From contig NC_006087.1 of the NCBI RefSeq assembly GCF_000007665.1, positions 2,294,001 through 2,358,000 on the forward strand: a stretch of DNA of 64,000 nt, given 5' to 3'. Shown piece by piece: positions 1-64,000 of this stretch. This stretch comes from Leifsonia xyli subsp. xyli str. CTCB07 (GTDB lineage: Bacteria > Actinomycetota > Actinomycetes > Actinomycetales > Microbacteriaceae). The notes under the pieces are model-generated. The model saw only the letters and a program-made list of their open reading frames with translations. It was not told the origin of the DNA and ran no database searches. Position numbers and translations under genes: made by a program. Each line of letters begins with the position of its first letter. The first letter of the stretch is position 1.

Positions 1-1
1 G

Positions 2-1315
<1,314 letters not shown>

Positions 1316-2281
1316 GTGACACAGGCCGTGGCCGAGGGGGCGCCCCGCACGCGGAGCGCTCCGGTCTTCATCCAGAGGTACGGCGTGTACTTCGCGCTTC
1401 TGCTCCTGCTCGTCTTCAACGTCGCCTTCACCCCGAACTTCTTCACGGCCGACAACTTCCGCACCCAGTTGGTACAGGTCGTCCCGGGGCTCATCGTCGC
1501 CCTGGGCATGGCCTTGGCGATCGGCACCTAGGGCATCGACCTCTCGGTGGGCGCGGTGATGGCGCTCGCGGCGGCGGCCATCCCCCTCTACATCGGCTAC
1601 AGGTTCGTGCCAGCGGTGCTGATCGCGATCGGGGTCGGCGCGGTCGTCGGCCTGATCAACGGGACGATGGTCGCGTTCATCGGAGTGCAGCCCATCGTAG
1701 CGACACTGGCGCTGATGGTCGCGGGCCGCGGCATCGCCCTGCTCATCGCGAACGAACAGCTGAAATCGGTCGTCGATCCGGGCGTGCTCGCCCTCGGCCG
1801 CGACTCGATCGCGGGGATGCCCTACAGCGTCATCATCGCGATCGCGCTGGCCATCGGCGTCGCCGTCCTCGTCTCCCAGACGAGCTTCGGCAAGCAGTTG
1901 GTGGCGATCGGCGGCAACCGGCGGGCCGCGGAGCTGGCCGGGCTTCCAGTGAAGCGCGTGCTGGTGCAGACATATGCGCTCTGCGCGGGTCTGGCCGCGG
2001 TCGCCGGGGTGATCGGCACGGCCCGGCTCGGCGCGTCGGTCCCCTCCACCCTCGGCAACCTGATCGAGCTCTCGGCGATCACCGCGGTGGTCATCGGCGG
2101 GACCCCGCTGACCGGTGGTCAGGTCAAGGTTCTCGGAACGGTCGCGGGGGCGCTGCTGCTCCAGTTCATCGCCGCGATCCTAGTGAAGCACAACGTCCCG
2201 GACGCGTACTCCCAGATAGCGCAGGCCCTGATCATCCTGCTCGCCGTGTACGTGCAGCGCGGACGGAGGTCGGCCCGATGA
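1316..2281 (+). pseudogene. Sugar ABC permease, interrupted by one in-frame TAG
   Basis: A BPD_transp_2 (RbsC-like) membrane permease that would pair with the ATPase and the second permease. The reading frame is intact from GTG 1316 to TGA 2279-2281 except for TAG at 1529-1531. The stop falls just before the conserved GIDLSVG motif, where many relatives have T-G/Q-G-I-D-L-S. A single C-to-T change from CAG would give TAG; that ancestral codon is inference. Everything downstream still reads as a normal multi-span permease (about 244 codons). The gene overlaps the next one by ATGA. Readthrough or re-initiation at GTG 1547 is possible but unlikely to give a working pore. Confidence 0.88.
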
Positions 2282-3273
2282 GCGCGGCGGTCTCCCCCGA
2301 GCTCGAACCCGCGGCAGCGGCCCCCCTGCGCCGCGAGCGTGTGGCCGCCGTACTGCAGAGCTACGGCGCGGCGATCGTCCTGGCGATCCTGCTGGTGGCG
2401 GGCGCGGTGCTGTTCCCCGCTTTCCCCACCGTCGGCAACCTCGCCAACATCGCCACACAGTCCTCGTTCCTGCTGATCGTGGCCACGGGAATGACATTTG
2501 TGATCCTCACCGGGGGCATCGACCTCTCAGTCGGGTCGGTGTTCTCCCTCGGAGGTGTGCTCGCGGCCTACGGCTCGGGCGCGGGCGTCCTCGGGGCGCT
2601 CGCGCTGCCGATCGCGGTCTGCGGCACGATCGGCGCCCTTCAGGGGCTCCTGGTCGCCTACGGCAAGCTGGCCCCATTCATCGTCACCCTCGCGGGCCTC
2701 CTCGGCGTGCGCGGGTTGGTGCTGGCGCTCACGTCGGGCGGCTCGAACACCCCGCTCATCGCGGACGCGGCGACCGCGGCGCTCGGCCAGGGCGCCGTGT
2801 TCGGCCTCCGCTGGCCGGTGCTGATCGCCATCGTCATCGTGATCGCCGGGTCGACCGCACTGACCCGCACGCGCGGCGGGCAGTCCGTACTCGCCGTCGG
2901 CGGCTCGGAGAACGCGGCAACGCTGATGGGCCTCCCGGTGGCACGGGTGCAGTTCTCGGTGTACGTCGTCAGCGGGCCCTGCGCGGGACTCGCCGGAGCG
3001 CTCACCGCGGCCTACTCCTCGTCCGGCGTCCCGACGGTCGGCGTCGGCCTCGAACTCAGCGCCATCTCCGCGGTCGTCATCGGCGGGACCCTGCTCTCGG
3101 GCGGACGGGGGACACTCGTCGGGACCCTGGCCGGCGTGCTGCTGGGCGTCATCCAGAACCTCATCAACCAGGTCGGCTCTCTCAGCTCCTCAGTGCAGTC
3201 GGTGGTCTCCGGCGTGTTCCTGGCGATCGTCGTCATCCTCCAAACCGTGCTCTCCCGAACTCAACGGCTCTGA
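2278..3273 (+). CDS. Sugar ABC transporter permease, RbsC-like
   Basis: An inner-membrane permease of 331 residues, normal length for the family. After a polar N-terminus rich in Ala, Glu and Pro (residues 1-25), repeated hydrophobic spans follow, with the family motif TGGIDLSVGS near residue 80. This copy keeps the motif that carries the stop in its partner. The ATG overlaps the upstream stop (ATGA), indicating translational coupling. In CUT2 systems a periplasmic-type binding lipoprotein usually belongs to the operon; none is intact nearby. Confidence 0.93.
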   Translation: MSAAVSPELEPAAAAPLRRERVAAVLQSYGAAIVLAILLVAGAVLFPAFPTVGNLANIATQSSFLLIVATGMTFVILTGGIDLSVGSVFSLGGVLAAYGSGAGVLGALALPIAVCGTIGALQGLLVAYGKLAPFIVTLAGLLGVRGLVLALTSGGSNTPLIADAATAALGQGAVFGLRWPVLIAIVIVIAGSTALTRTRGGQSVLAVGGSENAATLMGLPVARVQFSVYVVSGPCAGLAGALTAAYSSSGVPTVGVGLELSAISAVVIGGTLLSGGRGTLVGTLAGVLLGVIQNLINQVGSLSSSVQSVVSGVFLAIVVILQTVLSRTQRL

Positions 3274-3403
3274 CCTCCGCCGGGCGGCTCCGCAGCCCGG
3301 CACCTCCGGCAAGAAATAAGGAAAGACAGTGAGCAAGCCCCCGCGGCCCCACCGAACAAGCCGGCGACCGCAGCCACGATCGTGTCAGTCGAGACCCACG
3401 CGC
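3274..3403 (+). other. Operon tail with a possible truncated gene start
   Basis: After the permease stop, a GTG at 3329 is preceded by AAGGAAAGA and opens a frame (VSKPPRPHRTSRR) that resembles no known protein and runs into the recombinase remnant on the other strand. It may be the first codons of a binding-protein or sugar-catabolism gene cut off by the insertion or deletion that brought in the resolvase fragment. This is inference from position and ribosome-binding site only. Confidence 0.3.
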
Positions 3404-3784
3404 TCACGCCGTCACTCCTGCAGTCGCCTCGGTTACCTCGTCGTGCTTCGCGAGCGCACGGGAGACGCTGGATGCGCCCACGCCGAAAGTGCGCGCGATC
3501 TTCGCGATGCTCTCTCCGGCAGCGCGCATCCGCGCGGCTTCCTCTACACGTTCAGGGGTCATCACGGAGGGGCGCCCGCCCACGCTACCCTGTGCCCGCG
3601 CGTGGGCGAGACCACGCATCGTTTTGTCACGGATCGTTGCGACCCGCAACTGGGCGAGAACGACCATGATGCCGACGATAGTCTCCCCCATCGGTGTGGA
3701 CGTGTCGACGTCGAGGAGTGGCTGACCACAACTCCGCGTGAATGCTCCCCTCATCTCGGCTTTCGAGTCGGGTGAGGGGAGCAT
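3404..3784 (-). pseudogene. Serine recombinase (resolvase/invertase), C-terminal remnant
   Basis: The minus-strand frame keeps the end of a resolvase catalytic domain (DVDTSTPMGE, where relatives read IDTSTPMGR), the long linker helix, the R-G-L-A-x-A-R-A-x-G-x-V-G-G-R-P motif and the C-terminal helix-turn-helix (RMRAAGESIAKIARTFGVG). The first half with the catalytic Ser is absent, and the first dozen residues look unrelated. It is a leftover of a transposon or plasmid resolvase, most likely inactive. Confidence 0.82.
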
Positions 3785-3844
3785 TCGTCGTTAAAGCGGA
3801 GGTCACCAGTTCCTTCTTCGCGCCCCCTTCACTTCTTCAGCCAT

Positions 3845-5431
3845 TTAGGAGGTTACGGGAATGTAGTTGGAATCGCTGATCGCTTGGCCCGTGTTCGGGT
3901 CGTAGGACTTGACCGCAGCCTGCCCGTTGATGGTCCGTTTTGTGACAAGAGTGAAGGAGCCGTCCGCGTTGGCGTATGTCTTCCCGCCTTCTGGGTCGAA
4001 CCATCCCTGGTGCGGATCGTTCGTCGTCTTCATGCGGGCTCCGGGCAGAGCCCAGCCTGTGATCGTGATCGTCCCGTCGGTTCCCCGCACGTCGGAGTCC
4101 ACATGCGTCTGAGGGATGATGGGAAGGTCGGATTCGCTGATCGCTTGCCCTGTTTTCGGGTCAAAAGACTTGACTACAGCCGCACCGTTGACGGTCCGTT
4201 TTGTGACAACGGTGAAGGAGCCGTCCGCGGCGGCGTATGTGATCCCGTCTTCCGGGTCGAACCATCCGTAGTCCGGATCGTTCGTCGTCTTCATGCGAGC
4301 GCCGGGCAGAGCCCAGCCTGTGATCGTGATCGTCCCGTCAGACCCTGGGGTCGCCGAAACAATTCGCGGCTGATTCGTGAGTTTGTTCTTAAGAAGATGC
4401 CAGATGCTGCCCGTCATCTTCGGGTCGTTATTGTAAATAGCGGTGAGGGAAAGGTAGTTGCGGTCGTTGTTGTGCCCGGCGAGCTGGACATCAAGCTGAC
4501 CGTTGACCGTGGTGATGCGGCTGACAATCATGGAGTGATCCCCACCCAGGTTTTTGACTGCCTGTGTGAGGGAAGGAGCGTTCCTGGGTTTGAGCCCAGC
4601 ACCACCCACGGCGGTAGCCTTCAGGCTGCTGTCATTCCAGGTCATGGTGATAATGTCACCGACTTTGACGTCCGACCAGGTGGTGGGGTCATTGCTCAGG
4701 TCGGTGCGGGTGATTCCGAACTGCTCCTTCTGTTCGTTCAGCCATTTAGAGAAGGACGGCACGTATGCCCAGGACGGGGTGACCCACTTGTCGTCAGAGT
4801 TTGTGTAGCCGTAGGGGTCTGTCCAGAGGTTGATATTCGGGCGTGACGCTTGCCAGCTGCCGTACTGGTTGTACCAATCCGTGCGGGTTCGGTCCCGCCC
4901 GAACCACTCAGCCAGTCCCGCGGAGGCGAAATTTGCGCAGTCCCCACCGACCGGGTTGAAATCAGCGTAGCGGGCGTTGTCATACTTGTCCCAGTGCTCC
5001 AGCACGTAGGACATTTCCCGTCCAGTGCGAGTGAGCGCTTCATATCGGTACGGCTGTGGCGCGCTGGCTTTTTCCCCATCACTCAGTTTCACGGTGACAG
5101 TGACGGTGTCTTCCTGATAGTCGGGGACAACCGCCTGTGCTTGACCGCCTTGATACCCATAATGCGCAGGTGTTGTCACCTCTACGGTGGTGGACGTGGC
5201 CGAGGTGACCGGAACGCATCCCAGCCCAAAGCAAACCTGAGTGGCGTTCTGCAGGTTCTCACCGCTGATCGTGATCTGCTCACCACCCATCACATCCCCG
5301 ACCGCCTTCGAAAGACCAGTCACGACAGGATCAACGGGACTAGTCGTGGCCGCCATACTCGGCGGCGAGGCTCCAAGAACCACCCCCGTACCGAGCAGCA
5401 CCACAAGCCCAGCACCAACAACTGATTTCAT
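3845..5431 (-). CDS. Secreted amidase-like protein with TIG domain and C-terminal repeats
   Basis: A 528-residue exported protein. Residues 1-28 form a signal peptide (hydrophobic LVVLLGTGVVLGA, then ASPPSMAA). Residues about 35-130 resemble an IPT/TIG fold (SKAVGDVMGGEQITISGENL). Residues about 140-350 match the putative amidase family (PF12671 type), with a Cys in GGDCANFASAGL and a His in GGDHSMIV as likely catalytic residues. The C-terminus holds two near-identical units of about 80 residues (each with TITITGWALPGARMKTTNDP). Such proteins act on peptidoglycan or outside the cell; the substrate is unknown. No sign of damage. Confidence 0.8.
   Translation of the reverse strand: MKSVVGAGLVVLLGTGVVLGASPPSMAATTSPVDPVVTGLSKAVGDVMGGEQITISGENLQNATQVCFGLGCVPVTSATSTTVEVTTPAHYGYQGGQAQAVVPDYQEDTVTVTVKLSDGEKASAPQPYRYEALTRTGREMSYVLEHWDKYDNARYADFNPVGGDCANFASAGLAEWFGRDRTRTDWYNQYGSWQASRPNINLWTDPYGYTNSDDKWVTPSWAYVPSFSKWLNEQKEQFGITRTDLSNDPTTWSDVKVGDIITMTWNDSSLKATAVGGAGLKPRNAPSLTQAVKNLGGDHSMIVSRITTVNGQLDVQLAGHNNDRNYLSLTAIYNNDPKMTGSIWHLLKNKLTNQPRIVSATPGSDGTITITGWALPGARMKTTNDPDYGWFDPEDGITYAAADGSFTVVTKRTVNGAAVVKSFDPKTGQAISESDLPIIPQTHVDSDVRGTDGTITITGWALPGARMKTTNDPHQGWFDPEGGKTYANADGSFTLVTKRTINGQAAVKSYDPNTGQAISDSNYIPVTS
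4040..4370 (-). repeat. Two-copy internal coding repeat in the amidase-like gene
   Basis: The last third of the preceding gene contains two in-frame units of roughly 245 bp, centred near 3970 and 4220. They share long identical stretches around the codons for GTITITGWALPGARMKTTND and WFDPE-G-TYA-ADGSFT. It looks like a recent duplication of a surface-binding module. Confidence 0.7.
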
Positions 5432-5692
5432 AACAACTCCTTATTTCATTCGCTTCCCACCCCCAAAAAAGGACGAGAACACCCCAAACAACACAAGTAT
5501 GCGTTGAACGTGGGCTGCCCTCATGCAAGGGTCGGGAATGCTGAGGGTTTGGGTGACTCCTGATCTGTGGCGGTGTGTGCCGCTGCTGGAAGCAAGCTCT
5601 CCAACTGCGCGGAGTGATAGGCAAGCTCACCCAAAGGACACAGCTACCCATCGGTAAGCGGGATCTTCGCCGACACTGGCAGGCCCATTTGG

Positions 5693-6043
5693 CTATGACA
5701 CCTTAAGGTAGGCGGCCAGCGCCTCGCGAACGACCTCGGACGGCTTACGATGCTCGGCCGTGGCGCGCGCCTTCAACGCGGTGTCCATCTCAGGCGAGAG
5801 CCGCACATGCCGCACCGGCGACACGCCCGCAGGCCGCCCCTGATCGATGGACGGCCGCCCCAGAACCGCGTCCACCTCGGCATCCGATCCAAGCGCCGCG
5901 ACCAGCAGCGAACGCCCCGGCTCATTACCCTCGCCCGCGGTAATGACGGCATCCCCCATGCCCTCAGACACAGCATCGGACTCAGCCCAGTTCGCCAAAC
6001 GCGCGTAACGGTCCTGCTCTTCCTTGCTTAGCTTCTCGCTCAT
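5693..6043 (-). CDS. Ribbon-helix-helix antitoxin-like protein
   Basis: A 116-residue protein whose C-terminal part (VRHVRLSPEMDTALKARA, then HRKPSEVVREALAAYL) is a ribbon-helix-helix DNA-binding fold, as found in antitoxins. It overlaps the upstream toxin-like gene by ATGA (6040-6043), so the two are translated together. RHH antitoxins normally repress their own operon; a strong palindrome lies upstream at 6324-6354. The frame is intact. Confidence 0.75.
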   Translation of the reverse strand: MSEKLSKEEQDRYARLANWAESDAVSEGMGDAVITAGEGNEPGRSLLVAALGSDAEVDAVLGRPSIDQGRPAGVSPVRHVRLSPEMDTALKARATAEHRKPSEVVREALAAYLKVS

Positions 6044-6315
6044 TTCGATCTCCTCTCCGCAGTCTCGATCATTTTCCGACGGGCTTCCATCACATGAAAG
6101 ATGAAGATGTCCGCCGGCGGCCGGATCTCGGCCATCACTTCCAACAGCAGCCGTCGATCCCGGGTCGGACCGATGAACAGATCAGGCCGGTCGCCACCCG
6201 GCACGCGCGGCTCGTCAAACTTCTCCACCCGGTACACGAACTTGGCGATCGCGTTCAACGCATCCTCATGCGCGATGCCATGCTTGTCCGCGCTGTCCGC
6301 CCATCAAATCGCCAT
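6040..6315 (-). pseudogene. Toxin-like partner of the RHH antitoxin, in-frame TGA near the start
   Basis: The frame reads M-A-I-stop-W-A-D-S-A-D-K-H-G-I-A-H-E-D-A-L-N and continues to a C-terminus with LFIGPTRDRRLLLEVMAE and FIFHVMEARRKM. It resembles a small actinobacterial toxin family that begins with W-A-D-x-A and pairs with RHH proteins. The TGA is at 6304-6306, three codons after ATG 6313. Without readthrough the only start is TTG 6258, which drops about 16 conserved residues. Either the toxin is dead and the antitoxin remains, or a shortened form is made. Confidence 0.6.
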
Positions 6316-6323
6316 TTCCTTAT

Positions 6324-6354
6324 TGTAACACGAAAGTCCATCTTTCGTGTTACA
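6324..6354. promoter_or_regulatory. Palindrome upstream of the toxin/RHH operon (probable operator)
   Basis: A perfect 13-bp inverted repeat (TGTAACACGAAAG at 6324-6336, its complement at 6342-6354) with a 5-bp spacer lies just upstream of the operon start at 6315. Position and symmetry fit an autorepression operator for the RHH protein; the right edge meets an IS3 remnant. Confidence 0.55.
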
Positions 6355-6357
6355 CAA

Positions 6358-6510
6358 TGCTGAGTGAGGCTCGCTCTGATCACAAGACCGATCACGCCGT
6401 GATCAAGCACGTCGCTGGGAAGCTCGGTGTGAACGCTGAGACGCTTCGGCTGTGGAAGAAGCGCCTTGACGTTGACGAGGGCCGCCAGCCGGTCTGTCTG
6501 TTTTTGGTGT
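6358..6510 (+). pseudogene. IS3-family OrfA fragment
   Basis: A short frame (MLSEARSDHKTDHAV, then KHVAGKLGVNAETLRLWKK) matches the helix-turn-helix of IS3-family OrfA proteins. The N-terminal residues and the leucine-zipper end are missing. It is cut on the right by the IS256-type element. Confidence 0.65.
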
Positions 6511-7862
6511 AAATGGCGGTGTTCCTAGTCTCGGTTGGGGCCAGGGGTTCGGTCCGCGAACACGATCGCGAAGGCGTTGAGCGCGGGTTTCCAGCGCACG
6601 ATCCAGCGTTGCTGGCCGCGCCCGGTTGGATCCAGACTACGAGTCACCTGATACAGGCACTTCAGCGCGGCGGCTTCTGTGGGGAAGTGGCAGCGGGCTT
6701 TGACCGCTCGCCGGTATCGGGCGTTCAAGCTCTCGATTGCGTTCGTGGAGCACAGCACGGTACGAACCTCGGCCGGGTAATCCAGGAAGGGCACGAACTC
6801 GTTCCACACGTTGCGCCAGAGCCGGATCATTGCCGGAGACCGCGTGCCCCACGTCTCCTCGAGCCGGTCCAGGGCCTCGGCGGCCGCGACAGCGTTCACC
6901 GCCTGATAGATCGGCCGCAGATCGCGTTTGAGGCGTCCCCGTCCTGCCGGGCAACGTCGTTGAAGCTGCCGCGCAGCAGGTGGATGATGCAGGTCTGCAC
7001 GATCGTTTCCGGCCACACGTTCCCCACCGACGCCGGTATCCCTTTCAGGCCGTCGCAGACGAGGAAGAACACATCGTTCACACCCCGGTTACGCAGGTCC
7101 GTCAGCACGGCGAGCCAGAACTTCGATGACTCACCACCCCCGTCGCCGGCCCAGATCCCGAGGACGTCTTTACGGCCAGCAAGGTCCACACCGATCGCGG
7201 CATAGAACGGCCGGTTCGCGGCCTGCCCGGGGCCGCCCCTTCACCATCAGAGCATCAAGGAAATGAACACCGCCGCGTATACCGATCCCAGCGGACGAGT
7301 CAGCCAGGACGTCATCTCCTCGGACACCTTGTCCGTGATCCGGCTGATCGTGTCCTTCGATACGGAGGCGCCATAGATCTCGGCGAAGAGGGCGGAAATC
7401 TCTCCCGTGGTCAGCCCGCGGGCAGTCAACGACAGGATAATCTCGTCCACCTGCCCCAGCCGGCGTTGATGCTTACGGACAATCTTGGGTTCAAAGGAAC
7501 CCTCCCGGCCCCTCGGGACCTCGATCACAACCGGGCCGACCGCGTCTGTGATCACGGTCTTTGACCTCGTGCCGTTACGGGAGTTGCCGGTGTGATACCC
7601 GGCCACGTCATGCTTGCCGTATCCGAGGTGCTCGGCGAACTCCTCATCCAGCACGGTCTCCAGCACGCTCTTTGTCAGCGCGCGCATCAACCCGGGCGCC
7701 GACATCGACGCGCCCTGCTCCCGCGCCGGGCGCACCAAGTCCCACGCCAGCTCAAACTCCGCAACCGTCGGCCGGTCATCATCCTCAATTGCCGCATCCA
7801 CGGCATCCATCGTCTCGGTCATCACGACCCTTCCCACCAACCACCACCACTCCGACTAATGA
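6511..7862 (-). mobile_element. IS256-family element, degenerate copy
   Basis: About 1.35 kb containing one mutator-type transposase gene read right to left. It is flanked by an IS3 OrfA fragment on the left. A second, truncated copy of the same transposase is at 20.19-20.70 kb on the opposite strand. Terminal repeats are not clear; TTTTGGTGTAAATGG at 6500-6514 resembles TTTGGTGTGAATGG at the start of the other copy (20135-20148). Confidence 0.75.
6525..7840 (-). pseudogene. IS256-family transposase, frameshifted
   Basis: Read 7840 to 6525, it covers a full-length (about 430 codon) mutator transposase in three frames. The N-terminal part runs 7840-7247 (TGNSRNGTRSKTV, TARGLTTGEISALF). The middle is 7189-6896 (FYAAIGVDLAGRKDVLGIW, CDGLKGIPASVGNVWPET). 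The C-terminal part is 7016-6525 (YPAEVRTVLCSTNAIESLNA, then YRRAV). There is therefore one frameshift near 7200-7250 and another near 6930-6960. It is inactive unless complemented by another copy. Confidence 0.85.
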
Positions 7863-8100
7863 AACCACCGCTTAGGGCCGGTCGCTGGCGGTGGCGGGGT
7901 GTATGGCCACACAAGCCGCGTCTGGAGCAGAAGAGTCACCGACCCTCAGCAGTCTCACCGAACCAGACAGCCAGATAAAGTAAGGCAAGGCTTGCCTGAG
8001 TTTGCCCTATGCGGTAGAACCAGCCCAAAATTAAATCCTGAGAGCCGAGGCTGGTGCTCAGGGTTCTGGGAGTCATCCACTACCCGTCCAAATCCGTGAA
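7863..8100. other. Intergenic stretch with a diverged repeat
   Basis: No gene is visible. The stretch beginning CTTAGGGCCGGTCGCTGGCG at 7871 and ending near AGCAGAAGAGTCACC (about 7950) is a diverged copy of 45866-45940. Both probably derive from the same lost element or gene start. Confidence 0.4.
8037..8062 (-). terminator. Hairpin after the membrane-protein gene
   Basis: CCTGAG-AGCC pairs with GGCT-CTCAGG around a short loop, about 40 bp past the stop of the minus-strand gene at 8101. There is no U-tract, as is usual in this GC range; termination is likely but not proven. Confidence 0.35.
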
Positions 8101-9012
8101 TTAGCCCGGGGATGATTCAGAGAGATTTTTGATAGCGGCTTGGCCGCGTTGAATTTGAGTTTGCGCGACGGTCACCCCCAAAAACTGGTTTTGTTGTTTC
8201 GGCCAGTTCAGTGCGGCTTCCAGTATCCAGAAAACTCCGCAGAACGCGAACGCGAACAACTCGAACACGGCAAGTAAAGCACTATCAAGTCCGCCAAAAA
8301 TCCGGGACCCCAAAGTGAAAATAACAACCACCGCTTCAACAAAAGAAACCGCACCGTAAGCGACTCGCCGAAGTCGCCTTGTCGTCTTCAGCATCCGGAC
8401 AAACGCGCTGCCAGCGAGGACTATATAGGAAAAAGCCAGAGCGATACTGTTTGCGGAAGCTAGGAACAACGGGCGAGCGAAGCCCCAAGACAGTCCGACG
8501 GCTACAAGGAGCAGCGCGGTCAGCACCAGCGACGGCATGTTTTCTCGCAGCGTCCGCTGTATAAAGCCGATCATCAATGAGACCGCAAGTTTCAGTGCCC
8601 ACGCCGCAAGAAAGACCGTGACACTCATGTCGACGACAGGTCGTATGCTCTCGGGGAAACACGGAGAACCACCGGGACACGAGACATCGGCCGTCCCGAT
8701 TACTTTAAGCGTCTTCTCAGAAACCGACAATGGCACAACAGCGGCGAGTGTCACAAAAAAAGCTGAAAAATCGAGGGCAACCCGTTCAATTCCCTGCCCC
8801 AAGAGGGCGAGTAGGGAGAATCCAGTCAGCGAGACTACCACAACAAAGGAATCATGCAGGGCGGAGTAGTACAACACACCCACGGGTTCGATCACCCCAA
8901 AGCGGAAATACATCACACCAACGGCGACCAGCATGCCAAAAACCGAAGCCGCGATACCCAGCCTCAAGTAGAGAGAAGTTCGTTTCAATGAAGCACCTAA
9001 TCCATCAACCAT
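8101..9012 (-). CDS. Polytopic membrane protein of unknown function
   Basis: A 303-residue protein starting at ATG 9010-9012 (MVDGLGASLKR), with about seven hydrophobic spans (for example LGIAASVFGMLVAVGVMYF and FAFAFCGVFWILEAAL). A longer open frame extends upstream but has no membrane character and overlaps IS debris, so the ATG is preferred. A loop with two Cys residues (CPGGSPCF, near residue 110) faces one side of the membrane. No family is recognised. Lower codon bias and GC than the purine genes suggest acquisition by transfer. Confidence 0.65.
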   Translation of the reverse strand: MVDGLGASLKRTSLYLRLGIAASVFGMLVAVGVMYFRFGVIEPVGVLYYSALHDSFVVVVSLTGFSLLALLGQGIERVALDFSAFFVTLAAVVPLSVSEKTLKVIGTADVSCPGGSPCFPESIRPVVDMSVTVFLAAWALKLAVSLMIGFIQRTLRENMPSLVLTALLLVAVGLSWGFARPLFLASANSIALAFSYIVLAGSAFVRMLKTTRRLRRVAYGAVSFVEAVVVIFTLGSRIFGGLDSALLAVFELFAFAFCGVFWILEAALNWPKQQNQFLGVTVAQTQIQRGQAAIKNLSESSPG

Positions 9013-9167
9013 GGGAGGCAACACTAAATGCACGGGTATGTCCCTTACAACAGTAGCCGGAGTAGCTCTGGGTGACACAGACCCGGGAGCCGGGGTAGTA
9101 GAACGTGCCGTTCTGCATATGAATCGGCCTGGGTTTCGTTCCGTTCTTGAAGTAAGGATGGAACACG

Positions 9168-9231
9168 ATGAACAGGAAGTACTCGGCGGAGATGCGTGAG
9201 CGGGCTCTTCGAATGTTGGATGGCTCTCAGC
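9168..9231 (+). pseudogene. IS3-family OrfA N-terminal fragment
   Basis: MNRKYSAEMRERALRMLDGS is the start of an IS3 OrfA. It ends abruptly where the sequence becomes the tail of an unrelated plasmid-type gene. Confidence 0.6.
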
Positions 9232-9410
9232 GACAGCGCCGCAATGGATCGGCTTGCGAACCTGCTCGGCACCAACCCGGAATGGTCCAGCCCCGCCGAC
9301 TACCTGGAAGACATCGCCAACCTCGTGGCCGCGACCGGGGGGCAGCACCCCGGGGATGCCGACCCCGACACCTACAACCCACACCGGCCCGTCTTTGATC
9401 GGGTGAAGGC
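9232..9410 (+). pseudogene. Tail of a plasmid/ICE-type gene
   Basis: The frame carrying LSDSAAMDRLANLLGTNPEW, DYLEDIANLVAATG and HPGDADPDTY is well composed and protein-like. It lacks a start, is fused to an IS3 fragment upstream and dissolves into GC-rich non-coding sequence downstream. It precedes the ArdC-like gene, as accessory genes of actinobacterial mobile elements do. The family is not recognised. Confidence 0.4.
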
Positions 9411-9774
9411 CGGCTCCCGCGGGTGGCGGGGGCCGGCTACCGGCCGGCCGCAAGGAGGCCCCGGCCTCCCTGCAACCCTCCCGGGCGACCCTGCGTGCGG
9501 CGCCGTCGACGGAGCGCCGGCAATGGAGCTCGCTGCGCTCGCGCTGCTGTTCTTTTGCCCGTGAAGCCTTCGACATTCTGCGGTCGACCAGCCTGCGCGC
9601 AAGTCGCCTACGGCGGCCGGCTCCTCCGAGAGTTTCCGCACGCGGTCGCTGCGCTCCCTTATCTCGCGCGGAAACTCTCTCCCCCACCGCCTTTCGGGTT
9701 GCACTTCGGCCGCTCTCCCTGAACGGCACTTCGTGCCTTCACGGCAAAAGAACGAAGTGGAGAGGGAAACCCAG
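9411..9774. repeat. GC-rich structured leader of the ArdC-like gene
   Basis: Non-coding. It contains a 12-bp inverted repeat (GAGAGTTTCCGC at 9628-9639, complement at 9668-9679) enclosing ACGCGGTCGCTGCGCTCCCT. A sister hairpin with the same loop sequence lies at 11045-11100. The last bases, GGAGAGGGAA, serve as the ribosome-binding site for ATG 9775. Confidence 0.5.
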
Positions 9775-10620
9775 ATGGCTAAGACGATCACCAAGCGCAC
9801 GCCTGAGGAGCGCAAAGCGCAGGCCGAGGCGCTGCACGCCACCTTGACCGACCAGGTGCAGCAGCTGACCGACTCCGACCAGTGGCGGCGGTTACTGGAC
9901 TTCACCCGCTCGTTCCACACCTACAGCCTGAACAACCTCCTCCTCATCCTGTCTCAGTGCCCGGACGCGTCCGCGGTCGCTGGATTCCGTCAGTGGCAGG
10001 CCAAGGGCCGCCAGGTCCGCAAGGGCGAGAAGAGCATCAAGATCTTCGGCTACTCCACCAAGAAGATCACGCAGGAGGATCCCGACACCGGGGAGGAAGT
10101 CGAGAAGCGGGCGGCGCGGTTCCCGATGCTGTCCGTGTTCGACATCTCCCAGACCGACCCAATCGACGGGGCCGAGATCCTCGACCCCCGGTCGCGCAAC
10201 TGACCGGTGCGGACGATCACGGAGTGACCGGGCCGCTCACCGCCCACCTGCACGGCCCGAACGGGTACGCGGACCCGGAACGCCGCACCGTGGTGTTTCA
10301 TGACCAGCTCACCCCGGAACAGGCGGCGAAGAACCTCATTCATGAAGCCGCGCACTTCGCCCTCGGCCACGTCGACGACCTGGCCGAGTACACCCAGCAT
10401 CGCGGCCGGATGGAGACAGAAGCCGAATCCGTCGCGTACGTCGTCGCCGGAATGCTCGGCTTCGACACCAGCAGCTACAGCGTCGGCTACATCGCAGGAT
10501 GGGCCGACGGAAACCCCGACCTCGTACGCCAGACCGCCGCCCGCGACCTCGACTGCCGCACACACGATCGACGAAGCCATCGCGCCGGCGGACACTCACG
10601 CGGGTGAGGAGGCCGCGTGA
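9775..10620 (+). pseudogene. ArdC-like antirestriction/ssDNA-binding protein, two frameshifts
   Basis: The N-terminal domain (9775-about 10190) matches the ArdC ssDNA-binding domain, with SFHTYSLNNLLLILSQ, GFRQWQAKGRQVRKGEKSIK and ARFPMLSVFDISQT. A +1 shift near 10185-10200 moves to the frame with the zinc-peptidase motif HEAAHFALGH. A second shift near 10540 gives the end TSTAAHTIDEAIAPADTHAG and TGA 10618-10620. ArdC proteins protect incoming plasmid or conjugative DNA from restriction. The gene marks the remains of a conjugative element. Confidence 0.82.
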
Positions 10621-10892
10621 GTGTCGAGATCGTTGTGCTGCGGAAGGGCGACGGTCACCCGCACCTCAGCTACGACGCGGCGACGACGTTGTGCGGCCGC
10701 ACCCCGCAACCCAACCGGTGAGCGGCCATTCAGGTGTTCGACGCTGAGGTGACTGTCCGTCTCACCGCGGCAACGCTCACCCGACCGTTTGCGCTGGAAG
10801 CCGTGTGCGTCCGCTGCATCCGGGCGGTGGGTCTCGGAGACGAATACGCCGCCGCGATCGCCATGCATCGTAACCGGCAGCGGCTCACCTGA
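10617..10892 (+). pseudogene. Small mobile-element gene with in-frame TGA
   Basis: GTG 10617 overlaps the ArdC stop (GTGA). The frame MSVEIVVLRKGDGHPHLSY continues past a TGA at 10719-10721 and resumes in the same frame (QVFDAEVTVRLTAATLTRPF, then CVRCIRAVGLGDEYA) to TGA 10890-10892. Total is 92 codons. The second part resembles zinc-ribbon-like small proteins of actinobacterial mobile elements. Function unknown; it is probably inactivated by the stop. Confidence 0.45.
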
Positions 10893-11044
10893 ACGGCGCC
10901 GGTGGGTCGTCCCCGCTGGGTCCGAACCGTGAGGGTGCCCCTTCGGCCCCCCTCACACTCCCCCACGCTGGCAGTCACTTGACGGTGAATCATATGGTGC
11001 GGCTCCTGCCCCCCCCCGGGGTAAACCCGGCCCCTGTCGCTCCA

Positions 11045-11100
11045 CGGAAATTCTTCGACGCGGTCGCTGATGCTCCCTTACTTTCGCCGAAGAATTTCCG
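11045..11100. repeat. Second hairpin of the CGCGGTCGCTG family
   Basis: A 13-bp inverted repeat (CGGAAATTCTTCG at 11045-11057, complement 11088-11100) encloses ACGCGGTCGCTGATGCTCCC, nearly the loop of the hairpin at 9628-9679, although the stems differ. The surrounding 10893-11173 has no gene. Confidence 0.6.
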
Positions 11101-11241
11101 GTCCGCTTCGGCGTCCGGGTTGACCCCTCCTCCACCGCACCATCTGGTCCCCGTATCAAGTAACTGCCCAGAACTAAGGGATGGTTTCAGTAGTTGGCGT
11201 GGTGGTGGTTGTTGTGGCTGGTTGGTGGGGATGCTGGTGGA

Positions 11242-12087
11242 GTGTCGGCGCTTGCCGAGGATCGGTTCATTAAGGATACGTTGTGGGAGCGGTTGGAGTC
11301 GTTGATCCCGTCGCGGCCGCCGGCGGTCAATGGGCGGACGGGGCAGCCTCGGGTTCCGGACCGGAAGGTGTTCGCTGGGATCGTGTTCGTGCTGTTGACA
11401 GGGATCCCGTGGAGGAAGCTTCCATCCGAGCTTGGGTACGGGTCTGGGATCACCTGCTGGCGGCGTCTGCGTGAATGGTCCGAAGCGGGGGTGTGGGACG
11501 CACTGCGGAGGATCCTGCTCGATGAGCTCGGCCACGCAAAACGCTCGGCTGGGAAACCCCAGCCGAACGCCTCGCTAAACTACTCGCCAGCTAATCGTCG
11601 TGTTGCAACAACCACTGGAATCCGCCCTGGACCTAACCCCACGGATCGCGGGAAACTCGGCACGAAGTACCATGTCCTGACCGACCGCAACGGGATCCCG
11701 CTGCATGTCGAGATCTCCGGCGCGAACCGACATGACTCCATGCTCGTGCAACCCGTGTTGGACAACATCACCGCGATCAAGGGTGTCGGCCGCGGTCGGC
11801 CGAGACGCCGCCCGGTCATCTTCCACGCCGACAAGGCCTACGACAACCGACGCGTCCGCCGCTACCTGCGACGTCGTGGCATCAAGACGCGCATCGCAAG
11901 AATCGGAGTCAACTCCAAACAGCGACTCGGCAAACACCGCTGGGTAGTCGAACACACCATGGCCTGGGTCCTCGACTTCCGGAAACTCGCCACTAGCTAC
12001 GACCGCACCGCCCCAACGATCACAACGCTCGTCGCTCTAGCAGTCGCGATCACCAGCGCCCGCAAACTCACCAAAACCAACTACTGA
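11242..12087 (+). pseudogene. IS5-family transposase with an IS30 scar
   Basis: Start GTG 11242 (VSALAEDRFIKDTLWERLE). The frame stays open to TGA 12085-12087 and keeps IPWRKLPSELG, GPNPTDRGKLGTKYHVLTDR, the second-Asp region and WVVEHTMAWVLDFRKL. The segment where relatives carry the first catalytic Asp (D-S-V-S-V-R-A-K-R-G-G) is replaced by 95 bp identical to the right end of the IS30 element at 29.8 kb, translated as RSAGKPQPNASLNYSPANRR. An in-frame hybrid without the first D cannot transpose by the known DDE mechanism. Confidence 0.8.
11532..11626 (+). repeat. 95-bp IS30 right-end fragment inside the IS5 transposase
   Basis: Identical to 29802-29896, the last codons of the IS30 transposase plus its right terminal repeat TGTTGCAACAACC. 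It is the footprint of an IS30 insertion followed by deletion of everything except its end. Confidence 0.9.
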
Positions 12088-12099
12088 AACCATCCCTTA

Positions 12100-12880
<781 letters not shown>

Positions 12881-13063
12881 GCCGGCTCGGGCCGGCGTGG
12901 CCGAGGACAGGGTTCCCGTGTCAACCGTCCACGCGGTGCCACGTCGACGCACACGCCGACGCCCCGAATAGTCGTCCGTTATGGATGGCAGTCGCGCGCA
13001 GTCCTCAATGTCGGCTGAGCTCGCCCTGCTGGGGCGCGACGGTCGGATCGATAAGCTCGGCGC

Positions 13064-14111
13064 ATGAACGAGCTCGCGGTACCGGCCAACTACCCCGCAG
13101 TCCTGGCAGACTTGCGAAAGCGGGTCCGTCAAGCACGAGCACGAACCCAACGGCAAGTGAATGCTGAATTAGTCGGACTGTACTGGTCGATCGGTACCAC
13201 GATCCTGACTCAGCAGAACACAGCAGGCTGGGGTGCTGGCGTGGTCGAGCAGCTCGCCATGGACCTGCGGGCCACCTTCCCGGACATGCGTGGACTCTCT
13301 CGCCGCAACCTGCTCTACATGCGGGCGTTCGCCGCTGCCTGGCCCGAGGCGAACATGCATGAGGTTGTGCAACAGCCTGTTGCACGAAATCCCCTGGGGC
13401 CACGTCACCATCCTTCTCGACAAGCTCGACACCCGAGATGATCGCGACTGGTACGCAGCGGAGGCAATCCGACTCGGGTGGTCCCGCGCGGTACTGCTCG
13501 ACCGCATCGCCGCTAACACCCGGCACAGGATTGGCGCGGCGCCATCGAACTACGACACCCACCTCAAGCCGGAGGAGTCCACCCGCTCTCAGCAGCTGAC
13601 TCGTGACCCGTACGTGTTCGACTTCCTGCAGCTCGGAGACCAAGCGCACGAACGCGATCGCGAGCAGGCGCTCATAAACCGAATCGAGCGCACACTTCTT
13701 GAGCTCGGCGAAGGGTTCGCCTTCATTGGCAGACAGAAACACTTAGAGATCGACGGCGACGACTTCTACGTCGACCTGTTGTTCTTCCACACCGTCCAGC
13801 TGCGCTACGTCGTGATCGAGCTGAAGATCGGGCGATTCGAGCCCGCTCACGCTGGCCAACTCGGCTTCTACGTCGCTCTCATCGACGACCGACTGCGGTT
13901 GCCTGCCCACGCCCCAACCGGCGGCATTCTGCTCTGCACCGACCGCAACGAGGCAGTTGTCCGCTACTCGCTCGGCGGCACCGATCAACCCGTCGCGGTC
14001 AGCACATACACCTACGATGCCCTCCCCACCGCCGAGCAGCAGGCACTCCCCTCCGCCGACACGCTGACAGCCGCTCTCGCCGAAACAGACATCAACCCCA
14101 CAGAGCAGTAG
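13064..14111 (+). pseudogene. DUF1016/PDDEXK nuclease-family protein, one frameshift
   Basis: The N-terminal DUF1016 domain (TQRQVNAELVGLYWSIG, FPDMRGLSRRNLLYMR) runs in one frame from ATG 13064 to about 13385. The PDDEXK nuclease domain (PYVFDFLQLG, FIGRQKHLEIDGDDFYVDLL, YVVIELKIGRFEPAHAGQLG) continues in the next frame to TAG 14109-14111. One extra base near GTTGCACGAAATCCCC (13379-13394) accounts for the break. Relatives are about 340 residues and include restriction-linked and solitary predicted nucleases. The promoter region 12881-13063 shows nothing else. Confidence 0.85.
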
Positions 14112-14321
14112 TCCGGCCTACGACCACCGCGGCGGAAGCGAGCTCCTGGACCGCGCACACTTGACTGTGGCAGCTTGATCGAAGACTAGGACGGGGTGAG
14201 GGGCGTGAGGAACGTACTGGTGCTGCAGTGCTCATGGATGCCTCCCGTTTCAACTGTGTCAACCACTAAGCACCGCGGGCATCCCTCTCGCCTAAAAAAG
14301 ATAAGGCACGTTATGGTATTG
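14112..14321. other. Intergenic, no gene seen
   Basis: About 210 bases between the nuclease remnant and the box before the RES operon. I see no coding signal. Confidence 0.4.
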
Positions 14322-14345
14322 TCAAACTGACATAAGGGAGATTAT
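14322..14345 (+). promoter_or_regulatory. TA-shared upstream box, copy 1
   Basis: Begins TCAAACTGACATAAGGGAGA and continues TTAT. The full 24 bp recur exactly at 50674-50697 and the first 15 bp recur on the minus strand at 45778-45792. Each copy lies about 55-75 bp before the first gene of a toxin-antitoxin operon. TTGTCA at 14320-14325 could act as a -35 element. Confidence 0.6.
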
Positions 14346-14416
14346 CGGTCTTTTCGGGTGACTTATTTAGTGACGCATAGCTGTCTAGATGGGCGTCTTT
14401 TTGATACGCTGGTGCC

Positions 14417-14794
14417 ATGACGGATCTGGCAATGCGCCCGCTGGGGCGGGCAGCGCACAAGGCATCGGTGGAGTCGGCGTCGCCGGCGATCGTCGCGCGC
14501 CTGCAGGAGGTGCTCGGCCGCGACGTTGTGGCGATCATCACTGGCAAGACGCCGCGGCAGGTGTCTCGGTGGATCTCCGGCGACGCCACGCCGCCGCTGG
14601 GCGAGCAGCGCCTGCTGCGCGACACCTTCCAGGTGGTCGAGCTTCTGGCTGAAGTCGATCCTGATGAGGTCGTGCGGGCGTGGTTCATCGGGATGAACCC
14701 GCAGTTGGAGGACGCTGCGCCGGCTGAGGTCATCGCCGAGGGGCGTGTCCGCGACGTCATGGCCGCCGCGCGCGCGTTCGTCAATGCTGGCTGA
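14417..14794 (+). CDS. Xre/MbcA/ParS-type antitoxin
   Basis: A 125-residue protein with the layout of antitoxins paired with RES toxins: an N-terminal region (ASPAIVARLQEVLGRDVVAI), a helix-turn-helix-like part (ITGKTPRQVSRWISG) and a C-terminal toxin-binding region (VRAWFIGMNPQLEDAAPAEV). It neutralises the following RES protein by occluding its active site; this is known for the family. It overlaps the toxin ORF by 11 bases. The frame is intact. Confidence 0.85.
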   Translation: MTDLAMRPLGRAAHKASVESASPAIVARLQEVLGRDVVAIITGKTPRQVSRWISGDATPPLGEQRLLRDTFQVVELLAEVDPDEVVRAWFIGMNPQLEDAAPAEVIAEGRVRDVMAAARAFVNAG

Positions 14795-15459
14795 GCTCGC
14801 CCTCCTGACCGCACCGTCGCCGCTTTGGCGCGTGGAACGAATCGACCCGGCCCTCCGCTTCTCTCAGCTCAACCCGGTCGACGTCATGAACGAGGGCGCC
14901 GGGAACCGGTTCGACATCCCCGGCGCCGGCGTGCTCTACGGGGGCGACCACCCCGGAGGGTGGTTTCGCGGAGACGCTCGCCGGCTTCCGGCCGAAGGCG
15001 TCGATGATCGGCGCGTTCTCGCAGATCGAGACCGACCCCGGCCGAGTCGGGCCCGGCGAGGTTCCCGCCTCCTGGCTGACTACCCGCCGGCTGCGGGAGT
15101 TCGAGGTCACCGGGTCGCTGCCGTTCGTGGACCTCGAGACGACCGCCACCCACACTTACCTCACACGCGAGGCTGCGTCGGTGCTGCGCCATCAGGAGCT
15201 CGAGAACCTCGACGTCGCTGACGTCCGCGGCCCCAACCGGCTCCTGACGCGCGCGATCGCCAGCTGGCTCTATTCGCGCACCGACGAGCACGGCCAGCCG
15301 CTCTACGCCGGCATCCGCTACGTCTCCCGGCTCGGAGACTTCGAGTGCTGGGCCATCTTCGACGGCACGCCTATCGAACTCCGCGCCACCCACGACCTCC
15401 AGACCACGGACCGAGCTCTTCGTGCGGTTCTCGACCTGTTCGGCATGGCGATCCGCTGA
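14784..15459 (+). pseudogene. RES-domain toxin, one frameshift in a G run
   Basis: RES toxins deplete NAD+ by ADP-ribosyl-transferase-like chemistry. ATG 14784 opens MLAELALLTAPSPLWRVERI, RFSQLNPVDVM, NRFDIPGAGVLYG. The rest (FAETLAGFRPKASMIGAFSQ, YLTREAASVLRHQEL, PLYAGIRYVSRLGDFECWAI) is one frame away. An extra G in the five-G run at about 14939-14943 explains it: removing one base restores Y-G-A-T-T-P-E-G, the usual motif. The toxin is dead while its antitoxin is intact, unless the base is a sequencing error. Confidence 0.87.
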
Positions 15460-15997
15460 CGACTGGGCGGTTCCGTCCAGATCTCGACCGCAAGCTCTGA
15501 GCCGCCTGCGGCGTCTCTCGGGGGAACGTTCCCCCGAACCCCCTCGGGCCGCAGTGCGCAAGCGCACCCCGGATTGAGGAGCAGGAACAGGTCGCGGTGT
15601 CGAGGTGCGAGCGGTGATGGCCGGGTGTGCGAGGCAAGCTCACGTCGACGAGGTGGTACGGAGGTGGGCTGGGCTGGGTTGAGAACGTTGGGGAGAGGGC
15701 GGGGTTCTGTCTTCGGGTTGTCATCCGGTGAGCAGCTGGCGGACGTGCGCGGATCGCTTCCGGTCGCCGGGTGCGAGCATCCCGCGCTCATCGACGCTGA
15801 CGAGTTGTCGGCGGGTGCGCCCGCTGCGGTCTGTCACGTCGACGGCGAGCTGTCGGCTCGTGAGGATGCCGTGGCTTTGTCAACCTGATTTGGCCCATTC
15901 GGGTCGTGGCCGTTGGTTATTGACGACAGCAGATAGTGTTGTCTACGTTGGGTCGTGGTGAGATGCCGAACTGCAACGGCGACTAGGGACAGCATCA
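15460..15997 (-). pseudogene. Remnant region with a C-terminal coding fragment
   Basis: Only 15726-15880 (minus) looks coding: LTSRQLAVDVTDRSGRTRRQ, LVSVDERGMLAPGDRKRSA, HVRQLLTG then stop. It lacks a start and is not recognised. The rest of 15460-15997 shows no gene. Confidence 0.3.
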
Positions 15998-16036
15998 CGG
16001 TGGCTGGGCGTGCGAGGACTGCGCGCCCAGCCACCG
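15998..16036 (+). promoter_or_regulatory. Long hairpin just upstream of a small gene
   Basis: A perfect 13-bp stem (CGGTGGCTGGGCG / CGCCCAGCCACCG) with partial extension inward ends 17 bases before ATG 16054 and a few bases before its GGAAGGA ribosome-binding site. It could be an attenuator, a terminator of upstream transcription or an mRNA-stability element. Confidence 0.45.
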
Positions 16037-16053
16037 CACTTTGGAAGGACATC

Positions 16054-16341
16054 ATGCGCGAGATCATTTTGGCGGTGGACTGGGGTCAGACTTGGCCACT
16101 TTCGGACATTATGTGGGACGAGGCCGACCAGCCCGACTGGGCGAGCTTGCTGAGCACTGAGTTGATCGAGCGCTTGCGAGCGTGGGCTCGCTATTTTAAC
16201 GAGCACGCGGATCTCGACTCCGCGAGCTTTGGTGGTGAGGCTGCCAGGAAATGGTTTGACCTGGAAGGCGTCGCGCTGCTCAACCTGCTTCAGGAAACCC
16301 TAGGGGATCGGTATCAGTTCCGTCTGGAGCTCTGGTTCTAA
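16054..16341 (+). CDS. Hypothetical 95-residue acidic protein
   Basis: ATG 16054 is preceded by GGAAGGA (16042-16048). The protein (MREIILAVDWGQTWPLSDIM, WARYFNEHADLDSASFGGEA, LLQETLGDRYQFRLELWF) is Trp-rich and acidic, with well-formed helices. Small stand-alone proteins of this kind are often immunity or accessory factors, but I do not recognise the family. The frame is intact among IS debris. Confidence 0.6.
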   Translation: MREIILAVDWGQTWPLSDIMWDEADQPDWASLLSTELIERLRAWARYFNEHADLDSASFGGEAARKWFDLEGVALLNLLQETLGDRYQFRLELWF

Positions 16342-16361
16342 GCCGCCGGCAAGCGATCGTT

Positions 16362-16610
16362 TCATGCCCTGTTGGTTCGGGTGTGGGCGAGGCGGTAGGA
16401 CTCGGTTCCGGTTTCGATGATGTGGCCGTTGAAGGTGAGCCGGTCAACGATCGCGGCGCAGAGCCTGGGGTCGGTGAATGTCTTGGTCCAGCCAGAGAAC
16501 GACTCGTTGGAAGCGATCGCGACGGAGGCTTTCTCTTCGCGTTCGGTGAGGACTTGGAAGAGAAGTCCGGCGCCGCGTCGGTCGAGTTCGGGTCTGCTGC
16601 ACGGTTAGGT
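16362..16610 (-). pseudogene. IS21 IstB C-terminal fragment
   Basis: SVAIASNESFSGWTKTFTDP, RLCAAIVDRLTFNGHIIETG and TESYRLAHTR are the end of an IstB helper ATPase. The Walker motifs are missing. It is cut by an IS3 end at about 16600 (TCTGCTGCACG-TTAGGTGACA). Confidence 0.82.
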
Positions 16611-16622
16611 GACAGGTTGTAG

Positions 16623-16926
16623 TCAGGCCGCGAGTGCGGCGGTGGTGTTCATGATGGTGTCGAATTCGATGGGGGTCAAACGGCCCAGGCGGGTTTGGCG
16701 TCGGCGTCGGTGGTAGGTGCGTTCGATCCAGGTGACGATCGCGATGCGAAGCTGGTCGCGAGTGGCCCAGGTTCGACGGTCGAGAACGTTCTTCTGCAGT
16801 AGTGCGAAGAAGCTTTCCATGGCGGCGTTGTCGCCAGCGGCGCCGACACGTCCCATCGAGCCGACCAGGCCATGGTGGGCCAGCGTCCGGAGGGCTTTCC
16901 GGCTTCGGAATTGGCTGCCGCGGATG
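16623..16926 (-). pseudogene. IS3-family OrfB C-terminal part, split by IS110
   Basis: RGSQFRSRKALRTLAHHGLV, AAGDNAAMESFFALLQKNV, TWIERTYHRRRRQTRLGRLT, PIEFDTIMN. This continues exactly the fragment at 18339-18452, so the 1.4 kb between them was inserted into the HSD/RGSQ junction of this OrfB. Confidence 0.85.
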
Positions 16927-16938
16927 CTCTCCTAAGAG

Positions 16939-18048
16939 TCAAGCGGCGATTTTCCTCGGTTTGGTATTCGGGGCGATGTGTTTGATGCCGGGGTTGAGGA
17001 GGAAGTAGACCTCGCGGGCGAGGTATCGCTTGAGGCAACGGATGATCTCCATCTTCGAGTGGCCTTCCGCGGTCTTCTTCGCTGCGTAGGCCTTCGTTCT
17101 CGGGTCGATCCGGAGCCTGCTGATCACGGCGAGGTGGAGGGCACGGTTGGCTTGCCGGTCGCCACCACGGTTGAGTCGGTGTCGCTGGGTCATTCCGGAG
17201 GACGCGGGTAGCGGGGAGACGCCGCAGAGCATCGCGAACGCGGCTTCGGACTTCATGCTCTCGGGGTTGTCGCCTGCGGTGACGAGCATCTGCCCGGCGA
17301 CTTCGATGCCGATTCCGACGCGTTCGAGTAGCTGGGGGGCGAGGGACTCGACGATGGGGTTGATCAGGTCGTCAAGGTCGACGATCTCGTCGGTGAGCTC
17401 GATATAGCGGCGGCCGAACGACTTCAACGCGACCCGGTAGGCGACAACGGGATCGGTCGCGTTCGAGGTGTCAGGACGCCAGGCAGCGAGATGGCGGATC
17501 AGCTGCATACGGGTGAGGTTGCGTACCTGGTCACGAACCTCGTCGGGTGCGGCGACGATCGACATCCGCAGCAGCTGCAATGTGTTGCGGCGTTCACGGA
17601 CCGCCTGGGCTCGCGCAACCCGCAGGATTCTCAGGGCCTCGACCGCGCCGTCCTTGGACTTCGGGATCGTTGTACGGCGCTCGTGCAGTGCGGCGCGGGC
17701 GGCATTGATCGCGTCCAGGTCATCGTCTTTCCCTTTCCGGCGTCGGTCTGACCGATCCGGCCGGTCGACCTCGAGGATCGTCACCTCGTTCTTCGCGAGA
17801 TGCCGGGCGAGGCCAGCGCCGTAGGAGCCCGTCCCTTCGATTCCGATCCGCACCAACGCGCCTTGACTGCGCACCCATGCCAGCAGGGCCCGATAACCCG
17901 CGCGAGTCGTGGAGAAGCTGTGGGTTCCGAGGATTGTCCCGGTCTCGTCGACGACCGCGGCGACGTGGATCTCCTTATGGGTGTCGACGCCGGCGAACAC
18001 CGACGTTCGTGATTGAGGTTGCTTGCCGGTGTCGGGGATGATGGTCAT
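16939..18048 (-). CDS. IS110-family transposase (DEDD recombinase)
   Basis: Start ATG 18046-18048 (MTIIPDTGKQ) has GGAG seven bases upstream; an alternative ATG at 18087 lacks one. The N-terminal RuvC-like DEDD domain has FAGVDTHKEIHVAAVVDETG, IGIEGTGSYGAGLARHL and GKDDDLDAINAARAA. The C-terminal transposase_20 domain has AFAMLCGVSPLPASSGM and HRLNRGGDRQANRALH, with the conserved Ser/Gly region. About 369 residues, apparently intact. IS110 enzymes use an element-encoded bridge RNA to choose donor and target. Confidence 0.9.
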   Translation of the reverse strand: MTIIPDTGKQPQSRTSVFAGVDTHKEIHVAAVVDETGTILGTHSFSTTRAGYRALLAWVRSQGALVRIGIEGTGSYGAGLARHLAKNEVTILEVDRPDRSDRRRKGKDDDLDAINAARAALHERRTTIPKSKDGAVEALRILRVARAQAVRERRNTLQLLRMSIVAAPDEVRDQVRNLTRMQLIRHLAAWRPDTSNATDPVVAYRVALKSFGRRYIELTDEIVDLDDLINPIVESLAPQLLERVGIGIEVAGQMLVTAGDNPESMKSEAAFAMLCGVSPLPASSGMTQRHRLNRGGDRQANRALHLAVISRLRIDPRTKAYAAKKTAEGHSKMEIIRCLKRYLAREVYFLLNPGIKHIAPNTKPRKIAA

Positions 18049-18089
18049 GTCGTGCTCCGATCTGTTCGCATGGGCGGGGAACGGCACCG

Positions 18090-18340
18090 CGCACCACCAG
18101 ACCGGCGGACAAGACAGTGATGAGCACCTGTTGGCGCAGGCTCTCCTTAAGTCACTCCGGCGGTGAGGCGTGACGCCTCACCGGATGTTCTCAGGGGACC
18201 GACAGATCCGTGGAAAGACAGCAGATGTCGATCGGCGTGAGAGTCAGGAACCCCTGAGAACACGCGGCACCAGCATCCTTGCGCGTCCATCGCTGTGAGG
18301 GTCAGGACCCCCGAGAACACCAGCACGAACAGTCTCACTA
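18090..18340 (-). ncRNA. Predicted IS110 bridge RNA (leader of the element)
   Basis: The non-coding leader read on the minus strand is structured: a 9-bp hairpin (18162-18182) and a 12-bp inverted repeat (18186-18197 with 18251-18262). Two segments match the insertion-site flanks. 18289-18297 is ATCGCTGTG, identical to the right flank at 18340-18348. 18263-18269 is CGCGGCA, the complement of the left flank TGCCGCG at 16916-16922. Nearer the transposase, GCTCTCCT at 18140-18147 equals the element's own left end at 16926-16933, as a donor guide would. The 5' target-loop then donor-loop order fits published IS110 bridge RNAs. Confidence 0.6.
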
Positions 18341-18452
18341 TCGCTGTGGACCACGCAGCCGACGACGTTCCCGCGCATCGCGACAGCGTTGTTGAGTGCC
18401 GCGACGACCAGGCGGGACTTCATTCGGGAATCGATGGAGTACTTGACAGCCG
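18339..18452 (-). pseudogene. IS3-family OrfB middle fragment
   Basis: [36 protein letters not shown] is the integrase core segment that precedes RGSQFRSRK at 16926. It is disrupted upstream of about 18452. Confidence 0.78.
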
Positions 18453-18600
18453 CTCGCGCGTCGCCGGAATCGCGCCCACTCTGGCCGCGGCGGAAGCCCT
18501 CCTCCAGCGCACACCACCTCACCGTGTTCCTCGCGATGCCCACAACCGTCTGCGCCAACTCGCGCGGGGCGACCGGAGTCGACCTCTCGGCTCCCGAAGA

Positions 18601-18822
18601 ATGAAGGAAGAAAAGACGCCCACTAGCACCGTCAAATGGTTCAACTCGAAGAAGGGGTTCGGCTTCATCGCCCCGGATGACGGCAGCACCGACGTCTTCG
18701 TCCACTACAGCGAGATCGCCGCCACCGGCGGTTACCGCAATCTCGACGAGAACCAGAAGGTCGAATACGACCTCGCGCAGGGACCCAAGGGTCCCCAGGC
18801 AGCGAACATCCGACCGGCCTGA
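18601..18822 (+). CDS. Cold-shock domain protein, CspA family
   Basis: A 73-residue single-domain RNA/ssDNA-binding protein with [15 protein letters not shown] (RNP1 KGFGFI), VFVHYSEI (RNP2) and the usual tail [20 protein letters not shown]. It acts as an RNA chaperone. The first eight residues (MKEEKTPT) differ from the usual MAxGTVKWF start, and the upstream region is IS3 debris. The native start may therefore have been lost and replaced; the promoter is not obvious. Confidence 0.88.
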
Positions 18823-18969
18823 TGAATCCGGTGCCCGGTCGAAAGGCCGGGCACCGTTCCGTTAAACCGCACCGACGAACACCCAGCAACCGCGCCTACA
18901 CTTGCCGCATCTCGGGCGATCCGCCCACATCCTCGGCTGGGAAATCGTCACGACACAGCGGAGGAACGC

Positions 18970-20072
18970 ATGATCGCATCCACGCTCGGGCCCATTTTGC
19001 GGACCCGTCCTCGCACGGAGACCCGCACGCCGATCACCAGCACCTACAACGAACTGCTCGGACGCGTCCGCGGCGAGGGCCTTCTCGAACGGCGCCGCGG
19101 CTTCTACATCGCCATTTTCGCCGTCCTCTCGGCCGCCTTGCTCGGTGCCATCGCCGGGTTCGTGCTGCTGGGCGACTCCTGGTTCCAGCTCCTCATCGGC
19201 GCGGCCCTCAACCTGATCTTCACCCAGTTCGCCTTCCTTTTCTCCAAGGCCACGAGGCCTCCCACAGGCAGGTGTTCGCCTCCGGCCCCACCAACGCCCG
19301 CGCCGGCCGGCTCATCGCGACCTGGCTCGTCGGCATGAGCTACCAGTGGTGGATGATCAAGCACGCCCGGCACCACGCCAACCAGAACGCCAAGGGCAAA
19401 GACCCCGACATCGCCTTCGACACCATCTCCTTCACCGAAGAAGATGCAGCCCGCCAACGCGGCCTGCTCGCCGCGATCACTCGCCGGCAGGGCTACCTGT
19501 TCTTCCCGCTGCTCCTGCTGGAGGGCGTCAACCTCCACGTCACCTCCATCCGGTCGCTCCTATCCCGGGGACCTGTCGAACGCCGCACGGCCGAGCTCGT
19601 CGCCATCGGGCTGCGGCTCTCGACCTACATCACGATCGTGTTCCTGATGCTGCCGCTGGGAATGGCGTTCGCGTTCCTCGGCGTGCAGTTCGCCGTGTTC
19701 GGCGTCTACATGGGGGCCTCGTTCGCCCCCAACCACAAGGGCATGCCGTTACTGCCGACCGGATCCCGAGTCGATTTCCTGAACAAAAAGGTGCTGACTT
19801 CCCGCAACATCCGCGGCGGCTGGACGATGAGGATGCTCATGGGCGGCCTCAACCACCAGATCGAACATCATCTCTTCCCCAGCATGCCCCGACCCCACTT
19901 GCGCCGCGCCCGAGAACTCGTCCGCGACCACTGCGCCACCCATGGCATCCCCTACACCGAGACCAGCCTCGTGAACTCCTACCGGATCATCATCCGTTAC
20001 CTCAACCGGGTCGGCCTCGCCGCCCGCGACCCCTTCGACTGCCCCGCAGCCCACCGGTTCAGACGCGCGTGA
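18970..20072 (+). pseudogene. Membrane fatty acid desaturase, one frameshift
   Basis: ATG 18970 follows GGAGG. The first part (about 95 codons) has two hydrophobic spans (FYIAIFAVLSAALLGAIAGF). At about 19240-19252 one base too many shifts the frame just before the first histidine box HEASH. The second frame carries HARHHAN and NHQIEHHLFPSMPR, the other iron-binding boxes, and ends at TGA 20070-20072. With the frame repaired this is a normal acyl-lipid or acyl-CoA desaturase of about 367 residues. Confidence 0.86.
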
Positions 20073-20107
20073 ACATCCACACTGAGTCACCCATCCACGC
20101 TGACGAG

Positions 20108-20702
20108 CCCCCTCACAAGGGTCTGCTGCATGGTTTGGTGTGAATGGTCTGACATGCCGGCCTTGTAGGGGGTGGTGGGAAGGGTCGTGATGACCGAGAC
20201 GATGGATGCCGTGGATGCGGCAATTGAGGATGATGACCGGCCGACGGTTGCGGAGTTTGAGCTGGCGTGGGACTTGGTGCGCCCGGCGCGGGAGCAGGGC
20301 GCGTCGATGTCGGCGCCCGGGTTGATGCGCGCGCTGACAAAGAGCGTGCTGGAGACCGTGCTGGATGAGGAGTTCGCCGAGCACCTCGGATACGGCAAGC
20401 ATGACGTGGCCGGGTATCACACCGGCAACTCCCGTAACGGCACGAGGTCAAAGACCGTGATCACAGACGCGGTCGGCCCGGTTGTGATCGAGGTCCCGAG
20501 GGGCCGGGAGGGTTCCTTTGAACCCAAGATTGTCCGTAAGCATCAACGCCGGCTGGGGCAGGTGGACGAGATTATCCTGTCGTTGACTGCCCGCGGGCTG
20601 ACCACGGGAGAGATTTCCGCCCTCTTCGCCGAGATCTATGGCGCCTCCGTATCGAAGGACACGATCAGCCGGATCACGGACAAGGTGTCCGAGGAGATGA
20701 TT
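20108..20702 (+). mobile_element. IS256-family element, second copy, truncated
   Basis: Left part of the element at 6.5-7.8 kb in opposite orientation. It begins near GGGTCTGCTGCATGG, which also resembles an IS3 end, and breaks off at 20699 into a YVTN gene fragment. Confidence 0.75.
20190..20699 (+). pseudogene. IS256-family transposase, N-terminal 170 codons
   Basis: From ATG 20190 (MTETMDAVDAAIEDD) the protein is the same as the N-terminal part of the 7.8-kb copy up to ITDKVSEEM, then continues into unrelated sequence and stops at 20856-20858. The catalytic core is missing. Confidence 0.88.
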
Positions 20703-20930
20703 CCCGATTCAGCGATCAGGTCAGCACGACACCTGCGGCTTTCGCGGAAACGACTCCTTCTACGATCTCGGTCGGCAAGAGTCCGGTCGCGGTCGCGGTT
20801 GGGCCACATTCAAAGAATGTGTACGCTGCCAACCAGGATGGCAATACGGTATCGGTGATTGATGCCGCCTCGCATCAAGTCACCTCCACAGTCCAGGTCG
20901 GCCAGAAGGCGACGGGAGTCGCAGTTTGAT
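20703..20930 (+). pseudogene. YVTN beta-propeller gene fragment (duplicate of 40.9-41.1 kb)
   Basis: Encodes AETTPSTISVGKSPVAVAVG, PHSKNVYAANQDGNTVSVID, AASHQVTSTVQVGQKATGVA. It is nearly identical to the complement of 40907-41110. It has two GTCGCG units where the intact gene has four. No start codon or signal peptide. Confidence 0.85.
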
Positions 20931-20936
20931 TAGCCC

Positions 20937-21068
20937 TGGGTTTTGTTCCTATCGGGCGGCTTGGGAGGCGGGTGTTCCCAAGGGTGTGTCGAGGCCAGCG
21001 TAGTAGTCGGTTTCGACCTCGGTGGGAGTGCGCATGTCGAGCTCTCCGTGGAGGCGCTGGTTGTTCCA
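20937..21068 (-). pseudogene. IS3-family OrfB C-terminal fragment
   Basis: VRWWNNQRLHGELDMRTPTE, VETDYYAGLDTPLGTPASQ then stop. Similar tails occur at 42137-42225 and 45075-45140, showing several lost copies of one IS3 type. Confidence 0.75.
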
Positions 21069-21069
21069 C

Positions 21070-21404
21070 CACCTCACGATCTGTTTGACCTGCGGCAGCG
21101 GTGTCTTCGTCAGCATCGATCGTGGACGGCTGGAGACCGATCCGTCATCCTGGCAGGGCCTTCCGAACGCAACCGGGTCGCCCCTTTCGGGCGGTAACGG
21201 GCGAGATCATGAACATCTTCGACGCGACCGGCGCCGGCCAGCCTTCCTCGATTGCACGGGGTCAGGCAGCGTTAGCGTGGGAAACGAGGGCCTCCCGGTT
21301 CGTGAAGCGGTTGAACTCAACAGCTCCACTTCACAACCAGAGGACCACCCCTCTCAGCTCCCGTCACAACCATGTCACCGAAACAACCTCTCTGGACACC
21401 ACAG
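21070..21404 (-). mobile_element. IS481-family element, 5' end remnant
   Basis: The complement matches the first 250-330 bp of the IS481 element at 52179-53290 with many substitutions (for example KMFMISPVTARK). Its outer end (AACAACCTCTCTGGACACC) is followed by CTAG at 21405-21408, the same target tetranucleotide as the other copies. Confidence 0.72.
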
Positions 21405-21529
21405 CTAGCAAAAGCGGTCATCGGCCGCGACGAGTCTGCACCGTGCGCTGTACGTCGCGGGGTCGCTACCTGGCTACCCGCCGAGTTGGGTTTTCTGCCC
21501 GTCTGTGCGGCCTCGTGTGCGTGCAAGCG

Positions 21530-22261
21530 CTACGCGGATCGTGTCGAGGGAACCCTGTGAGACATCCGCAGACGAGCCGTGACGGATGCCACGGCGAGAG
21601 TGGTGACAGGAACCAGCACCATAGATGCAAGCACGTCCGTCCCATAATGCACACCGAGATAGAGCCGAGACCAGCCTGTGACGACGACGAGGCCCAGCGC
21701 GACGAAGAAGAGTGCGCCGCGCAAGCGTCGTCTGTCGAGCACGACGAGAAGAGCGAGCGCCCACGCGGCGGCGAAAGCGGTATGACCACTGGGATAGCTG
21801 AACATGGGAGCGCCGTTTGCCCCGGAAGGCGGATAGGTCAGCATCGAAGGGTCAGGTCCTAAACGACATACCAAGAGCTTCATCAGTCCCATCGCCGCGC
21901 TCGGTATCCCGATCAAGAGCGCGACTTGCAACGCCACGAACCAGGAACGCTTGGCGGCCCCGATCAGCCCCACGGTCGCGAGACCGATGAGCACCGCGCC
22001 GGTCGGTCCGAAGACGACCTCGATCGTGCCTGCGATCATGTCGCTGACAGCCGTATGGGCGTTGTTCGCCGCGATGACGAAACGCATCTCATCGGCCGTC
22101 CAGGACGCTGACGGTGAAATGACGAGCCCGATCAGGAGCAACCCGAAGAAGGTCGCGACGAACAACGTCACCGACAAGGACGTCAAGAGTATCGACCGTC
22201 TCTCACCGAATTGTCTTGGCTCGGTGGAACGAGACAGATCGTCCCGGACGTCTTTAGCCAT
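21530..22261 (-). CDS. PAP2-superfamily membrane phosphatase
   Basis: A 243-residue integral membrane protein with about six spans. The three phosphatase motifs are present: KLLVCRLGPDP (motif 1), SYPSGHTAFAAAW (motif 2 with catalytic His) and SRLYLGVHYGTDV (motif 3 with His and Asp). Family members remove phosphate from phosphatidic acid, undecaprenyl pyrophosphate or similar lipids at the outer membrane face. ATG 22261 opens onto an AT-rich promoter region. Intact and single-gene. Confidence 0.9.
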   Translation of the reverse strand: MAKDVRDDLSRSTEPRQFGERRSILLTSLSVTLFVATFFGLLLIGLVISPSASWTADEMRFVIAANNAHTAVSDMIAGTIEVVFGPTGAVLIGLATVGLIGAAKRSWFVALQVALLIGIPSAAMGLMKLLVCRLGPDPSMLTYPPSGANGAPMFSYPSGHTAFAAAWALALLVVLDRRRLRGALFFVALGLVVVTGWSRLYLGVHYGTDVLASMVLVPVTTLAVASVTARLRMSHRVPSTRSA

Positions 22262-22978
22262 GTTGTGAATTTTTATCGTCCTCCCAAATTCCTGATCAAC
22301 GCTCCCGTTCGCCGCTGTCCTTGGGGCTGCGAAAGCGGCGGCGAGTGCTCTCCGACCGCGGCGGCGTTAAAAACGCTAAAAAAATAAATCTAATAAAAGA
22401 TAGCCGAGTTGGCGACCTGTTAGCTGTGCTGGCTCTTCCTACCCCAGGGGTTTTTCTCGTCGCTGGATGGATGCTTTGGCGGAAGACCCAGCACAGTTAT
22501 ACCATGGCACCCGAGTGATCACGCAAGGCGCGATGCTGACAGTTTTGGGCCGGAGCCGGAGCGCGGAGCCTGGTAATGATTTGCTATGTCATATATTTGT
22601 TGGCCTGGTGTTTGGAGCGTGTTAACAGCTCAGCTGTAGGTGAGGCCAGGACTCTATTTCCTTGAGATTTGGATGCCGCAGTGTGGGCAGCAAGCTGCGC
22701 AGCGGACCTCGTTTCTACGCATGGATGTTGCCGGTGCGTGCAGGATTGCATGATGATACTGACGCTTTCAAACACCGCAAATGGTCACCGACGACGTGCG
22801 CGCCGGACGGGCCGTGGTCGTTACTTCTACGAGCCCAATTCGCAACATCAAGGCTGACCGCTACGTGATCCTGGGCCACTGCACTCGACGCATGTTCATT
22901 GAAGTCTTCCAAGTACCAGTGCCGACTACCGACGGCGGGAAGAGTGATCGCATCGGGCTCCCGTGGCCAGGAGTAGCG
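22262..22978. other. 717-base region without a convincing gene
   Basis: AT-richer than its surroundings in 22360-22410 (promoter side of the PAP2 gene). A weak plus frame 22321-22518 (MGLRKRRRVLSDRGG, then LPTPGVFLVAGWMLWRK) has one hydrophobic stretch but no clear ribosome-binding site. An imperfect inverted repeat (GCTGTGCTGG-CTCTTCC near 22423, complement ending 22497) spans about 75 bp within it. 22520-22978 holds only short unsupported frames. Confidence 0.4.
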
Positions 22979-22982
22979 CTAG

Positions 22983-24074
22983 GTGTACTCGGCCATGAGG
23001 TTGGTTCCGTTGCGTGGCTTGTGAACGAAGAGGACCCCCGGGCTTAGTGGAGATATCTGACGTCTTCACGAAGCACACGGAGGTCCCATGCCCCACGCTA
23101 ACGCTCGTCTGACCGTTCACGGCAGGCGGTTGATCGTCGAGCGCGCCCGTGCCGGCTGGAAACAGGCACATATCGCGGCGGCGATGGGAGTCTCCCGTCG
23201 CTGCGTGAAACGCTGGATCGACCGCTACCGCACCGAGGGCGAGGCTGGGCTGCTCGACCGGTCCTCGCGACCCCACAGCAGCCCGACACGCGCGGGGGCC
23301 GACGTCGAGGAGGCAGCGCTCGAGCTGCGCCAGAGGGAGCGCATCGGACGGGACGAGATCGCCGCGCGGCTCGGGCTCTCGCCCCGGACCGTCTCGCGCA
23401 TCCTCGCCCGTCACGGGATCCCGCCGCTGCGGACGCTGGACCCGATCACCGGGGAGGTGATCCGCGCGTCGAAGACCACTGCGGTCCGTTACGAGTGGGA
23501 CCGGCCCGGCGAGCTGGTCCACATGGATGTGAAGAAGCTCGGCAAGATACCCGACGGCGGTGGTTGGAAGGCACACGGCCGCGCGAGCGGATCGATCCTG
23601 CGAGACCGGAACACGAAGGTCGGATTTGACTACGTCCACTCGCTCGTCGACGATCACTCCCGGCTCGCATACTCGGAGGTCCTGCCCGACGAGAAGGGCC
23701 CCACCTGCGCGGCGTTCCTGGAACGCACGATCGCCTACCTCGCCGCCCACGGCATCACTCGCATCGAACGGCTGATCACCGACAACGCCTGGTCCTATCG
23801 CTGGTCGCTGCGCGAGGTCTGCGCCGCGCACGGCATCCGGCAGAAGTTCATCAAGCCGCACTTCCCCTGGCAGAACGGCAAGGCCGAGCGCTTCAACCGC
23901 ACCCTACAGACCGAATGGGCCTACCGGCAGGCCTTCCTCACCAACGCCGACCGCACAGCAACGCTTGCACCCTGGCTCGAGCACTACAACACTGGGCGAC
24001 GCCACTCAGCCCTCGGAGGCCACCCACCCGTCAGCCGCCTGGCACCAACGTGATGGCCGGGTAACCGGGTAAAC
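22983..24074 (+). mobile_element. IS481-family element, complete copy
   Basis: Flanked by CTAG at 22979-22982 and 24075-24078. The ends show imperfect inversion (GTACTCGGCCATGAGGTTGG at the left, CCAACGTGATGGCCGGGTA at the right). One intact transposase gene lies inside. Confidence 0.75.
23088..24053 (+). CDS. IS481-family transposase
   Basis: 321 residues, full length. N-terminal helix-turn-helix (QAHIAAAMGVSRRCVKRWID), then an rve/DDE core with LVHMDVKKLGKIPDGGGWKA (first Asp), RIERLITDNAWSYR (second Asp) and KPHFPWQNGKAERFNRTLQT (Glu). ATG 23088 follows CGGAGGTCCC. No stops or shifts, so it may be active and could mobilise related copies. Confidence 0.93.
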   Translation: MPHANARLTVHGRRLIVERARAGWKQAHIAAAMGVSRRCVKRWIDRYRTEGEAGLLDRSSRPHSSPTRAGADVEEAALELRQRERIGRDEIAARLGLSPRTVSRILARHGIPPLRTLDPITGEVIRASKTTAVRYEWDRPGELVHMDVKKLGKIPDGGGWKAHGRASGSILRDRNTKVGFDYVHSLVDDHSRLAYSEVLPDEKGPTCAAFLERTIAYLAAHGITRIERLITDNAWSYRWSLREVCAAHGIRQKFIKPHFPWQNGKAERFNRTLQTEWAYRQAFLTNADRTATLAPWLEHYNTGRRHSALGGHPPVSRLAPT

Positions 24075-24085
24075 CTAGAGGCAGG

Positions 24086-24111
24086 GGGTGCCGCAGTCAG
24101 TTCTGGCACCC
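24086..24111. terminator. Hairpin after IS481
   Basis: GGGTGCC and GGCACCC pair around a 12-base loop, starting 30 bp past the transposase stop and just outside the element. Confidence 0.35.
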
Positions 24112-24198
24112 GCTCCACGTCCTCGTTGTCGGTCTGTGGTCTCGTAGAGAATCAAGTGGGTTCTCGGGCCGCACCCGTCAAGGAGGTGACCCGCCCAC

Positions 24199-24546
24199 AT
24201 GAGCGAGTCCAACGTCAACACCATGCGCGCCCAGGCCCCGTCCGTCAACGGGCTCGGTTACGGCCCGATCAAACCCCTCGCGGTCAGACTCAACGAGTCC
24301 ACCCGCACGCAGCTGGACATCATCGCCCAGCTGCGTGATCGCAACGTCACCGACGAAGTCCGCCTCGCCATCGAAGCCTGGATCGACAAGGCCAAGTCGA
24401 ACCCGACGATCCCGCGCCGCGCACAGGATCTACGCAACGAGATCGAGCGGGAGGCTGCAGGCAAGCGGGACGCGATCGCGGCGATCTTCGACGCTGCTCC
24501 GCCGTCAAAGACCCCGCGAACGCCGCCGAAGCCCCAGGGGAGCTGA
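24199..24546 (+). CDS. Small RHH-like regulatory protein
   Basis: 115 residues behind a strong AAGGAGGTGA site (24180-24189). The middle (KPLAVRLNESTRTQLDIIAQ, RNVTDEVRLAIEAWIDKAKS) looks like a ribbon-helix-helix fold of plasmid copy-control or antitoxin proteins. A basic and Pro-rich tail follows. No partner toxin is adjacent; the transporter downstream is unrelated. Confidence 0.65.
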   Translation: MSESNVNTMRAQAPSVNGLGYGPIKPLAVRLNESTRTQLDIIAQLRDRNVTDEVRLAIEAWIDKAKSNPTIPRRAQDLRNEIEREAAGKRDAIAAIFDAAPPSKTPRTPPKPQGS

Positions 24547-24649
24547 CAGGTCCACCTCAACGGGCGGCCGGCTCGAGCGACGTCCACCAGGACGCTGCTC
24601 GCAGGCCGCCCCGCCTCACTCTCTAGGAGGGAGACCGCCCCTCGTTTGC

Positions 24650-25570
24650 GTGCTACAGCTTGGAAGACAGTCCTGTTCTCGGTCGCTACCAGCGTCGCGC
24701 GCCGGCCTGTGGTGGGGGCTTCTCGGCGTCACCGCCTTCTCGTTCACGGTGCCCTTCACACGCGTCGCGGTCGAGAACGGGAGCATGTCGGCTCTGTTCG
24801 TCGGCTCCGGTCGTGCGGTGATCGCGGCAGTGCTCGCCGCGCTCGCGCTGGGGCTGACGCGGCAGAAACTCCCGCGCGGCAAGCAGTGGATTCAATCGGC
24901 GGTGGTCGCGGGTGGGGCAGTCGTCGGGTTCCCCCTCCTCACCTCTTTCGCGCTCACCACCGCACCCGCAAGCCACGGGGCCGTGGTGATTGCACTGCTG
25001 CCGGCGGCAACGGCGGTGATCGCGGTGCTGCGCACCGGCGAACGCCCGGCCCACTCGTTCTGGATCGCGGCCACGCTCGGCGCGGTCGCAGCCATGACCT
25101 TCGCCGTCATCCAGGGTGGTGGCTTCGCCGGCCTGCACGTCTCAGACCTGCTGCTGTTCGCCGCGGTCATCGTCTGCGCAATCGGGTACGCAGAAGGCGG
25201 GCTAATCTCCCGCGCGCTCGGATCCTGGCAGACTATCTCCTGGGCGCTCGGGGTCGCCTCGCCGCTGATGATTGTGTTGACCGGCATCGCCGTCGTGCAG
25301 CACCCACCGACCGGCGCACTCGTGCAGTGGGGCGCGTTCGCCTACCTCGCCGCGGTGAGCATGTTCCTCGGATTCTTCGCTTGGTATCGCGGCCTCGCGA
25401 TCGGCCTGATGGCACACGTAAGCCAGGTGCAACTCACCCAGCCGGTGATGAGCATCCTCTGGACGGGCCTGCTGCTGGGTGAGTACATCGGCTGGCAAAC
25501 CATCATCGGCGGCATCGCGGTCATCGGCTGCGCACTTCTGGCCGTGCGCGCCCGCAACCGCGGAAAGTAG
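24650..25570 (+). CDS. EamA/DMT-family transporter
   Basis: About 306 residues with ten predicted spans in two EamA repeats (LWWGLLGVTAFSFTVPFTRV, and in the second half WGAFAYLAAVSMFLGFFAWY, PVMSILWTGLLLGEYIGWQT). Such carriers export amino acids, nucleosides or metabolites; the substrate is unknown. The start is uncertain: GTG 24650 is in frame but 16 bases after AGGAGGGAG, and its first 20 residues are atypical, so the N-terminus may be rearranged. Confidence 0.82.
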   Translation: MLQLGRQSCSRSLPASRAGLWWGLLGVTAFSFTVPFTRVAVENGSMSALFVGSGRAVIAAVLAALALGLTRQKLPRGKQWIQSAVVAGGAVVGFPLLTSFALTTAPASHGAVVIALLPAATAVIAVLRTGERPAHSFWIAATLGAVAAMTFAVIQGGGFAGLHVSDLLLFAAVIVCAIGYAEGGLISRALGSWQTISWALGVASPLMIVLTGIAVVQHPPTGALVQWGAFAYLAAVSMFLGFFAWYRGLAIGLMAHVSQVQLTQPVMSILWTGLLLGEYIGWQTIIGGIAVIGCALLAVRARNRGK

Positions 25571-25903
25571 GGGTTGCGGCGGCGCGAGAGCTATCGGTTT
25601 CCCGCCGGATCACAGCGCCATGACGGGCTCGGAAGAACCCGCCCGTCGAGAAGGTTCGAAACCTCGTCTCCAAACCGCAGATGGGTCGAACTCGACGAGG
25701 ACCTTTCTGTGCCGCAGGTCAAGGCTCATACCGCCCGAACGTGTAAGTATCGCCACGCAGGCGCAGTTGAACGCCCTCCTTGATGAGGCGCTGTCGCACG
25801 TCGTCGCAGCTAGCGTCGAGGCGCGTCGCGACGGCAGGCATGCCGGGCACCCGGGCGACGACGGATGACTCCGCGAATGCGTGCCCACCGTTCGGCGCCG
25901 TGC
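25571..25903 (-). other. Region downstream of the stress protein, doubtful ORF
   Basis: A minus-strand frame 25719-25907 starts at TTG overlapping the stop of the universal stress gene (TTGA). It encodes MSTAPNGGHAFAESSVVARV, then RLDASCDDVRQRLIKEGVQL. It could be a coupled small gene or chance; no family is recognised. Nothing else is seen to 25571. Confidence 0.3.
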
Positions 25904-26344
25904 TCAAGGCGCCTCATCGCCCTCGTGCATGATCATAACCGGGCACGCCGAATGCGCGGCGCACACCGCACTGACCGACCCCAAGAGCAATCCGACGAAC
26001 CCACCGTGTCCGCGGCTACCGAGCACGAAGAGATCGCTGGTTCGGCTCAGCTTCACGAGCGTCGCCGCGACGGCTCCCGGGATGACCTCGGATCTGAAAC
26101 GGGCAGGAGGATCATCGCCGAACACGGCGGCGATCGCCTCACGCCGTGCGGTCTCGGCATCCGTCTCGGGGGTGTCAATGGCGACGGTGACGTATTCACC
26201 CCACGGCGCATAGGACCACAGGGGGACAGCGTGGACGGGGATGTCCAAAACTGTAGAGAGCCGGCCCGCCCAGCGCAAGGCTGCGATGGAGGCGGGGGAG
26301 CCATCCATGCCCACCAGGATGCGGGTCTCGAGACGTTCGTTCAT
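25904..26344 (-). CDS. Universal stress protein, UspA family
   Basis: 146 residues, one Usp domain: TRILVGMDGSPASIAALRWA at the start and the ATP-binding motif GSRGHGGFVGLLLGSVS near the end, followed by CPVMIMHE. Family members bind ATP and support survival under hypoxia and stasis. It lies beside the DevR-like regulator, and a DevR-type palindrome is found 97 bp upstream (26441-26453). Confidence 0.93.
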   Translation of the reverse strand: MNERLETRILVGMDGSPASIAALRWAGRLSTVLDIPVHAVPLWSYAPWGEYVTVAIDTPETDAETARREAIAAVFGDDPPARFRSEVIPGAVAATLVKLSRTSDLFVLGSRGHGGFVGLLLGSVSAVCAAHSACPVMIMHEGDEAP

Positions 26345-26634
26345 GGTCGCTCCTTGGCGTGCGAAAGGTGCAGAGGCGCCGCGGCAACACCGGGGTTGCC
26401 GCGGCGCTCTCGACGGTAGGGAAGGGGCGGCGAGCGGGCCGGGACCTTGGTCCTCCGGGGCGGAGCGGGTGCTTTCTGCCGCGAGAACAGGAGGACCGGG
26501 ATGCCGAAGATCGTCATGTTTCAGATCGAGTCGGTCGACTGTTTGGCGGCGGTCGACTGGGCACAGCGTCGGGCGATACGCGCACCGCGCTCGATTCGAC
26601 CAGGAAGGGTCGATGGTCCCGAGTCGCGCCGATT
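26345..26634. other. Promoter region between usp and devR
   Basis: 290 bases. The DevR-like box at 26441 lies here. A plus-strand frame starting ATG 26501 after GGAGGACC (MPKIVMFQIESVDCLAAVDW) is short and unsupported. Confidence 0.4.
26441..26453. promoter_or_regulatory. DevR/DosR-like box 1 (usp side)
   Basis: GGGACCTTGGTCC, a palindrome (GGACC-TT-GGTCC) resembling the mycobacterial DosR site GGGACTTTNGTCCC. It is 97 bp upstream of the universal stress protein start. Confidence 0.6.
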
Positions 26635-27258
26635 CTACTCGCCGTGGTCTCGCCGGAAGAGGGCGGCCTGTGTCCGGGACGACAATCCCAGCTTGAGCAG
26701 AAGCGAGGAGACGTAGTTCTTGATGGTCTTCTCCGCGAGCCCCAGACGTTCCCCGATCTGGCGGTTGGTCAGACCGTCTGCGATGCAGGCCAGCACTTGT
26801 CGTTCCCGAAGGCCCAGAGACGTCCATCGCGGGTCGTCCGCCGGATCGCCCAGCCGGGCGCTCGTCCGGCGCGCCGCCTCCGGGCTCAAGAGCACCTTTC
26901 CTTGGCCCACTGCGATGATGCTCTCCAGCAGACCGCTTCCCGTCGTCGACTTGAGCAGGTACCCGGCGGCGCCAGCGAGGACCGCAGCGAGCACGGCGTC
27001 GTCGTCGTCGAACGCCGTCAGAATCAGACACGCGGTGCCCAACTCGGAACGCACCTGTCGGCAGAGGTCGATCCCGCTCCCGTCGGGCAGACGCAGATCC
27101 AGCACGGCGACGTCGGGACGACAGGCACGGATGCGTTCGATCGCGCTGCGCACCGTGCCCGCCTCGCCAACGACTTCCATGTCGTGTCGCGTGGCGATCA
27201 GGTCAGCGAGCCCACGCCGAACGATTTCGTGGTCGTCCACCAAGAACACGGCAATCAT
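26635..27258 (-). CDS. devR: NarL/DevR-type response regulator
   Basis: 207 residues from ATG 27258 (MIAVFLVDDHEIVRRGLADL). Receiver domain with acidic pair D8-D9 and phospho-acceptor D54 (VAVLDLRLPDGSG). LuxR-type helix-turn-helix at about 140-200 (LGLRERQVLACIADGLTNRQ, IGERLGLAEKTIKNYVSSLL). The same order and sequence features are seen in DevR/DosR, the hypoxia and NO regulator of actinobacteria. It is divergent from the sensor-kinase gene, with a palindromic box between them. The gene is intact; its cognate sensor is not. The symbol is by family resemblance. Confidence 0.85.
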   Translation of the reverse strand: MIAVFLVDDHEIVRRGLADLIATRHDMEVVGEAGTVRSAIERIRACRPDVAVLDLRLPDGSGIDLCRQVRSELGTACLILTAFDDDDAVLAAVLAGAAGYLLKSTTGSGLLESIIAVGQGKVLLSPEAARRTSARLGDPADDPRWTSLGLRERQVLACIADGLTNRQIGERLGLAEKTIKNYVSSLLLKLGLSSRTQAALFRRDHGE

Positions 27259-27362
27259 CGTCGCCAGCACCCCTCCCTGTGCGGACACCATTGTGGCCCC
27301 GCTGCGCGCGGGCCACAATGGTCGAGTGCCCCGATCTCACGTCCGACGGGCGCGGACGATTC

Positions 27363-27376
27363 GGGACCAAGGTCCC
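27363..27376. promoter_or_regulatory. DevR/DosR-like box 2 (sensor gene)
   Basis: GGGACCAAGGTCCC, a perfect 14-bp palindrome, 66 bp before the sensor-kinase start (27442) and 105 bp before the divergent devR start. It suits autoregulation of both. Confidence 0.65.
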
Positions 27377-28398
27377 ACTACGTCGTCGTGTCCCGACTCG
27401 CGTTTCGTCGGGGTACGATCACCGCCGACGACAGGAGCACCGTGACGAACTCTTCCGATCCGCAGAGAGCCGACACGACGGCCCTCGCGCGCATGATCTC
27501 GGCGATGCGTCAGGATGCCACGGGAGCGCGCACGGTGGAAGAGAAACTGAAGGACCTCCTCGTGGCATCGCAGGTGCTCACCGCTTCGCTGGACCTCGCA
27601 GACGTCCTGCATCAGGTGGTCGAGACGGCGGTCCGGCTGGTCGGTGCTCGGTACGGAGCGCTTGGCGTCATCGGACCCGACGGTGCCCTGCGCGACTTCC
27701 TGCACGTCGGAATGAGCGAGGTGCAGGTCCGCGCCATCGGCCACCCTTGAGGACGCGGACTCTTGGGGGCGGTCATGCACACCGCCGCGACGATTCGCCT
27801 CCCCGATCTCTCGAAGGACGACCGTTCGACGGGCTTTCCGGCGGGCCACCCCCACATGGGGGCATTCCTCAGAGTACCGGTGCGCACACGCAACGACGTG
27901 TACGGAAACCTCTACCTGACCGAGCCCGGGCCCGGTGTTTTCACCGCGGAGGACGAGGCGATCATCTGAAGCACTGGCCGCTATCGCGGGCACGGCGATC
28001 GAGAATGCCCGATTGTACGAGCGAGCGCATCGGCAGACACAGCTCAGCACCGCGCTCTCCGAGGTCACGGCGATGCTGCTTGACCCGACGCAGACCGATC
28101 CGCTGGCGGTCGGCGCCGACAACTGTGCGGGGGTGGTGGGGGAGTCGTCGCCTCGGTGGTCGTCCCCGAACAAGGATTGCCGTCGCTCTGCGTCCGAGCG
28201 GCATCCGGTGCGCACTCCGCCGACCTCCTGGGGCGGCGACTGCCGGGAGGCGACTCTCTTGCCGCACGCGCGATCTCTTCAGGTGACGTCGTCGTGGACC
28301 AGGGAACAGAGATCACGCTGTACGGCCCCGACCTCGTCGTCGGTGCGACCGCCGCCGTGGCACTGCCGGCGGAAGGAGGGCGCACCGGGGAACTACTT

Positions 28399-29893
28399 GG
28401 GTTCTAGCGGTTGTTGCAACATCTGGAGTTTCTAGGAGTTGCAAGGACCGTGTCCCGTTTAAGGCGCAGTGCGGGGAAGAGGAAGTACACCCAGGCGGAG
28501 CGTGAAGCCTTCTTCGTCATTTTCAAGGAGTCCAGGAGTACGACGATCGCGGCGAGGGAGCTAGGGTTCAACCCCGCGACGTGCGCGCAATGGGTTCGCA
28601 AGGCGGGCCTGGCTAGTCACGGCTACACCGGCGGCGGCATGAGCGCGCACCCATGCAAGGACGAGTACCTGGAGCTGCGGAGCAGCGGGCTCTCGCGCCG
28701 CGAAGCGGTGGGACGAGTCGGAATCAGCCCGAACACGGGATACCTCTGGGACAGTCGAACGGGCGACGCATTTATCCAGATGGTCGCGTGGTCGATTACA
28801 AAGACAGGGTGCCTGTCGTTGTTGATCCTGTTCAGCGGGCGTCGATGCGTTCGCTCGAAGCCGCACTCCACCCACGATTCCTCTCCCTGCAGGAGCGTGA
28901 GCTGATCCGGGACCTGACCAGGGCCGGCCTTTCGTTGTGTCGGGTCGCGGCCAAGCTTGGTCGCTCGGTGTCGACGATCAGTCGAGAGATTCGCCGGAAT
29001 CAGCTTCCTGGAGAGGGCGGCTACCATCCATACGTGGCGCATCGGAAAGCGGCCAGCCGCCGACCGCGACCGAAAGCCACGAGGCTGGTCCGCAATCCGC
29101 AGCTGCGCAGTTACGTTCAACGGAAGCTGACGCTACGTTGGTCGCCGGAGCAGATCAGCCGGTCGCTGATCCGCGAGTTCCCCGGCGATGCGGAGATGCG
29201 CGTGGCGCACGAGACGATCTATCAAGCCTTCTACGTGCAGGGCCGTGGACAACTCCGCCGCGAGCTCACGATGGTGCTGCGGACCGGCCGGGCCAAGCGG
29301 AAACCGCATCGTTCTGGCGCCGCTCGCAGACATCGTTTCGCGGATCCGATGGTAATGATCTCCGACCGTCCCGCCGAAATCGAGGACCGCGCCGTTCCCG
29401 GACATTGGGAAGGCGACCTCATCATCGGCGGACACCGCAACAGCGCCATCGGCACCCTCGTGGAACGCTCCACCCGGTTCGTGATGCTGATCCATCTCCC
29501 CATCGATCGCACCGCAGAATCCGTCCGGGACGGACTGATCAGCGCCGTCAAGACACTCCCACGCGAACTCCGTCGCTCGATCACCTGGGACCAGGGCTCG
29601 GAAATGGCAGCTCACAAGTCGTTCACGATAGCCACCGACATCCCGGTCTACTTCTGCGACCCCGCGAGTCCCTGGCAACGCGGCAGCAACGAGAACACCA
29701 ACGGACTCCTTCGCCAATACTTCCCCAAGGGAAAGGGAACAGACCTCGCCCGATTCACCGCAACCGACCTGACGAACGTCGCCCACGAGCTCAACACCCG
29801 CCCACGCAAAACGCTCGGCTGGGAAACCCCAGCCGAACGCCTCGCTAAACTACTCGCCAGCTAATCGTCGTGTTGCAACAACCACTGGAATCC
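28399..29893 (+). mobile_element. IS30-family element in devS
   Basis: The ends form a 23-bp inverted repeat with three mismatches (GGGTTCTAGCGGTTGTTGCA at 28399 onward against 29871-29893). A left-end copy lies at 51961-52178 and a right-end copy at 11532-11626. It interrupts the second GAF domain of the sensor kinase. Confidence 0.85.
28450..29864 (+). pseudogene. IS30-family transposase, one frameshift
   Basis: The first frame from GTG 28450 has KRKYTQAEREAFFVIFKESR, ELGFNPATCAQWVRKAGLA. A shift near 28745 (GGGACAGTCGAACGGG) moves to QSNGRRIYPDGRVVDYKDRV, the helix-turn-helix SLCRVAAKLGRSVSTISREI, and the DDE core PGHWEGDLIIGGHRNSAIGT, ITWDQGSEMAAHKSF, PWQRGSNENTNGLLRQYFP. It stops at TAA 29862-29864. 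Full length if the shift is repaired. Confidence 0.88.
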
Positions 29894-30634
29894 GCCACTA
29901 TGTGTGTCGCGCCCCGCCGGCGCGGTTTCGTTCACACCCGACGAGATCGCCGCCGTGAGTGAGTTCGCCGCGCGCCGGGATCGCGATCTCGCTCGCGCGG
30001 GCGCGTGTGGACCGCGGTCGTCTCGAGTTGATGGAGGAGAGAGGCCGCATCGCGCGCGATCTGCATGATCACGTCATCCAGCGCTTGTTCGCGGCCGGGC
30101 TCGGCCTCGAAGCTGTCGCCAGCGTCGAACCGTCACAGCGCGATGCTCTGCAGCGCCAGGTGGAGCAGATCGATCGCGCCATCGCCGACATTCGCACAGC
30201 CGTCTTCGCGCTGTCGCGACCCTCGGAGACCGAGACTTTGCGCGACCGTGTGCTCCGGCTGGTCGACGACATCTCACCCGGAATGCCGTCACGGCCGCGT
30301 GTGTCGTTCGGCGGCCCCGTCGACACCCTCATCACCGATGACCTGCTTGACGATGTCGTCGCCGTCGCTCGCAAAGCGCTGACGAACGTCGCGCGTCATG
30401 CCGCGGCGTTGACATGCACGGTGGCGGTGACCGCGGACGACCAGCGAGTGAGCGTCGTGGTCGAGGACGACGGTTCCGGTCTGACGGCCGAGAACGACAG
30501 ACGCAGTGGCATGGCGAACATGCAGAAGCGTGCTCATGCGCGGGGAGGGACGTGCGAGTTCACTCGCGCGCGTCGGCGGGCTGGCCATGCACTGGTCCGT
30601 CCCTCTCAACCAGGACTGACAAGCGCGAGTCCGA

Positions 30635-30648
30635 CGGACTTTGGTCCC
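30635..30648. promoter_or_regulatory. DevR/DosR-like box 3 (pnt operon)
   Basis: CGGACTTTGGTCCC matches the DosR consensus GGGACTTTNGTCCC at 13 of 14 positions. It is 36 bp before the pntAA start, just past the end of the kinase remnant. Confidence 0.65.
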
Positions 30649-30683
30649 GTTGCGCGCCGTCGATCGCGCGCAGTCTGGGGAAC

Positions 30684-31841
30684 ATGACACACACGGTTGG
30701 AGTTCTCCGCGAGGCGGAACCCGGCGAGCGGCGGGTCGCGCTCGTTCCCGAGGTCGTTCCTCGCCTGTGCGCCCAAGGTTTTGATGTCGTGGTGCAATCC
30801 GGCGCGGGGGAGTGCTGCGGATTCGACGATGCCACGTTTCGCGCCGCCGGCGCGCGCATCGGCTCTGCCGACGCGATTGCGAGCGCGGACGTCGTCGTCG
30901 GGATCGGTGCACCTGACATGGACACCGTCGAACTTCATGAAGGTCAGGTAGTTCTGGGCCTTCTCGATCCCCTCGGTCAGCCGGAACGCGTGGCCGCTCT
31001 CGCCGCTGCCGGGGTGACGGCGCTCGCTTTCGAGCTTCTCCCGCGTACGCTCAGCCGGGCGCAGCCAGCGGACGCGTTGTCGTCACAGTCTTCGGCGGCG
31101 GGGTACCGCGCCGCCATCGTGGCTGCGGAAGCGTACGCGCAATTCCTGCCGATGATGTCGACGGCGGCCGGGACGTTCCGGCCAGCGCGCGTTCTTGTCA
31201 TCGGAGCAGGTGTCGCGGGGTTGCAAGCGCTGGCCACAGCGCGGCGTCTCGGAGCCATCACCTTCGGTTACGACGTGCGCCCGACCTCTCGCGCAGAGGT
31301 CGAATCCGTCGGAGCGACGTTCGTCACGTCCGCGGTGGCCGACGCGCGTGGTGTCGGCGGGTATGCGCGCGCGCTGACGGTCGACGAACATCACCGGCAA
31401 GCCGACGAGCTGGCGGACATTGTTCGCCATGCCGACGTCGTCATCACCACCGCGAAGGTTCCGGGCGGGAGACCGCCGCTTCTCGTGAACGCGGGAATGC
31501 TCGCCACGATGGCGTCCGGATCGGTGTGCATCGATCTCGCGGTCGGTCCGCGCGGCGGCAACATCGAGGGTGCTCGCGACGGTGATCGGTATCGCACGGC
31601 GAACGGTGTGACCGTCATCGGCCATCACGACCTCGCGACCGAGCTCAGCGTTGCCGCGTCGGCGATGTATGCCCGCAACGTTCTCGCGGTGCTGCAGATG
31701 CTCACAAGCGAAGGCGAGCTCGTCGTGCGTGACGACGACGTAATCGGCCCGATGATCGCAGTTCGAGACGGCCGCGTTCGGGACGGGCACTGCGCCGATC
31801 TCGTGACCCAAGAACAGCCCGTCGTGGGGGCACGGATATGA
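30684..31841 (+). CDS. pntAA: NAD(P) transhydrogenase subunit alpha part 1
   Basis: 385 residues from ATG 30684 (MTHTVGVLREAEPGERRVAL). It carries the AlaDH/PNT N-terminal domain and an NAD(H)-binding Rossmann domain (RVLVIGAGVAGLQALATARR, then DVRPTSRAEVESVGATFV). It is the cytosolic hydride-transfer subunit of the proton-translocating transhydrogenase that interconverts NADH and NADPH. It overlaps the next gene by ATGA. DevR control is likely given the box at 30635. Confidence 0.93.
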   Translation: MTHTVGVLREAEPGERRVALVPEVVPRLCAQGFDVVVQSGAGECCGFDDATFRAAGARIGSADAIASADVVVGIGAPDMDTVELHEGQVVLGLLDPLGQPERVAALAAAGVTALAFELLPRTLSRAQPADALSSQSSAAGYRAAIVAAEAYAQFLPMMSTAAGTFRPARVLVIGAGVAGLQALATARRLGAITFGYDVRPTSRAEVESVGATFVTSAVADARGVGGYARALTVDEHHRQADELADIVRHADVVITTAKVPGGRPPLLVNAGMLATMASGSVCIDLAVGPRGGNIEGARDGDRYRTANGVTVIGHHDLATELSVAASAMYARNVLAVLQMLTSEGELVVRDDDVIGPMIAVRDGRVRDGHCADLVTQEQPVVGARI

Positions 31842-32146
31842 GCGAGGCGCTTCTGGCGGATGTCACCGTCTTCGTCCTGAGCTTGCTCGTCGGGTTCGAG
31901 GTCATCAGCAAGATCCCGACCACTCTGCACACGCCGATGATGTCCGGTGCGAACGCCATCCACGGCGTCGTAGCAGTCGGGGCGGTCATCGCTGCGTCGG
32001 CGGCGCGCTCGCCCGAGCAGTACGTGCTCGCGGCGTTGGCTGCCGCCTTCGCCGCCGCCAACGTCGTCGGCGGATATGTCGTCACCGACCGCATGCTGGT
32101 CATGTTTCGTCCGGTCCGCCGGTCGCGTGAAGAGAGCGGCGCGTGA
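31838..32146 (+). CDS. pntAB: NAD(P) transhydrogenase subunit alpha part 2
   Basis: 102 residues with three to four membrane spans (VFVLSLLVGFEVISKIPTTL, HTPMMSGANAIHGVVAVGAV). This is the small membrane subunit in the three-gene bacterial arrangement. Both ends overlap their neighbours by ATGA, a tight operon. Confidence 0.93.
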   Translation: MSEALLADVTVFVLSLLVGFEVISKIPTTLHTPMMSGANAIHGVVAVGAVIAASAARSPEQYVLAALAAAFAAANVVGGYVVTDRMLVMFRPVRRSREESGA

Positions 32147-33564
32147 TGTCGACGTCGATTCTGGTCTCGACCGCCGCGGTTCTCGCCGCATCGGTGTGTT
32201 TCGTGGTCGGCCTTCACCTGATGCGCACACCTGTCGCGGCGCGACGCGGCAATCTCATCTCGGCGGACGGAATGGTTGTCGTCGTCGCGGTGGTCCTTCT
32301 CACCACCGCGATCGCGGGGACCACGACGTGGCTGGGCTGGGCGGTTCTCGGCGCGGGTTCCTTCCTCGGCGCGGGTTTCGGCATATGGCGAGCGCGAACC
32401 GTGCCCATGACCGATATGCCCCAGCTCGTCAGTGTGTTCAACGCGGTCGGCGGCGGAGCGGCGTGCGCCATCGCGCTGGCCGACGTCGCGGGGCGGCCAT
32501 CGGCGAGTGCGTTCGGCCTCGACGTGTCCGTTCCCCTCGCACTCGACATCCTCATCGGATCGATCACGTTCTCGGGCTCGCTCATCGCGGCGGGCAAGCT
32601 CCAGGGCATCATTCCCGGCCGCCCTCTGCTCTGGCGCGGCGCACGCGTGGTGAGCGCCAGCGTGGCCGCCCTCGCCGTGGTCTGTGCGGTTCTCCTGGTC
32701 GTGGGAGCGATGCCGCCGTGGCCGGTCCTCGGCCTCCTCACCAGCTCTCTGGTCTTTGGCATCCTCATGGTTCTTCCCGTCGGCGGAGCCGATGCTCCCG
32801 TGGTGGTGTCGTTGCTGAACGCGTTCACCGGTCTCGCCGTCGCGATGGCGGGCTTCGTCGTCGGCGCGCAGATCATGATCATCGCCGGTGCTCTCGTCGG
32901 AGCGGCGGGAACGATCCTCACCCTTCAGATGGCGGCAGCGATGAACCGATCGGTGATCAAGATCATCGTGGGCGGCTTCGGAACAGGCGACGAGCACCCC
33001 GGCACCCCGGCAGCGGGCGTCGGTGCGAGCCTTCGCATCCTGGATGCCGACGACGTCGCCGTGCAGCTGGCTTACGCGCGGCACGTCATCGTCGTGCCGG
33101 GTTATGGGTTGGCGGCCTCTCAAGCCCAGCGCGAACTCAACGAGCTCGCTGAGGTGCTGCGCACCCACGACATCGACGTGAAGTTCGCGATCCATCCGGT
33201 CGCCGGCCGCATGCCCGGACACATGAACGTGCTGCTGGCCGAGGCGAACATCCCGTACACCCAATTCCTACAACTCGACGAGGCCAACGCGGCGTTCTCC
33301 ACGTGCGATGTCGCGCTCGTGATCGGAGCGAACGACGTCGTCAACCCCGCCGCTCGGCGACCCGGGACGGTCGTGTCGGGGATGCCCATCCTCGACGTCG
33401 ATCGAGCCGCGTCGATCGTCGTGCTGAAGAGGTCGATGAATGCGGGATACGCCGGCATCGACAACGACCTCTTCCACGATCCCAAGACCGGCATGTATTT
33501 CGCGGACGCCAAGAAGGGGATAGCCGACCTCACCGCCGCCGTCAAGACCTACACCACCGCGTGA
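32143..33564 (+). CDS. pntB: NAD(P) transhydrogenase subunit beta
   Basis: 473 residues. The first 270 are membrane spans of the proton channel. The C-terminal NADP(H)-binding domain begins near residue 290 with VIVVPGYGLAASQAQRELNE, HPVAGRMPGHMNVLLAEANI and ANDVVNPAARRPGTVVSGMP, all conserved. It completes the complex with PntAA and PntAB. Stop at 33562-33564; an IS110 element follows 40 bp later. Confidence 0.95.
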   Translation: MMSTSILVSTAAVLAASVCFVVGLHLMRTPVAARRGNLISADGMVVVVAVVLLTTAIAGTTTWLGWAVLGAGSFLGAGFGIWRARTVPMTDMPQLVSVFNAVGGGAACAIALADVAGRPSASAFGLDVSVPLALDILIGSITFSGSLIAAGKLQGIIPGRPLLWRGARVVSASVAALAVVCAVLLVVGAMPPWPVLGLLTSSLVFGILMVLPVGGADAPVVVSLLNAFTGLAVAMAGFVVGAQIMIIAGALVGAAGTILTLQMAAAMNRSVIKIIVGGFGTGDEHPGTPAAGVGASLRILDADDVAVQLAYARHVIVVPGYGLAASQAQRELNELAEVLRTHDIDVKFAIHPVAGRMPGHMNVLLAEANIPYTQFLQLDEANAAFSTCDVALVIGANDVVNPAARRPGTVVSGMPILDVDRAASIVVLKRSMNAGYAGIDNDLFHDPKTGMYFADAKKGIADLTAAVKTYTTA

Positions 33565-33613
33565 CACACCGCCGCTCGCGCGGCATCCACTGAAAGGAAT
33601 CTCAATTGACTTG

Positions 33614-34816
33614 TCAAGCCGCGGCGAGGGTGGTGAGTGACCTTTGCTGGTAGGTGGTTCCGTCGCGCAGGAGTGCCCAGATGACGTTGATGCGGCGGTG
33701 TGCGAGGGCGAGCATGGCTTGTTTGTGGCGTTTGCCTTCGGCGCGTTTGCGGTCGTAGTACGTTCGGGACTCCGGATGGTGTCGGGTGGCGACCTCAGCG
33801 GACATGTAGCAGGCGCGCAGCAGGCGTCTGTCGTATCGCTTCGGGCGGTGCAGGTTGCCGCTGATGCGGCCGGAGTCGCATGGGACGGGTGCAGCGCCGG
33901 CGGTTCCGGCGAGACGGTCGGCGTTGGCGAAATGGCGCATGGTGCCGCCGGTGGCTCCGATGAACTCGGCTGCCAGAAGCGGACCGAAGCCGGGGATGCT
34001 CAGGAGGGTGTCTGCCCATTCGTGGCGGCGAAACCGGGTCTCGAGCTGAGACTCGACCTCTTCGACCTCCTCCTTCAACCGGAGCACCTCACGAGCGAGG
34101 CGGGCAACGATGAGCGCGGCGGCGTCCTGACCGGGGACCACACTGTGTTGCCGGTTCGCCGCATCAACGGCTGCTTCAGCGACCGCAGCGGGGTTGTGAC
34201 ATCCGGCGTTTCGCAACCAGGCCGTGACTCTGGTGACACCGCTGCGGCGCAACTGGGCGGGGGTTTGATACTTCGTCAGCAGCACCAGCGCCGCTTTACG
34301 GGTGGCATAGTCGAACGCCGCCTCCAGCCCGGGGAAGTATCCCAACAGGGTGGCGCGGAGCCGGTTGATCGCGCGGGTCTTGTCCGCGACGAGATCGGTG
34401 CGGTGCGCGGCAAGCATTCGCAGCTCGGCAGCTATCTCGTCGCCGTCGCGGATCGGGAAAATGTCACGACGCATCCTGGTTTGGTCGGCGATGATCGCGG
34501 CGTCTTTCGCGTCCGTCTTGCTGTCGCCTCGATAGGTGCGGGCGGCGTGATGGACCGTTCGACCGGGGACGTAGAGCATCTCCTGCCCGTGCGCTGCCAG
34601 CACCGCGATCAGCAGTGCCGCACCGCCTTGGTTCGAATCCGTCGCCCAGCTGATAGGAGCGCTGTCGGCGAGCTCTGTCACATCAGCGAGCAACGCCAGA
34701 ACGTCGTCCTCCTCATTAGCGACCTTCCGGGACAGCAACCGGGTCCCGGTCTCGTCAATTACCACGCAGTGATGGTTGCTCTTACCGGCGTCGATTCCGG
34801 CCCACAGTTGCGGCAT
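33614..34816 (-). CDS. IS110-family transposase, second type
   Basis: 400 residues from ATG 34816, preceded by GGAGGG. DEDD domain: LWAGIDAGKSNHHCVVIDET, SWATDSNQGGAALLIAVLAA, YRGDSKTDAKDAAIIADQTR. C-terminal domain: LLSIPGFGPLLAAEFIGATG, AGAAPVPCDSGRISGNLHRP, CYMSAEVATRHHPESRTYYD. It is only distantly related to the IS110 transposase at 16.9 kb. Intact. Confidence 0.92.
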   Translation of the reverse strand: MPQLWAGIDAGKSNHHCVVIDETGTRLLSRKVANEEDDVLALLADVTELADSAPISWATDSNQGGAALLIAVLAAHGQEMLYVPGRTVHHAARTYRGDSKTDAKDAAIIADQTRMRRDIFPIRDGDEIAAELRMLAAHRTDLVADKTRAINRLRATLLGYFPGLEAAFDYATRKAALVLLTKYQTPAQLRRSGVTRVTAWLRNAGCHNPAAVAEAAVDAANRQHSVVPGQDAAALIVARLAREVLRLKEEVEEVESQLETRFRRHEWADTLLSIPGFGPLLAAEFIGATGGTMRHFANADRLAGTAGAAPVPCDSGRISGNLHRPKRYDRRLLRACYMSAEVATRHHPESRTYYDRKRAEGKRHKQAMLALAHRRINVIWALLRDGTTYQQRSLTTLAAA

Positions 34817-34819
34817 TCA

Positions 34820-35037
34820 GCCCTCCGTTTCGTTGATGCGGGCTCCAGTCAACGACCACGCCTGCGTGTCCTTACACAGCGATCCAGTCGCACTTCTCAA
34901 TCAGAGGTCGAGTCGTTGCGGGACACCGGGCGGCCAATCCTTTCAAGCCATCCAAACAGCAGACAAACCAAAGCCATACCCGGCATCTCTGGAGCGGTCG
35001 GAAGCCTACAACTGCTCCCAATCCACACAACAACAAA
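34820..35037. ncRNA. Candidate bridge-RNA region of the second IS110 element
   Basis: Non-coding leader. It contains GTGTCCTTAC (34866-34875), the exact complement of the right flank GTAAGGACAC (35038-35047). Twenty bases on it has TCTCAAT (34895-34901), identical to the left flank (33600-33606). TCAAGCC at 34943-34949 repeats the element's own left end (33614-33620). The order of the two target matches fits a guide RNA read from the plus strand, opposite to the transposase, so the RNA strand is left open. Confidence 0.45.
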
Positions 35038-35050
35038 GTAAGGACACCCC

Positions 35051-36580
35051 ATGAGCACCCAGGCTCTCGCAATCGACGCTTCGCGCACGATCGTCGACGG
35101 CGGCGTCATCTACCACCGGCCCGGTGACAGCGGTAGCATCGTGCCGCTGCGAACGCGATACGACAACTTCATCGGCGGCCAATGGCGCGCACCCTCGACC
35201 GGGCGCTACGGCGAGGACATCGCTCCCGCCACCGGCCAGCCGTTCGCCGAGTACGCCCGGTCAGGGCCGGACGACGTCGACGCAGCGGTCGCCGAGCGCG
35301 CCGCCGTGCTGAACGCCATCGCCGATCGACTCGAACAGAATCTCGAGAGCATCGCCGTGATGGAATCGCGGGAGAACGGCAAACCGGTGCGTGAAACGCT
35401 CCACGCGGACATTCCCCTGGCGCTCGACCACTTCCGATACTTCGCCTCAGCGATACGCGCGCAGGAGGGAACGATCGCACCCCTCAGCCGGGATCTCGTA
35501 TCATACCACTTCTTCGAGCCGATCGGTGTGGTAGCGCAGATCATTCCGTGGAACTTTCCTCTCTTGATGGCCGCGTGGAAGCTCGCCCCCGCGATCGCCG
35601 CCGGCAACACCGTGGTCCTCAAGCCCGCGAGCGCGACGCCTGTCTCCGTGCTCTACGTCCTGCAGCTGATCGAGGACCTGCTGCCGGCCGGCGTGGTCAA
35701 CGTGGTCAACGGTGCGGGGTCGACGCTCGGCCAGGCCTTGGTGGAGCACCCGGGAGTGGCGAAGGTGGCGTTCACCGGTTCAACGGAGACGGGCCGTCAG
35801 ATCATGCAGTACGCCGTCAAGAACATCATCCCCTCGACGATGGAACTCGGCGGTAAGTCGCCGAACATCTACTTCGATGACGTCAGTCGCGAACACGACG
35901 CCTTCTACCGCAAAGCCCTCGAGGGAATGTCGCTGTTCGCGTTCAACAAGGGCGAGGTCTGTTCCTGCCCGTCACGTGCGTTCCTGCAGAGGGGCCTCAT
36001 CCGGGACGGATTCCTGGATGCCGCGGTCGAGCGAATCTCCCGGATCCGCGTCGGTGACCCTCTCGACACACGAACGGAGATGGGTCCGCAGAACAGCGCC
36101 GAGCAGGTGGACAAGATCGCCGGATATCTCGCACTCGGCCCCATGGAGGGATGCGAGGTGCTCGCCGGCGGCGGACTCGCCGACCTCGGCGGGGACCTCT
36201 CGGGGGGCTATTTCGTCGAGCCCACGGTGTTTCGGGGGCGCAACGAGATGAGGGTCTTCCAGGAGGAGATCTTCGGCCCTGTCCTCGCTGTGGCCGCTTT
36301 CGACGAGTACGACGAAGCGATTCATCTCGCGAACGCGACCATTTACGGGCTCGGATCCGGTGTCTGGAGTCGTGACGCCGACCTCACCTTCGCCGCGAGC
36401 CGCGACATCCACGCGGGACGGGTATGGGTGAACACGTACCACCAGTATCCGGCTGGGGCCGCCTTCGGTGGGTACAAGCAGTCGGGCTACAGCCGCGAAA
36501 CCGACCAGCAAACCCTGCGCAACTACCAGCAGGTGAAGAACGTTCTCGTCAATCACCAGCCGCTCGGCCTCTTCGTCTGA
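35051..36580 (+). CDS. Aldehyde dehydrogenase (NAD-dependent)
   Basis: 509 residues, ExaC/AldA-like. It has [20 protein letters not shown], the NAD-site [10 protein letters not shown], the general-base Glu in MELGGKSPN and the catalytic Cys in [11 protein letters not shown] near residue 300. It oxidises aldehydes such as acetaldehyde to acids. Near residues 75-80 the sequence [15 protein letters not shown] lacks about 15 residues that relatives carry between D-V-D-x-A and E-R-A; this may be an in-frame deletion. It forms a redox cluster with the following alcohol dehydrogenase. Its own promoter was separated from pnt by IS110. Confidence 0.9.
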
Positions 36581-36618
36581 CGTCACTTCGCCCGGTGCTC
36601 ATCGAAAGGAAAACTCCC

Positions 36619-37647
36619 ATGCGTGCAGCCGTCGTCACGTCCTTCACCGAGCCGATCGTCGTGGAGGACGTCCCCCTCCCCACGCCGGGACCCGGCCAGG
36701 TGCTCGTGCGTATCGAGACCTGCGGTCTCTGCCATACCGACATCCATGCCGCCCACGGGGACTGGCCGGTGCGCCCCTCGCTTCCGTTCATTCCCGGACA
36801 CGAAGGCGTCGGCCGCGTCACTGCCCTCGGCGAGGGTGTCACCGCGCCCGCCGTCGGAACCCGAGTGGCACTCGCGTGGCTGGGAAGCGCGTGCGGGTCG
36901 TGCCGCTACTGCGAGACCGGTCGCGAGAACCTCTGTGTCTCTCAGCAGAACACCGGCTACTCCATCGACGGGGCGTACGCGGAATATGCAGTCGCGGACG
37001 CGAGATTCGCCGTGCCCGTACCCGATTCGGTGTCGTCGATGGATGCCGCGCCCCTCACGTGCGCCGGGGTCACCGCATACGTCGCCGTCAAGACGGCACG
37101 TGTGCGGCCGGCGGAACGGGTGGTCGTCTTCGGGGTGGGAGGGCTCGGGCATCTCGCGGTGCAGTACGCGCGATTGGTGGGAGCGGAGGTCATCGCCGTA
37201 GACGTGACCGACGAGAAGCTCGCACTCGCCACCGAGCTCGGAGCCGACCACGTCGTCAACGCCCGCACCTCGGACCCCGTGCAGGAGATCCACGCCCTCG
37301 GCGGTGCCGATGCCGTCATCGTTCTCGCAGTCGCCCCCGCCGTGTTCGACCAGGCGTTCCGCTCCCTCAGCCGGGGAGGGCGCCTCATCTTGGTGTCGCT
37401 TCCCGCGAACGGAGTGATGGGGATCCCCGTCTTCGAGACCGTGCTTAACGGCATTACCGTGGCCGGTTCGATCGTCGGGACGCGGGAGGACCTCGCCGAA
37501 GTCTTCCGCCTTCAAGCGCTCGGCCGGACACGGGTCATCGCGCAGCCCCGAGAACTGGAGCAAGCCCCCGAAGCGATGCAGGAAGTGCTCGACGGCACCG
37601 TGCCGGCACGTCTGGTGTTCGATCTGGCGCACGTAGGGAGCCACTGA
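36619..37647 (+). CDS. Zinc-dependent alcohol dehydrogenase, AdhP type
   Basis: 342 residues. Catalytic zinc ligands in ETCGLCHTDIHAAHGDW and PGHEGVG; structural zinc Cys cluster in GSACGSCRYCETGRENLC. NAD-binding motif VFGVGGLGHLAVQYARLVGA. It interconverts alcohols and aldehydes, with the neighbouring aldehyde dehydrogenase taking the product. ATG 36619 follows AAAGGAAA. Intact. Confidence 0.94.
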   Translation: MRAAVVTSFTEPIVVEDVPLPTPGPGQVLVRIETCGLCHTDIHAAHGDWPVRPSLPFIPGHEGVGRVTALGEGVTAPAVGTRVALAWLGSACGSCRYCETGRENLCVSQQNTGYSIDGAYAEYAVADARFAVPVPDSVSSMDAAPLTCAGVTAYVAVKTARVRPAERVVVFGVGGLGHLAVQYARLVGAEVIAVDVTDEKLALATELGADHVVNARTSDPVQEIHALGGADAVIVLAVAPAVFDQAFRSLSRGGRLILVSLPANGVMGIPVFETVLNGITVAGSIVGTREDLAEVFRLQALGRTRVIAQPRELEQAPEAMQEVLDGTVPARLVFDLAHVGSH

Positions 37648-37648
37648 C

Positions 37649-38137
37649 GTGCGTATCGTGCCGGCGCATCCTCGTCGTCCGGGGGAGGACGAGTTCTACT
37701 CCGCACAGGGGCCAGCCACCATCCTCTCGCCCGAGAGCTGTTGGGCCTACCTTCGGCTTGCGGCGGGACCGGGGCGTCTGGGGATCGTGATCGACAACGA
37801 TGTGCATATCATTCCGGTCGACTATGTGGTGGACGGTCCGTCCATCGCCCTGCGAACGGCGGACGGACGCAAGCTCGAGGCCTTTCGCGCCGGGGGGCTC
37901 GTGGCGTTCGAGATCGATCACCACGATGACCGTGAGTCGTGGAGCGTTCTCGCCCGCGGTCGCCCCCGCGTCGTGACGGACGCGCGCGATGTGCGCCGTC
38001 TCGATGACATCGCGTGGCCGCGGTGGATCCCTGTCAGCGTCTATTCCTATGTCGAGATCGCGGTCGATCAGATCTCCGGCCGTCGCATATCGAGCGAGAT
38101 CGAGGTCGCACGCCTGACCGACGACGCCACCTCGTAG
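37649..38137 (+). CDS. PPOX-class FMN/F420-binding protein
   Basis: 162 residues from GTG 37649, one base after the upstream stop. The split-barrel pyridoxamine-oxidase-like fold is suggested by CWAYLRLAAGPGRLGIVIDN, HIIPVDYVVDGPSIALRTAD and VAFEIDHHDDRESWSVLARG. Such proteins are common members of DosR-type regulons. The exact cofactor and substrate are unknown. Confidence 0.85.
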   Translation: MRIVPAHPRRPGEDEFYSAQGPATILSPESCWAYLRLAAGPGRLGIVIDNDVHIIPVDYVVDGPSIALRTADGRKLEAFRAGGLVAFEIDHHDDRESWSVLARGRPRVVTDARDVRRLDDIAWPRWIPVSVYSYVEIAVDQISGRRISSEIEVARLTDDATS

Positions 38138-38229
38138 GGACCGCGTCGATGACGCAGCGACGTGGACGAGCGCGGCCGGAGCGGGGGCGGTCGTGACTGT
38201 CGATGTCGGGGCCGCTCCGCCAGTGCTTG

Positions 38230-39324
38230 TCAATCCGTCGGCTGGCGAACGATGAAATCAGCCATCAGCGGGACAGTGAACGCGACTTGTCCATGCTCGG
38301 GGGCGTAGACGAGGCCCTTTGCGATAAAGTTCGCCCGGATCGGGCCGAGACTGTTTACGGTTCGGCCCAGGCGGGCGGCAACCTCGCCGGCCTGGCTTCC
38401 GCGGTCACCGTCCTCGGCCATTGCACGGAGGTATCCTTGTTCGCCGCGGGTTGCGCGATCCCATCGTGCGCGGAAGAATCCGGTATCGAGGGCGGATTGG
38501 CCGTTCGCCGCGCCTACGCGCGCATCCGCGACGGTGATCGGTGACGACTCCGCGGCGTTCCACGTCTCTTGCCCAAACTGCTGCAAGAAGTACGGATAGC
38601 CGGCCGAGATCTCGCAGATCCGCGCCACGGCTGCACTCTCCCACTCGACGCCTTCTCTTTCGACGGAGAGGAGCAGCGCCGATGCCGCGAGAGGGCGGGA
38701 CAGCTCCTCGATACGGGTGAAGTGGAACAACCGCTCAGAGTATGACCGCGCCTCGGCGAGGATGCGAGGGAGGCTGGGCAGTCCCGCGAGCGCGACAAGG
38801 ACTCGGAGGCCGTTCTTGCCTGCTGCATGGATGATCGAGCAGATGGCTTCGAGTTCTTCCAGCTGGAGGTCTTGCGCCTCGTCGATGAGAACGGCCAGTC
38901 CCACACCTTCTTCTTACGCGGCGCCCGCAAGGTCGGTGATGAGCTTGCGGAGATCGGCCTCCAGCGCCCCAGTGTTGGCACCTCCGCCGGCAACGTCGGT
39001 GAGGTCGAGACCGAAGTGCCAGACCCCGGTCGTATCGTAAGAGGCCTTGAAACTCATCGCGGTCTTGAGGGCCTTGAGTATCCGCCTGCCGGCGGTCGGC
39101 CGCGCAAGATCGACCAGGCGCCCGTGGAGAGCTTCCCCGAGCGCTTCGCGCAGCGATACCGCAGGGTTCCCCTCAACGCGGGCGACGATCCACTCGCGAT
39201 CAACTACCTGACGCGCAATTTCGGCGAGCAAGACCGTCTTGTCAACGCCGCGGAGCCCGTACAAGACCAGAGACTGCGCGTCGCGGTCGGCTTCAATATT
39301 TTGGAGGCCCTTCTGATGGACCCA
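38230..39324 (-). pseudogene. AAA-family ATPase (ORC/STAND-like), nonsense and inversion
   Basis: Read right to left: Walker A is LVLYGLRGVDKTVLL, where the expected Gly before Lys-Thr is Asp. TAA at 38914-38916 interrupts, then EEGVGLAVLIDEAQDLQLEE (Walker B) continues in the same frame, followed by NGLRVLVALAGLPSLPRILA and YPYFLQQFGQETWNAA, to the stop at 38230. Relatives start with N-P-Y-S-P-G-A-x-R-R-P, but that motif is here on the other strand (39325-39393). The gene is triply damaged. Function of the family is uncertain; many members sit next to defence or phage genes. Confidence 0.8.
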
Positions 39325-39393
39325 GTGCGCAACCCATACTCCCCCGGCGCTGTCCGCCGCCCTGCGGCATTGGTGGGCCGGCAAGGGGCGTAA
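39325..39393 (+). pseudogene. Inverted N-terminal piece of the AAA ATPase
   Basis: GTG 39325 opens VRNPYSPGAVRRPAALVGRQ then GA and a stop, the recognisable N-terminus of this ATPase family. It is on the plus strand while the rest of the gene is on the minus strand. The simplest reading is a micro-inversion of about 70-90 bp. Confidence 0.6.
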
Positions 39394-39529
39394 ACCCATG
39401 ATTGAGAAATCTGCCGAGATCGCGACATAGCCAATGCGCTGACTCAACACTGAATTCCAGGTGCTGTCCTTCCCCGACAAGGAGAAGTCTCGCCATCGGT
39501 CAGCTTGGGCCTCAGTCGTGCGAGTGTTG

Positions 39530-40432
39530 TTATGCCATCATGATCACAAGTGTTCCGATCGGGAGCTGGTTTACCGCGGCGAGGGCCGCATAGGTCAAGC
39601 GGATGCACCCGTGGGAGACCTCACCCGAGTTCGTGGCATTGTAGTGGATGCCAATGAGGCCACCGTCCTTTCCGCCAAACGGCTCATCGACCGTAGCCGA
39701 GTGTAAGGAGGTGAGCTGGATCGGGTACTCAGCCTGCTTGGCATCGGCGTAGCGTGCCTGGATATAGCCGGTCGTACCGGTTGGTGTCGGGGTCTTATCG
39801 GTGCCGACACCTGCCGGATAGGTCACGGTCTTGCCGCCGCGCGCGATCGTGAGCGATTGCTTCGACACCGAGATCCGCACAATCGCATCCAGCCGTGCCC
39901 CCTGGGTGATCGAGGCCCACGGCACCCACCTTGCGGTCTGAGCGGCCGCGTGGCCCCCTTGACTGGACGGGGTGGCCTGCCTGGACGGGGTTAACACCAA
40001 CGCCCACTCCTTGGTGACCTTGACCGGCACGATGACGGTCGGCCCACCGAGAAAGTTCTTCACGGGCAGCTTCGCGACCGCTGTAATGCGGTCGGCCCCG
40101 AATACAGGAACGTCCGAAGTCGCCGTGTAAGCATAGGTCACGCCGCTCGTGGAGGTGTCCTGATAGGCAAGCAGGCCAGGGATCACAGCATTGAATACCG
40201 CAGCGGGGAGCGCGGCAACCTGGGAGGCACTGAGGTGAGCAGGTGCGACCTCCGGTACGAACGCTTCCTTCGCCACGGTGATTTTGCGGGCGGGTGCCGC
40301 GGGCGCGAACATCGCGACTCCGGCAACCGTCGCTCCGGCCACCACCACTACGGCGGCAGCGCTCAGGATCAAGATGCGGGCCTTCTTGCTCCTCCGGCGG
40401 CAGGGGCACAGCCCATTCTCTGTGGTAGTCAT
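39530..40432 (-). CDS. L,D-transpeptidase (YkuD domain), membrane-anchored
   Basis: 300 residues. A short cytoplasmic N-terminus (Cys-containing CPCRRRSKK) and one hydrophobic span (ILILSAAAVVVVAGATVAGV) form a signal anchor. The C-terminal YkuD domain (about 205-300) has VSKQSLTIARGGKTVTYPAG and the active-site pattern H-x-SHGCIRL (GIHYNATNSGEVSHGCIRLT). It makes 3-3 cross-links in peptidoglycan or attaches proteins to it. It lies just downstream of the YVTN gene in the same direction, with about 65 bp between. Confidence 0.92.
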   Translation of the reverse strand: MTTTENGLCPCRRRSKKARILILSAAAVVVVAGATVAGVAMFAPAAPARKITVAKEAFVPEVAPAHLSASQVAALPAAVFNAVIPGLLAYQDTSTSGVTYAYTATSDVPVFGADRITAVAKLPVKNFLGGPTVIVPVKVTKEWALVLTPSRQATPSSQGGHAAAQTARWVPWASITQGARLDAIVRISVSKQSLTIARGGKTVTYPAGVGTDKTPTPTGTTGYIQARYADAKQAEYPIQLTSLHSATVDEPFGGKDGGLIGIHYNATNSGEVSHGCIRLTYAALAAVNQLPIGTLVIMMA

Positions 40433-40499
40433 GAAGTGACTCCTTGCAGCCGTGCGGACCGGACAAAAACCCTGTCCGGCCCGCGTTGGGGGTTGGGGG

Positions 40500-41225
40500 T
40501 TAGCCTGCGACGACCGGCAAGGCCGAGATCGGCCTCTCGGCAGCTGCCGGAGTCACCGAGGGCGTCGGAGGTGTAGCGGGCAGCGAAAGAACCGATACCG
40601 TATTGTCTTTATCGTTAGTCACGTATACGGTCTTTCCATCCGGAGCAACGGCTACCCCCCTCGGGGAGTTACCGACCGGGAATGTGGAAGTGACCTTCAG
40701 CGACGCCGCATCAATTACGGACACCGTGCTATCCACAAAGTTAGTGACGTATGCGGTCTTTCCATCCGGAGCAACCGCGACCGCGTCCGGGAAAGTGCCG
40801 ACCGGGATCGTGGAAGTCACCCGATACGACGGCACATCAATCACCGAAACCGTGCTGTCGAGCCCGTTGGTGACGTACACGGTCTTCCAATGCGAACCAA
40901 CTGCGACTCCCGTCGGCTTCTGGCCGACCTGGACTGTGGAGGTGACTTGATGCGAGGCGGCATCAATCACCGATACCGTATTGCCATCCTGGTTGGCAGC
41001 GTACACATTCTTTGAATGTGGCCCAACCGCGACCGCGACCGCGACCGCGACCGGACTCTTGCCGACCGAGATCGTAGAAGGAGTCGTTTCCGCGAAAGCC
41101 GCAGGTGTCGTGCTGACCGGCACAGCGACGAGCATCGCGACAAAAACCATCCCCCATCTTGCCCGATGCACAGCCAAAGACTTACTTTGGGACCGAGATG
41201 AAACAGTAGAAAAAACGGCGTTCAT
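40500..41225 (-). CDS. Secreted YVTN-family beta-propeller protein
   Basis: 241 residues from ATG 41225 (MNAVFSTVSSRSQSKSLAVH), preceded by AAAAGGG; an upstream ATG at 41291 is also in frame. Signal peptide with WGMVFVAMLVAVPVSTTPAA. Then about four repeats of 42 residues, each with VYVTN or VYAAN and NTVSVID. The first repeat carries VAVAVAVAVG, encoded by four GTCGCG units. Propellers of this type bind partners at the cell surface. A partial duplicate is at 20.7-20.9 kb. Confidence 0.85.
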   Translation of the reverse strand: MNAVFSTVSSRSQSKSLAVHRARWGMVFVAMLVAVPVSTTPAAFAETTPSTISVGKSPVAVAVAVAVGPHSKNVYAANQDGNTVSVIDAASHQVTSTVQVGQKPTGVAVGSHWKTVYVTNGLDSTVSVIDVPSYRVTSTIPVGTFPDAVAVAPDGKTAYVTNFVDSTVSVIDAASLKVTSTFPVGNSPRGVAVAPDGKTVYVTNDKDNTVSVLSLPATPPTPSVTPAAAERPISALPVVAG

Positions 41226-41440
41226 GGCCCTTTTGCCATCACGTGAGGTTGCAAAAAGCAACCCCACGGATCGTCGGCTGATGAGAGTCAAGCCTCGTAC
41301 CCACCGGATCCGGGATAAGCAGCGGGAAACATCGCATCAACCACAGCGGGAATAGACGGCGCGCTTCCGAGGGGTCTGCTGCACGAGTAGGTGACATCTG
41401 ATCTGGCTTGCCCGGGAGGGTGGCCTGGAAGGATGTTGCT

Positions 41441-41734
41441 GTGCCTAAGCCCTACCCGAGTGAGTTCCGTGATGATGTGGTGCGTGTCGCGCGGAACCGT
41501 TAACCTGGAGTGACGATCGAGCAGATCGCGGAAGACTTCGGTGTTCACCCGATGACGCTGCAGAAGTGGCTCAGCCGCGCAGCGGTCGATGACGGATCCA
41601 AGCCGGGCGTGACTCGCGGCGAAGCGTCGGAGAACCGTGAGTTGCGGAAGCGAATCCGGCTTCTTGAGCAGGAGAACGAGGTGCTGCGGCGGGCGGCTGC
41701 GTATTTGTCTCAGGCGAACCTGCCGGAAAAATGA
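41441..41734 (+). pseudogene. IS3 OrfA, in-frame TAA
   Basis: GTG 41441: MPKPYPSEFRDDVVRVARNR, TAA at 41501-41503, then GVTIEQIAEDFGVHPMTLQK, ELRKRIRLLEQENEVLRRAA (leucine-zipper). Otherwise complete and overlapping orfB by ATGA, the usual site of programmed -1 frameshifting in IS3. Confidence 0.85.
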
Positions 41735-42120
41735 TGTACCAGCTCGTGAGTGAGCTCGCCGCTGACGGGGTTCCCGTGACGGTGACGTGTCGGGTGTTGA
41801 AGCTCTCCCGCCAGCCCTACTACCGTTGGCTCGTCTGCCCTGTCACGCCGAGCGAGGTGGTGGAGGCGTATCGGGCTAACGCGTTGTTCCACGCGCACCA
41901 GAACGACCCGGAGTTCGGGCACCGGCTCCTGGCTGACGAGGCTCGTGATGCTGGGGAGGCGATGGCGAACCGGACGGCGTGGCGGATCACCTCGGCCAAC
42001 GGCTGGTGGAGTGTGTTCGGGAAGAAACGGGGCCGGAACGGCAAGAAGCCGGGTCCTGCGGTCCATGACGACTTCTACATTGTCACTGACGAGAACGGGC
42101 GCCTCCGGCACGAGTTCACC
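41731..42120 (+). pseudogene. IS3 OrfB, N-terminal part
   Basis: MMYQLVSELAADGVPVTVTC, RVLKLSRQPYYRWLVCPVTP, FGHRLLADEARDAGEAMANR. It breaks off before the DDE core and is followed by an inverted IS3 tail. Confidence 0.85.
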
Positions 42121-42136
42121 GCTTGGGGGCTTTGTC

Positions 42137-42225
42137 CGGCAGGTGCCGGCTGGGCTGATTCTAGGTCAGCGTAGTACGCGTCCTCGGCTTCGATCGGGGT
42201 ACGCATTGCGGCGTTTCGCTGCACG
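42137..42225 (-). pseudogene. IS3 OrfB C-terminal fragment
   Basis: AAMRTPIEAEDAYYADLESA, then QPAPA. The same tail type as at 20937-21068. Confidence 0.6.
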
Positions 42226-42504
42226 CAGCTCAGCCATAAAAAAGCATCGGACAACTCGGCACTTCGTCTTGTCGCTCGTCGAGCTGGTCGCGCGCACCGG
42301 CTCCGGCGCACGCTCTGCGCAGTGCCGCGGATCGGCCCCGCCGGCGGGGCGACCAGGCTCGATCTGGCGAGACTGGAATTTCTAGGGACTCCGCTTGAAA
42401 TTGCGCAAAACAGGAGAATGAAAAGAGGAACGCGAGACAGAAAGTTTAGCAAGTTTCCGAACCAGAAATCGCCTCACCTGTTTCGTACTAACCCTCACAT
42501 AATT

Positions 42505-44130
42505 TTATGATGGCAAGCACCCAAAAAAGACTTTTTTGAAAATTCTATGAACATCCGTGTTAACGGAAATGAGGGGAAGAGCAGGAGCGTATTCTGCCGC
42601 TACCTGAAGACCGACTCGTACTGTCTGCCCTGGTTGCAAATTCGTCGCCCAGTCTTTCCCGGAACAGGTAATCCGATTTTCTGAAATCCCGCATCTCATT
42701 CCCCAACTATTGCTAACCGCAACAGCTGTCGGGGATTCCCATGAAACAGACCACCCAGACACGGGCCGATCTGCAGTGAGCTGCAACTCAGCGACATACC
42801 CGGTGTTCCATGCGCCCTGCAATGACCACTTCACAGTGGGACTTCCACCGGGCGTGCTTCCACCGGGCGTGCTTCCACCGGGCGTGCTTCCACCGGGCGT
42901 GCTTCCACCGGGCGTGCTTCCACCGGGCGTGCTTCCACCGGGCGTGCTTCCACCGGGCGTGCTTCCACCGGGCGTGCTTCCACCGGGCTCAGGCTGAGGT
43001 GTTAAAATTGGGCCCAAAATATCAACCTTCTCCTGTTCGGGGGTTCGCCAATCGGACTTGACAATACCGCCAGTGTCGAGACTGTTAGGATTAAAGCACC
43101 AGAATGAGAAACTCATACCTGTCTCTTTTAAATAGTCAACAATTTCCTTAAACCAAAGGCGATCACTCTGCGTTTGAAGATCTGTTCCGAATTCCCCAAG
43201 GAGAACCGGGGCAATTCCTTGAGCGGCTATATATCCCCACCGGGAACTCCATACTTTCTTAAGGTTTCCAGGGTACGTTGGGTCGTGAAACCATGAGTGG
43301 TTGGCAACTTCCTGAGGATAATCATGCGGCGAATAAACCACACGGTTTGACACGTTAAGAACAACTTGTGCGGATGCGACGCCTGTTAAGTCTCCTCCCC
43401 ACTCCATACCCTCAACAATCACCAACAGATTTGGGTTTACCGCAAGTACCGCATTTCCGGCCCGGGTTGCGGCCAAACGCCAGTCCACAGCTGGGTCTCC
43501 GCACCCCCAACAAGCAGGCTGATGTGGTTCGTTATGCAAGTCAACACCAATAACAGTGCGGTTTTCTCGGTAACGGGCGGCAAGTGCCCCCCAGTCCGCA
43601 ATCCATCTTCCCTCAGAAATTTTGGATGTGTACCAGAGTGGTGACTGGGCGGCAGATTCTGGCCGATGACGGTCAAGAAAGACACTGAGTCGAGCCTTGT
43701 GAGCAGCATCGACAACGCGATCCAAAAGCTGCAGCGGAGTTAAATTGACAAGGTCAGGATTTATATTCCCATTAATAGTATTAGTATTGTATCCAGATAA
43801 ACATTCATTTGAGTAAGGAATTCGTACGGTATTAAACCCAAGCTGGGCTATTTTTCTCATTCCCTCATCCAGTGAGATAGTCCACAAACCATGCGGAGCG
43901 CAGGCTGAAGTTTCCATACCAAACCATGCAATACCCCTAATTACATAGGGTGCGCCGGATTCGGTAAGGATTCGTGAGCCAGAGGTATGAAGCCATCCAT
44001 ATTCAGAATGCTTTTCCGACGATGCAAAGGGACGTGCGTCAGCACCAGTTGCAGGGCTGACTGCGAGAATAATGCTCAGCAAGGCAATTGGGAAAGCCGC
44101 ACTCGCGGCGAATCTTCTCAAAAAATTCAT
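42505..44130 (-). CDS. Secreted endoglucanase: GH5, Pro/Gly linker, CBM2
   Basis: 541 residues. Signal peptide in the first 30 (FPIALLSIILAVSPATGADA). GH5 domain to about 385: ILTESGAPYVIRGIAWFGME, FNTVRIPYS, SVFLDRHRP, acid/base Glu in GVDLHNEPHQ and nucleophile Glu in PVLLGEFGTDL. A linker of ten PGGST units follows, then a CBM2 cellulose-binding module (VKWSLQGAWNTGYVAELQLT, WATNLQPGQTVRVGLQV) with the usual Cys pair. It cleaves beta-1,4-glucan outside the cell and probably aids plant colonisation. GC is clearly lower than in neighbouring regions, suggesting transfer. Intact. Confidence 0.93.
   Translation of the reverse strand: MNFLRRFAASAAFPIALLSIILAVSPATGADARPFASSEKHSEYGWLHTSGSRILTESGAPYVIRGIAWFGMETSACAPHGLWTISLDEGMRKIAQLGFNTVRIPYSNECLSGYNTNTINGNINPDLVNLTPLQLLDRVVDAAHKARLSVFLDRHRPESAAQSPLWYTSKISEGRWIADWGALAARYRENRTVIGVDLHNEPHQPACWGCGDPAVDWRLAATRAGNAVLAVNPNLLVIVEGMEWGGDLTGVASAQVVLNVSNRVVYSPHDYPQEVANHSWFHDPTYPGNLKKVWSSRWGYIAAQGIAPVLLGEFGTDLQTQSDRLWFKEIVDYLKETGMSFSFWCFNPNSLDTGGIVKSDWRTPEQEKVDILGPILTPQPEPGGSTPGGSTPGGSTPGGSTPGGSTPGGSTPGGSTPGGSTPGGSTPGGSPTVKWSLQGAWNTGYVAELQLTADRPVSGWSVSWESPTAVAVSNSWGMRCGISENRITCSGKDWATNLQPGQTVRVGLQVAAEYAPALPLISVNTDVHRIFKKVFFGCLPS
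42838..42987 (-). repeat. 15-bp tandem repeat coding the PGGST linker
   Basis: Ten head-to-tail units of CCACCGGGCGTGCTT, nearly all identical. Uniform units imply recent slippage, so linker length likely varies among strains. Confidence 0.92.
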
Positions 44131-44227
44131 TTTGTATTCTTTTACCCTATTCTCAATTTATCTAAAAAATTCTCAATATTTCTCTAAAACCGGGATTTTC
44201 TTAATAATGTTTTTATGGAACTTTTTG

Positions 44228-44905
44228 CTACGAGATCTGAGTGCGACTCCTGAACTGAGGTCGGGCGCGCAAAAACCCGAGAAGCAGCAACAGAACCCCG
44301 AGAATCACCAGTAAAAACGCAAACCCTGCCATGGGAAACATGCTTCCGAGACCTGTACTGGGAAGCATTCTTCCCAGACCTCTGTGGGACCCAATCGGGT
44401 AGAGTACCTTATGCGCGGTGACAGTGGCTACCTTTGGGGTGGCTATGGTACTTGCGGAAGGGGAACCTGGTTTGCACACCGGGGCATTGCCGCCCTCGCC
44501 GTAATGATAGTTCGTATTGCTGTACTGTACCCACACGATGCACTCGCCGGGGGCGAGCTTGATGGGCAGGAATGTCTTGCCAATGAAAGCGGCACCCCGT
44601 TGATTATTGTTCGGATCGAAGTGCATACCGCTGCTGCGGCTGGTCGTACGGTAGTTGACATCACCATTTGCCGGGAACGTACTGCCATCGGTGAGAGTCA
44701 CACCATCGACGGACACGTGGTAAGGAATCGCTACGTCAGCGCGGGCGGCGACCTCCTTGTCAGGAGAGACCCCAGACGATGGTTCCACAGACACGCCGCC
44801 CGGTGTAAGAGAGTCGTCGGCATAGGCCACAGCGTTTCCACCTACGCCGAGATTCGCAAGAACCACGGTTGCAACAACCTCACAAGCAAGAATATGGTTT
44901 CTCAT
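44228..44905 (-). CDS. LPXTG-anchored surface protein
   Basis: 225 residues. N-terminal export signal (ILACEVVATVVLANLGVGGN). Middle region with DGVTLTDGSTFPANGDVNYR and APGECIVWVQYSNTNYHYGE. C-terminus has LPSTG (RMLPSTGLGSMFP), a hydrophobic span (FAFLLVILGVLLLLLGFL) and a basic tail (RARPQFRSR), the full sortase sorting signal. Likely displayed on the cell wall beside the secreted endoglucanase; both lie in the low-GC patch. The ligand is unknown. Confidence 0.82.
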   Translation of the reverse strand: MRNHILACEVVATVVLANLGVGGNAVAYADDSLTPGGVSVEPSSGVSPDKEVAARADVAIPYHVSVDGVTLTDGSTFPANGDVNYRTTSRSSGMHFDPNNNQRGAAFIGKTFLPIKLAPGECIVWVQYSNTNYHYGEGGNAPVCKPGSPSASTIATPKVATVTAHKVLYPIGSHRGLGRMLPSTGLGSMFPMAGFAFLLVILGVLLLLLGFLRARPQFRSRTQIS

Positions 44906-45074
44906 GGTAAATTCTCAGTTTCCACTTACGGCTTTGATCCAGTAATGATTAAAACATCGAATGTTTAGATATGAATCAGCTCCGAAGTTTTAATAACTTC
45001 CAATTGCCATAACGGTGGAGCCATCTTATTAGCTTCGCTCCAAATGCATTGGACGTCAACCCTGATTCGCCCTG

Positions 45075-45140
45075 AGTTTCGTTCCTATAGGGCGGTTGGT
45101 GAAGCGGTTGTTTCCACGGGGGTGTCGAGGCCGACTACTA
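45075..45140 (-). pseudogene. IS3 OrfB tail fragment
   Basis: The complement reads VVGLDTPVETTASPTAL then stop, close to the end of the fragment at 20937. Only the last 20 or so codons survive. Confidence 0.5.
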
Positions 45141-45178
45141 CGGCTGCCATATCTTTCGCTGGCGACACGACGCAACTG

Positions 45179-45445
45179 CTAACGCGGTCGATATACATCG
45201 GCCCGATGAGCAATCCGTCCCACCAACAGCACACGGCGATCTTCATCGAGGGAGAACAACACCCGGTAGTCGCCGCGGCGTGCAGAGTAGTAACCTTCGA
45301 GGTCGCCCTGCAGCGGCTTGCTCATCCGATACGGGTTACCCGGCAGCGTGACCGTCACGAACTCGACGACCGCAGCGACCACACGAGGCGGCAACCGATC
45401 CAGCCCACGGATCGCTGCCGGAGCGAACTGAACATCCCAGCTCAC
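45179..45445 (-). CDS. RelE/ParE-type toxin
   Basis: 88 residues: MSWDVQFAPAAIRGLDRLPP, PLQGDLEGYYSARRGDYRVL, VLLVGRIAHRADVYRPR. This is the RelE fold, with its basic catalytic surface (Arg in RRGDYRV, Arg and His near the end). Members cut mRNA at the ribosome or act on gyrase. It overlaps the antitoxin gene by four bases. Intact. Confidence 0.92.
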   Translation of the reverse strand: MSWDVQFAPAAIRGLDRLPPRVVAAVVEFVTVTLPGNPYRMSKPLQGDLEGYYSARRGDYRVLFSLDEDRRVLLVGRIAHRADVYRPR

Positions 45446-45717
45446 CGCTTCGGCAACCCGAACCGCGCACGGACATCATCAGCACCGACAGTCGTACCGC
45501 TCTCAACGACTCGGCGACCCTCGGCGAGATCCTCGCGAATCCCGGACTGTGAGAGCCAGAACAGAGTCTCATGGAGCGAATCCAAATCGTCCTGGCTGAT
45601 CAGAACGGCAGCGCCGTGACCGTGACGAGTGATCTGAATGATCTCGTGCTCAGACTCCACCTCATCGATGAACCTTGAGAGCTTGTCCTTCGCCTCACTC
45701 AGCGACACAGTCTTCAT
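45442..45717 (-). CDS. Phd/YefM-type antitoxin
   Basis: 91 residues: MKTVSLSEAKDKLSRFIDEV, IIQITRHGHGAAVLISQDDL, SLHETLFWLSQ. The N-terminal DNA-binding part represses the operon and the C-terminal part neutralises RelE. The TA-shared box lies about 60 bp upstream (45778-45792). Confidence 0.92.
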   Translation of the reverse strand: MKTVSLSEAKDKLSRFIDEVESEHEIIQITRHGHGAAVLISQDDLDSLHETLFWLSQSGIREDLAEGRRVVESGTTVGADDVRARFGLPKR

Positions 45718-45777
45718 CGCTTCATTCTAGCCTAATTATAGGCCTGAATACAGAAGAATAAATAGCCGACAATGTTT

Positions 45778-45792
45778 CTTATGTCAGTTTGA
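45778..45792 (-). promoter_or_regulatory. TA-shared upstream box, copy 2 (15 bp)
   Basis: Reads TCAAACTGACATAAG on the minus strand, 61 bp before the antitoxin start; identical to the first 15 bp of the boxes at 14322 and 50674. Confidence 0.55.
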
Positions 45793-45865
45793 TAACCGGG
45801 TGGACTCGCAGAAACTGCGATTCCGGCCTCGCGGTTACGCCCCCGACCGGCTACATGAGCGTGGA

Positions 45866-45945
45866 CTTAGGGCCGATTTCTGGCGGTGGTAGTGGGGTGC
45901 GTGATCACACAGGCCGCGGCCAGAGCAGAAGAGTCACCCCCGAGA
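45866..45945 (+). repeat. Diverged repeat of 7871-7950
   Basis: Shares CTTAGGGCCG, CTGGCGGTGG, CACA-GCCGCG and AGCAGAAGAGTCACC in order with the earlier copy. Origin unknown. Confidence 0.45.
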
Positions 45946-45988
45946 GCGAGGTTAGCCTTCGCCTCAAGTTCACCTGGCCGACCGCATC

Positions 45989-46213
45989 ATGCAGACGCTC
46001 ACGGTGGTCGCGATTATGGGCCCAGTGTTGCTCACACTCATCCAGCAAGCGGCACCCAGCCCTGCGCTTCAAATAGTGGGAGTCGTCCTGACGCTCGGTG
46101 GCGTCGTACTGCGCGCAGTTGCGATGCGCACTCTTGGCCTCCGCTTCCAGCTCACCCCTCGGAGCGTGCCCACGTCGCCGGAACTCACCACCGGTCCCTA
46201 TTGCCTACGCTAG
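45989..46213 (+). pseudogene. Isoprenylcysteine methyltransferase-like fragment
   Basis: MQTLTVVAIMGPVLLTLIQQ, then LQIVGVVLTLGGVVLRAVAM, RTLGLRFQLTPRSV and ELTTGPYCLR match the ICMT/PEMT membrane family up to the G-P-Y-x-x-x-R-H-P motif, where the gene stops at the IS21 end. The C-terminal half is lost. Confidence 0.65.
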
Positions 46214-46294
46214 CTGTTAACGCCAAAGTAGAATGGACCCCGTAGCGCCGACTTGGAATGGACCCCCTGGCTCCAGGCTAGGAGGGTGATTTCA

Positions 46295-47544
46295 GTGGAT
46301 ACGTGGGCAGAGATCCGGCGGTTGCATCGGGCGGAGAAGATCCCGATCAAGCAGATCGCGCGTGATCTTGGTGTCGGGCGGAACACGGTTCGGCGGGCGT
46401 TGCGGGGCGAGGATCCTCCGGACCGGTCGCGGGGTCCACGGGGCTCGAAATTTGATCCATTCGTGCCGCAGATCAGAGCGCTGCTGGTGGAGTATCCGCG
46501 GATGCCGGCGTCGGTGATCGCGGAGCGGGTGGGATGGTCGTTCTCGTCGTCGTTGTTCCGTGACCGTGTCGCGGAACTGCGGCTGGACTATCTGGGTCTG
46601 GACCCGGCGGATCGGCTCTCTTATGCGGCGGGCGAGGTGATCCAGTGCGATCTCTGGTTCCCCGAGACGCGGGTGGCGGTCGGCGACGGGCAGGACCGGA
46701 TCTTGCCTGTGCTCGTGATGTGTCCGGGTTCTCCCGTCGGATCGAGGCGGTCATGCTCCCGTCCAAGCAGGGCGACGACCTGACCTCGGGCATGTGGTCG
46801 CTGTTGCAGCGATTCGGTGGGGTTCCGCGCTCGTTGCTCTGGGACAGGGAAGCCGCGATCGGTGGTCTCGGGAAGCCCACCATCCTCGCGGCGACGTTCG
46901 CGGGAACGCTCGCGACGAGGATCAAGCTCGCGCCCGCACGAGATCCGGAGACCAAAGGTGTTGTCGAGCGCGCGAACAGATGACTTGGAGACCTCGTTCC
47001 TGCCGGGACGGATCTTTCAGAGCGTCGATGACTTCAACGAGCAGCTGACCGGATGGTTGGATACCCGCGCGAATCAGCGGAAGGTCCGCTCGATCGCGGC
47101 CCGCCCGACAGAGCTCGCGAACGTTGACACGGCGGGGATGCTGGCGCTGCCGGCGAAGCCATCCGCCGTTGGGCTCACCCACCGGGTCCGCCTCGCCCGC
47201 GACTATTACGTCCTCCTCGATGGGAACGACTACTCCGTCCCCGGTTCATTGGCCGGTTCGTCGATATTCGGGCGTCGCTGGACGAGGTCGAGATCACCAG
47301 CAACGGGCAACCCGCCGGCAGGCATCTCCGGTCGTTGCGGACAGGGCAAACGATCACGGCTCCCGAGCATGTCACACAGGCCGCGAAGCTCCGCGCTCAC
47401 TACCAACGCCCGAAACCTTCCGGGGTCAGAGAACATCCAGATGGGCACCGCGTCCAGATTCGGGCGCTGTCGGACTACGACGCCCTGTTCGGCATCGACT
47501 TCACGACCACGACCACGACCGAATACGAGAAAGAAGCACGATGA
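46295..47544 (+). pseudogene. istA: IS21 transposase IstA, at least three frameshifts
   Basis: GTG 46295 follows AGGAGGG. Frame 1: TWAEIRRLHRAEKIPIKQIA, RDLGVGRNTVRRALRGEDPP, IQCDLWFPETRVAVG. A shift near 46720 gives FSRRIEAVMLPSKQGDDLTS, PRSLLWDREAAIGG, DPETKGVVERANR. A shift near 46980 gives LETSFLPGRIFQSVDDFNEQ. A shift near 47245 gives ASLDEVEITSNGQPAGRHLR and ends at TGA 47542-47544. Inactive. Confidence 0.9.
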
Positions 47545-48350
47545 CCATCAAGAACAGCACGAGCGACGTTCCGATCCCGAAGACCAGCAAGCAGGTCTCC
47601 TCGAAGCTTGCCTATCTCGCCCGGGCGTTGAAGACGCCAACGATCGGGAGGGTTTGGGAAGACCTCGCCGGCCGAGCCAGAGACGAGAACTGGGCGCATG
47701 AGGAATACCTCGCCGCGGTCCTGGAACGCCAGCTCGCGGACCGGGAATCAGCGGGCACCACGATGCGAATCCGGACCGCGCACTTCCCCGCGATCAAAAC
47801 CTTGGAGGACTTCAACCTCGACCACCTCCCGTCGCTGCGCAAGGATCTTCTCGCACACCTGGCGACATCGACGTTCGTCGTGAAAGCGGAGAACGTGATC
47901 CTCCTCGGCCCTCCCGGGATCGGGAAGACCCACCTCGCGATCGGTCTTGGCGTCAAGGCCACTCACTCCGGGCACAGTGTCTTGTTCGACACCGCGAACA
48001 ACTGGATCGCCCGCCTCGCGGCCGCTCACCACCAGGGACAGCTCGAAGCCGAACTGAAGAAGATCCGCCGTTACAAGCTCATCATCATCGACGAGATCGG
48101 CTACATCCCCTTCGACACCGACTCCGCGAACCTGTTCTTCCAACTCGTCGCGTCCCGTTACGAACAGGGCTCGATCATGGTCACCAGCAACCTGCCGTTC
48201 AGCCGCTGGGGCGAGATCTTCGGAGACGACGTCGTCGCTTCAGCGATGATCGACCGCCTCGTCCACCACTCCGAAGTCCTCACCCTCAACGGAGACTCCT
48301 ACCGCACCCACGGACGCCGCGACCTCATCAAACAGACCGACAAGAACTAA
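47541..48350 (+). CDS. istB: IS21 helper ATPase IstB
   Basis: 269 residues from ATG 47541, overlapping istA by ATGA. AAA+ ATPase with Walker A LLGPPGIGKTHLAIGLG and Walker B LIIIDEIGYIPFD, then MVTSNLPFSRWGEIFGDD. It delivers target DNA to IstA. Intact, but without a working partner here. Confidence 0.93.
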   Translation: MTIKNSTSDVPIPKTSKQVSSKLAYLARALKTPTIGRVWEDLAGRARDENWAHEEYLAAVLERQLADRESAGTTMRIRTAHFPAIKTLEDFNLDHLPSLRKDLLAHLATSTFVVKAENVILLGPPGIGKTHLAIGLGVKATHSGHSVLFDTANNWIARLAAAHHQGQLEAELKKIRRYKLIIIDEIGYIPFDTDSANLFFQLVASRYEQGSIMVTSNLPFSRWGEIFGDDVVASAMIDRLVHHSEVLTLNGDSYRTHGRRDLIKQTDKN

Positions 48351-48414
48351 GCTCAACCAACGAAGAAGGGGTCCACCCCAAATCGGCGCAAAAGGGTCCA
48401 TTCCAACTCGGCAT

Positions 48415-48609
48415 CAACACCGTCAACGCCCGCTACCGCCGCGCGGTGCGGTCCCGCGGACACTTTCCAAACGACGCTGCGCCGCTGAAGTGCCTCTACC
48501 TCGTGACACGCTCGCTTGACCCGACCGGGCAAGGCAGAGCACGCTGGGCGACGAGATGGAAGCCCGCGCTGAACGCGTTCGCGATCGCCTTCGAAGGCCG
48601 AATCAACTA
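48415..48609 (+). pseudogene. IS256-family transposase C-terminal fragment
   Basis: NTVNARYRRAVRSRGHFPND, AAPLKCLYLVTRSLDPTG, RWKPALNAFAIAFEGRIN then TAA. It differs from the copy at 6.5 kb, so it derives from another isoform. Abuts the IS21 right end. Confidence 0.8.
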
Positions 48610-48733
48610 ATGACCGCCGGCCCAGAAACACCGTTCATCGGACAGACCCTCAGCCTCTGAATTGTCCTGCTCGGGGTCAGTCGACGAGGGTCTGCTTCCA
48701 GTTCGTGGTGACCGGATAAGAAGTTATTCCCTA

Positions 48734-48760
48734 TTAGCACTCTCCATGGGTGAGTGCTAA
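48734..48760. promoter_or_regulatory. CIRCE element (HrcA operator)
   Basis: TTAGCACTC-N9-GAGTGCTAA, an exact match to the CIRCE consensus, 65 bp upstream of hsp20. HrcA binding here represses transcription until heat shock. Confidence 0.93.
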
Positions 48761-48824
48761 TATGGGGTTCGGGTCAGGCGGCCCCCGCGTGACCCTTCGT
48801 TCGCATCGCGAAAGGAGATAGATC

Positions 48825-49247
48825 ATGTCAAATTCGTTCGATGTTTTGAGCCAGCTCGACCGCTTCGCGTCTAGCGTGTTCGACACGGCCCGGTCGCCCC
48901 GGGTGATGCCGGTCGACCTTTTCCGCGAAGGTGATCAGTACGTTCTCAGTGCTGATCTTCCGGGTATTGATCCTGATTCCGTTGACCTTGATGTTGATGG
49001 TCAGTTGCTCACGATTCGGGCGGAGCGTCTCGCACCGTCGAGTGAGAACGTCAAGTGGCTTGTGCATGAGCGACCGTATGGTTCGTATATGCGCCAGTTC
49101 ACTCTCGGTGACGGTGTGGATGTGGAGAAGATCACGGCTAATTATGAGCACGGTGTTCTCTCGGTCATCGTTCCGATGGCTGAGCGTGCCAAGCCGCGGA
49201 AGATTCAGATCGGCTCGGCGCGAGGGCGGAAGGAGGTCGGCGCATGA
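48825..49247 (+). CDS. hsp20: Small heat-shock protein Hsp20
   Basis: 140 residues with the alpha-crystallin domain (MPVDLFREGDQYVLSADLPG, VDGQLLTIRAERLAPSS, ANYEHGVLSVIVPMAERAKP). It is an ATP-independent holdase that keeps unfolding proteins soluble. ATG 48825 follows AAAGGAG. The CIRCE operator upstream predicts HrcA control. Codon use is less GC-biased than in the purine genes. It overlaps the next small gene by ATGA. Confidence 0.95.
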   Translation: MSNSFDVLSQLDRFASSVFDTARSPRVMPVDLFREGDQYVLSADLPGIDPDSVDLDVDGQLLTIRAERLAPSSENVKWLVHERPYGSYMRQFTLGDGVDVEKITANYEHGVLSVIVPMAERAKPRKIQIGSARGRKEVGA

Positions 49248-49417
49248 CCACGATCATCAGCCCGGATCCTCACCGCAAGACCAGCCGGGTGCCGGATCAC
49301 TCGAGGATACGGCTGCCGCGAATCCCGCTCCGATTCGGGCCCAGGGAACCCACTCATCCGTCCTTCTCCGGATGGCCTTTCAATCGCCACGGAGGCCCAC
49401 CCGCACAAGCGGTGTAA
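49244..49417 (+). CDS. 57-residue protein coupled to hsp20
   Basis: ATG 49244 overlaps the hsp20 stop and has GGAAGGAGG nearby. The product (MTTIISPDPHRKTSRVPDHS, then PREPTHPSFSGWPFN) is basic, Pro-rich and probably disordered. It is either a real heat-shock companion or the decayed start of a longer gene. Unrecognised. Confidence 0.4.
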   Translation: MTTIISPDPHRKTSRVPDHSRIRLPRIPLRFGPREPTHPSFSGWPFNRHGGPPAQAV

Positions 49418-49439
49418 AAAAGTTCCACAGGAGACGCAT

Positions 49440-49484
49440 CATGGTAATGGCCTGCACCCTTCCGGGGTGCAGGCCATTACCATG
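49440..49484. terminator. Perfect 20-bp stem-loop after hsp20
   Basis: CATGGTAATGGCCTGCACCC pairs with its full complement around the loop TTCCG. It lies between the hsp20 unit and the convergent muramidase gene. No U-run; probably a bidirectional terminator. Confidence 0.65.
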
Positions 49485-49518
49485 CCGGTTCCACGAGCTC
49501 CTCCGCCACAGGTCAAGG

Positions 49519-50465
49519 TCACCAATGAACGTTATTGGAGAATCGCTTGAGCGCCAGCCTGGTGCCGCGGAAGAAGTCTTGGTCCCCCGGCATGAGGTCG
49601 CCTGGGCCCGCGTAGGGGCTCACATCGTTCCAGTGCTGCCACAGCGTCCAGTGTTTCCACCCACCGGGCAATGCTCCGGGGCCGTCCGATACGTCCGAGA
49701 CCCATTTGGCGATGAACAACGGGTAGGAGGAGAATTTCGTGGTGTTTCCGGTGTACTTCTTCCACCAGGACGGGTTGGTGTAGATGACAGGCTTCACACC
49801 ACCCGTCCTCTTCTCTACGACGGAGACGAACTCGTAGATCCACTTGACGACGTCCTTCGGGGTCATCGCCTTACATTTCTTGATTGCCCACGGCTTCTTC
49901 AGGTCGCTGCAACGGTGCTCCAGGTCAAGCATGGGCGGCAGGATACGCTGAGTGGGCTTCCAGTTGTGGATGGTGTTCATAAAGTGCTTCGCCTGCGAAG
50001 TGCCATCCGACCAGAACGGTCGTCCGAAGTGGTACGACCCGCGATAAAACCCGGTATCTTGGGCTCCCTTCCACTGCGTCTCGTACTGGGGGCTCACGTA
50101 GTCGTCGTCCTCGGTCGCTTTGATGTAAACGAAACGGGCGCCCTTCGACGCCGCATCGCTCCAGTTGACGTCGGTCTGCCAACCACTCACATCATCGCCA
50201 GGCACATAATCCAAAGGCGGAATTGGTCGCGGTCGTTGCCGCACTCTTGGGAGCTTCCATCGCGAGCGAGCATGCTGTCGTCATGAGCGAGCGTGCTACC
50301 AGCGTGGTCTTGGGTGGGATCGCCAGCGCCTCTGTCCGGCTCCGTCGCCGAGGCGGACAAGGAACCACCGAGCCCCACCGCCAGGATCGCAGCTATCACG
50401 GCCGAGACCATACCGACACGCACCGAATGAGCTCGACGTCCTCGCATCATCTTTTGAACGTTCAT
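49519..50465 (-). pseudogene. Secreted GH25 muramidase, frameshift after the signal peptide
   Basis: ATG 50465 starts MNVQKMMRGRRAHSVRVGMV, SAVIAAILAVGLGGSLSASA, a signal peptide, and reads on to a stop at 50187. The catalytic frame begins near GTG 50244 and holds DYVPGDDVSGWQTDVNWSDA, ARFVYIKATEDDDYVSPQYE, PPMLDLEHRCSD and LFIAKWVSDVSDG, the GH25 lysozyme core. One shift between 50187 and 50244 separates export signal and enzyme. A cytoplasmic form started at GTG 50244 would have no evident role. Confidence 0.85.
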
Positions 50466-50673
50466 TAAAAATGACCTCGTTTTCAAAGAAAATCAGTGTA
50501 CCTACGGAGAGCTACGACGATGCCACCGGAGCATGTCGAGTGTCAATGCTGGGGTAAGGCAAGTTGGTGGTTTCTTCTTCGCCGCCGAAGAGTGCGGAAA
50601 TTAACTTTGCGGTGCGTGTCCGGGATCTACAGGAATTAAGGCGATTCACAGTCTCTACGCACACACCCGATCA
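50466..50673. other. Intergenic, divergent promoter region
   Basis: AT-richer. Presumably contains the muramidase promoter. No gene seen. Confidence 0.4.
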
Positions 50674-50697
50674 TCAAACTGACATAAGGGAGATTAT
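50674..50697 (+). promoter_or_regulatory. TA-shared upstream box, copy 3
   Basis: All 24 bp identical to 14322-14345 (begins TCAAACTGACATAAGGGAGA). TATTAT follows directly (50694-50699) and could be the -10 element. 57 bp before the toxin gene. Confidence 0.6.
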
Positions 50698-50754
50698 TAT
50701 CAGCTACAAAATCACGCTTCAAAACGCGGATACAAATCATGCTATGCTTGAAAC

Positions 50755-51042
50755 ATGCCGCCGCGTTGGGAGCCCTCTAGTGACAAGCACGGCGTGTCCC
50801 GCCAGGATCAGGCGTACGCGATCATTCACGCCTCTTATGTGAACATCACGGACGAACCGGCTCCGGCGGGTGGGCAGATCGTGGTCTATATCGGTCCTGA
50901 ACATGCACAGACGGATCGCGAGTTGGAGATTCTGGTGCTTGAGTTCGCGGAGTCGGGTCGTGAGGCTTTGATCTTCCATGCAATGTCGTTGGGACCAAAG
51001 TGGCGCCGATATCGAGAGGAGAACCCTGATGGCTGGAGATGA
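50755..51042 (+). CDS. Toxin-like protein of a TA pair
   Basis: 95 residues: HGVSRQDQAYAIIHASYVNI, GGQIVVYIGPEHAQTDRELE, ILVLEFAESGREALIFHAMS, then LGPKWRRYREE. This is the same general layout as the toxin-like gene at 6040-6315 (F-H-x-M near the C-terminus, RHH partner downstream). It is translated with the antitoxin through a 14-base overlap. Intact, unlike the copy at 6.2 kb. Activity not known. Confidence 0.75.
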   Translation: MPPRWEPSSDKHGVSRQDQAYAIIHASYVNITDEPAPAGGQIVVYIGPEHAQTDRELEILVLEFAESGREALIFHAMSLGPKWRRYREENPDGWR

Positions 51043-51379
51043 GATTAACTTCGACGCGCTGGCGGAGCGTCTGACCGATCCGAACGTGGCGATCCGTACC
51101 AAGAAGGTGCTGCGCGGCGAGGAGGCCGCCGCATACGGGCGAGCCATGCTGCTGAGCGAGTATGGCAGTGAGGAGGCTCTCGCGGCAGCGCTGATTGCCC
51201 CGGGTCGGCCAAAGCTGGGCAGCGGTCGACGCGGGCCGTCTCCGACGGTGCGTGCGCGAATCTCCGAGCAGGACTTCGCCGAGCTCGCGCAGCTGCGCGA
51301 AGAGACCGGTCGGACAGAAGCGGACCTTGTTCGCGAAGGCGTGCATTTGCTGCTCGCACAGCACAAGCGCGCGAGCTGA
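51029..51379 (+). CDS. RHH-type antitoxin
   Basis: 116 residues: INFDALAERLTDPNVAIRTK, GSGRRGPSPTVRARISEQDF, AELAQLREETGRTEADLVRE. The C-terminal half is a ribbon-helix-helix segment. It follows the toxin-like gene and likely represses the operon. Confidence 0.8.
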   Translation: MAGDEINFDALAERLTDPNVAIRTKKVLRGEEAAAYGRAMLLSEYGSEEALAAALIAPGRPKLGSGRRGPSPTVRARISEQDFAELAQLREETGRTEADLVREGVHLLLAQHKRAS

Positions 51380-51382
51380 CGC

Positions 51383-51646
51383 GTGCGCCGTAGGACTCAG
51401 CTCGAGCCGCAGTCGGCCATCCCGAGTGCCGAGGATCGTCGGAAGCACCTGGACTTCATCCAGGCGGTGATCACACGGATGGCGTCCGCTGCAGCGGACG
51501 CCAAGGGGTGGGCGTTAACGGTTGCTGTTGCGGCGTTCGGTTTTGCCGCGACAAAGCAATCCTACTTGATCGCGCTCCTGGGCCTCGGCGCGGTCGTCGT
51601 CTTCGGCGCGCTCGACTCCCGTTATCTCCGGGAGGAGCGAAAGTAA
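51383..51646 (+). pseudogene. Two-span membrane protein, apparently truncated
   Basis: GTG 51383 lies directly after the antitoxin. RRKHLDFIQAVITRMASAAA, DAKGWALTVAVAAFGFAATK, YLIALLGLGAVVVFGALDSR, YLREERK, then TAA. It matches a family of small proteins with a helical start and two membrane spans that usually continues beyond L-R-Q/E-E-x-x-F-R for another 60 or more residues. The C-terminal part is missing or out of frame. Relatives often neighbour defence or TA genes; that link is from memory of the family, not shown here. Confidence 0.5.
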
Positions 51647-51918
51647 GGAGTTCAGTTTGGAATCGATCGCACAAGGAGCGACAGGCCGCGGGTTCTTGGC
51701 TACCTTGTCCGGAACTGATCCGTATGCGCTCCGGTTTGCTCGGGACGAGGGGCTTCGTTCGATGAATTGATCGACCTCATGTCTCAGAATTCGTCCGCTT
51801 GGCTGATTGATGAGGCTATCCTTAGTGCGCGTGTCATGGATGCTTTGGCAGAGTTCGTGAGCAGCATTGCTCATAGAGTTCAATCCGAGTGGCGCGATTT
51901 TGCCGACGTCCTTAGCGC
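51647..51918. other. Decayed tail before IS21/IS30 debris
   Basis: A plus frame 51767-51915 (MIDLMSQNSSAWLIDEAILS, ARVMDALAEFVSSIAHRVQS) is protein-like but short and runs into the IS21 end. It may be the lost end of the upstream protein or another gene. Not recognised. Confidence 0.3.
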
Positions 51919-51957
51919 TGTTGATGCCGAGTTGGAATGGACCCTTTTGCGCCGATT
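51919..51957 (-). repeat. 39-bp IS21 terminal fragment
   Basis: Exact complement of 48381-48419, the right tip of the IS21 element, immediately followed by the IS30 left end. Confidence 0.9.
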
Positions 51958-51960
51958 CTT

Positions 51961-52178
51961 GGGTTCTAGCGGTTGTTGCAACATCTGGAGTTTCTAGGAG
52001 TTGCAAGGACCGTGTCCCGTTTAAGGCGCAGTGCGGGGAAGAGGAAGTACACCCAGGCGGAGCGTGAAGCCTTCTTCGTCATTTTCAAGGAGTCCAGGAG
52101 TACGACGATCGCGGCGAGGGAGCTAGGGTTCAACCCCGCGACGTGCGCGCAATGGGTTCGCAAGGCTGGCCTGGCTAG
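51961..52178 (+). pseudogene. IS30 left-end fragment
   Basis: Nearly identical to 28399-28616 (left terminal repeat and first 55 codons, to WVRKAGLA). It ends at the CTAG where IS481 inserted; the remainder of IS30 is gone on the far side. Confidence 0.9.
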
Positions 52179-53290
52179 GTGTGATGTCCAGGGGGGTTGT
52201 TTCGGCGATACGGTCGTGAGGAGTTGAGGGGCGAGGGCCTCCGGTTGTGAAGTGGAGCTGTTCAGTTCAACCGCTTCACGATCCAGGAGGCCTTCGTGTC
52301 CCACGTTAACGCTGCTCTCACACCGCGCGCTCGTCTGCGCCTTGCCAGGCTCATCGTCGAGGACCATTGGCTGGTCTCCGTCGCAGCGAAGATGTTTATG
52401 GTCTCGCCCGTTACCGCGCGGAAATGGGCGGCGAGGTTCCGCGCCGAAGGCACGGGAGGGATGACCGACCGGTCTAGCCGCCCACGATCGATGCCAACGC
52501 GGACGCCGTTGCCCGTGCTCAAGCGGATCGTGCGGGCGAGGTGGCGACGACGCCTGGGGCCGGTGCAGATCGCCGGCGAGCTTGGCCTTCCCGCCTCGAC
52601 CGTCCACGCCGTCCTGGTGTGCTGCCGCATCAACCGGCTCTGCACCATTGATCGGGTCACGGGCGAGCCGATCCGTCGCTACGAGCACGACCACCCTGGA
52701 TCGCTGATCCATGTCGACGTGACGAAGTTCGGCAACATCCCCGACGGCGGCGGCTGACGATTCGTCGGCCGCGTCCAGGGCGAACGCAACCGGGAAGCGA
52801 CCGCCACCCGCACGAAGAGCAGGAACCACCGCTACGAGCCACGGTTGGGCACCGTGTTCGTCTACACGATCATCGACGACCACTCCCGCGTCGCCTACGC
52901 CGAGATCTGCTCCGACGAGAAGGCGGACACCGCGATCGGTGTCCTGCGGCGTGCTGTCGCCTGGTTCGCCGACCGGGATGTCAGCGTCGAACTCGTCCTC
53001 TCGGACAACGGCTCCGCCTACAAGTCCTACGCCTGGCGAGACGCCTGCACAGAGCTCGGGATCAGGGCGAAGAAGACCCGACCATACCGACCACAGACCA
53101 ACGGGAAGATCGAACGCTTCCACCGCACACTCGCCGACGGCTGGGCCTACGCCCGGTTCTATGGTTCAGAGGCCGAACGACGAGAAGCACTCCCCGGCTG
53201 GCCCCACTTCTACAATCATCACCAGCACCACTCCGCCATCAGAGCCCCACCCATTAGCAGAATCGACAACAACCTCCCTGGACATCACAC
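52179..53290 (+). mobile_element. IS481-family element with CTAG duplication
   Basis: Terminal inverted repeats (GTGTGATGTCCAGGGGGGTT at the left; AACCTCCCTGGACATCACAC at the right) between CTAG at 52175-52178 and 53291-53294. Transposase gene inside with one nonsense codon. Confidence 0.88.
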
Positions 53291-53294
53291 CTAG
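52296..53294 (+). pseudogene. IS481-family transposase, Trp-to-stop
   Basis: GTG 52296 after AGGAGG. AKMFMVSPVTARKWAARFRA, SLIHVDVTKFGNIPDGGG, then TGA at 52755-52757 where relatives have Trp (G-G-G-W), and on in the same frame: RFVGRVQGERNREAT, VFVYTIIDDHSRVAYAEICS, VLSDNGSAYKSYAW, RPYRPQTNGKIERFHRTLAD. A single TGG-to-TGA change inactivates it. The stop codon TAG comes from the flanking CTAG. Confidence 0.9.
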
Positions 53295-54361
53295 AGCTGC
53301 GCCATGATCTGCCGGGCGATCACGCGCCCGGCACGGTTCGCGCCGATGGTGCTCGCCTGCGGCCAATACCCGGCAAGGAATATCCGCGGGTCCTGCCAGG
53401 ACATCCCCGACGCGACGGGGAGACCGCCGGCCTTCTACCGGAGCTTGAGCGGGGCCAGGTGGCGCAGCTCCGGCCGGAAGCCGGTGGCCCAGATGATCGC
53501 CTGCGCTTCGGTGAACGTCGCATCCTCCCAGCGCACGCCACCGGCCTCGACCCGGGAGAACATGGGCCGTTCCACCAGCAGGCCGCGCTCGATGCCCGCA
53601 GCGATGCGCCGCGTGCGGGCGACGCCGGTGCCGCTAACGATGCCCGGCAGGGCTTGACCGGCACGGGCCGCGGCATCCTGCTGCGCCACCGCGGCGACAC
53701 CGCCCTCGATCGTCAGCTCGGGCTCATCGCGGAAGTCGACCGGGCGACGGGTCGCCCAGGTAAGGGACGCTGCGACTCCCTCAAGCTCCAGGAGGAAGCC
53801 GATCGCGCTCGTCCCTCCGCCGACGACGACCGACTGACCGGCGAACTCTTCGGAGCTGAGATAGGTCGAGGTGTGCAGCTGACGTCCCGCGAAGTCGTTC
53901 ATCCCGGGATACCACGGGATGAACGGCGCACCCCAGGTCCCGGTCTCATTGACGACGATCCTCGTGGTGATCTCGCCCGCGCTGTGCCGCACGACGCGGT
54001 CGGCGACGCGGTCGAAGACGCTGTCCACCGAGACGGGACGCTGCACCTCCAGACCGAAGTGCTCCTCGTAGCGGCGATAGTAGCCGGAGACGATGTCCTT
54101 GGCGGGGAGAGAACGATCGGCGGTCTCGAAGCTGAGACCGACCTCGGACATCCCCGGGAGGTCGTTGACATGATGGGCGCTGCCGAGCCGGAGCGCGTCC
54201 CAGCGGTGCTGCCAGGCTCCGCCCGCGCCGGGGCCGCGATCGACGAGGACGAACTCCCGCCCCGGCGTCAGATCGAACCGACGCAGGTAGTAGGCGACGG
54301 CGAGGCCCGCCTGACCCGCGCCGACGATCACTACGGAAGCGTCGGTCATCGTTGCTGTCAC
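53291..54361 (-). pseudogene. Flavin-containing monooxygenase-like protein, nonsense near the end
   Basis: ATG 54361. FAD-binding VVIVGAGQAGLAVAYYLRRF, NADPH-binding VVVGGGTSAIGFLLELEG and the AIIWATGFRPELRHL motif. TAG at 53435-53437 falls where relatives have Glu (LHLR-E-KAGG). The frame then continues KAGGLPVASGMSWQDPRIFL, AGYWPQASTIGANRAGRVIA to the IS481 CTAG. The truncated product lacks the last 45 or so residues, so activity is doubtful but not excluded. Confidence 0.85.
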
Positions 54362-54500
54362 ACAACTATTTCATCATCTCTCGCTGTGGGCGAACTCCGG
54401 GCCCCCGAGGGGTCGCATGCTAAACTCGACGCTAGTTTTCACTGTTTCTGATTCGATCCCCGGGCGCCATCCCCGGGCCGGGACCAAAAGGGGGTCACGC
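54362..54500. other. Divergent promoter region
   Basis: Holds the promoters of the monooxygenase remnant and the DUF3073 gene; no further gene. Confidence 0.4.
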
Positions 54501-54722
54501 ATGGGGCGCGGCCGTCAAAAGGCGAAGCACACGAAGATCGCTCGCCAGCTGAAATCGTTCAGTCCGGACGTGAACTACGACGCGCTGGAACGTGAGCTGA
54601 CCGGGCACTCCCACGACGACGCCGACCAGTACGCCAAGTGGGCCGACTACGAGCCGGGCGACGAGTACGGCGACTACGGTACGGAGGACACCTCCCCGAC
54701 GGAGACCCCGAACCGCGCCTGA
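54501..54722 (+). CDS. DUF3073 family protein
   Basis: 73 residues: MGRGRQKAKHTKIARQLKSF, SPDVNYDALERELTG, ADQYAKWADYEPGDEYGDYG. Basic start and acidic end, typical of this small actinobacterial family, which is conserved next to purM. Role unknown. Confidence 0.92.
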   Translation: MGRGRQKAKHTKIARQLKSFSPDVNYDALERELTGHSHDDADQYAKWADYEPGDEYGDYGTEDTSPTETPNRA

Positions 54723-54914
54723 CCCCACGGGGCCAAGACCCTCTGCGCGGTGCGGCGGCTGTCCTTCCCTGTCGGGGAAAGGCGGGCCCGGTCTCGCACA
54801 GGAGCAGAACGCCCTGGCCGACGACAGCCACCGGACCGCCCGCGGAAGACAGCGGCCGGGCGCGGCGGCGCAGAGGTGGTCCTCCCGACGGGGCCACGGA
54901 GCCACCCGGCGTCT

Positions 54915-54949
54915 CCCCCGGGGAAAAAGAGATCGGGTCTCCCCGGGGG
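54915..54949. terminator. Bidirectional terminator between convergent genes
   Basis: CCCCCGGGGA pairs with TCCCCGGGGG around a 15-base loop, between the DUF3073 and purM stops. Confidence 0.55.
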
Positions 54950-54962
54950 GGAATAAAAAGAC

Positions 54963-56081
54963 TCAGCCGGAGTATGCCCCCACGAGCCGCACGGCCCCGC
55001 CCTGCACACCCTTCGCGCCCTGCTCGAAACCGGCGAGGTCGCGCACGGCGGTCGAGACGGTCCCCGCCGCCCAGGTGGGGATGCCGTCCGCGGTCAGCGC
55101 TGCGGCAACCGCACCGGCGCTCTCCGGCGACACCACCGCGAACATCCCGACACCCAGGTTCCAGGTTCCCTCGGTGGATTCGAGTGTGCTGCCCGAAAGA
55201 TCGGCCAGCACGCGGAAGACAGGCGACGGCGACCAGCTGGACCGGTCGACCTCGACCCACGATCCAACGGGGAGGACGCGCGCCAAGTTGGCCGCGATGC
55301 CGCCGCCGGTGACATGGCTGAGCGAGTGGACGCCCGCGCCGAGCGCCGGGTCCTGGAGGACACGGAGCAGCGACGCCGTGTAGAGGCGCGTCGGTTCGAG
55401 GAGGGCCTGGCCGACGAGGCCGCCGAACTCGGGCAGGTCGTCGGTGAAAGCGATGCCACGTCCCGCGAGGATGTGACGGACGAGGGAGAAGCCGTTCGAG
55501 TGCAGACCGGAGGACGCCATCGCGAGCACGGTGTCGCCGTCGCGAACCCGCTCCGCACCGAGCAGCGCGTCGGCCTCGACCACACCGGTCGCCGCGCCCG
55601 CCACATCGTAGTCGTCGGGTCCGAGCAGGCCGGGGTGCTCAGCGGTCTCGCCGCCGACGAGCGCCGTGCCGGTCGCGGCGCAGGCGCGTGCGATGCCCTC
55701 GACGATCGCGGCGATGCGCTCGGGGACCACCCGGCCGCAGGCGATGTAGTCGGTCATGAACAGCGGCCGGGCGCCGACGACGACGATATCGTCCACGACC
55801 ATCCCGACCAGGTCCTGGCCGATGGTGTCGTGCTTGCCGATGGCCTGGGCGATGGCGACCTTCGTGCCGACGCCGTCGGTGGAAGTCGCCAGCAGCGGGC
55901 GCCGGAACCCCTTCAGCGCGGACACGTCGAACAGCCCGGCGAACCCGCCGAACCCGCCGAACACCTCGGCCCCGTACGTGCGCGAGACAGCGGCCTTCAT
56001 CAGCTCGACGGCACGATCGCCGGCGGCGGTGTCGACACCGGCGGCGTAGGAGAAGGACGGGGAAGCGGAGGGTTCGATCAC
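54963..56081 (-). CDS. purM: Phosphoribosylformylglycinamidine cyclo-ligase (AIR synthetase)
   Basis: 372 residues. ATP-dependent ring closure of FGAM to AIR, step 5 of purine synthesis. Features: SYAAGVDTAAGDRAVELMKA, LLATSTDGVGTKVAIAQAIG, HDTIGQDLVGMVVDDIVVVG, ALVGGETAEHPG and the Gly-rich HVTGGGIAANLARVLP. Full length. It is transcribed with purF upstream on the same strand, although 435 bp containing a RES remnant separates them. Confidence 0.96.
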   Translation of the reverse strand: MIEPSASPSFSYAAGVDTAAGDRAVELMKAAVSRTYGAEVFGGFGGFAGLFDVSALKGFRRPLLATSTDGVGTKVAIAQAIGKHDTIGQDLVGMVVDDIVVVGARPLFMTDYIACGRVVPERIAAIVEGIARACAATGTALVGGETAEHPGLLGPDDYDVAGAATGVVEADALLGAERVRDGDTVLAMASSGLHSNGFSLVRHILAGRGIAFTDDLPEFGGLVGQALLEPTRLYTASLLRVLQDPALGAGVHSLSHVTGGGIAANLARVLPVGSWVEVDRSSWSPSPVFRVLADLSGSTLESTEGTWNLGVGMFAVVSPESAGAVAAALTADGIPTWAAGTVSTAVRDLAGFEQGAKGVQGGAVRLVGAYSG

Positions 56082-56105
56082 CGGTCCATGCTATCGGGGC
56101 CGGAT

Positions 56106-56235
56106 GGGCCCTCCGAGTGGTCGCCCCGTAAGGACGCCGGCGCCGGGAATGTCGAACCGGTTGCCGCCGCGGTCGTTCATCACGTCGACCGGGTCGAGCT
56201 GCGAGAAGCGCAAGGCCGGGTCTTGGATCGTCGGC
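56106..56235 (-). pseudogene. RES-toxin fragment
   Basis: The complement encodes LALRFSQLDPVDVMNDRGGN, RFDIPGAGVLTG, matching the N-terminal part of the RES protein at 14.8 kb (RFSQLNPVDVMNEGAGNRFD). No start and no catalytic remainder. It interrupts the purF-purM spacing. Confidence 0.7.
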
Positions 56236-56516
56236 GAGCGGGAAGGCACCGAAGCAGAGCCCAGGCGGCAGCGCTCCCCCGAGAACCAGGGCTATTGCGG
56301 TGAAAATTGTGACGGCAGCGGTCGAGCACACGAATCGGCGAAAGCTCCACGCAACGAGCTGACGGTGCCACCACAACGCAGAATGCTCAGAGCGAACCTT
56401 GAAAGCTTGTCGCTGCTCCCCGCACCACCGGGAATTTCCGCCCTGCTGCCCTTCCAGGCCGCGGCGTCAGCGGCGGCGCTCGCCTGGCTGCGCGACCGGA
56501 TCGGAGCCTGAGCCCC
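56236..56516. other. Debris between RES remnant and purF
   Basis: A minus frame (WSFRRFVCSTAAVTIFTAIA, LVLGGALPPG) shows one hydrophobic span, perhaps a membrane-protein fragment. A plus frame 56389-56511 is unsupported. Confidence 0.3.
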
Positions 56517-58076
56517 TTACTCCTGCCGTCCCGGGTCCCCGAACGCCAGCAGGCGCTCATGCTCCGAATCCGGGCCGGGCTCGCAGCCGTCGCCGGTGGC
56601 GGCAGCGCCCTCCGCCGCCGGGCGTTCCAGCAGGTTCTTGCCGAGGTGCTGGGCGGCGGGCAGCGCGATCGGGTAGACGCCGGTAAAGCACGCGGTGCAG
56701 AGGCACTCGCGGGGCTGCTCGGTGGAGGCGATCATCCCGTCCTCGGAGAGATAGCCGAGGGAGTCGGCGCCGATAGACTGGCGCACTTCCTCGACGCCGA
56801 GGCCGGTGGCGATGAGCTCCGCGCGGGAGGCGAAGTCGATTCCGTAGAAGCACGGCCAGGTGATGGGCGGGCTGGAGATACGCACATGCACCTCCGCCGC
56901 TCCGGCCTCGCGCAGCATCGAGACCAGCGCACGCTGCGTGTTGCCGCGGACGATCGAATCGTCCACCACGACGAGACGCTTGCCCTTGATGACGTCCTTC
57001 AGGGGGTTCAGCTTCAGCTTGATGCCGCGCTGGCGGATGGTCTGCGACGGCTGGATGAAGGTGCGGCCGACGTACGAGTTCTTCACGAGACCCTGACCGA
57101 ACGGGACGCCAGCGGCCTGCGCATAGCCGATCGCGGCGGGCGTGCCGGACTCGGGCGTCGGGATGACGAGATCGGCCGCCACCTCGTGCTCACGCGCGAG
57201 CTGGCGGCCCATCTCGACCCGCGCCTCGTAGACTCCGCGGCCGGCGATGGTGGTGTCGGGGCGGGCGAGGTAGACGTATTCGAAGACGCATCCCGCGCGC
57301 TTCTCGGCGGCGAAGCGGCTGCTGCGCAGGCCGTTCTCGTCGATGGCGATGAACTCGCCCGGCTCGACCTCGCGCACGAAGCTCGCGCCGACGATGTCGA
57401 GCGCCGCGGTCTCCGACGCGACGACCCAGCCGCGCTCCAGGCGGCCGAGCACCAGCGGGCGGACGCCCTGCGGATCGCGGGCGGCGTAGAGCGTGTGCTC
57501 GTCCATGAAGACGAGACAGAACGCTCCGCGCAGACGCGGCAGGACTTCCAGCGCGGTCTCTTCGAGCGTGTGGTCGAGATCGCCGGTGAGCAGGGCGGTG
57601 ACGACGGCCGTGTCGGTCGTGTTGCCGCGGGAGAGCTCGCCGTCGTGCGCTGGGTAGCGCTCCTGCACCAGCTCCATCAGCTCGGCGGTGTTCGTCAGGT
57701 TGCCGTTGTGCCCGAGCGCGACCGTGCCGCCGGAGGTGGAGCCGAGGGTCGGCTGCGCGTTCTGCCAGCTGGAGGCGCCGGTGGTCGAATATCGTGTGTG
57801 GCCGACGGCGATGTGGCCGGTCAGCGAGTTGAGCGCGTTCTCGTTGAAGACCTGGGAGACCAGGCCCATGTCCTTGTAGATGAGGATCTTCTCGTCGTCG
57901 CTCGTCGCGATGCCCGCCGACTCCTGGCCGCGGTGCTGCAGGGCATAGAGGCCGAAGTAGCTGAGCTTAGCGACCTCCTCGCCGGGGGCCCACACACCGA
58001 AGACACCGCAAGCATCCTGCGGCCCCTTCTCGCCGGGCAGCAGATCATGGCTGAGACGACCGTCTCCTCCGGCCAC
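56517..58076 (-). CDS. purF: Amidophosphoribosyltransferase
   Basis: 519 residues. First committed step of purine synthesis, PRPP plus glutamine to phosphoribosylamine. A 22-residue propeptide precedes the N-terminal nucleophile Cys23 (DACGVFGVWAPG). The glutaminase domain shows GHTRYSTTGASSWQNAQPTL. The PRPP site is RLVVVDDSIVRGNTQRALVS. Cys residues near the end (CLCTACFTG) fit the Fe-S type. Intact; it probably leads the purF-purM unit. Confidence 0.97.
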   Translation of the reverse strand: MAGGDGRLSHDLLPGEKGPQDACGVFGVWAPGEEVAKLSYFGLYALQHRGQESAGIATSDDEKILIYKDMGLVSQVFNENALNSLTGHIAVGHTRYSTTGASSWQNAQPTLGSTSGGTVALGHNGNLTNTAELMELVQERYPAHDGELSRGNTTDTAVVTALLTGDLDHTLEETALEVLPRLRGAFCLVFMDEHTLYAARDPQGVRPLVLGRLERGWVVASETAALDIVGASFVREVEPGEFIAIDENGLRSSRFAAEKRAGCVFEYVYLARPDTTIAGRGVYEARVEMGRQLAREHEVAADLVIPTPESGTPAAIGYAQAAGVPFGQGLVKNSYVGRTFIQPSQTIRQRGIKLKLNPLKDVIKGKRLVVVDDSIVRGNTQRALVSMLREAGAAEVHVRISSPPITWPCFYGIDFASRAELIATGLGVEEVRQSIGADSLGYLSEDGMIASTEQPRECLCTACFTGVYPIALPAAQHLGKNLLERPAAEGAAATGDGCEPGPDSEHERLLAFGDPGRQE

Positions 58077-58097
58077 AGCGGACCCCTTTCCGTCGTT

Positions 58098-58511
58098 TCA
58101 GCCGTCGTCACCGACGTACACGTCGATTCTATCCGCCCGCACGGTGCGGGCCCTGCGGGCGGCCGCGCGGGCGGCGGCCAGTGCGGCGAGCGCGCCGAGC
58201 GCGACGCCGAGCGCGACGCCGACGGTCAGCAGGAAGCCGAAGACAGCGCCGCGGTCGTAGACCGGATTCTCCGGGAAGGAGAACGTCAGGATGAGGGCGA
58301 CGATGGCGAACACGACGGCCCCGGTCAGCATGAAGCGGAAATACCGCGGCGAGCGCTGAACACGAACCGCGTCCTCGGTGACCGTGACGCGTTCCTCGGG
58401 GGACGGTTCCGGCGACCCGGGCGACTCCTCCGGGGCAGCTGCGGCGACGGCCTGCGCGTCCGGTTCAGGCTGGGCTCCAGACACGGCGGACTCCTCCGGG
58501 TTCACACTCAT
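58098..58511 (-). CDS. Small two-span membrane protein
   Basis: 137 residues from ATG 58511. An acidic, Ala/Pro-rich cytoplasmic part (about 1-45), then RVQRSPRYFRFMLTGAVVFA and a second span AVFGFLLTVGVALGVALGAL, with a basic tail. It lies 21 bases upstream of purF on the same strand, so probably co-transcribed. Conserved in related actinobacteria at this place; function unknown. Confidence 0.8.
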   Translation of the reverse strand: MSVNPEESAVSGAQPEPDAQAVAAAAPEESPGSPEPSPEERVTVTEDAVRVQRSPRYFRFMLTGAVVFAIVALILTFSFPENPVYDRGAVFGFLLTVGVALGVALGALAALAAARAAARRARTVRADRIDVYVGDDG

Positions 58512-58551
58512 GCCTCCATTCTCTCGCACCGCGGCTGTGCGATCGCCCGGG

Positions 58552-58908
58552 TCAGAAGCGCAGCGGCAGCAGCCCATCGAGGGCGGCGCGCTGGCCGGAG
58601 GCGTGGACCGCGCCGGAGGCGAGAGCGGCCTCCCAGCCGAGACCGCCGGAGGCGAGCGCCAGCCAGGTCGCCGCGTCCGTCTCGATCACGTTCGGCGGAA
58701 TGCCGCGCGTGTGGCGCGGCCCCGGGACGCACTGCACGGCTCCGAACGGTGGCACGCGCACTTCCACGGTCGCGCCCGGCGCCCGCTCGGCGAGCAGCTG
58801 AAGGAGGTAGCGGACCGCCGTCGCGGTGGTGTTCCGGTCGGCGCCACCGGCGAGCGCCGCGCGCACCGCCGGGCTGCCCTGTTCCTCGGGGATCTTCGCT
58901 CTGGCCAT
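58552..58908 (-). CDS. SCP2-like (sterol carrier family) protein
   Basis: 118 residues from ATG 58908: MARAKIPEEQGSPAVRAALA, ATVEVRVPPFGAVQCVPGPR, NVIETDAATWLALASGGLGW. The bacterial SCP-type family is usually encoded beside purF and purD in Actinobacteria. Ligand unknown. 40 bp separate it from the next gene. Confidence 0.85.
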   Translation of the reverse strand: MARAKIPEEQGSPAVRAALAGGADRNTTATAVRYLLQLLAERAPGATVEVRVPPFGAVQCVPGPRHTRGIPPNVIETDAATWLALASGGLGWEAALASGAVHASGQRAALDGLLPLRF

Positions 58909-58965
58909 ACGCCCATCCTCGCATCGCCCGCGCAGCGCCGAGCCGGTGACCTCTAGCATGGGGGC

Positions 58966-60219
58966 GTGAAGATTCTGGTCCTCGGTTCCGGTGCCCGCGA
59001 GCACGCCATCATCACCGCTCTCCTCGCGGAGCGGGCCGGTCACGACATCGTGGCCGCCCCCGGCAACGCGGGCATCGCCGCCGACGTAGCGGTCGAGCCG
59101 GGTCTGGACACACTGAACGGCGCGGCCGTCACCGCGTTCGCGATCGAGAACGGCTTCGAGCTCGTGGTCATCGGCCCCGAGGCTCCGCTGGTCGCGGGCG
59201 TGGCCGACCCGCTGCGCAGGCGCGGCATCCCGGTCTTCGGCCCGGGGCGGGCTGCCGCTCAGCTCGAGGGCTCCAAGACGTTCGCAAAGCGGATCATGGA
59301 CGAGGCGGGCGTCCCCACCGGCCGGGCCGTGCGCGCGGCCACCCTGGCCGAGGCCGGAAGCGCCCTGGACGAGTTCGGCGCGCCCTACGTCGTCAAAGCC
59401 GACGGGCTAGCGGCCGGCAAGGGCGTCATCGTCACGGAGGATCGGGCGGCGGCGCTCGCCCACGCGGCCCGCTACCTCACGCACGGCAGCGTCCTCGTCG
59501 AGGAGTTCCTCGACGGGGAAGAGGTCTCCCTCTTCCTCGTGAGCGACGGCCACACCGTGCTCCCGCTCAGCCCGGCGCAGGACTACAAACGCCTCCTCGA
59601 CGGCGACGCTGGCCCCAACACCGGCGGGATGGGCGCCTACTCACCGCTGACCTGGCTCCCGGAGACCTTCGTGGACGAGGTGATCGACACCGTCGCCATG
59701 CCCACCGTGCGCCAGCTCGCGGCCGAACAGACACCGTTCATCGGACTGCTCTACTGCGGTCTCATCGTCACCGCGAAGGGCATCCGGGTCATCGAGTTCA
59801 ACGCGCGCTTCGGCGACCCCGAGACGCAGGTCGTCCTCCCCCGGCTGGTGACCCCGCTCTCGACCCTGCTCTTCGCCGCCGCGACCGGCACGCTGTCCGG
59901 GATGCCGCGTCCCGAGTTCGCGCCCGGCACCACCGTGACCGTCGTGCTGGCGAGCGAGGACTACCCGGAGTCCCCGCGCACCGGCCGGCCGATCGCCGGA
60001 CTGGACGAAGCCGCCTCCGTCCCGGAGGTGACCATCGCCCACGCCTCCACCGCCCGCGACGAGACGACCGGCGCCCTCCTGGCGACCGGTGGCCGCGTCC
60101 TCTCGGTCGTCGCGCGCGGCGCGACGTTCGCCGACGCCCGCACGCGCGCCTACGACGCCCTCTCCCGCATCCGCCTCGACGGCTCCCAGTACCGCACTGA
60201 CATCGCCGCCCGCGCCTGA
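58966..60219 (+). CDS. purD: Phosphoribosylamine-glycine ligase (GAR synthetase)
   Basis: 417 residues from GTG 58966. Step 2 of purine synthesis. ATP-grasp fold: MKILVLGSGAREHAIITALL, GPEAPLVAGVADPLRRRG, PYVVKADGLAAGKGVIVTED, NTGGMGAYSPLTWLPETFVD, EFNARFGDPETQVVLPRL. Divergent from the SCP-like gene. Intact. Confidence 0.97.
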   Translation: MKILVLGSGAREHAIITALLAERAGHDIVAAPGNAGIAADVAVEPGLDTLNGAAVTAFAIENGFELVVIGPEAPLVAGVADPLRRRGIPVFGPGRAAAQLEGSKTFAKRIMDEAGVPTGRAVRAATLAEAGSALDEFGAPYVVKADGLAAGKGVIVTEDRAAALAHAARYLTHGSVLVEEFLDGEEVSLFLVSDGHTVLPLSPAQDYKRLLDGDAGPNTGGMGAYSPLTWLPETFVDEVIDTVAMPTVRQLAAEQTPFIGLLYCGLIVTAKGIRVIEFNARFGDPETQVVLPRLVTPLSTLLFAAATGTLSGMPRPEFAPGTTVTVVLASEDYPESPRTGRPIAGLDEAASVPEVTIAHASTARDETTGALLATGGRVLSVVARGATFADARTRAYDALSRIRLDGSQYRTDIAARA

Positions 60220-60314
60220 CCAGCCACCCATTCCTCGCTTCTTCCGGATTCTCCGGCGGTTCGGCGGAAGAAGCCGAGGAAACGCCGGCTGAAGCGGGAG
60301 CCTAGGATGAGGGG

Positions 60315-61214
60315 GTGACGGAAATGCCGGGGTGGAAGCATGTGTATTCGGGGAAGGTGCGGGACCTTTTCGTACCGGAGACCGCCGAAGGTCTGACCGA
60401 AACCGACACCGTGCTCGTGGTCGCGAGCGACCGCGTCAGCGCCTTCGACCACGTCCTCGAGCCGGGCATTCCCGGCAAGGGCGAGCTCCTGACCGCGCTG
60501 AGCCTGTGGTGGTTTGATCGGCTGGACGCACCCAACCACCTGATCCCGGATCACACCCTGGAGGGCGAACGCGCCAGAGAACGCATCCCCGCCGCGGTCT
60601 CCGGGCGGTCGATGCTGGTGAAGCCGCTCGACATGTTCCCGATCGAGTGCGTGGTCCGCGGCTACTTGACGGGAAGCGGATGGCAGGAGTACCAGGAGAG
60701 CCAGAGCGTGTGCGGCCTCCCGCTGCCGGCCGGGCTCAGCGACGGCGACCGGCTGCCGGAGCCGATCTACACCCCGGCCTGGAAGGCGCCGCTGGGCGAG
60801 CACGACGAGAACATCAGCTACGAGCGCACCATCGAATTGGTGGGCGCTGAGACGGCTGGGACGCTGCGGGAGCTGTCGCTTGCCGTCTACGGGCGCGGCG
60901 CGGCGATCGCAGAGAAGCGGGGCGTGATCATCGCCGACACGAAGTTCGAGTTCGGGGCCGAACGCGAGACGGGCGAGATCACGCTCGCCGACGAGGTGCT
61001 GACAAGCGACTCCAGCCGGTACTGGGATGCGGCGGCGACCAGCGACGTGTACACGCCGAAGGAGCGGATGGCGAGCTTCGACAAGCAGATCGTCCGCGAC
61101 TGGCTGGCGGCGAACTGGGACAGGACGGGAACGCCCCCGGCGCTGCCCGCGGAGATCGTGGAGCGGACGGCCGGGCGCTACCGCGCGCTCGTGGAGCGGT
61201 TGACCGGGGCCTGA
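60315..61214 (+). CDS. purC: SAICAR synthetase
   Basis: 299 residues from GTG 60315. Joins aspartate to CAIR, step 8 of the pathway. KHVYSGKVRDLFVPETAEGL, VVASDRVSAFDHVLEPGIPG, PIECVVRGYLTGSGWQEYQE, IADTKFEFGAE, DSSRYWDAA. Follows purD by about 95 bp in the same direction. Confidence 0.97.
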   Translation: MTEMPGWKHVYSGKVRDLFVPETAEGLTETDTVLVVASDRVSAFDHVLEPGIPGKGELLTALSLWWFDRLDAPNHLIPDHTLEGERARERIPAAVSGRSMLVKPLDMFPIECVVRGYLTGSGWQEYQESQSVCGLPLPAGLSDGDRLPEPIYTPAWKAPLGEHDENISYERTIELVGAETAGTLRELSLAVYGRGAAIAEKRGVIIADTKFEFGAERETGEITLADEVLTSDSSRYWDAAATSDVYTPKERMASFDKQIVRDWLAANWDRTGTPPALPAEIVERTAGRYRALVERLTGA

Positions 61215-61303
61215 CGGACCTGCCCGAGGCCAGCGATCCGTGGGCGAACGCGGTGCGCGTGGTCGCCTGATCCGGCTGACCCCCGAGGATCGAAACCGAT
61301 CTC

Positions 61304-62842
61304 TCAGTCCAGGCCACGGGAGTCAGTCCACCCTCGCGAGGGGGCCTCCCCCGAAGCGGGACGCTCAGCGGCCGTCTGGCGCGGCTTCTCCCACCAGATC
61401 ACGAACAGCGCGCCGAGGACGGCGACAGCCGCGGGCAGCAGCAGCGACTCCGACATCGCCTGCGTGAACCCGGCGTGCAGGAAGGCCGGCAGTTCCGTCC
61501 CGGTCGTCGCCCCGTTCCCGCTCGCGCCGCCGGGCAGCTTCGGCAGGTCGACCGAGAGGCGGCCGGAGATGAGGGCGGCGATGGAGGCGCTGCCGAGCAC
61601 CGCGCCGACCTGGCGGGTGGTGTTGAAGACGCCGGAACCGGCTCCGGCCTGGCTCAGCGGGAGATTCCGGGTGGTGGTCGCCGAGATCGGTCCCCACACG
61701 CCGGACATCGCGATCCCGAGGAGGGCGCCCGGGATGAGGAGCAGCCCGATGTTCGCATCCGGGCTCAGCATCTGCGAATAGAGGAACAGCGCGAGCCCGA
61801 ACAGCACCAGGCCGGGGGCCGCGATGAACACGGGGTTCACTTTGTCGATCAGGCGTCCCACCACGGGCGCGAGTACACCGGAGAACACGGCGGTCGGCGC
61901 CAGCATCAGGGCAGACTGGGTCGGGGTGAGGCCGCGGACGGTCTGGAAGTAGAACACCAGCGGCAGCGCCATGCAGGTCACGGCGAAGCCGACGGCCGTG
62001 ATCGCGCCGTTGGAGAGCGAGAAGTTGCGGTCCTTGAACAGGGTGAGCGGTAGCAGCGGCTCCTTTTTGTTCAGGGCTTGCCAGATGACGAATCCGATCA
62101 GGACGACGATGCCGGCGACGATCAGGCCCCACACGCTGACCGGGCCCCCGATGACGCCCCAATCGTAGGTGCCGCCCTCCTGTATGCCGAAGACCAGCAG
62201 GAACATGCCGACCGCGGAGAGGACCACGCCCAGGATGTCGAACCGGTGCGAGTGCGTCGGCAGCTCCGGGACTAGCCGCACCGCGAGGACGAACGCGACG
62301 AAGCCGACCGGGACGTTGATGAAGAAGATCCACTCCCAGCCGAGGGAGTCGACCAGGACGCCGCCGAGCAGCGGGCCGACGAGCGTCGCCACGCCGGCGA
62401 CCGCGCCCCACAGGCCCATCGCCGCCCCACGGCGGTCGGGCAGGAAGATGCGGGTGATGACGGCCATCGTCTGCGGCGTCATCAGCGCCGCGCCGAGCCC
62501 CTGGACGACGCGGGCGGTGATCAGCATCCCGATGCCGCCGCCGGGCATGTCTCCGGAGAACCCGCACCAGGCGGAGGCGAGCGTGAAGACCACGAGGCCG
62601 ATCAGGTAGATGTTCTTCGGGCCGAAACGGTCGCCGAGACGGCCGGTGATGAGGAGCGGCACGGCGTAGGCGAGCAGGTAGGCGCTCGTCACCCAGATGA
62701 CCGCATTGTAGTTGGCGCCGAGGTTCAGCCCCTTCATGATCGACGGGTTCGCCACGGAGACGATGGTGGTGTCGATGAGGATCATGAAGAACCCGATGAC
62801 CAGCGCCCAGAGGGCGGGCCAGGGCTTCCGTTCGCGTTCCAT
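61304..62842 (-). CDS. MFS multidrug exporter, DHA2 (14-span) family
   Basis: 512 residues with 14 predicted spans. Motif A variant GRLGDRFGPKNIYLIG and motif C-like GAVAGVATLVGPLLGGVLVD, as in EmrB/QacA proton-driven drug exporters. It lies directly downstream of a PadR repressor gene on the same strand, which implies drug-inducible control. Substrate unknown. Confidence 0.93.
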   Translation of the reverse strand: MERERKPWPALWALVIGFFMILIDTTIVSVANPSIMKGLNLGANYNAVIWVTSAYLLAYAVPLLITGRLGDRFGPKNIYLIGLVVFTLASAWCGFSGDMPGGGIGMLITARVVQGLGAALMTPQTMAVITRIFLPDRRGAAMGLWGAVAGVATLVGPLLGGVLVDSLGWEWIFFINVPVGFVAFVLAVRLVPELPTHSHRFDILGVVLSAVGMFLLVFGIQEGGTYDWGVIGGPVSVWGLIVAGIVVLIGFVIWQALNKKEPLLPLTLFKDRNFSLSNGAITAVGFAVTCMALPLVFYFQTVRGLTPTQSALMLAPTAVFSGVLAPVVGRLIDKVNPVFIAAPGLVLFGLALFLYSQMLSPDANIGLLLIPGALLGIAMSGVWGPISATTTRNLPLSQAGAGSGVFNTTRQVGAVLGSASIAALISGRLSVDLPKLPGGASGNGATTGTELPAFLHAGFTQAMSESLLLPAAVAVLGALFVIWWEKPRQTAAERPASGEAPSRGWTDSRGLD

Positions 62843-62871
62843 GAGAAGTCTTTCTGTTGTGTTCGGGAGGT

Positions 62872-63498
62872 TCAGGGGTGGTGCTTCTCTTCGTCCCAGG
62901 GAAGCTCTCCCGAGACGAGGTCGTCGATCAGGGCATCGAGGGCAGCCACATCGGCTTCCGCCATCGTGCGCAGATAGCGCACATCCATCCAGTACTTGAC
63001 AGGCAGCCCCTTCGCCCGGACAGTGTCGATCGCCTTGTCCAGCACGGCGATGTCGGCGCGGAGCAGGCCGACGCGCTTCCGCAACAGGGCGATGACGGTG
63101 TCAAGAGGCAGATTGTGCGCCTGCCCGAGGCCGAGCGGGAACTCGGGGAACTCGTTGACGGGTGTGCCGATGATCTCGGCGACCCGTTCTCCGAGAGCGA
63201 GGGCGCCCTGCTCGGTGATCTCGTAGGTGGTGCGCTCGGGCCGGTTGCCCTCGCGCTCGGTGCCGGTGGCCCGCACCATCCCCTGCCGGGAAAGGCGGTC
63301 GACCGTGTGATAGAGCGACCCCGGCCGCACCTTGACGAGCCTGTCCTCCGAGCGCTGCACGAGCGTCTGGTACATCTCGTAGGAGTGCGTCGGCCCCTCG
63401 GCGAGCAACGCGAGCGCGGCGACGGCGAGGGGGGTGAGCGCAGGGATGCGGGGCATGGGTCCTGGGGGGTCGGCGGCGTACGGGGACGAGTATTGCAT
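62872..63498 (-). CDS. PadR-family transcriptional regulator
   Basis: 208 residues from ATG 63498; ATG 63456 (MPRIPALTPLAV) is an alternative start. PadR winged helix: ALLAEGPTHSYEMYQTLVQR, VRPGSLYHTVDRLSRQGMVR, ERTTYEITEQGALALGE, followed by a Vir_act_alpha_C-like helical part. Likely represses itself and the exporter through the palindrome at 63506-63521. Confidence 0.92.
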   Translation of the reverse strand: MQYSSPYAADPPGPMPRIPALTPLAVAALALLAEGPTHSYEMYQTLVQRSEDRLVKVRPGSLYHTVDRLSRQGMVRATGTEREGNRPERTTYEITEQGALALGERVAEIIGTPVNEFPEFPLGLGQAHNLPLDTVIALLRKRVGLLRADIAVLDKAIDTVRAKGLPVKYWMDVRYLRTMAEADVAALDALIDDLVSGELPWDEEKHHP

Positions 63499-63505
63499 GG
63501 ATGAT

Positions 63506-63521
63506 TATTCCGAATGGAATA
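63506..63521. promoter_or_regulatory. PadR operator candidate
   Basis: TATTCC-GAAT-GGAATA inverted repeat, 8 bp upstream of the regulator's first ATG and overlapping its likely promoter. Confidence 0.5.
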
Positions 63522-63666
63522 GTACATACGGAGTGATCGTGGTGTCAAGCGGGTGCGCCGCGCCCGCTGCGGACCCCGATCGCACAGCCCCCTCGCGGGG
63601 TCCCCGCAGCCGGCAGGTCGCTGGACGGCAAACGTACCTACGTCTTTGAGACGGAAGGTGCGAACG

Positions 63667-64000
63667 ATGACCGAAGCGAAGCGGGCCCGGCGCCGGGCGG
63701 TGCTCTACGTACGGATCAGCGATGACCCGCACGGCTTGGAGCGGGGTGTGGACCGGCAGGAAGAGGACTGCCGGGCGGTAGCCGCCACGGAGGACCTGGA
63801 GGTGGTGGCGGTGTTCCGCGAGAACGACACCTCCGCCTTCAAGCAACGCACCATCGTGTTGCCCTCGGGTGAGAAAGTCCGCCGGGTGATCCGCCCGAAG
63901 TTTAGGGCGATGCTCCAATTGTTGGCCAACGACGGTGGAGACGTGCTGATCGCCTACGATCTCGACCGCGCCGTGCGCGACCCCCGGGACTTGGAAGACC
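63667..64000 (+). CDS. Serine recombinase/integrase (3' partial)
   Basis: ATG 63667 follows GGAAGGTG. The visible 111 codons hold the resolvase catalytic domain: RRAVLYVRISDDPHGLERGV, DRQEEDCRAVAATEDLEVVA, VFRENDTSAFKQR, VLIAYDLDRAVRDPRDLED. The nucleophile is the Ser in Y-V-R-I-S. An insertion after F-x-E-N-D-T-S-A-F is typical of large phage-type serine integrases of actinobacteria. It probably marks one end of an integrative element lying beyond the window. Confidence 0.88.
   Translation, partial: MTEAKRARRRAVLYVRISDDPHGLERGVDRQEEDCRAVAATEDLEVVAVFRENDTSAFKQRTIVLPSGEKVRRVIRPKFRAMLQLLANDGGDVLIAYDLDRAVRDPRDLED

Follow-up and report, generated by a model that had tools for sequence, protein, structure and literature searches.

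The element and its insertion site

The window, by which is meant the whole stretch of 64,000 nucleotides of Leifsonia xyli subsp. xyli that was analysed, contains on its minus strand an insertion element with a DEDD recombinase gene and, ahead of it, a leader in which guide-like segments alternate with complementary arms (Table 1). As placed from the junctions of relatives, the element ends with a pyrimidine before AGTGAG on one side and with GAGAGCAT on the other; the boundary base at 18340 was likewise deduced from relatives. The element interrupts an IS3-type transposase gene within the HSD-RGSQF codons, splitting the Asp codon into GA and C. The IS3-type assignment was made from translations and annotation, with Pfam applied only to the right flank of the window copy (rve_3 and rve_2). 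No target duplication was seen, and in relatives both junctions are in frame. The left flank ends in HSD, HAD, HTD, NTD or NSD in 45 of the 48 aligned rows, so that these insertions share the target of the ISEc21 subgroup, the codon for the second catalytic Asp of IS3-type transposases.

The product of the element carries an N-terminal DEDD (RuvC-like) domain and a C-terminal Transposase_20 domain (Pfam DEDD_Tnp_IS110, 8.5e-26; Transposase_20, 6.3e-15; both above cut-offs). Non-coding stretches of about 290 bases ahead of the ATG and 15 bases past the stop at 16939 give the long upstream and short downstream regions typical of the IS110 group. Membership of that group is clear by sequence, and the initial annotation, an IS110-group element with a bridge-RNA-like leader, is borne out by the Pfam domains together with a same-sense left guide and a donor guide.

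Table 1 Features of the element and its leader (positions in the window; minus-strand features are read from the higher to the lower number)
Feature	Position	Strand	Basis or remark
Whole element, 1417 bp	16924..18340	-	Junctions of four genomic copies and relatives
DEDD recombinase (transposase) gene	16939..18048	-	Open reading frame and Pfam; ATG 18048 picked by comparing relatives
TTGACT, candidate -35 box across the joined ends of the circular form	16937..16942	-	Promoter role by analogy with ISEc21 and IS621
Arm1, 5' arm ahead of guide A, complementary to arm3	18301..18325	-
Putative left target guide A, CACAGCGAT, equal to the left flank of the window copy	18289..18297	-
Spacer stem; by prediction it pairs with arm1, concealing guide A, while arm3 is engaged by arm2	18269..18278	-	Consensus fold
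Arm2, 5' arm ahead of guide B, complementary to arm3	18243..18267	-
Putative left target guide B, CACGCCGAT	18231..18239	-
Putative right target guide, CCACGGAT, common to both forms	18206..18213	-
Arm3, single 3' arm, partner of arm1 or arm2 in closing the target loop	18178..18203	-
GC-rich hairpin between target and donor loops, overlapping the end of arm3	18162..18182	-	Alignment fold
Putative left donor guide, AGGAGAGC, repeating the right tip of the element	18140..18147	-
Putative right donor guide, TCACTGTC, complement of GA + C + AGTGA	18113..18120	-	47 of 48 aligned rows agree

Genomic copies

Four copies of the element, identical over the 1414 bases searched, are present in the Leifsonia xyli genome (2,584,158 bases in one contig). 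Their left flanks are of two kinds, CACAGCGAT in one copy and CACGCAGAT in three (two of the three share one left flank). The left flank of the window copy equals guide A at 8/8 positions; the other three copies fit guide B at 7/8. Two kinds of left flank among identical copies argue against a single fixed left guide, by the criterion given in the initial annotation itself, and such a guide was rejected on this ground and because the insertions of relatives fit either A or B.

The flanks of the four copies (L001 to L004, L001 being the window copy) are also mosaic: L002 and L004 have the same left flank with different right flanks, and L001, L003 and L004 have a right flank in common with different left flanks. 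The IS3 halves may have been shuffled by recombination between copies or by the element itself.

Leader organisation

The leader, read on the minus strand, repeats its arm-and-guide unit in tandem, first as arm1 with guide A and then as arm2 with guide B; the complete order is arm1, guide A, spacer, arm2, guide B, right guide, arm3, GC hairpin, donor guides. The repeat is evident in the nucleotides as two direct repeats (D1, 28 nt, 82%; D2, 14 nt, 93%; spacing 58 and 57 bp), and the complementarity of arm3 to both 5' arms as two inverted repeats with a common arm (I1, 18181-18197/18251-18267; I2, 18186-18200/18305-18319). The published criterion drawn from IS621 and ISEc21 is a single target loop with one left guide; here two left guides share one arm and one right guide. 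We consider it likely that an IS110 bridge RNA (seekRNA) is encoded by the leader, in which two left target guides are alternatives and one right guide is common to both.

The initial annotation had instead read one target loop, with a left guide at 18297-18289 and a right guide at 18269-18263. Its matches are present in the letters: ATCGCTGTG at 18289-18297 and at 18340-18348, CGCGGCA at 18263-18269 as the reverse complement of 16916-16922, and GCTCTCCT at both 18140-18147 and 16926-16933, the last supporting a donor guide (18147-18140) that repeats the element's own right tip. Of the two stems it named, 18186-18197/18251-18262 lies inside I1, and 18162-18182 returns as the hairpin 18182-18162 of the alignment fold. 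When the leader was shuffled 20,000 times with its dinucleotides preserved, 26 shuffles contained the left 9-mer, 748 the right 7-mer and 2 both; the left match is therefore far from what chance would give, while the right one by itself is unremarkable. The left segment remains plausible as a same-sense guide and was an incomplete account, being the distal of two (guide A) while the proximal guide B fits more insertions.

The right segment failed when leaders and flanks of relatives were compared, as the initial annotation had proposed; the left guides followed the flanks and this segment did not. Across 39 elements its aligned counterpart matches the right flanks no better than shuffled flanks (142 matched, shuffle mean 145.7; 8,764 of 10,000 shuffles reach 142). 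Arm2 takes in most of it, and in the consensus structure it forms the outer end of that arm, beside the spacer stem; it was rejected as a right guide and is regarded as a stem segment. Despite its exact matches to the flanks of the window copy, the one-loop model is thus highly improbable, given three identical copies with another left flank and a right segment that does not track the right flanks of relatives.

Two bases of the window leader are peculiar to its lineage, 18264 (C for G in GCCGGG) and 18236 (G for T in a guide B of CACTCC). They pair together in the single-sequence fold, and the change at 18264 breaks one arm2:arm3 pair; this may be a compensatory change, and it creates the 7-mer match.

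Right target guide and donor guides

The segment 18213-18206 tracks the right flank, with 199 matched bases against 177.4 in shuffles (0 of 10,000; n=39). Its last two bases complement the last dinucleotide of the element (AT, GT or TT; AT in the window) in 39/39, and it matches 7 or 8 of 8 bases in 8/8 of the insertions that fit guide A only and have a right flank available. The right donor guide, read as its complement, is GAC + AGTNA, with N tracking the left tip of the element, in 47 of 48 rows (exception, L019); in the window, GA + C + AGTGA is the target dinucleotide joined to the left tip. Guides for both target strands and both donor ends, by which IS110-group RNAs are recognised, can thus be assigned, as judged from base matches.

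By these complements, the dinucleotide of the element is complemented in the target loop and the GA of the target in the donor loop. The crossed arrangement would fit the handshake pairing described for IS621 (PMC11208158), though here the two dinucleotides differ from each other. A core dinucleotide common to target and element, as in IS621, was considered and rejected, the dinucleotides being GA in the one and AT, GT or TT in the other.

Left flanks and guides A and B

Left flanks were scored against the aligned A and B segments at eight positions. From the 48 aligned rows five duplicates were dropped (L004, L055, L057, L154, L155), and the remaining 43 were joined by L192, L142, L171, L173, L165 and L191 to give 49 insertions, partly non-independent since some have an element or flank in common. 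Left out were L152 (left end truncated), L193 (left end decayed; its flank AACACGGAT and A AACACTGAT would have spoken for the two-guide reading), L170 (flank CACAGCGTT, single-guide type), L172, L166, L167 and L187-L190.

Among 36 distinct combinations of flank, A and B, the codon class of the flank is that of B only in 23, A only in 7, both in 1 and neither in 5. With third codon positions ignored, a rule chosen after the data had been seen, 35 of the 49 insertions fit only B, 10 only A and 4 neither. The four (L012, CTTCTCGAT; L014, GAATGGGAT; L015, CATGCGGAT; L053, CACACCGAC) differ from both guides at non-wobble positions; the flanks of L012 and L014 are without recognisable motif and are possibly rearranged.

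The match to guide B (35/49) compares with 19.56 when B is shuffled within clades (0 of 20,000), and changes in its own sequence go with changes in the flank, which supports B as a guide: CACGCY (window, Microvirga) goes with mostly HAD flanks, AACACC (Niveispirillum) with NTD, and CACAGC (ISEc21 type; L142, L171, L173) with CACAGC or CATAGT.

When guide A was shuffled within clades over the 49 insertions, the mean number fitting A only was 4.17 and none of 20,000 shuffles reached 10. Five of the six added rows are single-guide elements, whose A entry cannot match and lowers the shuffled mean; the test was therefore rerun with single-guide elements removed, giving 10 against 5.59 (16 of 20,000; 239 by the eight-base score). 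With related rows also collapsed, the values within clades were 8 against 4.65 (134 of 20,000; 684 by the strict eight-base score). Collapsed proteobacterial rows alone gave 663 of 20,000 (strict eight-base score, 6,230), and actinobacterial rows alone, nearly all alike in their A segments, 4,339 of 20,000; pooled runs of the stricter test gave 0 to 27 of 20,000. The association of guide A with the flank is strong when pooled, moderate within clades, and weak in the smallest or strictest subsets; the weakness of the strictest within-clade tests slightly lowers our confidence in the two-guide reading.

The insertions fitting A only have CACAGY flanks in L001 (the window copy), L013 and L022 and NTD flanks in L121, L131, L132, L133, L136 and L192; the remaining case is L138. 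An NTD flank occurs in 0 of 31 elements without an NTD-type A or B against 5 of 11 with an NTD-type A (Fisher p = 0.0005), and within Proteobacteria in 0 of 11 without an NTD-type guide (p = 0.035). The cleanest comparison of A with B is a pair of Antarctobacter plasmid copies from one strain, with one difference in 1375 and leaders identical over 280 nt, inserted at AACACCGAT (A = AACACTGAT) and at AACAGCGAT (B = AACAGCGAC).

These cases bear on the possibility that only guide B works, guide A being a relic of an older target half-loop and the A-like flanks mismatched B insertions or old events. B alone does fit 35 of the 49 insertions, several elements have a degenerate A, ISEc21 relatives that still transpose have none (PMC11187229), and the collapsed proteobacterial rows under strict scoring (6,230 of 20,000) are compatible with it. 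Yet B scores only 5 or 6 of 8 against the A-type flanks of L001, L013, L022, L121, L131, L133 and L136, which A matches, and neither the restriction of NTD flanks to elements with an NTD-type guide nor the identical Antarctobacter leaders at both site types agrees with B acting alone. We regard a B-only leader as unlikely.

Pairing of the arms and predicted folds

In 31 elements with two guides or a degenerate A, the predicted duplexes average -28.6 kcal/mol for arm1:arm3 and -36.4 kcal/mol for arm2:arm3, and native partners beat swapped ones in both (0 of 5,000 each). In five elements without guide A, arm2:arm3 is kept (-28.8 kcal/mol), whereas arm1:arm3 (-11.8 kcal/mol) is no better than swapped (1,385 of 5,000). 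Pairs were counted in separate actinobacterial and proteobacterial leader alignments (17 and 15 leaders, respectively): paired cells amount to 94.8% and 93.2% for arm2:arm3 and to 91.6% and 89.1% for arm1:arm3, falling to about 33-52% when the partner is slid along. The covariation score exceeds all 500 shuffles in all four counts (two arms, two clades). Further pair types were reached by 22 (actinobacterial arm2), 224 (actinobacterial arm1), 384 (proteobacterial arm2) and 36 (proteobacterial arm1) of 500 shuffles; for pairs with changes on both sides the counts were 0, 35, 4 and 40, respectively. Two of the five covariation measures are thus unexceptional for arm1 (35/500 and 224/500; 40/500 and 36/500). 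The arm1:arm3 complementarity could be inherited, arm1 and arm2 being copies of each other.

Consensus folds of both clades contain arm2:arm3 only, a point in favour of guide B acting alone; arm1 pairs with the spacer and guide A sits in a hairpin of its own. In single-sequence ensembles of 37 rows, arm1:arm3 is favoured in 6 (L001 of the window, L012, L013, L015, L125, L149) and arm2:arm3 in 31. The predicted preference does not track the guide used: L022, with an A-type flank, prefers arm2:arm3. The minimum energy of the window leader is modestly below that of shuffles (z -1.78).

Two accounts in which both guides work can be set against these folds. In one, which we judge about evenly poised between right and wrong, the RNA would be bistable and hedge between codons, the tandem left guides competing for the single arm3 and right guide, with the idle guide A hidden by the spacer. 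In the other there would be no switch of fold, and one long transcript would yield two processed RNAs or find another partner for the A form. ISEc21 makes a long and a short seekRNA, for which its authors propose processing (PMC11187229), and guide A can sit in its own hairpin with the spacer; but only one arm3 and one right guide serve both left guides and the spacer does not track the right flank, so that arm3 would be needed for an A form to have a right guide. The account without a switch seems unlikely.

Proposed mode of action

Under the two-guide reading, the leader would, most likely, be transcribed from the joined ends of the circular form, with the TTGACT of the right end as candidate -35 box. 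Each left guide would stand behind its own 5' arm (arm1 with A, arm2 with B), and either arm could pair with arm3, so that the RNA would offer A with the right guide or B with the right guide. As A and B spell different codon versions of the Asp motif, one element could insert into, and perhaps excise from, sites of two classes. The donor loop, which comes next as in other IS110 elements, would bring in the ends of the element. Of this scheme, the letters themselves show the repeat, the complementarity of arm3 to both 5' arms, the recurrence of the layout and the agreement of flanks with A or B; we infer that the RNA is transcribed, that the recombinase takes up both forms and that the folds interchange. 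Excision of ISEc21 also needs matching flanks (PMC11187229); such a requirement would favour keeping both guides once both types of site are occupied.

If the bistable reading holds, one transposon could reach a catalytic motif in its synonymous (Ser TCN/AGY) as well as its non-synonymous (HSD/NTD/NSD/HAD) forms, a motif that the transposases it targets cannot freely change. More generally, a natural RNA whose single scaffold bears two left guides would show by what means IS110 elements broaden their target range and how new specificities can arise by duplication of a half-loop, would provide a natural model of bridge RNAs with two targets, and would explain identical copies in differently spelled sites.

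Relation to known elements

ISEc21, an IS110-group element of E. coli, targets the codons around the second D of the DDE motif of IS3 transposases; its leader lies upstream of the gene, with the bottom-strand match 5' of the top-strand match, its promoter is formed by the joined ends, and no target duplication arises (PMC11187229). The window element shares with it the target, the position of the leader, the strand order of the matches and the absence of a target duplication. In the annotated ISEc21 (L142) flank and guide are both CACAGCGAT. ISEc21 has one left guide, its half with arm1 and guide A being missing or unrecognisable, whereas the window element has both halves.

The same two-guide leader is found in ISMch6 (Methylorubrum extorquens CM4 plasmid pCMU01, L150), with A = CACAGCGAT, B = CACTCTGAT and flank CACTCGGAC; its guide A equals the guide of ISEc21. 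ISMch6 has been described as a natural redirection of ISEc21 by three altered bases in the bottom-strand guide, and the main-text passages of PMC11187229 consulted here do not mention a second guide equal to that of ISEc21.

In IS621 the target loop precedes the donor loop, the 5' side of the loop pairs with the bottom strand and the 3' side with the top strand, and handshake dinucleotides are present (PMC11208160, PMC11208158); the window element resembles it in loop order, in the strand pairing of its guide sides and, as proposed above, in the handshake dinucleotides. IS621 has one target loop, one left guide and a CT core common to target and donor (PMC11208160, PMC11208158), unlike the family of the window element, with two left guides and a pre-cut dinucleotide of GA in the target and AT, GT or TT in the element. 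Each bridge RNA described in these papers (PMC11187229, PMC11208160, PMC11208158) has a single target loop and a single left guide, and no bridge RNA with two left guides was found among the matches listed in open-licence PMC literature, though one may be in print elsewhere. The IS110 bridge-RNA leader as such is already known; the second left guide is what appears new.

Distribution among relatives

The two-guide layout recurs in Actinomycetota genomes and plasmids, in Alphaproteobacteria and in Halomonas, and its guides read as codon versions (HSD, HAD, NTD, NSD) of the motif that surrounds the second catalytic Asp in IS3-type transposases. A working guide A was unrecognisable in the Marinobacter, Pandoraea, Niveispirillum and enterobacterial elements examined, including ISEc21, and is degenerate in the actinobacterial L011, L019, L052-L055 and L116, from which guide A would seem dispensable. 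On a tree of 36 transposases, in which L013 is an unreliable long branch, the two-guide label requires 7 changes (56 of 500 shuffles as low) and the single-guide label 3 (1 of 500); one origin of the two-guide layout followed by losses is possible.

Wider searches gave few matches. Transposase matches of about 49-56% identity had no pair of guide-like motifs upstream (regular expression); the right-guide context pattern was found in 1 of 296 genomes of the phylum, that of the window itself, and in no viral contigs; the donor-loop pattern in 1 of 394 genomes, the centre genome itself. The actinobacterial transposase alignment gave 0 of 40 candidate stretches in viral contigs, and the leader of L121 had no match in phages. 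In Rfam 15 (E up to 1) the leader was unmatched, the only match being a sub-threshold one to the cspA thermoregulator outside the element (36 bits against 78), at 18572-18859, across a small cold-shock-like reading frame that adjoins the broken IS3 gene.

CCTGAC stands ahead of both guides in the window (18306-18289 and 18248-18231). In box C/D RNAs, box D reads CUGA. The relation of IS110 RNAs to box C/D RNAs is discussed in PMC12045711.

Another pair of spellings is found in L138 (Acetobacter ascendens plasmid), with an HSD guide A (CACTCCGAT) and a guide B, TATTCCGAT, that would be YSD. The Microvirga lotononidis plasmid carries five copies in one record (L149-L155); among these, L153 has a left flank, CAGGCTGAC, outside the usual motif yet matching guide B at 7/8, possibly an off-target insertion.
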